Assembly (NCBI GenBank): GCA_003151615.1
Contig: PLXZ01000001.1
Coordinates: forward strand, 200,470-244,317
Direction: 5' to 3'
From: Candidatus Tayloriibacteriota bacterium
GTDB lineage: Bacteria; Patescibacteriota; Minisyncoccia; Phycocordibacterales; PALSA-1337
DNA length: 43,848 bases
In this document: positions 1 to 43,848 of the stretch, in pieces
Position numbering within the stretch: the first letter of the stretch is position 1
Layout: each line of letters opens with the position of its first letter
Notes under the pieces: model-generated
The model's database searches: none
What the model was told of the DNA's origin: nothing
What the model saw: only the letters and a program-made list of their open reading frames with translations
Made by a program: the position numbers and the translations under genes

Positions 1-669
1 CATGTTGCAGACGGTCATGCGACCTTCCATATCCATGGATTCGATGACAGAGCCGGCGTATTCATAGGCATAACCTTTGCCGCCGCCGACGCCAAGTATG
101 TTGATAATGGCGAGGATGACGTCTTTTGCAGTGACGCCCGGGCGGAGTTTTCCGGTTACTTTGATTTGCCGGACCTTTGGCTTTTCCAGAAGCAAACAGC
201 CGGTTGCAAGAACGCTTGCGACTTGCGTCGTGCCGATGCCGAGGGCGATTGCCCCAAAGGCACCGTGTGTTGACGTATGGCTGTCGCCGCACGCAATCGT
301 CATTCCAGGCTGGGTCAAACCCAATTCCGGTCCGATGATGTGAACGATGCCTTGATTCGGGTCGCCGAGATTAAACAGCTTGATGTCGTGCCGGGCGCAG
401 TTGCGTTCCAAATGCTGAAGCATTGTTTCCGCAAGCGGGTCCAGCAGGGGACGGCTGCGGTTGTCAGTCGGGACGATGTGGTCAACGGTCGCAAACGTGC
501 GATGGGGGAAACGGACCTTGAGCCCGCGATCCTCGATCATCGGAAACGCCTGCGGAGATGTGACTTCGTGGATGAGATGCAGCCCAATTAAAAGTTGGGT
601 CTGACCGTTCGGAAGCGTGCGCACAGTGTGCCGCTCCCAAACCTTATCGAAGAGCGTTTTGGCGCTCAT
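1..669 (-). CDS. leuC: 3-isopropylmalate dehydratase large subunit (LeuC), C-terminus beyond window edge
   Basis: Reverse strand from ATG at 669 translates [42 protein letters not shown]...[42 protein letters not shown] without a stop to position 1; [12 protein letters not shown] is a LeuC/aconitase hallmark. GGAGGT Shine-Dalgarno just upstream. Not in the ORF track because it is open at the edge. Confidence 0.95.
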
Positions 670-811
670 AGGTTACCTCCAATGTAATGTTGTTTATGTT
701 GTATTCTTCTGTCGAAGAACAAGAGACATTTACGTAGTGTCCTCACGGAACATTAAAGGAGTTTTAGGGATAAGTCAATTTGATTTCAGTCCGATTATGT
801 TATACTGGATC

Positions 812-2341
812 ATGATTGTAATACTAAACTTTGGCAGTCAGTTTGCCCATCTCATCGCCCGAAGAGTGAGGGACCTTGGAGTAAGAGCCGAGATTTTTCC
901 TTTCGATACCTCTGCGTCAAAAATTAAAGAAATGAACCCTTCCGGAATTATATTTTCCGGAGGTCCTTCATCAGTGCTTGAAAAAGGAAGTCCCCGACCG
1001 GACAAAAAAATATTTGATCTCGGCATTCCGATTCTCGGTATTTGTTATGGCCATCAAGTAATGGCGCGTATGCTCGGCGGCAAGGTTGAGAAAGGTGAAC
1101 ATCGCGAATTTGGCAAAGAAATTTTGTCGGTCAGGCAACATTCAAATCTGTTTAAGGGACTTTCGGCAAAAGAACAGGTTTGGTTTTCCCATGGCGATCA
1201 GGTGAATCGATTGCCAAAAGGATTTATGGCGACGGCCTCCACTGTTGGTTGCAAATATGCTGCATATAAAAGCAAAAGCGCTGATTTTTACGCAATCCAA
1301 TTTCATCCAGAAGTAACCCATACAAAAAATGGCACGAAAATTTTTGAAAGTTTCATTTTTTCGATTTGTCACGCACCAAAAGATTGGAAGATTGATTCAG
1401 TGGCCGAGAAGACTATCTTTGAACTGAAAAATGAAATAGGCAAAAGTCATGTGATTGTCGGAATTTCTGGTGGCGTCGATTCGTTGGTGGCCGGGACATT
1501 GCTTCATAAAGCCGTCGGCAAACAGCTCCACGCTGTCTTTGTTGATACGGGACTTCTGCGAAAAGATGAGGTAAAAAACGTCGCGGCGCTTTTGAGAAAA
1601 CAAAAATTTGATTTGCATGTTATCGATGCTTCAAAATTATTTCTCAATAAATTGAAAGGTGTAACCGATCCCGAACGAAAAAGGAAAATCATCGGGCATA
1701 CTTTCATAGAAGTGTTTGAACATACGATAAAAAATAAACTCAAAAAATATCCCATCAAATATTTTGCGCAAGGGACCATCTATCCGGACAGGATTGAATC
1801 GGCGGAAGGGTCAAAACACGCTTCGAAGATAAAAAGTCACCATAATCTCACTCTTCCGGAAAAGTTCGGCTTCAAAATCATTGAACCGATCAGGGATCTT
1901 TACAAAGACGAAGTCAGAAGATTGGGAGAATTGCTCGGCCTGCCAAAGGACATGCTCTGGCGCCATCCATTTCCCGGTCCGGGTTTGGCTATACGCATAG
2001 TCGGAGAAATCACGCCGGACCGCCTTCATATCCTTCGCGAAGCCGATGCGGTTTTTCTTGAAGAGCTGAAGAAAGCAAAAGAATATGAAAAAATATGGCA
2101 GGCTTTTGCGGTGCTGTTGCCTTTGAAAACGGTTGGCGTCATGGGAGATGCCCGTACCTATGAATATATGCTCGCACTCAGGGCGGTGGACTCTGTCGAC
2201 GGCATGAGCGCCGACTGGCACAAGATTCCGAATGAACTTCTGGAAAAAATCTCGAGCATAATTGTCGGAAGGGTAAAGGGGATAAATAGAGTTCTCTATG
2301 ACGTTACCCAAAAGCCTCCTGCGACGATCGAGTACGAATAA
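812..2341 (+). CDS. guaA: GMP synthase (glutamine-hydrolysing)
   Basis: MIVILNFGSQFAHLIARRVRDLGV..., GICYGHQ, SGGVDS, C-terminal YDVTQKPPATIEYE. Start placed at 812 rather than the ORF-track start at 617. Confidence 0.97.
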   Translation: MIVILNFGSQFAHLIARRVRDLGVRAEIFPFDTSASKIKEMNPSGIIFSGGPSSVLEKGSPRPDKKIFDLGIPILGICYGHQVMARMLGGKVEKGEHREFGKEILSVRQHSNLFKGLSAKEQVWFSHGDQVNRLPKGFMATASTVGCKYAAYKSKSADFYAIQFHPEVTHTKNGTKIFESFIFSICHAPKDWKIDSVAEKTIFELKNEIGKSHVIVGISGGVDSLVAGTLLHKAVGKQLHAVFVDTGLLRKDEVKNVAALLRKQKFDLHVIDASKLFLNKLKGVTDPERKRKIIGHTFIEVFEHTIKNKLKKYPIKYFAQGTIYPDRIESAEGSKHASKIKSHHNLTLPEKFGFKIIEPIRDLYKDEVRRLGELLGLPKDMLWRHPFPGPGLAIRIVGEITPDRLHILREADAVFLEELKKAKEYEKIWQAFAVLLPLKTVGVMGDARTYEYMLALRAVDSVDGMSADWHKIPNELLEKISSIIVGRVKGINRVLYDVTQKPPATIEYE

Positions 2342-2348
2342 TAATTTT

Positions 2349-2918
2349 TTACCACACCCACGGAATCAAACGTTTCGTGCGGGCTTTGTATGCGGGATAG
2401 GTTTCGGGGAAGAGACGGGCCATGATTTTTTCTTCGGTGAAAACGCTCGGGATCAAGTATGCCGCGTAGAGCACGAGGATGATGGCCCACAAAAGTCCGA
2501 GGCAGAGCGCCGACCCGGTAATTGCCAGCAAAACGCCGCTGTATATCGGATTGCGAATGAAGGCATAAGGTCCGGTCGTCACGAGTTCCGCGCCTTCTTT
2601 TTCCGACATCGGCATTCCCCAATTGCGGCCGAGATAGAACCGCGCCCAAATGGCGAGGGCGACACCGACATAAACGCACACAAGGCCGATCCACTGAACG
2701 ACCGGCGCCTGTATATAATATGTAAAAACGGTATTTGAGAGGCCGGCATAGCGCAAGACGAAGTAGACAACGGCGAGAGCGACAAACCGGTAGAGAAGCC
2801 ACGATCCGCCCACCCGGCGCGCTGTTCTCTTCGCCGAAAACATGCCAACGATCCACACCAAAATCATCACGGTCCAGGCGATGTCTATAAGATGTGCGAT
2901 AAGGGAAGTGTATTGCAT
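2349..2918 (-). CDS. Isoprenylcysteine carboxyl methyltransferase-like membrane protein
   Basis: RNWGMPMSEKEGAELVTTGPYAFIRNPIYSGVLLA...EEKIMARLFPETYPAYKARTKRLIPWVW, typical ICMT/PEMT pattern with TM segments. Confidence 0.8.
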   Translation of the reverse strand: MQYTSLIAHLIDIAWTVMILVWIVGMFSAKRTARRVGGSWLLYRFVALAVVYFVLRYAGLSNTVFTYYIQAPVVQWIGLVCVYVGVALAIWARFYLGRNWGMPMSEKEGAELVTTGPYAFIRNPIYSGVLLAITGSALCLGLLWAIILVLYAAYLIPSVFTEEKIMARLFPETYPAYKARTKRLIPWVW

Positions 2919-2988
2919 CAGGTTAGTATAGCTTGAAACGATGAATTGGTGGAGTTATGACAAGTAATAAACCAAATAGTGGCAAAGA

Positions 2989-3025
2989 TTTTCTTTAAGG
3001 TAACAATTTGTGACCTTAAAGAAAA
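2989..3025. repeat. 37-nt palindrome upstream of the ORF6N gene
   Basis: TTTTCTTTAAGGT-A-ACAA-T-TTGT-G-ACCTTAAAGAAAA: 13-bp perfect outer arms, one A/G mismatch, 4-bp inner arms, T centre. Confidence 0.9.
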
Positions 3026-3098
3026 GTTATCCCCAGAAGTCTAAAATTTTGATAAAGTTTTTGTAATTAACAAATTTTTTTGGTGATAAGATTTGTGA

Positions 3099-3650
3099 AT
3101 GAGTATTAAAGAATTTTCCAATAAAGAAATTCAGATTTCACCTGAACACATAACCCAGAAAATTTTCCTTATTCGTGGCAGGAAAGTTATGTTTGCGCAG
3201 GATCTGGCAGAAATATATGAAGTAGAAACAAGAATCCTCAATCAGGCAGTCAAAAGAAACAAGGAGCGATTTCCTGATGATTTTATGTTTAGTTTGAATC
3301 AGGAAGAAACCACGCAATGGCAGGGATATCTTTCAAGATCACAATTTGTGATCTTGAAACAAGGCAGAAATATCAAGTATTTACCGCTCGTCTTTACTGA
3401 ACACGGCGTTGCCATGCTTTCCTCTGTTTTGAAAAGCGAACGCGCGGTTGAGATGAATATTTTTATAGTTCGTGCATTCGTAAAACTTCGGGAGATGCTT
3501 GCAACAAACAAAGATTTGGCACAAAGGATGGATAAGCTAGAGCTTGAACAAAAGGATCAGGGAAATCTGCTCGCGTCGGTATATTCAATAGTGAAGCAAC
3601 TTATTGATACACCGGCCAAATCTGTAGGGAAGATTGGCTTCGATATTTGA
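3099..3650 (+). CDS. ORF6N domain-containing (KilA-N-like) DNA-binding protein
   Basis: IRGRKVMFAQDLAEIYEVETRILNQAVKRNKERFPDDFMFSLNQEE ... KYLPLVFTEHGVAMLSSVLKSERAVEMNIFIVRAFVKLREML. Confidence 0.85.
   Translation: MSIKEFSNKEIQISPEHITQKIFLIRGRKVMFAQDLAEIYEVETRILNQAVKRNKERFPDDFMFSLNQEETTQWQGYLSRSQFVILKQGRNIKYLPLVFTEHGVAMLSSVLKSERAVEMNIFIVRAFVKLREMLATNKDLAQRMDKLELEQKDQGNLLASVYSIVKQLIDTPAKSVGKIGFDI
3331..3359. repeat. 29-nt perfect palindrome inside the ORF6N coding sequence
   Basis: TTTCAAGATCACAA-T-TTGTGATCTTGAAA; encodes SRSQFVILK. Confidence 0.95.
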
Positions 3651-3781
3651 TTATTTCCCGCTTTTCCTGTACGATACCCCTACTAAAAGCCCTTACGCTT
3701 TTTTCATTTTTATCAAAAAACAGTAATAGTAACCGGCCCCAAAAGCCACAATTATCCGCCAAATTTATCATCATTTAATTT

Positions 3782-5929
3782 ATGAACAGAGACTATCCAC
3801 TTGAACGAGTACGAAACTTCGGAATCATCGCCCATATCGACGCCGGAAAAACAACGACATCGGAGCGCATTCTTTTCTATACGGGAATGAAGCACAAAAT
3901 CGGCGAGGTTCACGACGGCGAGACGACAACAGACTGGATGGAACAGGAACGAGAGCGCGGCATCACGATCACAGCCGCGGCTATTACTTGTTTCTGGAAC
4001 CCAACATACATGCCGCATGACGATGTTTCAAAACGCGTGCGTTTCAACGTCATCGATACGCCGGGACATATTGACTTCACGGTGGAAGTGAAGCGATCTC
4101 TTCGCGTGCTCGACGGTGCTGTCGTCGTATTCGACGGAGTGGCCGGAGTCGAGCCTCAGTCGGAGACAAACTGGCGCTATGCCGACGAATCGAATGTGCC
4201 CCGCCTCTGCTTCATCAATAAAATGGACCGGACAGGCGCATCATTCGAACGCTCATACGCGTCGATCCTCGAACGCCTCAACAAACGCGCAGTCCGTTTC
4301 CAGATCCCGGTCGGTCTTGAAGGCGAGCACAACGGAGTCGTCGACCTTTTGAAAATGAAAGCGTATTTCTTCCAGGGCGACAAAGGCATCGAAGTCATCG
4401 AAAAGGAAATTCCTGAAAATCTTCTCGCAGATGCAAAAAAATACCGCGCGGAGCTGATTGAAAAGATCGTTGAAAACGACGATGTTCTCATGCAGCAGTA
4501 TCTCGACGGAAAGGAAATCGCCCTCGATGTTTTGAAGGCAACCGTCCGCAAAGCCGTCATCGCCAATAAAATGTTCCCGGTGTTCACGGGATCGGCTCTT
4601 AAAAACGTCGGCGTTCAGCTCGTTCTCGATGCCGTTGTCGACTATCTCCCGTCACCTCTCGATATTCCTCCGGTAAAAGGCATCAATCCAAACACGGGCG
4701 AAGAAGTTCTCCGCCACGCATCGGACACGGATCCGTTCTGCGCTCTCGCATTCAAATTGCAGAACGACCCATTCGTCGGACAGCTCACATTCTTTCGCGT
4801 ATATTCGGGAACAGTCGAGGCAGGCACCTATTTGTATAATGCAACGACGGGCAAGAAGGAGCGCCTCGGCCGCATCGTCCGCCTCCAGGCCAACCAGCGC
4901 GAGGAAGTGAAGAAAGTCTTTGCCGGAGAAATTGCCGCAGCCGTGGGCATCAAAGACGCCCTCACTTCGCACACATTCTGCGATGAAAACAATCCGATCA
5001 TCCTCGAAGTTATCAAATTCGTCGAGCCGGTGGTATCGCTCCGCATCGAGCCGAAGACAAAGGCAGACCAGGAAAAAATGGGTATGGCATTGCGCAAACT
5101 CGGCAACGAAGATCCGACATTTAAAATCTCCGCAAACTCCGAAACGGGCGAGACTATCATTTCCGGCATGGGAGAACTCCATCTCGAAATCATGGTTGAC
5201 CGCATGAAGCGCGAATTCGGCGTCGAGGCAAACGTCGGCAAGCCTCAGGTGGCATATCGCGAAACGATTCTGGGCGAAGCAGAGGCTGAACACAAATATA
5301 TCAAGCAGACCGGAGGTAAGGGTCAGTACGGACACGTCATCATTACGATCCGTCCGATGGTGCCTCTCGTTGAAGGCGCGAAGATTCCAAAAAACGTCAG
5401 CCGTTACGACGATTTTGAATTCATTAACTCCATTAAAGGAGGCGTCATTCCAAACGAATTCATCCCTGCGGTTGAAAAGGGCGTTCACGAAGCCATGGAC
5501 CGCGGTATTCTCGCTGGTTACAAGATTGTAAACGTTTCCTGCGAATTGACATTCGGTTCGTACCACGATGTGGACTCATCTGAAATCGCCTATAAAATCG
5601 CCGCTTCACAGGCATTCCAGGATGCGGCCAAGCGCGCACGTCCTGTCATCCTCGAACCGATCATGAAGCTCGAAGTTCTGTTCCCTGAAAAATTCATGGG
5701 TGACGTTACGGGTTCCATCTCATCAAAGCGCGGCCAGATCGAAGAAATGACCGAACGAAGTCAGGTCAAGGTATTGCACGCAAAGGTTCCTCTCTCCGAA
5801 ATGTTTGGCTACACAACTCAGCTTCGATCTATGACTTCAGGTCAGGGAAGCGCAACTATGGAATTCGATCACTATGAAGTGGTGCCGAAGAATGTGGAGG
5901 CGGAGATTATTGAGGCACGCAAAAGCTAG
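3782..5929 (+). CDS. fusA: Elongation factor G
   Basis: RNFGIIAHIDAGKTTTSERILFYTG, RERGITITAAA, DTPGHIDFTVEV, NKMDRTGA; full length. Confidence 0.98.
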   Translation: MNRDYPLERVRNFGIIAHIDAGKTTTSERILFYTGMKHKIGEVHDGETTTDWMEQERERGITITAAAITCFWNPTYMPHDDVSKRVRFNVIDTPGHIDFTVEVKRSLRVLDGAVVVFDGVAGVEPQSETNWRYADESNVPRLCFINKMDRTGASFERSYASILERLNKRAVRFQIPVGLEGEHNGVVDLLKMKAYFFQGDKGIEVIEKEIPENLLADAKKYRAELIEKIVENDDVLMQQYLDGKEIALDVLKATVRKAVIANKMFPVFTGSALKNVGVQLVLDAVVDYLPSPLDIPPVKGINPNTGEEVLRHASDTDPFCALAFKLQNDPFVGQLTFFRVYSGTVEAGTYLYNATTGKKERLGRIVRLQANQREEVKKVFAGEIAAAVGIKDALTSHTFCDENNPIILEVIKFVEPVVSLRIEPKTKADQEKMGMALRKLGNEDPTFKISANSETGETIISGMGELHLEIMVDRMKREFGVEANVGKPQVAYRETILGEAEAEHKYIKQTGGKGQYGHVIITIRPMVPLVEGAKIPKNVSRYDDFEFINSIKGGVIPNEFIPAVEKGVHEAMDRGILAGYKIVNVSCELTFGSYHDVDSSEIAYKIAASQAFQDAAKRARPVILEPIMKLEVLFPEKFMGDVTGSISSKRGQIEEMTERSQVKVLHAKVPLSEMFGYTTQLRSMTSGQGSATMEFDHYEVVPKNVEAEIIEARKS

Positions 5930-5952
5930 TCAGATAGAGCGAAGTTTCAAAT

Positions 5953-5979
5953 AAAAAGCCGGCGAAATGCCGGTTTTTT
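5953..5979 (+). terminator. Rho-independent terminator after fusA
   Basis: AAAAAGCCGGC-gaaat-GCCGGTTTTTT stem-loop with T tract. Confidence 0.85.
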
Positions 5980-6041
5980 CTCGTTAAGTAATCAAACAAA
6001 ACCTTTAGCTATTTTATTAAAAAATTGTATAATACTTTGTT

Positions 6042-7598
6042 ATGGCACTTCCTATAAATATAGAAGAATTAATAACTGGCAAAACCGTTGAATGGGAACG
6101 GATTGAATTTAAGAAAGGTTGGAATCCTCTCGATACAATCCAATCTGTTTGTGCTTTTGCAAATGACATTAATAATTGGGGCGGAGGATATATCGTTTTG
6201 GGTATTGAAGAGGGAGGAGGTCGTCCAGTCCTTCCTCCGAAAGGTATTGATATAAATAAGGTCGATTCAATTCAAAAAGAAATGCTCCAACTTTGTCATG
6301 AGATGCGGCCGCAATATTTCCCAATTATTGAGCCTGTAGATTTATATGGGAAAAAAGTATTGATAATTTGGGTTCCTGGTGGTGAGGTACGTCCTTATAA
6401 AGCACCTGATTCATTTGGTAAACCTAGAAATTATTCTTACTATGTAAGACGTTTTTCGTCGACAAAGAAAGCAAATGATAAGGAAGAAAGAGATTTATTA
6501 GTTATGTCGGCACATATTCCTTTTGACGATCGTGTTCAGCAAAATGCTAAGCTCACCGATATTAAACTTCCTTTAATCCAAGAGCACCTTGCTAAAATTG
6601 GTAGTAATTTATTATCGCATACGTCTTCTATGGCATTTGCTGATCTATGTAGAAAAATGAACATTGCTTCTGGTCCAGACGAGTATCTTAGGCCAAAAAA
6701 TATTGGATTGTTGCTTTTTAATGATGATCCACAAAACTTTTTTTCATGCGCAAGGATTGACCTTATTCAATTTAAAGATGAATCAGGTGATGAATTTACT
6801 GAGAAGTTGTTTAGCGGACCATTGCAACAGCAACTACAAGATGCACTCTTGTATATAAAAAATAATATAATTGCAGAGCAAGTAAAGAAAGTTAAGACAA
6901 GAGCTGAGGCTATTCGATTCTACAATTATCCATATGAAGCAATAGAAGAAGCACTTGTGAATACTGTTTATCACAGGAGTTATGAAGATGACAGTCCAAT
7001 TGAAATTAGAATCCTTCCTAACTATATAGAAATGCTTAGTTATCCTGGTCCGTTACCGCCTTTAACAAAAGCTAAACTTCTTGCCGGTAACATAGTTGCA
7101 CGAAAATATAGAAACAGAAGAATTGGTGATTTTTTAAAGGAACTCCATCTTACTGAGGGGAGGGGAACTGGAATCCCAAAAATTAAGAAATCAATGAAGA
7201 AAAACGGTTCACCCGAACCTTTATTCGATACTGACGATAATCTGGCTTATTTCTTAGTGAGATTACCGATTCATCCAATGTGGGTAAAACAAGATGATAT
7301 ACAAGTTGATGTACAAGATGATATACAAGTTGATAAGCTTATACTTAAGTATTGTTTAAGACCAAAGAAGCGTAAAGAGATTATGACTGAGTTAGGTCTA
7401 TCAAATAGTCATGCTACTTTCGGAAGATATGCAGGTCACTTAATTTCTAAAAAATTATTAGAGCTTACTGTTCCTGATAAGCCAAATAGTAAAAATCAAC
7501 AGTATAGGACGACGTCTAAAGGTGAACACTTTCTAAAAGGAGCTTCTGAAGAGGAGATAGAAGGACAAGGAACTCTTGGTTTCGATAAGAAAAAATAA
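6042..7598 (+). CDS. Schlafen AlbA_2 / RecG-like ATP-binding putative regulator
   Basis: ESxxxEFKxGW-type N-terminus (EWERIEFKKGWNPLDTIQSVCAFANDINNWGGGYIVLGIEEGGG), then EALVNTVYHRSYEDDSPIEIRILPNYIEMLSYPGPLPP and a C-terminal wHTH-like part. Confidence 0.85.
   Translation: MALPINIEELITGKTVEWERIEFKKGWNPLDTIQSVCAFANDINNWGGGYIVLGIEEGGGRPVLPPKGIDINKVDSIQKEMLQLCHEMRPQYFPIIEPVDLYGKKVLIIWVPGGEVRPYKAPDSFGKPRNYSYYVRRFSSTKKANDKEERDLLVMSAHIPFDDRVQQNAKLTDIKLPLIQEHLAKIGSNLLSHTSSMAFADLCRKMNIASGPDEYLRPKNIGLLLFNDDPQNFFSCARIDLIQFKDESGDEFTEKLFSGPLQQQLQDALLYIKNNIIAEQVKKVKTRAEAIRFYNYPYEAIEEALVNTVYHRSYEDDSPIEIRILPNYIEMLSYPGPLPPLTKAKLLAGNIVARKYRNRRIGDFLKELHLTEGRGTGIPKIKKSMKKNGSPEPLFDTDDNLAYFLVRLPIHPMWVKQDDIQVDVQDDIQVDKLILKYCLRPKKRKEIMTELGLSNSHATFGRYAGHLISKKLLELTVPDKPNSKNQQYRTTSKGEHFLKGASEEEIEGQGTLGFDKKK
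7290..7334 (+). repeat. In-frame tandem repeat (24-nt unit, about 2 copies)
   Basis: CAAGATGATATACAAGTTGATGTA CAAGATGATATACAAGTTGAT encoding QDDIQVDVQDDIQVD. Confidence 0.95.
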
Positions 7599-7696
7599 TA
7601 GTTTTTTGTATTTTCAGTTGACGTAGATATTTACTGGTTTGCGCTTGCGCATCTAATATAATCATGCCACTATATACAATACATACATAATTATTT

Positions 7697-7909
7697 ATGA
7701 AAAAATACATCATAGGCTTTCTCTTAGTAGCAAGTTTTTTGGTGACATCAACAGCAAGTGCAGCTACGCGTGTTCATTCATATGTCACGAAGAGAGGCAC
7801 ACACGTAAGTTCTTATATGCGTTCTGATCGGGACTATACAAAAACAAATAATTATTCGTATCACGGAAATATAAATCCTTATACAGGAAAGAGAGGATAC
7901 AAATGGTAA
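7697..7909 (+). CDS. Small secreted protein with signal peptide
   Basis: MKKYIIGFLLVASFLVTSTASA signal peptide, then VHSYVTKRGTHVSSYMRSDRDYTKTNNYSYHGNINPYTGKRGYKW. Confidence 0.75.
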   Translation: MKKYIIGFLLVASFLVTSTASAATRVHSYVTKRGTHVSSYMRSDRDYTKTNNYSYHGNINPYTGKRGYKW

Positions 7910-8361
7910 AAATTCATAAAAATAATTATTGGATTTTAGGTGTTTTCGCGCTATTACTTATAGCATTGATTGCTTACTATGTCGGCAAGCAATCAAGTAA
8001 TTTAAATAGCTCTACGACCTCAATCTTATCAGCGTCATCTACTGGAAATATGTCTGCGAGTGAAATTTTTGCCCGAAAGGCAGATTGCGCGGGGTATTTA
8101 CAAAAATTAATAGATAATGAGGAATCTGATCAAATTGAATTAGAATTAGTTTACAGAGTTTCATACAGTGAAACTCAAAATTCTTGTCTTGAAGAAGAAT
8201 ATATTATTTATCCTGCTCGCGGTACGACCAAAGAGGAAGAGGTTTTAAAAATTAATGACATTTTAAGTGGTAATAATTTGTGGACGTCTCAACTATATAG
8301 TCCCGCTTTAAAATATTGGGACGCCGATTCTATTTTGGATACACAGATGAATTCTATCTAG
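7903..8361 (+). CDS. Hypothetical membrane-anchored protein
   Basis: Overlaps the previous stop; single N-terminal TM (WILGVFALLLIALIAYYVG) then soluble domain. Confidence 0.65.
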   Translation: MVKIHKNNYWILGVFALLLIALIAYYVGKQSSNLNSSTTSILSASSTGNMSASEIFARKADCAGYLQKLIDNEESDQIELELVYRVSYSETQNSCLEEEYIIYPARGTTKEEEVLKINDILSGNNLWTSQLYSPALKYWDADSILDTQMNSI

Positions 8362-8412
8362 ATTAGGTACTGGCCATTTTTGTAGATATGCGTTATATTG
8401 GGATGTACATCT

Positions 8413-10224
8413 ATGGACCAAAAGACCAAAGATACCTTTATTAGCAATGCTCGAAGGAACATTGCGAAAATACAGGAGTTTTTGGTAGACGAACAAAAAA
8501 AGGTCCAGCAACTCATAAATACGAAAACTTCCGGCGCGAAAGTGGAAGACAAATGGACGGAAGAATACGTCAAAGCTCTCAACAGGGATCGCCTCGTCCA
8601 GCTTCAAAAAATGCACGACTCCCCGTACTTCAGCAAATGCAATTCCACGTTTGAGGGAGTAACCAAGGATTATTATTTCGGAAAATTTTCTCTGACCGAA
8701 GAATCGATTTATTCCTGGGTGGCTCCGGTTGCGTCGATTCGTTTCGATGTGCCCGGTCCGATATCGTATCCGTTGCCAAACGGAAAAATTCGCAGCGGAA
8801 AACTTCATGAAAAAGACGAATATCAGATAGTCGACGGTAAAATTCTTTTCTACTCGACCGAATCAGAGGGAAGTCCGCGACAACTTGTCCATCAGGAATA
8901 TTTCTCGACAAAGAAAAGCGGCTTCCTTCTTCCCGAAATCGTTTCGAAAATGGAAAAAGCCCAGGATACGATTATCAGGGCTCATTACAACAATCCTTTT
9001 GTGGTATCGGGTCCTGCAGGATCGGGAAAAACGACGCTGGCTCTGCATCGAATCGCGTATCTGATGCAGGCTCCGGCCAGCACCGACATTTACAAAAATA
9101 GTTCAATTGCCGTTTTCGTTCAGGATCAGCGTTCAAAGGACTATTTCTCACACCTACTTCCCGAGCTTGGCATTACGACGGTTTCAATCATGACATTCAC
9201 CGAATGGGCGTTGGCAATTCTCGATGATATGGATACGAGCGCGGTCAATTCGTTCTCTTCCAACCTTTTGCCGGACCTTTTGTACGAGCAGGAGAAAATA
9301 TTGGCGATGAGAAGCGTTCTGTCGGCCGCAGATGAAAGTAAAAAGCCTAAATTTTCAAAAAATTATTTCGCCGGCCTCGAAAAAATATACAAGCCGTTCT
9401 TTTCCGCCGAAAATGCAGCTGTGTTCGCGAAACAAAAAAAAGAAAATGTTCTCGATCGGATTGATCTCACTCTGCTTCTGGCCTTGTATCGGCTTTCACA
9501 TAAAAAACTTTCGATAACGAAACGTACGTTTGTTCCGGACGATGACGGCGCCTTGGTCGAGAAGCGAAAAAGCGAAAGTCTCGAATATATGCTCATGGTT
9601 GTGGACGAATTTCAGAATTATTTGCCCGAACAGCTCACGATTTTGAAGGATTGCATCAATCAAGAGCATAAATCGGTCATTTATGTCGGCGACATCGCCC
9701 AGCAGATCAATCCCGGCGCCATTCGTGACTGGAACGAGATCGGCGAATTCATTCCTTCCGACCGACACGTCATTTTGAACAAGGTCTACCGAAACACAAA
9801 AAAGATTTTGAACTTCATCGGCACTCTCGGATATTCGGTGAACATTCCTGATTCGATAAAAGAGGGAACAGAAGTCGTCAACAAAAAATTCGCATCCGTC
9901 AAAGAAAAAATTGCTTTCATACAGGAATTGATTGCAAAACGTTCGGAACGCGAATCGATCGGTATTCTCGGAATCGACACCGAAAGTCTGACTGAACTCC
10001 GCAATTCAATCGAAACAAACGAATTCGTGCACATCATCACAGCCCGCGAATCCCAAGGCCTCGAATTCGACACCGTCTGTCTCGTTGGTTTCGACAAAGA
10101 CACCTATTTCGACGGTTACAAACAATTCCCCGAGCAGTTTCAGGCTGAAAAACAGAAGATTGATAGGGATTTGCTATATATTGCGCTGACCCGGGCGATT
10201 AGTGGGTTGTACTTGGTAGACTAA
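8413..10224 (+). CDS. UvrD/HelD-like superfamily I DNA helicase
   Basis: Walker A GPAGSGKTTLALHRIAYLM, VVDEFQNYLPEQL, ITARESQGLEFDTVCLVGFD, LLYIALTRAISGLYLV. ATG at 8413 preferred over the track's TTG at 8398. Confidence 0.85.
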   Translation: MDQKTKDTFISNARRNIAKIQEFLVDEQKKVQQLINTKTSGAKVEDKWTEEYVKALNRDRLVQLQKMHDSPYFSKCNSTFEGVTKDYYFGKFSLTEESIYSWVAPVASIRFDVPGPISYPLPNGKIRSGKLHEKDEYQIVDGKILFYSTESEGSPRQLVHQEYFSTKKSGFLLPEIVSKMEKAQDTIIRAHYNNPFVVSGPAGSGKTTLALHRIAYLMQAPASTDIYKNSSIAVFVQDQRSKDYFSHLLPELGITTVSIMTFTEWALAILDDMDTSAVNSFSSNLLPDLLYEQEKILAMRSVLSAADESKKPKFSKNYFAGLEKIYKPFFSAENAAVFAKQKKENVLDRIDLTLLLALYRLSHKKLSITKRTFVPDDDGALVEKRKSESLEYMLMVVDEFQNYLPEQLTILKDCINQEHKSVIYVGDIAQQINPGAIRDWNEIGEFIPSDRHVILNKVYRNTKKILNFIGTLGYSVNIPDSIKEGTEVVNKKFASVKEKIAFIQELIAKRSERESIGILGIDTESLTELRNSIETNEFVHIITARESQGLEFDTVCLVGFDKDTYFDGYKQFPEQFQAEKQKIDRDLLYIALTRAISGLYLVD

Positions 10225-10241
10225 CTTTTTTATGTTTCTAG

Positions 10242-10276
10242 ATTAAAGGTGCGTGCTTGTCGCACGCACCTTTAAT
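10242..10276 (+). terminator. Strong 15-bp hairpin after helicase gene (terminator-like)
   Basis: ATTAAAGGTGCGTGC-ttgtc-GCACGCACCTTTAAT perfect stem; T-rich downstream but no long U tract. Confidence 0.65.
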
Positions 10277-10337
10277 TAATTTTCGTTATTGATTTCATAG
10301 TTAGTTATCGAACAATAATAGTTCTGATACTAAATCA

Positions 10338-10493
10338 TTATTTTTCTGCATCGAAATCAACATCGACAGGTTCTTTGACTATTTTGTGACCTTCGAAAGA
10401 AACAGGGCCTTTCTTAGTTTGGAAAGCAATGGTCGCGGGTTCTCTTACCGGCTTATGAGCCTCAAAATGCACATGAACTTTATTTTTTGCCAT
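10338..10493 (-). CDS. Small 51-aa protein with internal duplication (below ORF-track cutoff)
   Basis: MAKNKVHVHFEAHKPVREPATIAFQTKKGPVSFEGHKIVKEPVDVDFDAEK*; FEAHKPVREPATIAF resembles FEGHKIVKEPVDVDF. Confidence 0.65.
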   Translation of the reverse strand: MAKNKVHVHFEAHKPVREPATIAFQTKKGPVSFEGHKIVKEPVDVDFDAEK

Positions 10494-10608
10494 TTTTTTA
10501 TTTAATTATAATCGATCGACTAATTCGATTTCTAATAATAACTATATTCTAAGGCTTACATTTATTATGTCAAGTTATCAACACTTTTTGCTTGATTTTT
10601 TTACAAAA

Positions 10609-10649
10609 TTTGTATATACTGTCTGGCATGGCCAAACAGTATATACAAA
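10609..10649. promoter_or_regulatory. 41-nt dyad centred on the start codon of the HTH-DUF4065 gene
   Basis: TTTGTATATACTGT-c-TGGC-ATG-GCCA-a-ACAGTATATACAAA; left arm contains TATACT (-10, 10615-10620). Confidence 0.9.
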
Positions 10650-11329
10650 AAATTAAAGAATATCGTATAAAGGGAGGTTTATCACAAGAACAAATTGCTA
10701 ACGTTATCGGGGTATCGCGACCAACATATACCGCAATTGAGTCAGGAAAACAGGAATTAAGTGCTGAAGAAATCCAGAAATTGGCGAAATTCTATTCGAT
10801 TAGTGTCGATGAACTTCTTTCAGGAGAAATATCAGACTTTGAAAAGTACAAGCAAATGATTCTTGCATATTTACGTATGGATATCTCCAATAAAGAGGGT
10901 GGAAAGGTGCCAAAGACTAAACTCGCTAAATTATTGTATTTAGCTGATTTCGCTTGGTTTTATAATAATTTGAAAAGTATGAGTGGTATGCAATATCGTA
11001 AGTTACCATATGGCCCTGTGCCCGATGAATTCTTTCGAGCGATAGATGAGCTTGCTTCAGATGGTAAAATCAATATTGAACCAAAGACTGAAGGCGAAAA
11101 GGAAATGCTTCTTATTAGTGAACCTGAAAGCAATAAAAATGAAAAGTTAATTAAGGTTTCTTCCGAGGAAATTAATTTGATGGAGAAAATTGCTGAAAAA
11201 TGGAAAGACAAAAGAACTAACGAAATAGTTAACTTTACTCACAACCAGATGCCGTATCTTCTCTGTAAAAATGATGAGTTTATCCCGTATGAACTTATTA
11301 CCCAAGAAGATTTTGATCAAGTTTATTAA
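10628..11329 (+). CDS. Xre-family HTH + DUF4065 (Panacea, PanA-like) putative antitoxin
   Basis: HTH: IKEYRIKGGLSQEQIANVIGVSRPTYTAIESGKQELSAEEIQKLAKFYSISVDELL; DUF4065-like: KTKLAKLLYLADFAWFYNNLKSMSGMQYRKLPYGPVPDEFFRAIDEL. Confidence 0.8.
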   Translation: MAKQYIQKIKEYRIKGGLSQEQIANVIGVSRPTYTAIESGKQELSAEEIQKLAKFYSISVDELLSGEISDFEKYKQMILAYLRMDISNKEGGKVPKTKLAKLLYLADFAWFYNNLKSMSGMQYRKLPYGPVPDEFFRAIDELASDGKINIEPKTEGEKEMLLISEPESNKNEKLIKVSSEEINLMEKIAEKWKDKRTNEIVNFTHNQMPYLLCKNDEFIPYELITQEDFDQVY

Positions 11330-11334
11330 AATAT

Positions 11335-11730
11335 ATGCCAGAAAACAATTTCGTCGAGATAAGAGCTTTTGCTGGCAAACACTATATCGACTCATTTACA
11401 AAGAAACATAAATCCCATTGGGATGTAACATTAAAAGCAATAGTTGGTCAATTGGAACGCATTGAAGCTTTTTTATTGACTGACAAAGCGGAAATTATTT
11501 CAGATGTTGGTGGTGTAAAACTTATCAAGACGAAATTTAAGATTGCTGCAAGTATGGAATCTGCCAAGACTTCGGGTAATCGTTGTATTGTTGCATGGTA
11601 TTCAGACAAACGAAAAGTCTCGATTCTTCTTGTTTATAGTAAAACAGATTTGAGCGGACAGAATGAAACGGATAAATGGAAGAAAATCATCAGAGATAAT
11701 TATCCAGAATATGAGGGTCATTGTAAATGA
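11335..11730 (+). CDS. Putative RelE/HigB-like toxin partner
   Basis: 5-nt gap after the antitoxin gene; 131 aa ending GNRCIVAWYSDKRKVSILLVYSKTDLSGQNETDKWKKIIRDNYPEY, similar in layout to the RelE-fold C-terminus. Confidence 0.55.
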   Translation: MPENNFVEIRAFAGKHYIDSFTKKHKSHWDVTLKAIVGQLERIEAFLLTDKAEIISDVGGVKLIKTKFKIAASMESAKTSGNRCIVAWYSDKRKVSILLVYSKTDLSGQNETDKWKKIIRDNYPEYEGHCK

Positions 11731-11780
11731 GGAACCATAGATATGTTCTAGATTAAAAATATATTTAATTTAATAAATTT

Positions 11781-12461
11781 ATGGAAGATTTAAATTTAAA
11801 ATATCCGCACTTAAAGAAAAAAGATTTAGTTTCACCCACTAATGGATGGAAAATCGAAAATTTAAAAGACGGACTAAATTATTTTTTTGAAATACATGGA
11901 AGATACCCTACTGTAAAAGAAGTTGGTATTTTTGATTATTTACCAACTAGTCGAACCATCCAACGGTCATTCGGCGGAATGGTGTCTTTAAGAAAAACCC
12001 TGGGATTAAGTGGACCTTCTGATTTTACTACTGGGGATTCACGATCAAATGTTGCTCGCGATGGTGATCTTAGAGCTCAAAAATATGAAAAGGAATTCTA
12101 TGATTATCTTGTGTCAAAAATTCCTGAAATGAGAATACATGAGCATAAAATAATCAGACCCGGTGATACTGCAGCAGACTTTTTCATTTATACATCCGAT
12201 AGGGACGGCATAGTAGTTGATTTATTTTATGCAGTCGATATGCATTCTTTAGGAGGAGTCGTTAATATCAAATCGAAAAAATATGATGAGGTTAAGTATC
12301 TAGTTTATTTTGTACTTGTAGGGAATAAAAATCTTAAACAAGAAGATATAGATGTAAAAATAAAAAATAGGAGAAATCAATTGTCAAAACATATTGTAGT
12401 TTTGACTGAGGATAATTTCAAGGAACATCTTATTAAGATACTTGATACGAATAAATTTTAA
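11781..12461 (+). CDS. Hypothetical protein with HNH-associated-repeat-like N-terminus and possible nuclease-like C-terminus
   Basis: GRYPTVKEVGIFDYLPTSRTIQRSFGGMVSLRKTLGLSG, then DTAADFFIYTSDRDGIVVDLFYAVD...NIKSKKYD. Confidence 0.45.
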   Translation: MEDLNLKYPHLKKKDLVSPTNGWKIENLKDGLNYFFEIHGRYPTVKEVGIFDYLPTSRTIQRSFGGMVSLRKTLGLSGPSDFTTGDSRSNVARDGDLRAQKYEKEFYDYLVSKIPEMRIHEHKIIRPGDTAADFFIYTSDRDGIVVDLFYAVDMHSLGGVVNIKSKKYDEVKYLVYFVLVGNKNLKQEDIDVKIKNRRNQLSKHIVVLTEDNFKEHLIKILDTNKF

Positions 12462-12467
12462 AAACCT

Positions 12468-13112
12468 ATGACCGATGAACATACAAAAATTATAAAAGAT
12501 TACATTGATGAAACTTTCGAATTGATGGAAAAAGTTTCAGAATTTGAAATTAATAATAGTTTTCAGTTACAACTTGCGCAACTCGATTTATTCAAAGTAA
12601 TTTCTAGTTTAGTTATTGGTATCACAGCTATTGGGTATATTTTTAGCAGTAATTTTGATAATAATTATTTACTTATTTCTGTTGGGTTTGCATTACTCAC
12701 TTTGATATTTTCTGTTTCATACACAAGAGAGATCATTGATCTACAGCGTGAACAAGATAGAAAAACAAATGTCGCAATTAAAAAAGTGGCAGACGAAGGT
12801 ATAAAAGTCGCAATGGATTCTCTTAAAAAGAATGATTCATCTATTTTCTTTAATTACGTAAGAAATCGAATAAAGGATAAATATCCGGAACAGCCACTTG
12901 TATATACCGGAGAGATCATGGTTTTTATCTTCTATTCATCAGTAGGTTTTTTGATATTATCGTTTCTAGCGCGTAGATATGAATTTACGGTAATTTCTTA
13001 TCAAACATTATTATTGTTAATAACTACTTATTTTTTGAGTTTTAAAAATTGGAGCGTCGCTTTATCTACGAAGTTGAGTAAAAATATAAAAAAGCAAAAA
13101 ATACAAGAGTAG
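12468..13112 (+). CDS. Hypothetical membrane protein (two pairs of TM helices)
   Basis: VISSLVIGITAIGYIF, YLLISVGFALLTLIFSV, FIFYSSVGFLILSFLA, TLLLLITTYFLSF. Confidence 0.6.
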   Translation: MTDEHTKIIKDYIDETFELMEKVSEFEINNSFQLQLAQLDLFKVISSLVIGITAIGYIFSSNFDNNYLLISVGFALLTLIFSVSYTREIIDLQREQDRKTNVAIKKVADEGIKVAMDSLKKNDSSIFFNYVRNRIKDKYPEQPLVYTGEIMVFIFYSSVGFLILSFLARRYEFTVISYQTLLLLITTYFLSFKNWSVALSTKLSKNIKKQKIQE

Positions 13113-13281
13113 GTATCCTTCATTTCCAATTCACTTTACCCACTCCCACACCACAATATGAGCCTTAGAAAGGAACTCTCGGAGGACACTAAGGTGTCCG
13201 AGAGTGAGGCAACTTTTCATTACCAGAAAAGATGACATTCCTGGGAAAGATGTGTATGCAGGGTGTGGAAGTGACGTAGAT

Positions 13282-13310
13282 TTGACTTCGAAATGCGTAT
13301 CTGCTACTAT
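13282..13310 (+). promoter_or_regulatory. Promoter upstream of tuf
   Basis: TTGACT (13282-13287), 17-nt spacer, extended -10 TGC-TACTAT (13305-13310). Confidence 0.75.
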
Positions 13311-13431
13311 CTTATCTACGCATTTTGCGTTGGCTGTTTGTTATTTATCAAGAAGTATTAATAAAATTTAACTTCATTTCGCGGGGTCTGGCGCACTCGC
13401 AAGGGTCTGCGAAATAAAGCAATAAAATCAT

Positions 13432-14616
13432 ATGGCAGATTTCAACCGCACAAAGCCGCATGTTAACGTCGGTACCATTGGACACGTTGACCACGGCAAA
13501 ACTACTTTGACGACCGCTATTCTCGCTGTTCAATCACGAGATGGTTTGGCTCAGATCAAGGCTTATTCTGATATCGCAAAAGGAGGAACAGTTCGAGACG
13601 ACTCGAAGATTGTTACTATTTCCCTTGCTCACGTAGAATACGAGACTCCAAATCGTCACTACGCTCACATCGACGCCCCGGGACACGCCGACTATATTAA
13701 GAACATGATCACAGGTGCCGCTCAGATGGACGGTGCTATTCTCGTGGTATCCGCAACAGACGGAGTTATGCCGCAGACTCGTGAACATATTCTTTTGGCT
13801 CACCAGGTCGGTGTTCCAAAGATTGTCGTTTTCCTCAACAAGTGTGACATGGTTCCTGAAGCAGACCTTCTCGACCTCGTTGAAGAAGAAGTTCGCGAAC
13901 TCCTCACAAAGAACCATTACGATGGAAAGGCCGCTCCTGTTATCCGCGGTTCTGCCCTGAAAGCCCTTGAAGGCGACGCTGCATACAGCGCTAAAATCAA
14001 GGAATTGATGAATGCTCTTGATACATACATCCCAACGCCGGTTCGTGAGGTTGATAAGCCTTTCCTCATGCCAATCGAAGACATTTTCTCTATCGAAGGT
14101 CGCGGAACTGTAGTAACAGGCCGTATTGAACGAGGTATGGTTAAAATCGGTGAAGAAGTCGAAATTGTCGGTTTCAAAGACACAACAAAGACTACTATTA
14201 CCGGTATCGAAATGTTCAACAAGCAGTTGAAAGAGGGTATTGCCGGAGACAACGCAGGTTTGCTCCTCCGAGGTACTGCAAAGGATGACGTGTCACGCGG
14301 ACAGGTTCTCGCTAAACCGGGAACATGCAAGCCTCACACAGATTTCGAAGCGGAAGTCTACATCTTGAAGAAGGAAGAGGGTGGACGCCACACCCCGTTC
14401 TTCACAGGTTACAAGCCTCAGTTCTACATCCGCACAACGGACGTGACTGGTGAAGTAACGCTCGCGGAGAAAGTGGAAATGGTTATGCCGGGAGACACGG
14501 TTACTTTCAAAGTTAAATTGGTTGCTCCGGTCGCCCTCGACGCACAGCAGCGTTTCGCCATCCGCGAAGGAGGCAAGACTGTCGGCGCAGGAGTCGTAAC
14601 GAAAATTGTCGCATAA
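13432..14616 (+). CDS. tuf: Elongation factor Tu (atypical switch I)
   Basis: [61 protein letters not shown]-terminal [21 protein letters not shown]. Confidence 0.97.
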
Positions 14617-14619
14617 TAT

Positions 14620-14994
14620 ATGGCTACAGCAGTTAAAAAATCAGCGCCGAAGGCGGCGAAGTCAGTAAAGATGGCTCCGGAAGGGGAATTGCCACGACTT
14701 CGCATCCGAGTGAAGGCATACGAGCATAAAATCCTCGACGCATCGCTCAAGCAGATCATGGACACGGCGATCCGATACGACGTCCAGTTCTACGGCCCGG
14801 TGCCGCTTCCGACGGAAATTAAAAAGTACACCGTCAACCGCTCGGCCTTCATCTTTAAAAATGCGCGCGAACAGTTTGAAATGCGAGTGCACAAGCGACT
14901 GATTGACATCCTGAATCCGAATCCGAAGATCATTGAAGCTCTGACAAACCTAAGTCTCCCATCTGGCGTCAACATCGACGTAAAGATGATGTAA
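14620..14994 (+). CDS. rpsJ: Ribosomal protein S10 (uS10)
   Basis: LRIRVKAYEHKILDASLKQIMDTAIRYDVQFYGPVPLPTEIKKYTVNRS; N-terminal extension of about 25 aa. Confidence 0.95.
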   Translation: MATAVKKSAPKAAKSVKMAPEGELPRLRIRVKAYEHKILDASLKQIMDTAIRYDVQFYGPVPLPTEIKKYTVNRSAFIFKNAREQFEMRVHKRLIDILNPNPKIIEALTNLSLPSGVNIDVKMM

Positions 14995-15061
14995 TATTGA
15001 CCGAATTTAGGGTGGCGCCACTGCCACTCTTACTAAATTGCGCCACACTTAACAAACCGCT

Positions 15062-15688
15062 ATGAAATTTATTCTTGGACGAAAACTGAATATGACTCAA
15101 ATCTTCGATAAGGACGGGGTTGTTCACCCTGCCACTATCGTCTCGGCCAACCCTATCGTCGTCACGCAGATCAAAAACAAGGAAGTTGACGGCTATGATG
15201 CCGTTCAGGTCGGCGAGGGCGTGCGAAGAGTTTCCCGATTGAGCAAGGCAGTCCAGGGTCACACAAAGGACCTCGGCAACTTTGCCCAGATTCAGGAATT
15301 CCGTTCTTACAACGCCGCTGATACTTCTCTTGCCGCTTTGAAGAAAGGCGACAAGGTTGATTTGAGCCAGTTCAAGGAGGGTGATGTCGTCGAAGTGAGC
15401 GCTATTTCAAAAGGAAAGGGCTTCCAGGGTGTCGTTAAACGCCACGGTTTCGGCGGAGGTCCTCGAACGCACGGTCAGAAGCATTCCGAACGCGAACCGG
15501 GTTCCATCGGCGGAGGACTTCGAAACAAAGTTCCAAAGAAAATGCGCATGGCCGGACGCATGGGCGGCGACCGCATCACGGTGAAGAACCTCAAGGTTGT
15601 TCATATTGACGCGGCAACCAACGAAATGTATATTTCTGGAGCTATTCCGGGACGACGCGGAACGCTTGTCGAAGTCATCGGCGCATAA
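15062..15688 (+). CDS. rplC: Ribosomal protein L3 (uL3)
   Basis: MKFILGRKLNMTQIF...KGFQGVVKRHGFGGGPRTHGQKHSEREPGSIGG. Confidence 0.97.
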   Translation: MKFILGRKLNMTQIFDKDGVVHPATIVSANPIVVTQIKNKEVDGYDAVQVGEGVRRVSRLSKAVQGHTKDLGNFAQIQEFRSYNAADTSLAALKKGDKVDLSQFKEGDVVEVSAISKGKGFQGVVKRHGFGGGPRTHGQKHSEREPGSIGGGLRNKVPKKMRMAGRMGGDRITVKNLKVVHIDAATNEMYISGAIPGRRGTLVEVIGA

Positions 15689-15722
15689 TTCTGATATACC
15701 GGACAACACACCACACAAAAAC

Positions 15723-16385
15723 ATGGAAACACCAATTTACAATCAGAAAGGCGAATCAGCAGGGAAAATAAAAATTCCTGAAGCTGTGTTCGGCGTATCA
15801 TGGAACGCCGACCTTGTTCACCAGGTCATGCTTGCGATGCGCTCAAACGAACGCGATCCGATTGCCCACACGAAAACTCGCGGCGAAGTCCGCGGAGGAG
15901 GCAAAAAGCCATGGCAGCAGAAGGGAACAGGCCGCGCCCGACACGGATCTACCCGATCACCGATTTGGGTTGGCGGAGGTGTCGCACACGGTCCTAGAAA
16001 CGACAAAAATTACTCCCGAAAAATCAACAAAAAGGCCCGAACGCACGCACTTTACACGATTCTTTCAAAGAAATTCCGTGACGGAGAAATTCTCTTCATC
16101 GATTCTCTTTCATTCGCAGCCCCAAAGGCAAAGGATGCAAAAGTAGTCCTCGGTGCACTTTCAAAAGTAAAAGGTTTCGAAAAATTGGCGACAAAGCCAA
16201 AAAATGCGGCATTGATTGCTTTGGACAAGAAGGAATCTTCGGTCGTAAAGAGCTTCGGCAACTTCGGCAACGTCCAGATCGAGGATTTGCGAACGATTAA
16301 CCCGCTTTCGGCTTTGAATCACAAATATATTGTGATCACGAACCCGGCGGAATCGCTCGCGGCACTCGAGGCGCGACGACAGTAA
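15723..16385 (+). CDS. rplD: Ribosomal protein L4 (uL4)
   Basis: METPIYNQKGESAGKIKIPEAVFGVSWNADLVHQV...KTRGEVRGGGKKPWQQKGTGRARHGSTRSPIWVGGG. Start moved to 15723 from ORF-track 15597. Confidence 0.96.
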   Translation: METPIYNQKGESAGKIKIPEAVFGVSWNADLVHQVMLAMRSNERDPIAHTKTRGEVRGGGKKPWQQKGTGRARHGSTRSPIWVGGGVAHGPRNDKNYSRKINKKARTHALYTILSKKFRDGEILFIDSLSFAAPKAKDAKVVLGALSKVKGFEKLATKPKNAALIALDKKESSVVKSFGNFGNVQIEDLRTINPLSALNHKYIVITNPAESLAALEARRQ

Positions 16386-16424
16386 ACGGAAGCAACGACA
16401 AAAACAAAATTTTAAAACAATCAC

Positions 16425-16916
16425 ATGGCTTTATTTGGAAAATCAACAACACGAAAAGACGAGAGCAAGAAACCTTCAGAAAAGGCGGCAATTAAGCCTG
16501 TAAAAGTCTCGAAGTCGCCGAAAGCAAAGAAAATGGAGACAAAAGCTCCTGTTGTTGCGAAGGAAATGAAGAAAGCTCCGAAAGTCGCGAAAATAGAAGT
16601 CGCTGTTGCCGCTCCGGCCATTGCGGGTTCAGCTCCTGTTGCTGCAAACTCAGTCATTCTCGGCGCACACATCACTGAAAAGGCGAACATGCAGCACGAA
16701 AAAAATAATGTCTACACATTCAAGGTCGCTGAAACTGCAACAAAACACGCGGTTGCTCATGCAATAAAGCGTGACCACAAAGTAACTCCTACCGATGTTC
16801 GTTTTGTCACGATGCCGGGCAAGACCATCGTCTATCGCGGACGATATGCGTTCAAGTCAGGCTTCAAGAAGGCGTATGTCAGCCTGAAAAAAGGCGACAA
16901 GATCGACCTCGCGTAA
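16425..16916 (+). CDS. rplW: Ribosomal protein L23 (uL23) with long Lys/Ala-rich N-terminal extension
   Basis: Core ILGAHITEKANMQHEKNNVYTFKVAETATKHAVAHAIKRDHKVTPTDVRFVTMPGK. Confidence 0.93.
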   Translation: MALFGKSTTRKDESKKPSEKAAIKPVKVSKSPKAKKMETKAPVVAKEMKKAPKVAKIEVAVAAPAIAGSAPVAANSVILGAHITEKANMQHEKNNVYTFKVAETATKHAVAHAIKRDHKVTPTDVRFVTMPGKTIVYRGRYAFKSGFKKAYVSLKKGDKIDLA

Positions 16917-16942
16917 ATCTTGACCAAATTTAAATAAAAAAT

Positions 16943-17794
16943 ATGAAATCATATCACCCATCAACACCATCACGACGTCACATGACGACCATTCCGTTCA
17001 AGAAATACTTGACGACGAATGAGCCGTACAAACCTCTCACGAAGGGTATGAAGCGCGACATGGGACGCAACGCTTTCGGCCGCATCACGGTCCGCCACAA
17101 GGGTGGGGGAAACAAAAAACTCTATCGCGATATCGATTTCACGTACGACAAGAAAAACGTTTCCGCGACAATCATGACTGTCGAATACGATCCGTTCCGA
17201 ACGGGATTCATCGCTCTCGCGCAGTATATTGACGGTGCACGACGATATGTTTTGATTCCAAAGGGCATGAAAGTCGGCGATAAATTCATGATTTCAGAAA
17301 CCGCTGAAATCGCGCCCGGAAACAGACTTCCCTTGAAGAAAATTCCAGTCGGTACATTCATTTACAATATCGAAATCCATCCTAACGGTGGCGCAAAGCT
17401 CGTCCGCTCAGCAGGATCATTCGCTCAGGTCATCGCAAACGATGCAGGATATACTCACGTGAAAATGCCTTCTACAGAAGTTCGAAAGGTCAACGAACTT
17501 TCATGGGCGACGATCGGTACCGTTTCAAACGACGAAAATCGTCTCGTTAATATCGGAAAGGCAGGACGCTCGCGATGGCTCGGCATTCGACCTACAGTTC
17601 GCGGATCCGCTCAGAACCCTGTTGACCACCCATACGGAGGAGGAGAACAGCGCACAGGACGAGGTCTCCGACGCTTGAAGACCCGCTGGGGTAAGCAAGC
17701 AGGAAAGGGCCAGAAGACCCGTACTCCGAAGAAATACTCGAACGTCTTCATCGTTTCGCGACGTCGCGTCGGCAAGGCAAAGAAAGGCGAGTAA
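16943..17794 (+). CDS. rplB: Ribosomal protein L2 (uL2)
   Basis: GRNAFGRITVRHKGGGNKKLYRDIDF...GVRGSAQNPVDHPYGGGEQRT-type C-terminus (VRGSAQNPVDHPYGGGEQR). Confidence 0.97.
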   Translation: MKSYHPSTPSRRHMTTIPFKKYLTTNEPYKPLTKGMKRDMGRNAFGRITVRHKGGGNKKLYRDIDFTYDKKNVSATIMTVEYDPFRTGFIALAQYIDGARRYVLIPKGMKVGDKFMISETAEIAPGNRLPLKKIPVGTFIYNIEIHPNGGAKLVRSAGSFAQVIANDAGYTHVKMPSTEVRKVNELSWATIGTVSNDENRLVNIGKAGRSRWLGIRPTVRGSAQNPVDHPYGGGEQRTGRGLRRLKTRWGKQAGKGQKTRTPKKYSNVFIVSRRRVGKAKKGE

Positions 17795-17828
17795 CATGAA
17801 AATTGTCTATAAAATAATGAAAACAACG

Positions 17829-17858
17829 AAGAACATCGTCCACAAGGTGTTCTTTTTT
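17829..17858 (+). terminator. Terminator after rplB
   Basis: AAGAACAtc...ggTGTTCTTTTTT stem-loop plus T tract. Confidence 0.75.
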
Positions 17859-17929
17859 GTCATTGAACATTTCAACGAGTAAGGTATACTTATTCCGTCA
17901 CTTACAACTTATAAAATAACAATAAAACC

Positions 17930-18862
17930 ATGGCTGATATGAATATGAATACTGCTCCCGCAAGTGCCGCTCCGATGAACGAAGTTCCGATGGCTCCCGT
18001 AAAGTATGCAGGTTTTTGGGTTCGATATGTCGCGTATGTTGTCGATTCCCTGATTCTTTTTATTCCGAATTTGATTGTTTCGTTGGTTGTCGGTCTTTTG
18101 GCTCTGTCAATCTTCGGACCGACAGCGGCAAGAATAGTTCAGTACATTGCCGAATTTTTGGTCATATGGATTTATTTCGTTTTGATGACATACTATGCCG
18201 GTGCAACTCTCGGTAAAATGCTCGTCGGGGTTCATGTTCAATCAGATTCGTTCGGAAAACTCTCATTCGGCAAAGTTCTTCTTCGCGAGACAATTGGGAA
18301 ATTTATTTCAGGCCTGATTATTCTCATCGGTTACATAATGGCCGCATTTACTGGAAAAAAACAGGCATTGCACGACAAAATCGCCCACAGTGTCGTTGTT
18401 TACAAAAATCCCGCCAAACCTCACGGTGCCGGTTTGGTTGTCGGAATTATTCTTGCAGTTATAGTACCAATTCTTGTCTTTGTTGGTATTTTGTCGTCGG
18501 TAGTTTTGGTTTCGCTCAATAGCGCCCGACAAAAGGGCCAGGATGCCCAAGTCACGGAGATTTTGTATCAGGTGCGTCCGGCTGCCGAGATATATTATGA
18601 CAATAACAAGGAATCTTATTCATTTGCAAAAAATTGTTCCTCCGGCGTTTTTTCGGATCCAAATATTCAGTCAGACCTTTCCGGTCTTGCGAATAAAAAC
18701 GTAATTTGTTACGCAGAAGGTACGAGTTATGCAATATCCGCTCCGCTAAACGCCACAGGCTCCAGTTTTTGCGTTGACAGCACCGGAGTCACTGGCAACG
18801 GCGTGGCGGTTGACACTGGCTCCAAGGCCTCATGCCAAATGACGAGTTCGTCGCCATACTAA
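17930..18862 (+). CDS. RDD-family membrane protein fused to a type IV pilin-like C-terminal region
   Basis: RDD: PVKYAGFWVRYVAYVVDSLILFIPN...GATLGKMLVGVHV; C-term: GILSSVVLVSLNSARQKGQDAQVTEILYQVRPAAEIYYDNNKESYSFAKNC. Confidence 0.8.
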   Translation: MADMNMNTAPASAAPMNEVPMAPVKYAGFWVRYVAYVVDSLILFIPNLIVSLVVGLLALSIFGPTAARIVQYIAEFLVIWIYFVLMTYYAGATLGKMLVGVHVQSDSFGKLSFGKVLLRETIGKFISGLIILIGYIMAAFTGKKQALHDKIAHSVVVYKNPAKPHGAGLVVGIILAVIVPILVFVGILSSVVLVSLNSARQKGQDAQVTEILYQVRPAAEIYYDNNKESYSFAKNCSSGVFSDPNIQSDLSGLANKNVICYAEGTSYAISAPLNATGSSFCVDSTGVTGNGVAVDTGSKASCQMTSSSPY

Positions 18863-18871
18863 ACTCCATTC

Positions 18872-20338
18872 ATGGAAAACAAAATTGTTTTGCCGAAAAT
18901 TTCAAATCTCTTCCGTTCGACATTTAGTTTTTCCGTTGGGCACTGGAAGGAACTGCTCTTCATCATGGGATTGCCGCTTGGTTTTCAGGAATTGTATGCC
19001 TACGCAAACTCGATAGTCATACCTGCATTGGGAAATGCGCATGTCGGGTTCGCGCTTCTTTATTTGTTGTTTACTTTGTTGCTTGTGGTAGTGCTTCCTG
19101 TGTTCTTCTTCTATAGCGTTGCCGTCGTCATTTTGTACATAAAGAATTCGCTTGACGGCATCAACAGCATGGGTAAGGCGTACAAGGATACTTTCCGCTA
19201 CATTTTCCCGTTTATTTGGGTTCTCATTCTCGTGGATTTGTGCGTTTACGGAGCTTCCGTTTTTCTGATCATACCCGGAATTATTGTATTTATCTATCTC
19301 CAGTTCACATTACCATTGGTAATGGACGGAAAATATAAAGGCCTTTCCGCGATTTCGGCGAGCTTCCAGCTGGTAAAAGGGAATTGGTGGAGCCTTTTTG
19401 GCCGCATGCTTCTGCTTGCCCTGGTGGATATAATTCTCGGATTGATTTTTATAACTGTCGCCGTAACGGTTTCATATCTTTTCGCCCACCCGGGAGTTTC
19501 GCTCGTTGCATACGCCAAAAATCATGTCGAAATTATTTCGTTGGCGTTCACGATATCGTCATGGATTTATTCCGCGATTTCCATGCCTTACGTATGGATT
19601 CTCTATAGATCCGTTTTGAAGGTAAAAGAGGAGGGGTTTCTTGCCGAAGAGGAGATAAAAAAATCGAGGGGATTTTTCATGGGATTGTCGATCTGGGGAC
19701 TGGTCGCCGGAATTTTTATATTCATGACGCTTATTATAATAGTTGTCATAAGCGCCTTTACCGCGGCCCGTCACAAATATGACAGTCTGCAGGGCATAGC
19801 TTCTTCAAAAGCAGCCATAGTTGCGAATGACGCATCCTCAAGCATGCTTACCTATACCGATTCAGTCTATGGTTTTAGCATCAAGTATCCGGCGGATTGG
19901 CAGATTGATCCGGAGAACACGAACTCACCGTATTCCATATTTTTCATCGCTCCAGTAGTTGAAAATGCTTCGCCTGCGCAAGGTCTTCGCGGTTCGGTTG
20001 TTGTAAATATTACGGAGCGTCCCGCGCCGCAGGATTTCGAAGAAGTTTCGAGGGAATTCGAATCTGAAGTTGCCTATGAAGCAACGACATTGAAGGACGA
20101 TTGGACCATTCTTTCAAAAGAGAGCATTACATTCCTTGGGTTGCCCGCGTATCAATATTCAACGACAAAGCTCCGTACTTTTGACAATGGACAGACTTTC
20201 GTCACTCAGCAATCGCAAACCATTCTGTTTGTTAAAAACAACCTTATTTACGATGTCGAGTACAAAAATGATGTGGCCGACTTCGATTTGATGAAGCCTC
20301 TCGGCGACCAAATTATTTCTACTTTGAAGATAAAATAA
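18872..20338 (+). CDS. Multi-TM membrane protein with C-terminal PsbP-like domain
   Basis: Several N-terminal TM helices; YTDSVYGFSIKYPADWQIDPE...FLGLPAYQYSTTK...VEYKNDVADFDLMKPLGDQIISTLKI resembles PsbP/Mog1-like fold repeats. Confidence 0.6.
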   Translation: MENKIVLPKISNLFRSTFSFSVGHWKELLFIMGLPLGFQELYAYANSIVIPALGNAHVGFALLYLLFTLLLVVVLPVFFFYSVAVVILYIKNSLDGINSMGKAYKDTFRYIFPFIWVLILVDLCVYGASVFLIIPGIIVFIYLQFTLPLVMDGKYKGLSAISASFQLVKGNWWSLFGRMLLLALVDIILGLIFITVAVTVSYLFAHPGVSLVAYAKNHVEIISLAFTISSWIYSAISMPYVWILYRSVLKVKEEGFLAEEEIKKSRGFFMGLSIWGLVAGIFIFMTLIIIVVISAFTAARHKYDSLQGIASSKAAIVANDASSSMLTYTDSVYGFSIKYPADWQIDPENTNSPYSIFFIAPVVENASPAQGLRGSVVVNITERPAPQDFEEVSREFESEVAYEATTLKDDWTILSKESITFLGLPAYQYSTTKLRTFDNGQTFVTQQSQTILFVKNNLIYDVEYKNDVADFDLMKPLGDQIISTLKIK

Positions 20339-20339
20339 A

Positions 20340-20369
20340 AAACGCCGTTTCCGAAAGGAAACGGCGTTT
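20340..20369. terminator. Bidirectional terminator between convergent genes
   Basis: AAACGCCGTTTCC-gaaa-GGAAACGGCGTTT, 13-bp perfect stem. Confidence 0.85.
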
Positions 20370-20382
20370 GAGTTTTTGCCGA

Positions 20383-21036
20383 TCAGTGTGATGATTTGAG
20401 GCGGTTCTCAAAATAGTTAATCATCATTTTTGGATCTTTAAAACAGCGATAATAGTTCATGATTTTGTCTCGGCTGGTAAAGATGATTGGCGGAATTGAA
20501 GCGAACCTGAGCATCCAATAGGCCAAAGCACGTCCGCTCCTGCCGTTCCCGTCAACAAACGGATGAATCCGTTCGTATTCGAAGTGAAATCTGGCGATTT
20601 GCTTCAAATTGTCGCGGGGCGCAGTCTGCTCTACGGCTTTTTGCCAGAAGTTTACCCGCTCAATCCATGAAGCCATTTTGAGAGGCACGTCTTCGGGTTC
20701 CGGGTTTTTCTGAATGACAATGTGGCCGCTTACCACCTCAATATTTACGGAACGGTATGCTCCGCAATCTCGGGGATCAAGTTTTCTTTCACCCTTCTGT
20801 TCCTGGTCGGAGACAATGAGCGCTTGAGTCCGAAAAATTATTTCGTCGGCGAGTCCGGTTCTTTTTGCCGCTTCATCCCGAAGCGTCATAATTGCCCGAA
20901 CGTGTCCGTCGCTTGGAATTTTGCCTTCGCACAACGATTTGTAAATTTTATTTTCATCCGTCTGTATGTTTTCGATTGCGTCTGATTCAGACACGAACCG
21001 GGCGATGAATCGCCACTCGTCATGTTCAGTGTTCAT
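20383..21036 (-). CDS. Fic/Doc family protein
   Basis: HPFVDGNGRSGRALAYWML matches the Fic motif HPFx(D/E)GNGRxxR. Confidence 0.92.
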   Translation of the reverse strand: MNTEHDEWRFIARFVSESDAIENIQTDENKIYKSLCEGKIPSDGHVRAIMTLRDEAAKRTGLADEIIFRTQALIVSDQEQKGERKLDPRDCGAYRSVNIEVVSGHIVIQKNPEPEDVPLKMASWIERVNFWQKAVEQTAPRDNLKQIARFHFEYERIHPFVDGNGRSGRALAYWMLRFASIPPIIFTSRDKIMNYYRCFKDPKMMINYFENRLKSSH

Positions 21037-21150
21037 ACGCTAGCCTTCTTTTAAATTTTTACTGTTGCAACTTGTTGGACGTTACCATTAATTTGTAAGT
21101 TTGTCTATTACGGTAATGATCAACTTCAAATGCACCGGAAAATGCATAAT

Positions 21151-21179
21151 TTGACTTCTTTTTCGGCCTCTGCTAATAT
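21151..21179 (+). promoter_or_regulatory. Promoter upstream of the rpsN operon
   Basis: TTGACT (21151-21156), 17-nt spacer, extended -10 TGC-TAATAT (21174-21179). Confidence 0.75.
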
Positions 21180-21220
21180 GACCAGGTCACAGCAGAATAA
21201 ACCAATAGATAGCAAAGTGC

Positions 21221-21271
21221 GTTGGAAGCAGGCCGTACGATGCGAAAGCATCAAAAAGGAAGCTAACCAAC
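21221..21271 (+). ncRNA. Candidate structured leader RNA element upstream of rpsN
   Basis: GTTGG-a-AGC ... GATGC-gaaa-GCATC ... GCT-aa-CCAAC nested stems between promoter and rpsN. Confidence 0.5.
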
Positions 21272-21338
21272 AGATTTTGTTTTTTATAGAGGAAAAGCGA
21301 TCTTAAAAAATCGCCGAAATCAAACAAAACGCTTAAAA

Positions 21339-21524
21339 ATGGCAAAGACATCAGTAAAAGCACGAGCAGCGAAAAAGCCGAAATTCAAGTCGCGCGTTGT
21401 TCGACGTTGCTTCCGATGCGGCCGAAAAAACGGCTACATGCGCGATTTCGATCTTTGCCGAATCTGCTTCCGCGAATTCGCCAACGAAGGCGTCATTCCC
21501 GGCATTAAAAAATCATCATGGTAA
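21339..21524 (+). CDS. rpsN: Ribosomal protein S14 type Z (uS14)
   Basis: Zn-binding CFRCGRKNGYMRDFDLCRICFREFANEGVIPGIKKSSW. Confidence 0.97.
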   Translation: MAKTSVKARAAKKPKFKSRVVRRCFRCGRKNGYMRDFDLCRICFREFANEGVIPGIKKSSW

Positions 21525-21943
21525 CCGACCCTATCTCAGACTTCATAACGCGCATTAAAAATGCGAGCGACGCAAAGAAACCCAATGTTTCAATGCCATA
21601 TTCTGCGCTCAAGGAATCAATCGCCCACGCTCTCCACAAGGCCGGCTATGTAAAGGCCGTTACTCAGGAAGGCAAGAAAGTCGTAAAGACCCTCGAAATC
21701 GAATTGGCATACATCGGAGGCGTCGCGGAAGTAAACGGCGTCATCTCAATCATCGAACCGGTCGTAAAAGGCGTTGACCGCGTTTCAAAGCCATCGCGCC
21801 GCATTTATCAGAAGGCAAAAGACATTCGCCCATTCAAAAACGGCTTCGGAAACGTCGTTCTCTCGACTCCAAAGGGTATTTTACTCGATGTCGAGGCGAA
21901 AAAACAAAAGGTCGGCGGCGAAGTCCTCTTCAAAATTTGGTAA
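21518..21943 (+). CDS. rpsH: Ribosomal protein S8 (uS8)
   Basis: MVTDPISDFITRIKNAS...VVLSTPKGILLDVEAKKQKVGGEVLFKIW. Confidence 0.96.
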   Translation: MVTDPISDFITRIKNASDAKKPNVSMPYSALKESIAHALHKAGYVKAVTQEGKKVVKTLEIELAYIGGVAEVNGVISIIEPVVKGVDRVSKPSRRIYQKAKDIRPFKNGFGNVVLSTPKGILLDVEAKKQKVGGEVLFKIW

Positions 21944-21994
21944 CAAAGAGGCGACGCGCAATCGCGACGCATAATTTCAATAATATAAAATAAC

Positions 21995-22528
21995 ATGTCA
22001 AGAATTGGAAAAAGAGAACTAAAAGTGCCTGAAAAAACGACAGCGACCATCGCTCACGGTGTTTTCAGTGTGAAGGGACCATTGGGGGAACTCACTCGAA
22101 CTTTCAAAACAGACATCGAAATCAAAATCGACAACGGGGTCGTTACTCTTGCTCCGACTCGAAAATCTCTTGACCTCCAGGCTCTCTGGGGAACATATTC
22201 TGCGCACATCAACAACATGATGAACGGCGTCAACAAGCTTTTCGAGAAAAAGCTCATCGTCGAAGGAATCGGCTTCAAATCAGACGTAAAAGGCAAGGAA
22301 CTCCAGCTCGCTCTCGGTTTCTCGCACCAGGTGAAGGTTCCGATTCCTGACGGTTTGAAGGTCACTGCCGACAAAAACATCATCACTGTTTCCGGAATCG
22401 ACATTGAAAAAGTCGGTCAGTTTGTCGCGGCAGTCCGATCGTTGAAGAAGCCTGAACCTTACAAGGGCAAGGGTGTTCGCTACGATAACGAAGTTGTCCG
22501 CCGCAAGCAGGGCAAGAAGTCGGTATAA
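21995..22528 (+). CDS. rplF: Ribosomal protein L6 (uL6)
   Basis: [19 protein letters not shown]...[19 protein letters not shown]. Confidence 0.96.
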
Positions 22529-22539
22529 AACCCAAAACC

Positions 22540-22863
22540 ATGAACACAAGCAAACTAAAACAACAGAAAATTGCCCGACGCCACAAGCGAATCCGCTCGA
22601 CCATTTCCGGCACCGCGGAACGTCCTCGTCTTTCCATTTTCCGTTCAAACAAATTCATTTATGCCCAGCTCATTGACGATGTGAAGGGAAATACACTTGC
22701 CCAGGCGAATGCCGCTGACGCAAAGGCTGTCGGCATTGAGATTGCAAAGAAGGGCAAGGCCGCAAAAATCACAAAGGTCGTTTTTGATCGCGGCGGATAT
22801 TTGTACACCGGCAAAATAAAGATGGTTGCCGATTCTGCGCGTGAAGGCGGACTCGACTTTTAA
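22540..22863 (+). CDS. rplR: Ribosomal protein L18 (uL18)
   Basis: [35 protein letters not shown]...[26 protein letters not shown]. Confidence 0.96.
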
Positions 22864-22887
22864 TTTTTGCCTCATTTAAATACTTAT

Positions 22888-23580
22888 ATGGAAAACAATA
22901 CACAAACAAATCAGACAGCAGCGCCAGTGGCACCGGTAGTTCCGGTTGTTGCAGCTCCAACTGCGGCTCCGATGACACCGCAGGCGCCGGCTGGCTCTTT
23001 TGCTTCACGAAACAACGGTGCTCCACAGCGCCGACCCATGAGCGGACGACGTCCATCACGAGATGGCGGACGCGAACGAGTAAAGCCTGAATTCGATACG
23101 AAAATCATCAACATCCGACGCGTGACTCGAGTTGCTTCAGGAGGACGCCGATTCAGCTTCAGCGTTGCCGTCGTTTCAGGTGACAAGAAGGGCCGCGTAG
23201 GCGTGGGTCTTGGAAAGGCGGGGGATACATCACTCGCAATCGACAAGGCTACCCGCGACGCGAAAAAGCACATGGTCAAATTGAACCTTCTCCCGAACAT
23301 GTCAATCGCGCATGCAGTTGATGCAAAATACGCGAGCTGTGTCGTCTCAATCATTCCCGCAAAGGGCCGCGGAGTTGTCGCCGGCTCTGCCGTCCGAAAC
23401 GTCATTGAACTCGCCGGAATGAAGGATGTATGCGCGAAACTTCTCTCAAGCTCGAAAAACAAATTGAACATTGCCCGCGGCACAATCGTTGCCCTCCAAA
23501 AATTGTCGAAGACTTCAAAACCGGCCCGATTCGCGATTCGTCCGATGGCGGCTTCAAAATCAGCGGCTTCAGCCAAATAA
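22888..23580 (+). CDS. rpsE: Ribosomal protein S5 (uS5) with N-terminal Pro/Ala-rich extension
   Basis: IINIRRVTRVASGGRRFSFSVAVVSGDKKGRVGVGLGKAGDTSLAIDKA; start at 22888 (MENNTQTNQ). Confidence 0.95.
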   Translation: MENNTQTNQTAAPVAPVVPVVAAPTAAPMTPQAPAGSFASRNNGAPQRRPMSGRRPSRDGGRERVKPEFDTKIINIRRVTRVASGGRRFSFSVAVVSGDKKGRVGVGLGKAGDTSLAIDKATRDAKKHMVKLNLLPNMSIAHAVDAKYASCVVSIIPAKGRGVVAGSAVRNVIELAGMKDVCAKLLSSSKNKLNIARGTIVALQKLSKTSKPARFAIRPMAASKSAASAK

Positions 23581-23594
23581 ATTTCAAAAATACC

Positions 23595-24086
23595 ATGCAA
23601 ATACACGATGTAAAACCAATTCATAAGAACAAGCCCGTCATGCTCGTCGGTCGCGGGGGAAAGCGCGGCAAAACATCGGGCCGAGGCACAAAGGGCCAGA
23701 ACTCGCGCGCGGGACATAAAAATCGTCCCGAAGTCCGTGATTTCATCAAGCGTATTCCAAAATTGCGCGGCCGCGGCGTGAGCCCGTTCAAGTCTTTTGC
23801 CATAAAACCCTGGGAAGTTTCGCTTTCATCGATTGAAGACGCTTTCAAGGCCGGCGATTCAGTCACCCCGAAAACTCTCGTCGAGAAAAAACTCGTGCAA
23901 ATGGTCAGCGGAAAAATTCCTAAAATCAAAATCATCGGGGGCAAGATTTTGGACAAGGCTGATGCGAAAAAAGCCCCTGTTTCAAAGAAACTCGCCGTTT
24001 CCGGCGTCATTGTTTCAGCCGGTGCAAAAGCCGTCATAGAAAAAGCCGGCGGTTCTGTTACACTATCGGTACAAGTAAAGCAGTAA
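23595..24086 (+). CDS. rplO: Ribosomal protein L15 (uL15)
   Basis: MQIHDVKPIHKNKPVMLVGRGGKRGKTSGRGTKGQNSRAG. Start moved from ORF-track 23430. Confidence 0.94.
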   Translation: MQIHDVKPIHKNKPVMLVGRGGKRGKTSGRGTKGQNSRAGHKNRPEVRDFIKRIPKLRGRGVSPFKSFAIKPWEVSLSSIEDAFKAGDSVTPKTLVEKKLVQMVSGKIPKIKIIGGKILDKADAKKAPVSKKLAVSGVIVSAGAKAVIEKAGGSVTLSVQVKQ

Positions 24087-24092
24087 AGTAAT

Positions 24093-25364
24093 ATGCAAAA
24101 ATTCACGGAAAAATTGAAGATTATTCTCAAGGATCCGACGATGCGAAAGAGAATCGGTTTCGTCTTTTTCGCCCTTTTTCTTTTCCGGCTTCTTGCGGCC
24201 ATTCCAATTCCAGGAATTGATCCGGTTGCTCTGGAGAAATTTCTTTCCGGCAACCAGCTTCTTGGACTTTTTAATATTTTCTCGGGCGGAGGCATTTCAC
24301 ATTTCTCGATCGTAATGCTTGGCGTCGGCCCGTACATCACCGCATCGATCATTATGCAGCTTTTGACCATGATGTCGCCGAAAATGAAGGCCATGTTCCA
24401 GGAGGAAGGCGAGCGCGGACGCCTCAAATTGGCCCAGTATTCGCGTCTACTCGCGGTTCCTTTGGCAGTTATCCAGGCTCTCGGTTTTATTAAACTTTTG
24501 CAAAGCCAGAGCGTCATTGCGCCTCTTTCGGGCCTTTCACTCATCACGAACATTATCGTAATAACAGGGGGTTCGATTCTCCTGATGTGGATTGGCGAAC
24601 TCATTTCTGAATTCGGCATCGGCAACGGTGTTTCCCTCATTATCTTCGCCGGAATCGTCGCGTCATTGCCGACAAATATCGGACAATTTGTCGCGACATT
24701 CAATCCTGCGCAATTGCCGATTTACATCGTCGCACTTATCGTAGCATTGATCGTTATCGTCGGGGTGGTCTATGTGACCGAAGCCGAACGTCCCGTGCCC
24801 GTTACTTATGCGAAGCAGGTTCGCGGCAATAAAGTCTACGGCGGGATTTCGACGTATCTGCCATTGCGTTTGAATCAGGCCGGCGTTATTCCGATCATTT
24901 TCGCCCTTTCAATATTGCTGTTTCCTCGGGTCATCGCCAACTTTTTGGTCAATAATGCGAACCATACGGTCTCGGTCATTGCGACGGCTGTCAGCGCGTT
25001 CCTCGCTAATCCATGGCTCTATGACAGTCTTTATTTCATAATGGTCGCTCTCTTTACCTTCTTCTACACGGCCGTTACGTTCGATCCAAAGATGATTTCC
25101 GAAAATCTCCAGAAGAGCGGCGCATTCATTCCCGGCATTCGACCAGGCGAATCCACTATTTTGTATCTTGGTAAAGTCGTGACGCGAATCACTCTCGTCG
25201 GCGCAGTCTTCCTTGGTGTCGTCGCGGTTCTTCCTCTCATCATGCAGTCGGTCACGAACAACACTACGCTGGCAATCGGAGGTACGGCGCTCCTCATTGT
25301 GGTTTCGGTGGTTCTCGATTTGTTGAAACGTGTCGACGCTCAGATATCCATGAGAGAGTATTAG
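24093..25364 (+). CDS. secY: Protein translocase subunit SecY
   Basis: Multi-TM, FALFLFRLLAAIPIPGIDP, ...ERPVPVTYAKQVRGNKVYGGISTYLPLRLNQAGVIPIIFALSILLFP. Confidence 0.97.
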   Translation: MQKFTEKLKIILKDPTMRKRIGFVFFALFLFRLLAAIPIPGIDPVALEKFLSGNQLLGLFNIFSGGGISHFSIVMLGVGPYITASIIMQLLTMMSPKMKAMFQEEGERGRLKLAQYSRLLAVPLAVIQALGFIKLLQSQSVIAPLSGLSLITNIIVITGGSILLMWIGELISEFGIGNGVSLIIFAGIVASLPTNIGQFVATFNPAQLPIYIVALIVALIVIVGVVYVTEAERPVPVTYAKQVRGNKVYGGISTYLPLRLNQAGVIPIIFALSILLFPRVIANFLVNNANHTVSVIATAVSAFLANPWLYDSLYFIMVALFTFFYTAVTFDPKMISENLQKSGAFIPGIRPGESTILYLGKVVTRITLVGAVFLGVVAVLPLIMQSVTNNTTLAIGGTALLIVVSVVLDLLKRVDAQISMREY

Positions 25365-25366
25365 GG

Positions 25367-25473
25367 GCACCCAGAATGTCATTTATGAAGAACATCCACA
25401 GGGCGAAGAGCCCGAGGACGAAGAAGCTTTCACCAGAAAGCTTCTGTTTCTTTATAAATGACATTCTGGGTGC
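25367..25473. repeat. 107-nt multi-branched inverted-repeat element between secY and adk
   Basis: Perfect 20-bp ends GCACCCAGAATGTCATTTAT / ATAAATGACATTCTGGGTGC, inner hairpins GGGC-gaaga-GCCC and AGAAGCTTTC-acca-GAAAGCTTCT. Confidence 0.9.
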
Positions 25474-25485
25474 TATACTCATTTT

Positions 25486-26082
25486 ATGGATAAACGAGCT
25501 TTCATTTTCATAGGCCGGTCGGGATCGGGCAAGGGGACGCAGGCGAAATTGCTGGCTGACTTTCTGAAGGTCGGCAGCGGCGAGGGCAGCGTTCTCTATA
25601 TTCAAAGCGGCTATGAGTTCCGCAATTTTGTCATGGGAACTACGCAGACTGCGCGGCTTTCAAAAGCCATCAACGACGAAGGCGGCCTCCAGCCAGAATT
25701 TCTGGCCGTATATATGTGGGTGAACATGCTCGTGAAGCAATATACCGGAGGCGAGCACCTCATTTTTGACGGCACGCCGCGCCGGCCGCACGAGGCGGGC
25801 GTTCTCCATTCGATTTTTCAATTCTACGGAATACAAAATCCCTGCATCGTATATATAAATGTCAGCGAAGATTGGTCGCGAAAGCATCTTTTGATCCGCG
25901 GCCGCCGCGACGACAATGAGAAGGATATCCGCTCGCGCCTGGACTGGTTTGAAAAGGAAGTCGCTCCGACTGTCGATTTTTACCGGAACAACGGGGCATA
26001 TAATTTCATCGAAATAAACGGGGAGCAGGATATCAAGCTCGTTTTCAAGGAACTGACCGAAAAGGCTTTTCAAAAGAAATAA
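25486..26082 (+). CDS. adk: Adenylate kinase family nucleotide kinase
   Basis: FIGRSGSGKGTQAKLLADFLK; LIFDGTPRRPHEAGVL; secY-adk-map order. Confidence 0.85.
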   Translation: MDKRAFIFIGRSGSGKGTQAKLLADFLKVGSGEGSVLYIQSGYEFRNFVMGTTQTARLSKAINDEGGLQPEFLAVYMWVNMLVKQYTGGEHLIFDGTPRRPHEAGVLHSIFQFYGIQNPCIVYINVSEDWSRKHLLIRGRRDDNEKDIRSRLDWFEKEVAPTVDFYRNNGAYNFIEINGEQDIKLVFKELTEKAFQKK

Positions 26083-26107
26083 TTTCACGCATATTTTTTA
26101 ATTTTCC

Positions 26108-26926
26108 ATGGTCACGATAAAAACAAAGGAAGACATCGCAATATTGCGCGAAGGCGGCCGTAGGCATGCGGCAATCATGCGCGAACTGGTGAAAATGGTG
26201 AAGCCGGGGGTTTTTACGCGCGACATTGATACGGCCGCGGTGCGTTTGATTGCTGAGTTTGATAAAAATACAAAAGGCGGACGGGACGGCGACAAATCGG
26301 CGCTTCTCGGCTTCAAACCTCACGGTGCACAGCGTCCATATCCGGCGAGCATCTGTGTTTCCGTCAACGAAGAAGTGGTGCACGGCATTCCAACCGAAGG
26401 CAACCGGCAACTGCAAGAAGGCGATATTGTCAGTCTCGATTTCAGTCTTGTCCATCGCGGACTCTTCACAGATATGGCCGTGACCGTACCTGTCGGCGAA
26501 GTTGAACCAAAACTCGCCGATCTTATTGCGGTCACAAAAAAAGCCCTCATGGCCGGCATAAAGGCGGCAAAGGGAGGCAAACATATTGGTGATATTGCCA
26601 TGGCAGTTGAACGCGTTGGCAGGGGCGGAAAATATGGCATTGTCGAGGAGCTTGTCGGACACGGCGTCGGTTATGGTGTGCACGAGGACCCGTATGTTCC
26701 AAACTATATTTCAGGCGTTCAGGGTGGTTCCGGTGGCAAAGGAAAAGGCGAATTGCTGAAGCCCGGCATGACCATTGCAGTCGAGCCAATGTTCAATCTT
26801 GGAAAGAAGGATGTATTCATCGACGAAGACGGCTATACCATTTTCACCGCCGATGGCCTGCCAAGCGCACACTTCGAGCACACTATTTTAATAACAAAAG
26901 GCGCCGCGGAAATATTGACGGCGTAA
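26108..26926 (+). CDS. map: Methionine aminopeptidase type I
   Basis: MVTIKTKEDIAILREGGRRHAAIMRELVKMVKPG...GHGVGYGVHEDPYVPNY...MTIAVEPMFNLG. Confidence 0.95.
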   Translation: MVTIKTKEDIAILREGGRRHAAIMRELVKMVKPGVFTRDIDTAAVRLIAEFDKNTKGGRDGDKSALLGFKPHGAQRPYPASICVSVNEEVVHGIPTEGNRQLQEGDIVSLDFSLVHRGLFTDMAVTVPVGEVEPKLADLIAVTKKALMAGIKAAKGGKHIGDIAMAVERVGRGGKYGIVEELVGHGVGYGVHEDPYVPNYISGVQGGSGGKGKGELLKPGMTIAVEPMFNLGKKDVFIDEDGYTIFTADGLPSAHFEHTILITKGAAEILTA

Positions 26927-26954
26927 AAACCATTTGAAAAAGAAGCAATCAGAC

Positions 26955-27575
26955 CTACAGCTTTAAACTTCTGAATATAAAAGGCAGTTTCTTGGTTTTC
27001 TCCTGTTCAGACAAATGAGTTTCAGGCATCATGCCAATTGGGATTCTCATTACTATGTATCGAATGTCTTCTTTTTTAAGATTCCCCGTGACATGCCGAC
27101 ACAAAAACTTTCGTTCCTGCTGGTTTCGGAAATTATCTCCGCTAAAATCAATTTCTGAAACTGACAAATTATCAGTTTTGAAGCCAATGACGGTTTTACC
27201 AAAGCCCACTACCGTACGTACCGGACCGGGAGACTGTCCTTCAGAAAAAGCTATCTGCATTCCTTCAGGAAGTGGTATCACCGCATTTGCATAATGAGAT
27301 TCAGTTTCATCAGAAATTGCGAGCGGTGTTTCGAGCTCTATTGTCTCGAGTACGCGCGAAAGCTGTTCGACTCTGGCCAGGCAGTTTTCCGACCGCATAT
27401 TTTCATATATTTTAAGGACGTTATTAACATATTCGGTGCCCAAATCCGAAGACATTTTTTCGAGAAGAAGGCCAAGTTTTTCCTTTATTACATTTTCGTC
27501 GTCTGTGTTTTCCAGTTCGCGGGCCAGTTCCAGGGATTCCGGTATTTTTTCAGCCGTATTTTTGATTTGTTCCAT
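26955..27575 (-). CDS. Hypothetical protein
   Basis: 206-aa ORF MEQIKNTAEKIPESLELARELENTD..., divergent from the next gene. Confidence 0.55.
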   Translation of the reverse strand: MEQIKNTAEKIPESLELARELENTDDENVIKEKLGLLLEKMSSDLGTEYVNNVLKIYENMRSENCLARVEQLSRVLETIELETPLAISDETESHYANAVIPLPEGMQIAFSEGQSPGPVRTVVGFGKTVIGFKTDNLSVSEIDFSGDNFRNQQERKFLCRHVTGNLKKEDIRYIVMRIPIGMMPETHLSEQEKTKKLPFIFRSLKL

Positions 27576-27617
27576 ATGGTATTATTATGCCTACAAGTAT
27601 ACACAATACAGACATTT

Positions 27618-30458
27618 ATGGAACTATTCTCACCGTCGGCAGAGTCGCGAAATTTGAAAACTCCGGAAGAAGAGATTGCCTTTTTGCGCGAAAGGCTTGC
27701 CCAAAAGGAGGCAGAGGCCGCAAGCCTAAAACAGGAAAAATCATCTGAAACGGTTGCCCGGGAAACGATGGAGGAATACCGCGATACACCGCGCCACCAG
27801 ATTCTTCACAAGGATTTCGCCCTTTCCGAAAAACAGGTTGCTCAAAAGGCCGAGGGGATTACCTTGCCTCTTTCACCTGAAGACCACGACGAGAAAATTG
27901 CCGAATTGCTCGGCATTATGCAGACGCACGGCATTAAAAATGCTCTGGCGATCGTCGAAAAAATGAATAACCCGCATGTCGAACGCGATTTCGAACGTTT
28001 CCTCGTCCAATATCTGAAAGCCGGATTTCCGATAGCCATGAGCGAGAAAGCGCCGGAGTTTAAGGCTCTCAACATGACGCTCTATGAAATTACATTGCCT
28101 GAAAAAACGGATGAGGGCAAGGAGCGCGCGTTGAAGGATGTGCTTTCATCCATGGAGCAGTTTTATTCCGGCATGATGTCGGTGGCGGACGACAATGCCG
28201 CGGGCGGCACCGGATATTTCACAATTGAACTGGCGGTCGCAAACAACAGCGACGATTTCGCCTTTCATGTTGCCGTGCACGACAGTAAAAAATCACTTTT
28301 TGAGAAGCAAATGCTGGCTATTTTTCACAATGCGAAAATAGTCGAGAAAAAGGACGACTACAATGTTTTCAATGAAGAAGGCGTGACGGTTGCCTCATAC
28401 GCGACCTATGCAAAAAATTCAATCTGGCCCCTCAAAACATATGACCAGTTCGAATATGACCCGCTTAACATCCTGCTCAATAGCTTTTCAAAAATAAAAA
28501 CAAACGGCGAGGGCGCGGCGGTGCAAATCATCATTCGTCCCGCGGGCGACGACCATACGAAACGATATCGCAAGACTCTCGATGAAATCATGAAGGGCGA
28601 GAAAATCAGCGAGGCGATTGCGAAGCACGGCGAAGGGATGGGCAAATATGTCGAAGGATTTTTCAAGGGAGTTTCCTCGATTATCGCCCCTCAATCAAAA
28701 GAACAGAAGGAAAAAGCCGAAGCCAAGAAAAAAGAAGCTGCGGCGACTGTCGATCAGATGTCAGTCGAAGCAATCAAGCAAAAAATTTCGTCTCCGACGC
28801 TGGCCGCTGACATTCGCATCGTTGCTTCGGCTGAAAATGAAGCAACCGCGAACGCCATTTTGGGAGATGTCGAATCGTCCTTCAATCAATTCGAAAACAC
28901 CGTCGGCAACAGGCTGAAATTCGAGCGGGTCAAAAAAGGCGCACTCAAGTCGCTTCTCTATGACTATTCGTTCCGCTTGTATGACGAAAAGAGCAAGCTT
29001 TTACCCAATATAAAGGAATTAGCGTCGATCATTCATTTCCCGGCTACGGTTTTGAAATCGTCGCCGCATCTGAAGACCGCAAAGGCGGGAAGTGCTCCGG
29101 CGCCCTTGGAATTGGCACGACCGTCCTCCGCTTCAAAAGAGCCGGGTTATGTACTCCTCGGCGTGAACCGCGATCGTGGCGTTGAAACGCCGGTCTGGAT
29201 GTCTCCCGAGGACCGTCTTCGCCACTTCTATGTCATCGGACAGACCGGAACCGGTAAAACAACTTTGCTTAAAAACATGATTGCGCAGGACATCGCAAAC
29301 GGGGAAGGCGTCTGCATGATTGACCCGCACGGATCGGATATTCAAGATATTTTGGCCATGATTCCGAAGGAGCGCTATGAAGACGTCATATATTTTGATC
29401 CGTCATATACGGCGCGGCCGATGGCTTTGAATATGCTCGAATATGATCCGAAATTTCCGGAGCAAAAAATTTTCGTCGTCAATGAGATGCTTTCTATCTT
29501 TAATAAATTGTTCGACATGAAGACCGCCGGTGGCCCGATGTTCGAGCAGTATTTCCGCAACGCAGTGCTTTTGGTCATGGAAGATCCCGAAACGGGCAAC
29601 ACTCTGCTCGATGTTTCGCGCGTCTTGGCAAACAAAGCCTATCGCGATTTGAAATTGTCGAAATGCCGCAACCCAATTGTCGTGCAGTTTTGGACGGAAG
29701 TTGCGGCAAAGGCCGGAGGCGAGGCGGCTCTGGCAAACATCGTGCCGTATATCACCAGCAAATTCGACGTCTTTTTGGCAAACGACATCATGCGTCCGAT
29801 TATCGCGCAGGAACATTCATCGTTTAATTTCCGCGAAATAATGGACCAGAAAAAAATTCTCCTCGTGAATTTGTCGAAGGGACGTCTCGGCGACATTAAT
29901 GCGAACCTCATCGGCCTCATTTTGGTCGGCAAAATTCTGATGGCCGCATTGTCGCGTGTTGATGTTGTCGGTTCAAGTTCCGGCGCAGGCGGATCAGCAG
30001 CCGCTTCGCTCCCGCCATTTTATCTTTACATCGACGAGTTCCAGAATGTCACAACTAATTCAATTTCTACCATTTTGTCCGAAGCCCGAAAATATAAATT
30101 GTCACTTGCGGTCGCGCATCAGTTTATTGCGCAATTGGAAGAAGGTATCCGTGATTCAGTCTTCGGCAACGTTGGTTCGATTGCGGCGTTCCGCGTCGGT
30201 GCAGAGGATGCCGAATATTTGGAGAAGCAATTTTCTCCGGTCTTTACCGCAAAGGACATTATGTCTATCGACAATCGCAACGCATATTTGAAAATGCTGG
30301 CAAACGGCCGCCCTGTTAAGCCCTTTAACATCGAAACAATGCCGCCTCCGCATGGCAATCGCGATGCCGTCGATAGCATAAAGGAATTGTCGCACCTCAA
30401 ATACGGCAAAGACCGCGCAACCGTCGAAGAAGCGATTTTGCTCAAATACAAGAAATAA
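27618..30458 (+). CDS. TraD/VirD4/HerA-like type IV secretion-type DNA-binding ATPase
   Basis: Walker A FYVIGQTGTGKTTLLKNMIAQDIANGEGVCMIDPHGSDIQDIL; LYIDEFQNVTTNSISTILSEARKYKLSLAVAHQFIAQL. Start at 27618 (MELFSPSAESRN), not 27294. Confidence 0.85.
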   Translation: MELFSPSAESRNLKTPEEEIAFLRERLAQKEAEAASLKQEKSSETVARETMEEYRDTPRHQILHKDFALSEKQVAQKAEGITLPLSPEDHDEKIAELLGIMQTHGIKNALAIVEKMNNPHVERDFERFLVQYLKAGFPIAMSEKAPEFKALNMTLYEITLPEKTDEGKERALKDVLSSMEQFYSGMMSVADDNAAGGTGYFTIELAVANNSDDFAFHVAVHDSKKSLFEKQMLAIFHNAKIVEKKDDYNVFNEEGVTVASYATYAKNSIWPLKTYDQFEYDPLNILLNSFSKIKTNGEGAAVQIIIRPAGDDHTKRYRKTLDEIMKGEKISEAIAKHGEGMGKYVEGFFKGVSSIIAPQSKEQKEKAEAKKKEAAATVDQMSVEAIKQKISSPTLAADIRIVASAENEATANAILGDVESSFNQFENTVGNRLKFERVKKGALKSLLYDYSFRLYDEKSKLLPNIKELASIIHFPATVLKSSPHLKTAKAGSAPAPLELARPSSASKEPGYVLLGVNRDRGVETPVWMSPEDRLRHFYVIGQTGTGKTTLLKNMIAQDIANGEGVCMIDPHGSDIQDILAMIPKERYEDVIYFDPSYTARPMALNMLEYDPKFPEQKIFVVNEMLSIFNKLFDMKTAGGPMFEQYFRNAVLLVMEDPETGNTLLDVSRVLANKAYRDLKLSKCRNPIVVQFWTEVAAKAGGEAALANIVPYITSKFDVFLANDIMRPIIAQEHSSFNFREIMDQKKILLVNLSKGRLGDINANLIGLILVGKILMAALSRVDVVGSSSGAGGSAAASLPPFYLYIDEFQNVTTNSISTILSEARKYKLSLAVAHQFIAQLEEGIRDSVFGNVGSIAAFRVGAEDAEYLEKQFSPVFTAKDIMSIDNRNAYLKMLANGRPVKPFNIETMPPPHGNRDAVDSIKELSHLKYGKDRATVEEAILLKYKK

Positions 30459-30472
30459 ATTATAATGTCAGC

Positions 30473-30772
30473 ATGAGTTTCGAACAACCACCAACAGAAG
30501 AACAATTGCCCGAAGCACCGGAGACCCCCCAGGAAATAAAAGCTTTCTGGGAGCTTTTGGCACATATGAAGGAAAAGGAAACCACTCCGAACGAACATGC
30601 GGATTGGCTCAAGGGTATAACAAAAAGTTTGGCCGAAAATGATGAAATGTTCAAAAAAATCTTTTCAAAATATGACCAAAATGACGTGGTCGGAATGATG
30701 GATGCTCTCGAGGAATATTCCGCGAAGTTGACTGAACCTGAAAAAGCCGAGGAAGCTTTGGAAAGTAAGTAG
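30473..30772 (+). CDS. Hypothetical small acidic protein
   Basis: 99-aa ORF MSFEQPPTEEQLPEAPETPQEIKAFWELLAHMKEKE..., own promoter TTGCTC-17-TATAAT. Confidence 0.6.
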   Translation: MSFEQPPTEEQLPEAPETPQEIKAFWELLAHMKEKETTPNEHADWLKGITKSLAENDEMFKKIFSKYDQNDVVGMMDALEEYSAKLTEPEKAEEALESK

Positions 30773-30782
30773 AAAACAAATA

Positions 30783-31424
30783 ATGTCCGAAACAAAGAAA
30801 CATATCAAAAACGAACGGACGCTCGTCATCATAAAGCCTGATGGAATTCAGCGCGGTTTGATCGGTGAAATCATCGGACGCTATGAACGCGCGGGTTTGA
30901 AGTTGACTGCCATGAAAATGACGGTTCCGACGGCGGAATTGATTGAGAAACACTATACTCTTGATCCGGAATGGCGCCGAATCACGGGCGAGAAGACCAT
31001 AAAAGGCTATGTGGATAAAGGCCTGAAGCCGCCGCACACCGATCCGCACAAAGTGACGGAAATTCTACTTGGCAGATTGGTGAAATACATGACTGCCGGT
31101 CCGGTCATTGTCATGGTTTGGCAGGGTGCGCATGCAGTTGCGATTGTGCGCAAATTGACGGGCGGAACCGAACCATTGACGTCGGATGTGGGCACGATTC
31201 GCGGCGATTTTGTCATTGATTCATATCAGATGACTGATTTGGATTCGCGTTGCATCAGAAATTTGGTGCATGCCTCTGGTTCCGTCAAGGAAGCGGAGGA
31301 TGAAATCGCACATTGGTTTGCGGTTGGACCTTCCGGCGACGTTGCGCCTTCAAAAATCATCGACTACACCCTCGTTCAAGAACGCATTTTGTATGATGTC
31401 AATCTTGATGACCTGCTCGGCTAG
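30783..31424 (+). CDS. ndk: Nucleoside diphosphate kinase (with insertions)
   Basis: ERTLVIIKPDGIQRGLIGEIIGRYERAGLKLTAMKM...GPVIVMVWQGAHAV...RGDFVID...RNLVHASGSVKEAEDEIAHWF. Confidence 0.93.
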   Translation: MSETKKHIKNERTLVIIKPDGIQRGLIGEIIGRYERAGLKLTAMKMTVPTAELIEKHYTLDPEWRRITGEKTIKGYVDKGLKPPHTDPHKVTEILLGRLVKYMTAGPVIVMVWQGAHAVAIVRKLTGGTEPLTSDVGTIRGDFVIDSYQMTDLDSRCIRNLVHASGSVKEAEDEIAHWFAVGPSGDVAPSKIIDYTLVQERILYDVNLDDLLG

Positions 31425-31432
31425 ACTATAAT
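31405..31432 (+). promoter_or_regulatory. Promoter for the downstream structured RNA locus
   Basis: TTGATG (31405-31410), 16-nt spacer, TATAAT (31427-31432), overlapping the 3' end of ndk. Confidence 0.65.
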
Positions 31433-31438
31433 TAAGAC

Positions 31439-31628
31439 AGGTTATTGGAGTATTAACCCTTAACTTATATTTTGGGATTCCAACGAACCTTCGTGGTTCA
31501 CATTGAGTCGCGCCTTGGCGTTGACCCTGAGGAAACCCACCTAGATTTAATCTAGGTATAATACTCTGATGACCTATTAAGAATATCTCGCAATTCCGGC
31601 TTCGGCCGCAATGCCGCGAGGTATTTTT
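31439..31628 (+). ncRNA. Candidate structured non-coding RNA (about 190 nt, unassigned family)
   Basis: Closing stem AGGT..GAGTATTA / TAATACTC..ACCT; TGGGATTCC/GGAAACCCA; hairpins GAACC-ttcgt-GGTTC, GTCgCGCC-tt-GGCGttGAC, CCTAGAT-tta-ATCTAGG; no supported ORF; promoter upstream and terminator downstream. Confidence 0.65.
31587..31628 (+). terminator. Terminator at the end of the ncRNA locus
   Basis: CTCGCAATTCCGGC-ttcg-GCCGCAATGCCGCGAG then GTATTTTT. Confidence 0.75.
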
Positions 31629-31725
31629 AATTGGACAATTGAATATTCGAGGTACCTAGCGTTGCCACTATACTATGTTAGATTAGCGGGGTCGGGGGGG
31701 GGATTGGAGTCCTCTTTTTCTTCAC

Positions 31726-31820
31726 CATCATGCAAATGCGAAAACGTGCATTTTGATGCCGAAAATATGGCTTGAAACTTAGATCGGAATTTTCCCATTC
31801 GCATTCGCATTTGCATGATG
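31726..31820. repeat. Perfect 17-bp inverted repeat flanking a 61-nt loop
   Basis: CATCATGCAAATGCGAA (31726-31742) / TTCGCATTTGCATGATG (31804-31820). Confidence 0.9.
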
Positions 31821-31895
31821 TTGAGTTATAACAGAGCAGTCATCCTCTTAGGTTAAAGCTCTAAGGGCGCGTGATGCCGTGCTACAATACCCCCC

Positions 31896-33308
31896 ATGAA
31901 CAATCCTTTTCGCGTGACATTTTATTCGGGAATCGGCGAGGTGACGGGCGCTAACTTTCTGTTGGAAGCGGGTGCATTGCGAATTTTGGTTGACTGCGGT
32001 TTGGCACAGGGCGAAAAAATGGCAGCTGATGAAAATCGACAACCGTTTGCGTATGATGTTGCGAGTATTGACTATCTTTTCATAACCCATGCGCACCTTG
32101 ACCATGTCGGCCGCATTCCGAAATTGGTGAAAGACGGCTTTAAGGGCGTGATTTATTCGACACTCGAAACGCGCGAACTCGCGAAATTGATTTTGGCGGA
32201 TGCTCTCGGTCTGCTCACGAAAGAAGCCGCGCGGGAAGGACTGGAGCCTTTGTATAATCAAGAGGATGTAAACCATGTTTTTCCGATGTGGCAGACGATC
32301 CCGTATCATGTCGAGACTCCGGTTTCAGCAACAGGGTCTGGCGCTACAAACAGCGGCCTGAGTGTGTTTTTGCGCGATGCGGGCCATATTCTCGGCTCCT
32401 CCATGTTTCGCTTTACTTATAAAGACCCGGCTGGTCCCGCCGACGCCCCTTCAAAAAACATCGTCTTCACCGGCGATCTCGGTAATTCGCCGACGCCTTT
32501 GCTTCGCGATACTGAACCAGTCACCGGCGCACAGTATTTGGTGATGGAAAGCGTGTACGGCGACCGAAACCACGAACCGAAGGATCAGCGCCGCAAAAAA
32601 TTGGAGGACATCATCAATGAAACGGCGAAACGCGGCGGCACGGTTTTGATTCCGTCATTTTCACTGGAGCGCACGCAGGTCATTTTGTATGAGTTAGAAA
32701 AATTGGTTGAAGGGAAGCTCATTCCATCGATGCCGGTGTTTGTTGATTCGCCCCTCGCAATTGCGGTGACAGACATTTATCGAAAAAGCGAAAATTTGTT
32801 TAATGACAAAATTCAGGCGGAAATTCGCGGAGGAGAAACGCTTTTCAATTTTCCGAAACTTGAATTTACGGTCACGGCCGACATGTCGCGCGACATCGAC
32901 CATGCAAAAGCGCCAAAAATTATCCTCGCGGGTTCAGGAATGTCGACGGGCGGCCGCATGCTGCATCATGAAGTCATGTATTTGTCTGACCCGAAAAATA
33001 CCATTATATTCGTGGGCTATCAGGGCGTCGGAACTCTTGGCCGGACCATTGCCGACGGGGCAAAGCATCTGACAATCGCGGCTGTGCCAATCAACATTCA
33101 GGCCCAGATCGAAACGATCCTCGGCTATTCCGCGCACAAAGACTCCGACCACCTCGTCGAATTCGTCGCTACCGCGCGGGAATCATTGAAGCGAGTTTTT
33201 GTCGTTATGGGCGAACCGAAAGCCTCCACCTTTTTGGCGCAGAGATTGCGCGATGAGTTGGGAGTTAAAGCTTTGTATCCGGAGAGGGGGGTGGGGTATG
33301 AGTTGTAA
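31896..33308 (+). CDS. MBL-fold beta-CASP RNA-processing hydrolase
   Basis: FITHAHLDHVGRIPKLVKDGFKGVIYSTLETRELAKL, DAGHILGSSMFRF, FTGDLG, ILAGSGMSTGGRMLHH, YSAHKDSDHLVEFV. Confidence 0.9.
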   Translation: MNNPFRVTFYSGIGEVTGANFLLEAGALRILVDCGLAQGEKMAADENRQPFAYDVASIDYLFITHAHLDHVGRIPKLVKDGFKGVIYSTLETRELAKLILADALGLLTKEAAREGLEPLYNQEDVNHVFPMWQTIPYHVETPVSATGSGATNSGLSVFLRDAGHILGSSMFRFTYKDPAGPADAPSKNIVFTGDLGNSPTPLLRDTEPVTGAQYLVMESVYGDRNHEPKDQRRKKLEDIINETAKRGGTVLIPSFSLERTQVILYELEKLVEGKLIPSMPVFVDSPLAIAVTDIYRKSENLFNDKIQAEIRGGETLFNFPKLEFTVTADMSRDIDHAKAPKIILAGSGMSTGGRMLHHEVMYLSDPKNTIIFVGYQGVGTLGRTIADGAKHLTIAAVPINIQAQIETILGYSAHKDSDHLVEFVATARESLKRVFVVMGEPKASTFLAQRLRDELGVKALYPERGVGYEL

Positions 33309-33317
33309 AAACAGTTA

Positions 33318-33614
33318 TTAGTTTTGCTTATCACTCGGAACGTAAAACTTACCTTTGACGAGAGACTTGCTTCTCCACCAGTAGTACCATGCACCCAAAA
33401 AGAAAAGGATACCAAAGAGAAACAACACGCCGCATGTTTTTAAATTCCCCTCATACGCAACATATACACCCAAAAGAATCATCACTATACCAAAGAATAT
33501 GTTCCTTAGTACTCTTCCACGATAATCCCAGCCCTCAACCTTGAATCCTGTTGATATTATTTTTCCTGGAATTGATTGCGCCATAGGTGCTTCGTTGAAA
33601 TTTTGATCATTCAT
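33318..33614 (-). CDS. Hypothetical membrane protein
   Basis: 98 aa with two TM helices (NIFFGIVMILLGVYVAYEG; TCGVLFLFGILFFLGAWYYWW). Confidence 0.6.
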   Translation of the reverse strand: MNDQNFNEAPMAQSIPGKIISTGFKVEGWDYRGRVLRNIFFGIVMILLGVYVAYEGNLKTCGVLFLFGILFFLGAWYYWWRSKSLVKGKFYVPSDKQN

Positions 33615-33620
33615 ATAATT

Positions 33621-34274
33621 TTATTGATTATTAGATTGGACTCCGACACTTTTTGAGGAAATAGTAACTCGGTTGACCTTCCATTGTCCATCCTCCTTGT
33701 CGAGATTCACAAAAAGGGTATTGTGAGAAGTTGTGGTTATAATTCCTCCCGGCTTATTATTGAAATTCTCTGTAGAAGTTGAAACTGTAGTCGGCAATTG
33801 CGCTGTCGTTGTTGCGTAATTTCCATTTACAATAGTTATAAATTGCAGACTTGTTGGATCGGGATAGGCATGAGCTATCGTTATAAGTTCAGTCTGGAAT
33901 GAAGCAACTGATGAACTTGGTATTTTACTTATAGCTGCCTGGAATTGCTGAATTTGGGCTTCTGACGCATACATCGACATCAGGTTCTGAATATCTTGAA
34001 GATCTGAGGCACTACGATATGCATTGAGTAATGAGGTTACATTATTGTTGATCTGTACCTGATCAGTTTCAGAAACTGATGATGTGGCGCTAGAAACATT
34101 TGGAGAGGTTGAGACGGATGAAGAAGAAAATTGATTATTAAAAGCACTTATTTGAGCGTTGGATTTCTGCTGTTGTTGCCAAATATAATATCCTCCGCCT
34201 GCGATAATCAAAAGTACAAGAACTATAAAAATGACCGCGGCTGCTGTCGTCAAACCTTCTTGTGTATTTTTCAT
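33621..34274 (-). CDS. Hypothetical single-TM exported protein
   Basis: MKNTQEGLTTAAAVIFIVLVLLIIAGGGYYIWQQQQ then Ser/Thr-rich linker. Confidence 0.65.
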   Translation of the reverse strand: MKNTQEGLTTAAAVIFIVLVLLIIAGGGYYIWQQQQKSNAQISAFNNQFSSSSVSTSPNVSSATSSVSETDQVQINNNVTSLLNAYRSASDLQDIQNLMSMYASEAQIQQFQAAISKIPSSSVASFQTELITIAHAYPDPTSLQFITIVNGNYATTTAQLPTTVSTSTENFNNKPGGIITTTSHNTLFVNLDKEDGQWKVNRVTISSKSVGVQSNNQ

Positions 34275-34296
34275 TCCAAAATTATATCACACAAAC

Positions 34297-34324
34297 AAAA
34301 AGACCTCTGTTCGGAGATCTTTTT
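34297..34324 (-). terminator. Terminator of infC-rpmI-rplT operon
   Basis: Minus strand AAAAAGA-t-CTC...GAG-g-TCTTTTT stem-loop. Confidence 0.7.
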
Positions 34325-34345
34325 GGTCTTATTTAAAAGAAGGGT

Positions 34346-34696
34346 TTAAGCCACCTTCTTCACCACTGCTTCAAAAGCTTTCGGATTGTGCTCAGCGAGA
34401 GTCGCGAGAGCCTTTCGGTCGAGGGCGATGCCTGCTTTCTTCATTTTGCCCATGAATTTGCTGTAGGAATTTTTTGGGTCGAGAGCGCGGAGGCCGGCGT
34501 TGATCTTTACATTCCAGAGGCGTCGGAAATCGCCTTTTTTGTCGCGGCGGTGTGCGAATGCGTATGCGCCTGCGTGTGAAATCGCTTCATATGCGGCGCG
34601 TTCCGTTTTCGAACGGCGGAAACGGTAACCCTTCACATCTTTGAGGATGTTTCTTCGGGTTTTCAGCGCATTAACTCCTTTCTTTACTCGTGTCAT
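34346..34696 (-). CDS. rplT: Ribosomal protein L20 (bL20)
   Basis: MTRVKKGVNALKTRRNILKDVKGYRFRRSKTERAAYEAISHAGAYAFAHRRDKKGDFRRLW. Confidence 0.96.
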   Translation of the reverse strand: MTRVKKGVNALKTRRNILKDVKGYRFRRSKTERAAYEAISHAGAYAFAHRRDKKGDFRRLWNVKINAGLRALDPKNSYSKFMGKMKKAGIALDRKALATLAEHNPKAFEAVVKKVA

Positions 34697-34736
34697 GGTA
34701 TTTTATTTAAATTGGTTTAAAATTCGCGGTTGATAA

Positions 34737-34922
34737 TTAAAGATTGACCAAAAACTGGCTCTTGTCCTTGTTGTTCATCGGGAAGTCGTTCATGCGCTTT
34801 TTTGCGAGCTGTGAACGTCGGCTTTCCTTTGAATTGAAGTGGTTCTGTCCGGTCGAGCGCGCCAAAATTTTGCCATTTTTAGTGACCTTAAGACGCTTTG
34901 CAAATGATTTGTTTGTTTTCAT
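34737..34922 (-). CDS. rpmI: Ribosomal protein L35 (bL35)
   Basis: MKTNKSFAKRLKVTKNGKILARSTGQNHFNSKESRRSQLAKK. Confidence 0.9.
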   Translation of the reverse strand: MKTNKSFAKRLKVTKNGKILARSTGQNHFNSKESRRSQLAKKRMNDFPMNNKDKSQFLVNL

Positions 34923-34970
34923 AATTTTTTGGTTATTTTTTCGACACTTTTGGCGCGCCGGCCGCCTCTG

Positions 34971-35483
34971 CTACTTCTTTTCGATGACGGTCGTCAGTCC
35001 CTTCGGGCCTTTTTTAGGCTCTTCGGCGACGCGGTATTCCGTCGTGATAAGCTTGAAAATTCGGTCGAGCCGTTCCTTCAGAAACTTAAAATCCATATAT
35101 TTGGAGCGGCCGATGAGGAACAGGTCAATTTTGACGCGGTGTCCTTCCTTGAGCCATTCGGATGCCTTTTTCGCCTTCAGCTCCAAATCGTGCTCGCCGG
35201 TACCTATTTTGACCTGAATGTTCTTGAGATCGGAGACTACGGTGCGTGATTTGGCCACCTTTGCCTTCCTTTTCTCGGTGTACTGAAATTTACCATAATC
35301 CATGATTTTTGCAACCGGCGGCACGGCGGAAGGGGATATTTCGATCAAATCGAGGTTTCGTTTGCCCGCTTCGGTCAAAGCCTGCTGCAGCGTCAAAACG
35401 CCGAGGTTCTCGCCGTCTTCGGTGATGACTCGCATTTCAGGCGACTTTATGAAGTGATTTACTCGTACTCGTGGGGTGCTCAA
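34971..35483 (-). CDS. infC: Translation initiation factor IF-3 (TTG start)
   Basis: RVITEDGENLGVLTLQQALTEAGKRNLDLIEISPSAVPPVAKIMDYGKFQYTEKRKAK. Confidence 0.96.
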   Translation of the reverse strand: MSTPRVRVNHFIKSPEMRVITEDGENLGVLTLQQALTEAGKRNLDLIEISPSAVPPVAKIMDYGKFQYTEKRKAKVAKSRTVVSDLKNIQVKIGTGEHDLELKAKKASEWLKEGHRVKIDLFLIGRSKYMDFKFLKERLDRIFKLITTEYRVAEEPKKGPKGLTTVIEKK

Positions 35484-35512
35484 AGGTTTAAAAAAGGTTT
35501 ATTGAGACTTTA

Positions 35513-35541
35513 TTTATATCATGACTTCCTCAATTTTACAA
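35513..35541 (-). promoter_or_regulatory. Promoter upstream of infC
   Basis: Minus strand TTGTAA-17 nt-TATAAA. Confidence 0.65.
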
Positions 35542-35560
35542 ATAATTTCGGAGGCGATTT

Positions 35561-36733
35561 TTACAAAAACTTTCGGATGAACTTCACGACGAATTCCGGA
35601 GTCTTCAGGAGAAAGAGGCGGTTTTCCCATTCTTTTCTGTCGAGAAGATCGGAGCGGCGGAGACTGGACCAGAAAAGCTCGCTCAATTCGGCGGAGAATT
35701 CGCGATTGGTGGAAATGATGTTTGCTTCAAAATTATACAGAAGGCTGATGGTGTCCAGATTAAGAGTGCCGAGTGTCGACCAGCGTCCGTCGATGACAGC
35801 CGTCTTGCTGTGGATCATGCCGCTGTCTTCGGCATTGCCTTCGTACAGGTATATCTTGACCCCCGCTTCGAGCATGCTCTGAAAATATGAGCGTGCGGCG
35901 ATGTCGACGACGGGATGGTCGCTGGCCTTTGGCACGACAATGCGGACATCCACGCCGCGATGCGCCGCCAGGCGGATGACGCGGGACAATCTGCGGGTTG
36001 GCACGAAATACGGAGTGACGATGAAGACGCTTTCATGCGCTCCGCGGATCGCGTCAACCAAGGCATGGTATATGCGGCGCTTTCCGGGAAGGGGATTGTT
36101 GGTTATGTATGAAAATTCACTTCCGTTTTTGCCGATTTTTCTTTTTTCAGCGCGGCGCATTTCCTTCCGCAGCTTCCGGTTCTTTTTGTGCTCGCTTTTT
36201 TCCTCTTTACTTTTGTCGTGCGTGGCGCGCATCCACATGGCGTCAAACGCCGCCTGGATGTCCGAGACGACAGGCCCTTCTATTTCCAGATGCGTGTCGC
36301 GCCAGTTGCGCAGTTTTTCCCAGACGCCGACGCCGCCGGTAAAGCCGATCCGTCCGTCAATGAGAAGGGTCTTGCGGTGGTCGCGAAAAAACCAGGAACG
36401 GTAATCGGGAACCTTGAAAAAACCGGGGATGAGGGTTTTGAAGAAGACGAGATCGATGCCTTTTTTTCGCAGGTCAGTGGCGAGGCCCGATCCGAACAGA
36501 TTGAAGCTGCCCGCCGCGTCCCAGAGAAAGCGCACATGCACGCCCTGTGCCGCTTTTCGCACGCAGACTTCTATTATTTTTTTGCCGATGTCGTCGTTTA
36601 CGAAAATGAACTGCTCCAGGTCGATGCTGTGTTCGGCCTTTTCGCAGGCCGCAATCATGGCCTCCCACGTGTCGTGGGCATCGTTATAGAGTTTCCAGCG
36701 TGTGGGTTTCATGAGATTGTCGTATCGAATCAT
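35561..36733 (-). CDS. Phospholipase D / cardiolipin synthase family protein
   Basis: Two HKD-type motifs: FFRDHRKTLLIDGRIGFTGG and MIHSKTAVIDGRWSTLGTLNLD. Confidence 0.9.
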   Translation of the reverse strand: MIRYDNLMKPTRWKLYNDAHDTWEAMIAACEKAEHSIDLEQFIFVNDDIGKKIIEVCVRKAAQGVHVRFLWDAAGSFNLFGSGLATDLRKKGIDLVFFKTLIPGFFKVPDYRSWFFRDHRKTLLIDGRIGFTGGVGVWEKLRNWRDTHLEIEGPVVSDIQAAFDAMWMRATHDKSKEEKSEHKKNRKLRKEMRRAEKRKIGKNGSEFSYITNNPLPGKRRIYHALVDAIRGAHESVFIVTPYFVPTRRLSRVIRLAAHRGVDVRIVVPKASDHPVVDIAARSYFQSMLEAGVKIYLYEGNAEDSGMIHSKTAVIDGRWSTLGTLNLDTISLLYNFEANIISTNREFSAELSELFWSSLRRSDLLDRKEWENRLFLLKTPEFVVKFIRKFL

Positions 36734-36822
36734 AATGGCATATTTCCGGCAAAAAGGGAAAAAGAAAAGACCTTGCGCTGTAATGTCGCGCAAGGTCGAT
36801 TTGATTATTTTCGAAGGAACTT

Positions 36823-38055
36823 TCAGAGGCTGGAGGTTTTCCAGTTCCCAATGTCGCTGACAGGATCAACGTAAGTCGTTCCGTTCGTTTCATACCAATT
36901 TATCTGCTGAAGTTCGGCGGAGTATGTGTTTGCCCCTCCGCCGGTGACTGTCCATGTATATGTCACAGGAATAGTCACTGTCTGGTTTTTCGCAATTTGG
37001 AAGTTGAGTGCTCCGCTCAATACAGTTACATCGTTCGGTATCGAATAACCGACATGAAGAGTGCCGTAAGTTCCTGCGTCGGCAAGTCCTCCGCCATTGA
37101 CAATGATTGCCAATGCCGAAGAGCTTGTCCAGAATGCAGGCCAACTCGATTGAGTTGTTCCCATGTTCACATCCTCGCCGACCGCAGTCACGTTCACATT
37201 GAATGTGGCCGTGTATTTGAACGTCGGCGTCATCGCGCCTCCCGGGGTTACGTTTACTTCTTGAATCGTGGGTGAACCCGCGAGTGAAAAAACCGGACCA
37301 GCCGACACGACAGTGATTACGTTTCCGTTTGCAGCGCCTTCAGCCAGGATTTGCGTCTTGCCGTCCTGTGCCCCGAGAGTTATTCCCGGACCGAAAACGC
37401 TTGCCGAAACCGTAAAGCCCGGACCGGCAGTAACGCCAATCACGTCAACTTTGACGGTAAACGGAATTGTCACATTTCCTGGAATCTCGGCGAACGTAAT
37501 GTTTGTGAAGCGCGTTCCCGACGGCTGAACCGTTGCCGTGCTGACCAAGGTTGAACCCTGATACAGATAGGCGGTGGAGAGACCGCCTCCCGAACCGCCG
37601 ACGGGCGAACTGATGTTGACAGTGATGCCTTCCAGCTGGGCCGGTCCGTTCGTGACGTTAAGGTCAAAAACAAGAATCGGCAGGCCGAGGTAATTATTGC
37701 TCACCGTGTCGGTGACTCCGACGCTTCCTGGAAGCGGGCTTGAAGGATCGTATGACAGGATTCCATTATTGTTGGACGCAACCAGGCTGCTGGTTCGGTA
37801 GAATAGACTCGCCGCAGCCGAGGTGTTGGTGTAAGTGTAGTTCTCGCTGTCGTATCCGACGAACGTGAATACGTTTGTCCAGTCGTGCAGATTTGTCGAG
37901 GATTGAATCGTATAATCAATTCCCGGAATTCCGTCGAATGAAATGGCGTCGTTTGTTCCTGTCCGCGCCAGATTTATTGTCTGGCCAAAACAGGGAAGCG
38001 ATGCCAGAACGGTGATGATGAATGTTGCTCCGAATGTCAGTTTTTTCGTTTTTAT
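36823..38055 (-). CDS. Secreted beta-rich surface protein; ORF extends upstream of the track's GTG start to a signal peptide with apparent ATA start
   Basis: Frame of 36823-37704 stays open upstream: (ATA)KTKKLTFGATFIITVLASLPCFGQTINLARTGTNDAISFDGIPGIDYTIQSSTNLHDWTNVFTFVGYDSENYTYTNTSAAASLFYRTSSLVASNNNG... Confidence 0.6.
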   Translation of the reverse strand: MKTKKLTFGATFIITVLASLPCFGQTINLARTGTNDAISFDGIPGIDYTIQSSTNLHDWTNVFTFVGYDSENYTYTNTSAAASLFYRTSSLVASNNNGILSYDPSSPLPGSVGVTDTVSNNYLGLPILVFDLNVTNGPAQLEGITVNISSPVGGSGGGLSTAYLYQGSTLVSTATVQPSGTRFTNITFAEIPGNVTIPFTVKVDVIGVTAGPGFTVSASVFGPGITLGAQDGKTQILAEGAANGNVITVVSAGPVFSLAGSPTIQEVNVTPGGAMTPTFKYTATFNVNVTAVGEDVNMGTTQSSWPAFWTSSSALAIIVNGGGLADAGTYGTLHVGYSIPNDVTVLSGALNFQIAKNQTVTIPVTYTWTVTGGGANTYSAELQQINWYETNGTTYVDPVSDIGNWKTSSL

Positions 38056-38422
38056 AGGTGCCTTTCAGTTTCGGGTTTTTATGCCCGAAACTATTGTTGT
38101 TTTTGTTTGTTTATTTTGTTGTCACTGAGCCACAAATTCGTTGCGCGCTCATGCTAAAGCAGGCCATATAATAGCACTTCATGACGTAAATGTCAATAAC
38201 ACTCCGAATAAGGTCTTAACATGTTAATGCATCGCCCGTAGGCCTTTATTTCAAAGTATTATCGAGTCTACTGATATTTTGTGCGCGATGAGGCGCTCGT
38301 GGATGCGCCGCAATACCTTACTCAGTTCTACAAGCGACTGGGATGTTTCTCCGGTGAATAATGGCTTTTCATTGGCCATGACGAAAAGTGTGGCATGAGG
38401 GAAACGGATGTTAAATCTATAC

Positions 38423-38794
38423 TCACTTGATTTTCAACGGTAAATTATTCTCTTTAACTATTGAACTGATCTCTCTAAATATAGACCCCACCCCGGCAAT
38501 GCCAGAGAGATATAAATATTTGCTGATATCAGATTGGTGGTGGAATATTCTTATATAAATAATGCCCTTTTTAAGGTAATCAATGTTGGTGTATTTTAAT
38601 TCGTATATCAAAGGAGTCGAAGGCATGAGGATGCGTGGTCCTGTTACTTCAATTGACATATAAGACTCGTAAAATGTGATTGTGGCAAAAGGATAAGAGA
38701 CGTCAAAATTGCCTTTAACTCCCCAATTTGTCGGCATAAAACGCTTTGTCTGCATATCTATGCCAGTCTTCAATGTTGCAATAGTTTTTTCCAT
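38423..38794 (-). CDS. Hypothetical protein
   Basis: MEKTIATLKTGIDMQTKRFMPTNWGVKGNFDVSYPFATITFYESYMSIEV...; start uncertain (38854 or 38794). Confidence 0.45.
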   Translation of the reverse strand: MEKTIATLKTGIDMQTKRFMPTNWGVKGNFDVSYPFATITFYESYMSIEVTGPRILMPSTPLIYELKYTNIDYLKKGIIYIRIFHHQSDISKYLYLSGIAGVGSIFREISSIVKENNLPLKIK

Positions 38795-38804
38795 GGGTTG
38801 CGGT

Positions 38805-39095
38805 TTACAAAAGAGGAGCGGTGCTGCTGTATTTGCATTGCACAGAATTGTCATTGAGAGAAACCACCTTAGCTACGTTTATGTTGTTGCCAGATACACC
38901 AAAACTCTTTTCCATACTGACAAAAGTCGCATTATTTTTAATTACATCCAAATAGACAGTACAGTCTGTCGTTGTGTTCAAATCAGTTGAACAACTTGGG
39001 CACGGGACCTCAACGTATTTCTGAATTGGATAGAAAAAGAGAAATAACAAAATCAATATTGCAAAGAAAATAGCCACTTTTACGTATTTGTTCAT
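38805..39095 (-). CDS. Hypothetical single-TM exported protein
   Basis: MNKYVKVAIFFAILILLFLFFYPIQKYVEVPCPSCSTDLNTTTDC... Confidence 0.5.
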   Translation of the reverse strand: MNKYVKVAIFFAILILLFLFFYPIQKYVEVPCPSCSTDLNTTTDCTVYLDVIKNNATFVSMEKSFGVSGNNINVAKVVSLNDNSVQCKYSSTAPLL

Positions 39096-39268
39096 TTGCT
39101 TGTGTTATATCTTTGTATTGTACCACAGACCTAACTATGAGAAGAAAGGATACAAAAGTTCCGAACCTCTATTAGGGTACACAATTTTTTTGAATAGTTG
39201 TGCAATGGCATAAATGAAATACCCAGCAAATGTTTGGTATTTCGGAAAGTTGTCTTAAGCCCTGATTG

Positions 39269-39341
39269 TGCGCGATGAGGGACTCGGACCCCCGGCCTTT
39301 CCCGTGTAAAGGGACTGCTCTACCAACTGAGCTAATCGCGC
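39269..39341 (-). tRNA. tRNA-Val (anticodon TAC)
   Basis: GCGCGATTAGCTCAGTTGGTAGAGCAGTCCCTTTACACGGGAAAGGCCGGGGGTCCGAGTCCCTCATCGCGCA; 7-bp acceptor stem, loop TTTACAC; no encoded CCA. Confidence 0.95.
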
Positions 39342-39407
39342 AATTTTTATTTTCTTTTCTGGCGTTTTTACGAATACTAGCATAGTATGAACCATAAGTG
39401 AAATAGC

Positions 39408-40283
39408 ATGGAAATCATAAAGAAAAGCGACATTCTCTACGAAGACAAGGATTTTGTGGCGGTCAACAAGCCGGCCGGCTTGGTCGTGCATGACGATGGA
39501 AAACAGATGGCGGTGCTTTCTCAGCCGGCGGAAGTCACTTCGGCCATGGCGAAAAAGACAAAAACAGCCAAAGCTTCAAAAACTAAGGTAAAAAAAGAAC
39601 CGGTCCTCACCGACTGGATTCTCAAAAAATATCCGAAGGCGGCAAAAGTGGGGGAGCCGATCATCATGACAAACGGAACGGTCATTGAACGTCCAGGAAT
39701 TGTCCATCGCCTTGACCGCGGGACTTCGGGCGTTATCCTGATCGCGAAAAATCAGAAATCGTATCTTTCGCTGAAGGAGCAGTTCAAGGAACGCGTTGTG
39801 ACAAAAAAATATCTTGCGTTCGTGTACGGTCAATTTGAAGACAAATACGGAACGATCAATCGCCCCATTGGCCGCAGTAAAAACGACTTCCGAAAATGGT
39901 CAGCACAGCGCGGGGCGCGTGGGGAAATGCGCGACGCCGAAACATGGTATACGGTTTTGGGCAGCAGCATGGGTCTCGACGACGGAACCGGACGCAGAAG
40001 CGGGAACGGCTATACATATATATTGGTGGAGCCGAAAACTGGTCGAACCCACCAGATTCGCGTCCATATGAAGGCCATAAACCATCCCGTCATTTGTGAT
40101 TCGCTCTATGCACCCGAACGGCCCTGTTCGCTTGGCTTTGGCCGCACGGCTCTGCACGCCTACTCTTTAACCTTCAATAAAATGAATGGCGAGGCCGTCA
40201 CAGTGACTGCGCCGATACCCACGGACTTCAAAAAAGCTTGCAAGGAACTGGGTATCGTGATAGATTACACGAACATTACTTAG
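39408..40283 (+). CDS. RluA/RluD family pseudouridine synthase
   Basis: [63 protein letters not shown]. Confidence 0.93.
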
Positions 40284-40323
40284 AGAAAAACGCTCAAAAG
40301 AGCGGCGAAAATTAAACATTATC

Positions 40324-40797
40324 ATGGCAAAAAGCCCAATAACAGCAGTCAATATCGAAGACCGAAAAGCCCTCAACGTCCGCGCAGGGGAGACGATCCG
40401 CGTCTGGCAGAAAATCAAGGAAAAGGACAAGGTCCGACTCCAGGCTTTTGAAGGCCTCGTTCTAGCCCAGAAACACGGAACTGAAGCAGGCGCGACGTTT
40501 ACCGTTCGAAAAGTCGTCGATGGCGTGGGTGTTGAAAAGATTTTCCCTCTCTACTCTCCGATGATCGACAAGATCGAAGTCATCCGACGCTCAAAAGTCC
40601 GCCGCGCGAAACTTTACTACATCCGCGAAAAGGCTTCGAAGGAAATCCGACACAACATGCGAAAAATGCTCGCCCTCGAGCCTGGCCAGAACACAGACAC
40701 AAAAATTGCGGGAGTCGACATGTCGACAGCCCACAAGGACGCGAAAGCGGTGAAGGCAGAAAAAACGGAAACAGCGACAGACGAGGTTGCGGCGTAA
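40324..40797 (+). CDS. rplS: Ribosomal protein L19 (bL19)
   Basis: [33 protein letters not shown]...[44 protein letters not shown]. Confidence 0.96.
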
Positions 40798-40825
40798 TTC
40801 ACTTCAAATACGAAAACCAAAGAGT

Positions 40826-40843
40826 CCGCGAAAGCGGTTTTTT
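40826..40843 (+). terminator. Terminator after rplS
   Basis: CCGC-gaaa-GCGG-TTTTTT. Confidence 0.75.
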
Positions 40844-40888
40844 GATTATGCGAATCATTTCGTGAGAGTCCTTTTGGCGCAACAAAAG

Positions 40889-40917
40889 TTGTAAAACATG
40901 TCAGTTTCGGCTATACT
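40889..40917 (+). promoter_or_regulatory. Promoter of tRNA-Leu/tRNA-His cluster
   Basis: TTGTAA, 17-nt spacer, TATACT. Confidence 0.7.
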
Positions 40918-40950
40918 CGTGAGGTATTTTAGGCGAAAATATTTGAAAAT

Positions 40951-41035
40951 GCTCGGGTGGCGAAACTGGCTAGACGCACTACCTTGAGGTGGTAGCGGCC
41001 GCAAGGCTATGGAGGTTCGAACCCTCTCCCGAGCA
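40951..41035 (+). tRNA. tRNA-Leu (anticodon GAG)
   Basis: Class II tRNA with long variable arm; anticodon loop TTGAGGT; acceptor GCTCGGG/CCCGAGC. Confidence 0.95.
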
Positions 41036-41072
41036 CACTGATAATGGCGACGGCAGAAGCCATTTCAGATAC

Positions 41073-41145
41073 GGTGGCTATGGTGTAACGGTTAACACTG
41101 GAGCTTGTGGAGCTCTCAATTCGGGTTCGATTCCCGATAGTCACC
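41073..41145 (+). tRNA. tRNA-His (anticodon GTG)
   Basis: G(-1)GTGGCTATGGTGTAACGGTTAACACTGGAGCTTGTGGAGCTCTCAATTCGGGTTCGATTCCCGATAGTCACC; loop TTGTGGA. Confidence 0.95.
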
Positions 41146-41227
41146 CACGCAGGTTCTAAAACCCTTAATTCTGTTAGACTTTTAGTACTAACAGGAATTG
41201 AACTTTCTGGTATATAATTGTGTCAAC

Positions 41228-42391
41228 ATGAAAAATACACAAAAGGGTTCTACGACAGTGGTGTTAATAATTATCATCGTACTGTTGGTTGTCGGTTTCG
41301 GTGCATATATCTATCTTCAAAATAATCAGTTGTCTCAACAACAGACGACTGTTTCGCAAGCTTCAAGTACGCAAAATATTCGGGCAACGCAAACAACCAC
41401 AACTGGTAGTACTAATTCGAGCTCATCTACTCAAGTGGTAGCTCCGATAAGCTCCAATTCTAGCTTAAGTACTTATGATAATTTGGGTATATCGTTCCAG
41501 TATCCTGTCCAATGGGGAATTCCAAGTGAAAATTTTTACGGCAATGGTCTCGGGTCCGTCTCTTTTAACTATGCTTCATCGACCGGCCAGCCGTTCGCTG
41601 TTTTTATAGAACAAGATTCTAACCCTGAAGGCACTGGATTACTGAGTGAAACATTTAATCAGATGATAGCCAGGTTCAGGGCAAATGATCAGTATATTTA
41701 TCAGCAAAAAGATATTTCGGCAGATGGTATAGGGGGCGTAGAACTATTTTATAATAGTGCCGTAACAGGTCAACCATACCATGTCGAAGCATACTTTCCA
41801 TTTCAAAACGGTTCGTATGTTGATCTTGGTGCTGACTATCAAGCAGTACCACAGAATATTTTTGATTCTATTGTTTCTACATTGAAATGGGATAGCGCTA
41901 CTGCTTTTAAGCAAGATCCGGCGACGGGAATTGCTGTATACCATAATAATGGGATCCAATTCAATTATCCGGTAAAATTTAATACTGATTATGCTTCACT
42001 TAATATTCAGACAAGTGTTCAAAAGGTAGATAACTCGAAATTAGATAATAACGGCTGCTATCCCGTTATAAGCGAAGAGACAGGCCGGCAAGGCTCATCA
42101 ACGGTATTGGCTATCAATGGCATAAAGTTTTGTTATTCCAAAAACGGAGGTGTCGGTGCCGGTCATGAGAATACCGATTACAGTTATATGACGATCCATA
42201 ATGGAAATGCTTATACGATAGATTATTCCGTGGGCACTTCAAATGGTTGTGGTGTTTACCAAAATTCTCCTAATCCTAGTGATCCTGATAATCAGAAATA
42301 TAATGAATGCCTGGATTTTGGAAAAAATTATGACAGTATTGTTGTAAATCCGATTCAGCAAAGTATCTCTACTTTCGAGTTTGCCAATTAA
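41228..42391 (+). CDS. Hypothetical single-TM exported protein
   Basis: MKNTQKGSTTVVLIIIIVLLVVGFGAYIYLQ then Ser/Thr linker and YDNLGISFQYPVQWGIPSE-type PsbP-like segment. Confidence 0.65.
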   Translation: MKNTQKGSTTVVLIIIIVLLVVGFGAYIYLQNNQLSQQQTTVSQASSTQNIRATQTTTTGSTNSSSSTQVVAPISSNSSLSTYDNLGISFQYPVQWGIPSENFYGNGLGSVSFNYASSTGQPFAVFIEQDSNPEGTGLLSETFNQMIARFRANDQYIYQQKDISADGIGGVELFYNSAVTGQPYHVEAYFPFQNGSYVDLGADYQAVPQNIFDSIVSTLKWDSATAFKQDPATGIAVYHNNGIQFNYPVKFNTDYASLNIQTSVQKVDNSKLDNNGCYPVISEETGRQGSSTVLAINGIKFCYSKNGGVGAGHENTDYSYMTIHNGNAYTIDYSVGTSNGCGVYQNSPNPSDPDNQKYNECLDFGKNYDSIVVNPIQQSISTFEFAN

Positions 42392-42635
42392 ATTGCCCAC
42401 TGGCTCTAAACTTTCTAACAAGTTCACCCGGGGGTAATCAATAAAGCAAATCACACCCTGTGTGCGCAGACAGCTTTAATACTCAAAAACTGAGTGTGCA
42501 GAGTATCCATGTAACTCGTATTTTCGAGCACACTTATAATAGCGTTTGGATACTGACCCACGTCAGCGTATTTATGCCGTTTTGATCCTTCAACAATAAG
42601 GGTATTTTTAGCTTAAATCTGATATACTTGGAGCT

Positions 42636-42968
42636 ATGATTAATCATGCTATGGCGACTACTGGGCTCGAGCTCACTGGTTATAAAATTACTAAAAATCT
42701 CGGTCTTGCTCGTGGTATTATCGTCCGTTCCCGTTCAATTGTGGGTAATATTGGCGCTGGTATCCAAGGTCTTTTTGGAGGAAATATTACTATACTCACA
42801 GATTTGTGTGAAAAAACCCGCGAGGATGCGTTCGACCTTATGTTGAAGCACGCTACGGATATGGGCGCCAATGCTGTTATTGGTGTACGTTATGATGCTA
42901 CCGAGGTAATGCAGGGTATGACTGAGGTTTTAGCATACGGCACGGCGGTTGTTGTTGAAAAAATTTGA
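42636..42968 (+). CDS. YbjQ/UPF0145 family protein
   Basis: MATTGLELTGYKITKNLGLARGIIVRSRSIVGNIGAGIQGLFGG...MLKHATDMGANAVIGVRYDATEV. Confidence 0.88.
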   Translation: MINHAMATTGLELTGYKITKNLGLARGIIVRSRSIVGNIGAGIQGLFGGNITILTDLCEKTREDAFDLMLKHATDMGANAVIGVRYDATEVMQGMTEVLAYGTAVVVEKI

Positions 42969-43022
42969 TTAATTCAATTAGGAAATAAAATCTAATATAC
43001 CCGTGACTATTTAAAATCAACG

Positions 43023-43848
43023 ATGAAGATTATTTACGGCGTTTCCGGCGAGGGATTGGGTCATGTTTTTGAGGCGATGGAGTTGGCTTCTCGCTTAAAA
43101 AGCGAAGGGCATACGGTGAAGATTCTTACATACGGAGAACGTGCGTTTGCTTTTCTTCGTCCTTTCGATGTCCTTTGTATCGAAGGCGTTCATCTTGAAG
43201 TTACCTCGAGAGGGGGCTTTTCGCTCCCGCTTACTTTTTTAAAAAATCTCCATATTATAGGCTTTTACGTTAAAAATTGGACCCGATTAAAAAAAGAAAT
43301 TTCAGATTTCAAGCCGGACGTTTTTATCACTGCTTTTGAACCCTATACAACACTTATTTCGCATATTTTTCATAAACCACTGGTCAGTATCGACAATCAG
43401 AATGAACTTCTCTACATACAAAGGCCGAAAGGCATCAATTGGTTTAGTTTCAAACTGACGCGGTGGTCAACTCGCGCATGCACATGGGGTGCGTCACATT
43501 ATATAGTGAAGTCATTCAACAAAATCAATCCTTCCAAAAATAATCTGCACTATGTTTTTCCCATTATTCAATCTGAGACAAGAAAACTGAAATCAATTAC
43601 CGGTGACCATGTTTTCTTGTACTTAACAAAACCCAATCCCGAGTTGATCAAGATTCTTAAGACAATATCTGAAAAATTTATTGTCTATTGCAACGGCAAG
43701 GTCGGTGTTGACGGAAATATTGTATACCGCGCTTCTGGTGGCGATGATTATCTTGAGGATTTAAGGACATGCAAGGCGATAATTGCTACGACTGGTTTTT
43801 CTTTGATTGCCGATGCCTTCTTTTTGAAGAAGCCCTATTTTGGAGTTC
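43023..43848 (+). CDS. Glycosyltransferase family (MJ1255-like), C-terminus beyond window
   Basis: MKIIYGVSGEGLGHVFEAMELASRLKSEGHTVKILTYG...; open to the window end, so absent from the ORF track. Confidence 0.75.
   Translation, partial: MKIIYGVSGEGLGHVFEAMELASRLKSEGHTVKILTYGERAFAFLRPFDVLCIEGVHLEVTSRGGFSLPLTFLKNLHIIGFYVKNWTRLKKEISDFKPDVFITAFEPYTTLISHIFHKPLVSIDNQNELLYIQRPKGINWFSFKLTRWSTRACTWGASHYIVKSFNKINPSKNNLHYVFPIIQSETRKLKSITGDHVFLYLTKPNPELIKILKTISEKFIVYCNGKVGVDGNIVYRASGGDDYLEDLRTCKAIIATTGFSLIADAFFLKKPYFGV

Follow-up and report, generated by a model that had tools for sequence, protein, structure and literature searches.

Does the 41-nt inverted repeat that straddles the start codon of a predicted antitoxin gene in a Patescibacteria genome act as an operator, as an RNA element or as a structure in the DNA itself, and is its symmetry maintained at all? 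We addressed these questions in the window, meaning the whole 43.8-kb stretch of DNA that was analysed, and in relatives of the locus.

A dyad on the predicted start site of a putative toxin-antitoxin operon

The dyad (10609-10649, no strand assigned) reads TTTGTATATACTGTcTGGC-ATG-GCCAaACAGTATATACAAA, with 19-nt arms on either side of the ATG, and 18 of the 19 pairs match, the single mismatch being C10623/A10635; the sequence and coordinates given by an earlier, sequence-only reading proved exact. Its left arm (10609-10627, + strand) is noncoding, holds the -10 box and lies upstream of the predicted +1, and its right arm (10631-10649, + strand) comprises antitoxin codons 2-7 and the first base of codon 8, where HTH helix 1 begins (modelled at residues 4-15). 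With a score of 16.5 it is the top inverted repeat of the window, in which only five reach a score of at least 12; the remaining four are two terminator-like repeats and two that belong to an ORF6N gene, and five first-order Markov simulations of the window produced none scoring 12 or more. Folded as single-stranded DNA, the dyad gave z-scores of -7.9 (+ strand) and -9.2 (- strand), and random synonymous coding, with the protein and the upstream sequence fixed, reached its pairing with P = 0.004. A chance origin is ruled out by these simulations, folding z-scores and the synonymous-coding null, together with the covariation tests described below. We also rejected a multi-copy or mobile repeat, as the genome has a single copy of the dyad and no further strong one (in a genome pattern scan the third match differed at 3 positions, and one match was likewise obtained with the reversed pattern as control). 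An intrinsic terminator, predicted on the - strand at the dyad, was ruled out since relatives keep no U-tract next to the stem.

The promoter consists of a -35 element, TTGATT (10592-10597, + strand; TTGACT in most relatives), and a -10 element, TATACT (10615-10620, + strand), at the positions previously assigned to them, with a 17-nt spacer and 7 nt between TATACT and the ATG, which places the predicted +1 at or beside the ATG. All 20 loci that carry the dyad have TTGACT-N16/17-TATACT 6-11 nt 5' of the ATG, with the -10 box degraded to TAAACA in L063, and none of the 20 has a Shine-Dalgarno-like motif. Since the promoter stands so close to the ATG and such a motif is absent, the antitoxin gene is most likely leaderless, its +1 being predicted from promoter geometry; the conserved layout of -35, -10 and ATG thus supports the leaderless promoter proposed from the sequence. 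The dyad axis lies 7-10 nt 3' of the -10 box across relatives, and therefore at the predicted +1; relative to the A of the start codon it ranges from -2.5 to +1.5 nt. Centring on the start codon, as first described, is accordingly exact in the window but does not hold as a rule, because across relatives the axis follows the predicted transcription start; the exact ATG-centred layout is one member of a series. By inspection, no mirror -35 for antisense transcription is present at the mirrored position.

The antitoxin gene (10628-11329, + strand) encodes 233 amino acids with HTH_3 and SocA_Panacea (PF13274) domains, the latter scoring 59.2 bits, above the curated cut-off of 25.7. In the AlphaFold model of the antitoxin (pLDDT 88) the HTH domain resembles 434 and P22 repressors, C proteins and HigA, and its recognition helix, GVSRPTYTAIE(A/S)GK, is nearly invariant across the dyad clade. 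The gene that follows (11335-11730, + strand) encodes a 131-aa predicted toxin of RelE/HigB fold, and in nearly all relatives a counterpart lies 3' of the antitoxin gene. Unlike assigned RelE/HigB toxins, this protein has no family match above the Pfam or NCBIfam thresholds, yet its model (pLDDT 84) shares a predicted fold with type II toxins, matching RelE and HigB2 (1wmi, E 8e-4; 8a0x, E 2e-3). On these models the two genes are predicted to form a toxin-antitoxin pair of type II, and the nearest named relatives, from Taylorbacteria, Campbellbacteria and Nomurabacteria, point to a genome of the Patescibacteria. A link between the dyad and toxin subtype was discarded, dyad loci having both toxin start types.

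Paired changes across the arms

Whole-protein searches and one peptide-pattern scan yielded 64 distinct loci, the window counted among them. Of the dyad loci, L038 is the sole one that owes its place to the pattern scan only, so arm sequence did not decide which loci entered the set. Searches in the orders and families around G856, G425 and G371 found no new relatives, and none was found in the viral collection. The dyad clade comprises 20 loci, and more distant relatives lack the dyad; it occurs in no other clade, but within this one several families have it, in the same position with respect to the -10 box. Four members (L005, L054, L056 and L086) have eroded dyads with 9-13 of 19 pairs, and L058 and L059, which lie inside the same protein tree with antitoxins 66% identical, have none; the dyad is therefore not essential. 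L058 and L059, which have AAA for the Lys before Tyr and an 18-nt promoter spacer, are natural dyad losses useful as controls.

The arms of different loci spell different but complementary sequences, as in L060 (TTTTCTATATAATTGTTCAT meeting ATGAACAATTATATAGAAAA at the axis, a perfect 40 bp), L063 (TTTGTGTAAACATGTTC-GTAT-GAACATGTTTACACAAA), L051 (TTTCCATATACTTGGTG-TCATGAC-CACCAAGTATATGGAAA) and L006 (TTCTATATACTcATTGGT-ATATG-ACCAATaAGTATATAGAA). In a MAFFT alignment of the dyad clade both sides had changed at 12 of 18 pairs while 88% of cells were paired, and 38 cells were doubly changed, against 12.1 +/- 2.5 after shuffling (0 of 500) and 4-11 with the partner slid; RNAalifold recovered the same stem with 9 covarying pairs. 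Among eight non-overlapping sister pairs, the association of left with right changes had an odds ratio of 10 (p = 4e-6), with values near or below 1 in slid controls; of the 16 double changes, 13 were Watson-Crick in both sequences. Own-arm pairing stood at 266.5 against at most 198.5 for swapped arms in 20,000 permutations, and parsimony on a tree from a single FastTree run counted 29 switches between Watson-Crick types. The symmetry ends abruptly with the stem: at O13-O15, just outside it, 4-7 of 20 loci pair; at O16, where both columns are conserved, 18 do so. The compensatory changes exceed chance, which is what a structured fold-back element calls for.

Because the right arm is coding, the changes include both amino-acid replacements (Gln/Glu at codon 7, Ile/Met at codon 6, and Lys/Asn before Tyr) and synonymous choice. 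Where Lys precedes Tyr, its codon is AAG in 9 of 9 dyad loci versus AAA in 24 of 24 others (p = 2.6e-8 with loci treated as unrelated), and synonymous-coding nulls gave P < 0.05 in 13 of the 20 loci. Rather than a conserved N-terminus without symmetry around it, the contrary case envisaged by the sequence-only reading, relatives aligned across the ATG show symmetry that persists with its letters changed, by paired changes that include synonymous ones. Since letters change on both sides and the symmetry persists, it is the complementarity itself that is maintained, and we regard strong evolutionary maintenance of the dyad as very probable. Promoter and coding changes mirror each other, amino-acid replacements included, meaning that DNA symmetry constrains the N-terminus of the protein. 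Whichever reading of its role holds, the 20 aligned dyad loci are a ready-made set of natural variants.

A proposed DNA fold-back and its rivals

Our preferred reading, held tentatively and at somewhat short of even chances, is that the dyad gates the promoter of a leaderless HTH-Panacea/RelE operon as a cruciform-capable DNA fold-back with its axis on the start site. Negative superhelical stress would extrude the dyad, extrusion would draw the -10 box and the start site into hairpin arms and so silence the promoter, and operon output would therefore sense torsion; ordinary autoregulation would proceed through two upstream palindromes recognised by the HTH domain. Since the left arm is absent from a leaderless mRNA, such a structure would work at the level of the DNA and not of the message. 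In a more specific form, which we consider possible at about one chance in three, the dyad is a natural promoter switch that chiefly conserves its self-complementarity and sets expression either by torsion or by pairing of the nascent-RNA 5' end with the non-template left arm, the fold-back being kept by coordinated noncoding, synonymous and amino-acid changes. Against a fold-back, the promoter layout is shared by 29 of 37 scored dyad-less relatives, where it stands 6-9 nt before the ATG, and a dimeric site with drifting specificity would likewise give mirrored changes. The eroded members of the clade and the missing dyads of L058 and L059 also count against it. A stem of 17-20 bp is also short for a cruciform in vivo. 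Were a structural switch to operate here, it would be a rare natural and evolutionarily tracked case of cruciform-type promoter control, tying toxin-antitoxin expression to DNA supercoiling.

It is rather unlikely, though well short of negligible, that the dyad is instead a symmetric site bound on both arms by the antitoxin, the antitoxin-toxin complex or a host protein, which would block RNA polymerase, the mirrored changes then being drift of binding specificity. Autoregulation via inverted repeats is the rule in type II systems, which counts for such a site, as does the likeness of the antitoxin HTH model to known repressors; moreover, the ORF6N palindromes of the window show mirrored variation around a fixed core, as a true operator would. 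A dimer-bound site and a fold-back would both produce mirrored changes, which by themselves do not discriminate between the two. However, the half-site letters are not conserved, the arms varying by paired changes while the recognition helix stays nearly invariant, and the half-site spacing is not fixed: in an anchored alignment the gap between the arms runs from 13 to 19 nt, pairing extends close to the axis at all lengths, and the 6-bp spread would rotate the half-sites by about half a turn. The variable gap, the pairing close to the axis and the near-invariant helix favour the fold-back over the operator, and the proposal of an autoregulatory operator read by the HTH domain is weakened accordingly. 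The genome holds no further strong copy of the dyad, and two sequence-conserved palindromes are better placed. Palindrome A (10568-10583, no strand assigned), TGTCAA-N4-TCAACA or TGT-N10-ACA, has the form TGTCAA-N4-T(C/T)GAC(A/C) in the dyad clade, and palindrome-like B (10589-10605, no strand assigned), TGC-TTGATTTTTTT-ACA, also given as TGC-TTGACTTCTTT-ACA, starts 21 bp after A and overlaps the -35. As candidate operators for the HTH domain, A and B would fit an Xre-type dimer better than the dyad does. If the dyad were the operator after all, its specificity would have changed without change in the recognition helix.

An RNA hairpin in a through-running transcript, from upstream read-through or antisense, that controls translation, processing or termination is improbable. 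In its favour, a stem that covaries while its loop changes length is the classic signature of RNA, the dyad folds very stably as RNA (-22.6 kcal/mol for the sense and -26.4 for the antisense strand), and many loci have their nearest upstream gene in the same orientation. On the other side, the operon's own predicted transcript begins at the axis, the window has a divergent small ORF upstream, neither strand has a conserved U-tract after the stem, sense-strand mismatches show no excess of G-U over C-A (13 vs 20, p = 0.3), and an Rfam search of the dyad gave sub-threshold microRNA-like matches only. The same mismatch counts, together with a first 80 nt of the predicted leaderless mRNA that is unstructured (z = +1.7), speak against the suggested RNA-level occlusion of the ATG, which is unlikely because that mRNA would be without the left arm.

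Least probable, at roughly one chance in eight, is maintenance by mutation with little or no selection, in which template switching between imperfect inverted repeats copies arm onto arm: such switching can create and maintain perfect stems (PMC8794818) and double changes cluster in one comparison (L054/L063, at O4, O7 and O8), but the window has few other long inverted repeats, most double changes lie dispersed between pairs that did not change, and the dyad keeps its place relative to the -10 box in several families of a single clade. Template switching may nevertheless contribute to stem maintenance.

Known systems and other repeats of the window

In the Panacea (PanA) toxin-antitoxin systems, which are DUF4065/SocA-like, an HTH and Panacea antitoxin adjoins a small toxin gene as it does here, and the authors propose that the HTH controls transcription (PMC8832971, PMC10440598); the sections consulted give no operator, leaderless start or covarying dyad, while the present locus has a covarying dyad. 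The cruciform-controlled promoter of Horwitz and Loeb 1988, as cited in PMC6060812, reportedly likewise has an inverted repeat at the promoter and acts at the DNA level, which for our dyad is a proposal; unlike that promoter, the present dyad is natural, covaries in evolution and includes a start codon and coding sequence. Nematomorpha mitochondria also keep palindromes and inverted repeats in coding sequence beside conserved protein, but there both arms are coding, whereas the present dyad joins a promoter arm to a coding arm (PMC6649704). The C proteins of restriction-modification systems (e.g. C.AhdI) are small Xre-type autoregulators with tandem operators near the -35 and are often leaderless, to which the present locus, with its candidate tandem operators and predicted leaderless start, is alike. 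We know of no start-site dyad with covarying letters in C-protein systems.

Several other elements of the window were recorded. Divergent from the antitoxin gene lies a 51-aa ORF (10338-10493, - strand; MAKNKVHVHFEAHKPV...), whose first 47 residues have no Pfam match; palindrome A is overlapped by a promoter-like TTGACA-N16-TAGAAT (10573-10546, - strand) that would serve this ORF. A UvrD-like helicase gene (8398-10224), resembling PADLOC RT-helicase, GajB and AbiO models, has a perfect 15-bp terminator-like hairpin (10242-10276) directly 3' of it, and a perfect hairpin at 20340-20369, AAACGCCGTTTCC-GAAA-GGAAACGGCGTTT, is probably a terminator. The ORF6N gene (3099-3650, + strand) has one palindrome within its coding sequence (3331-3359, codons for RSQFVIL) and one upstream (2989-3025), with CAATTTG as their common core. 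Most of 30 ORF6N loci (L098-L127) have a palindrome at the same coding position, with different yet complementary arms around a fixed 1-nt centre; it is probably an operator, or else a site of self-recognition, embedded in the gene.
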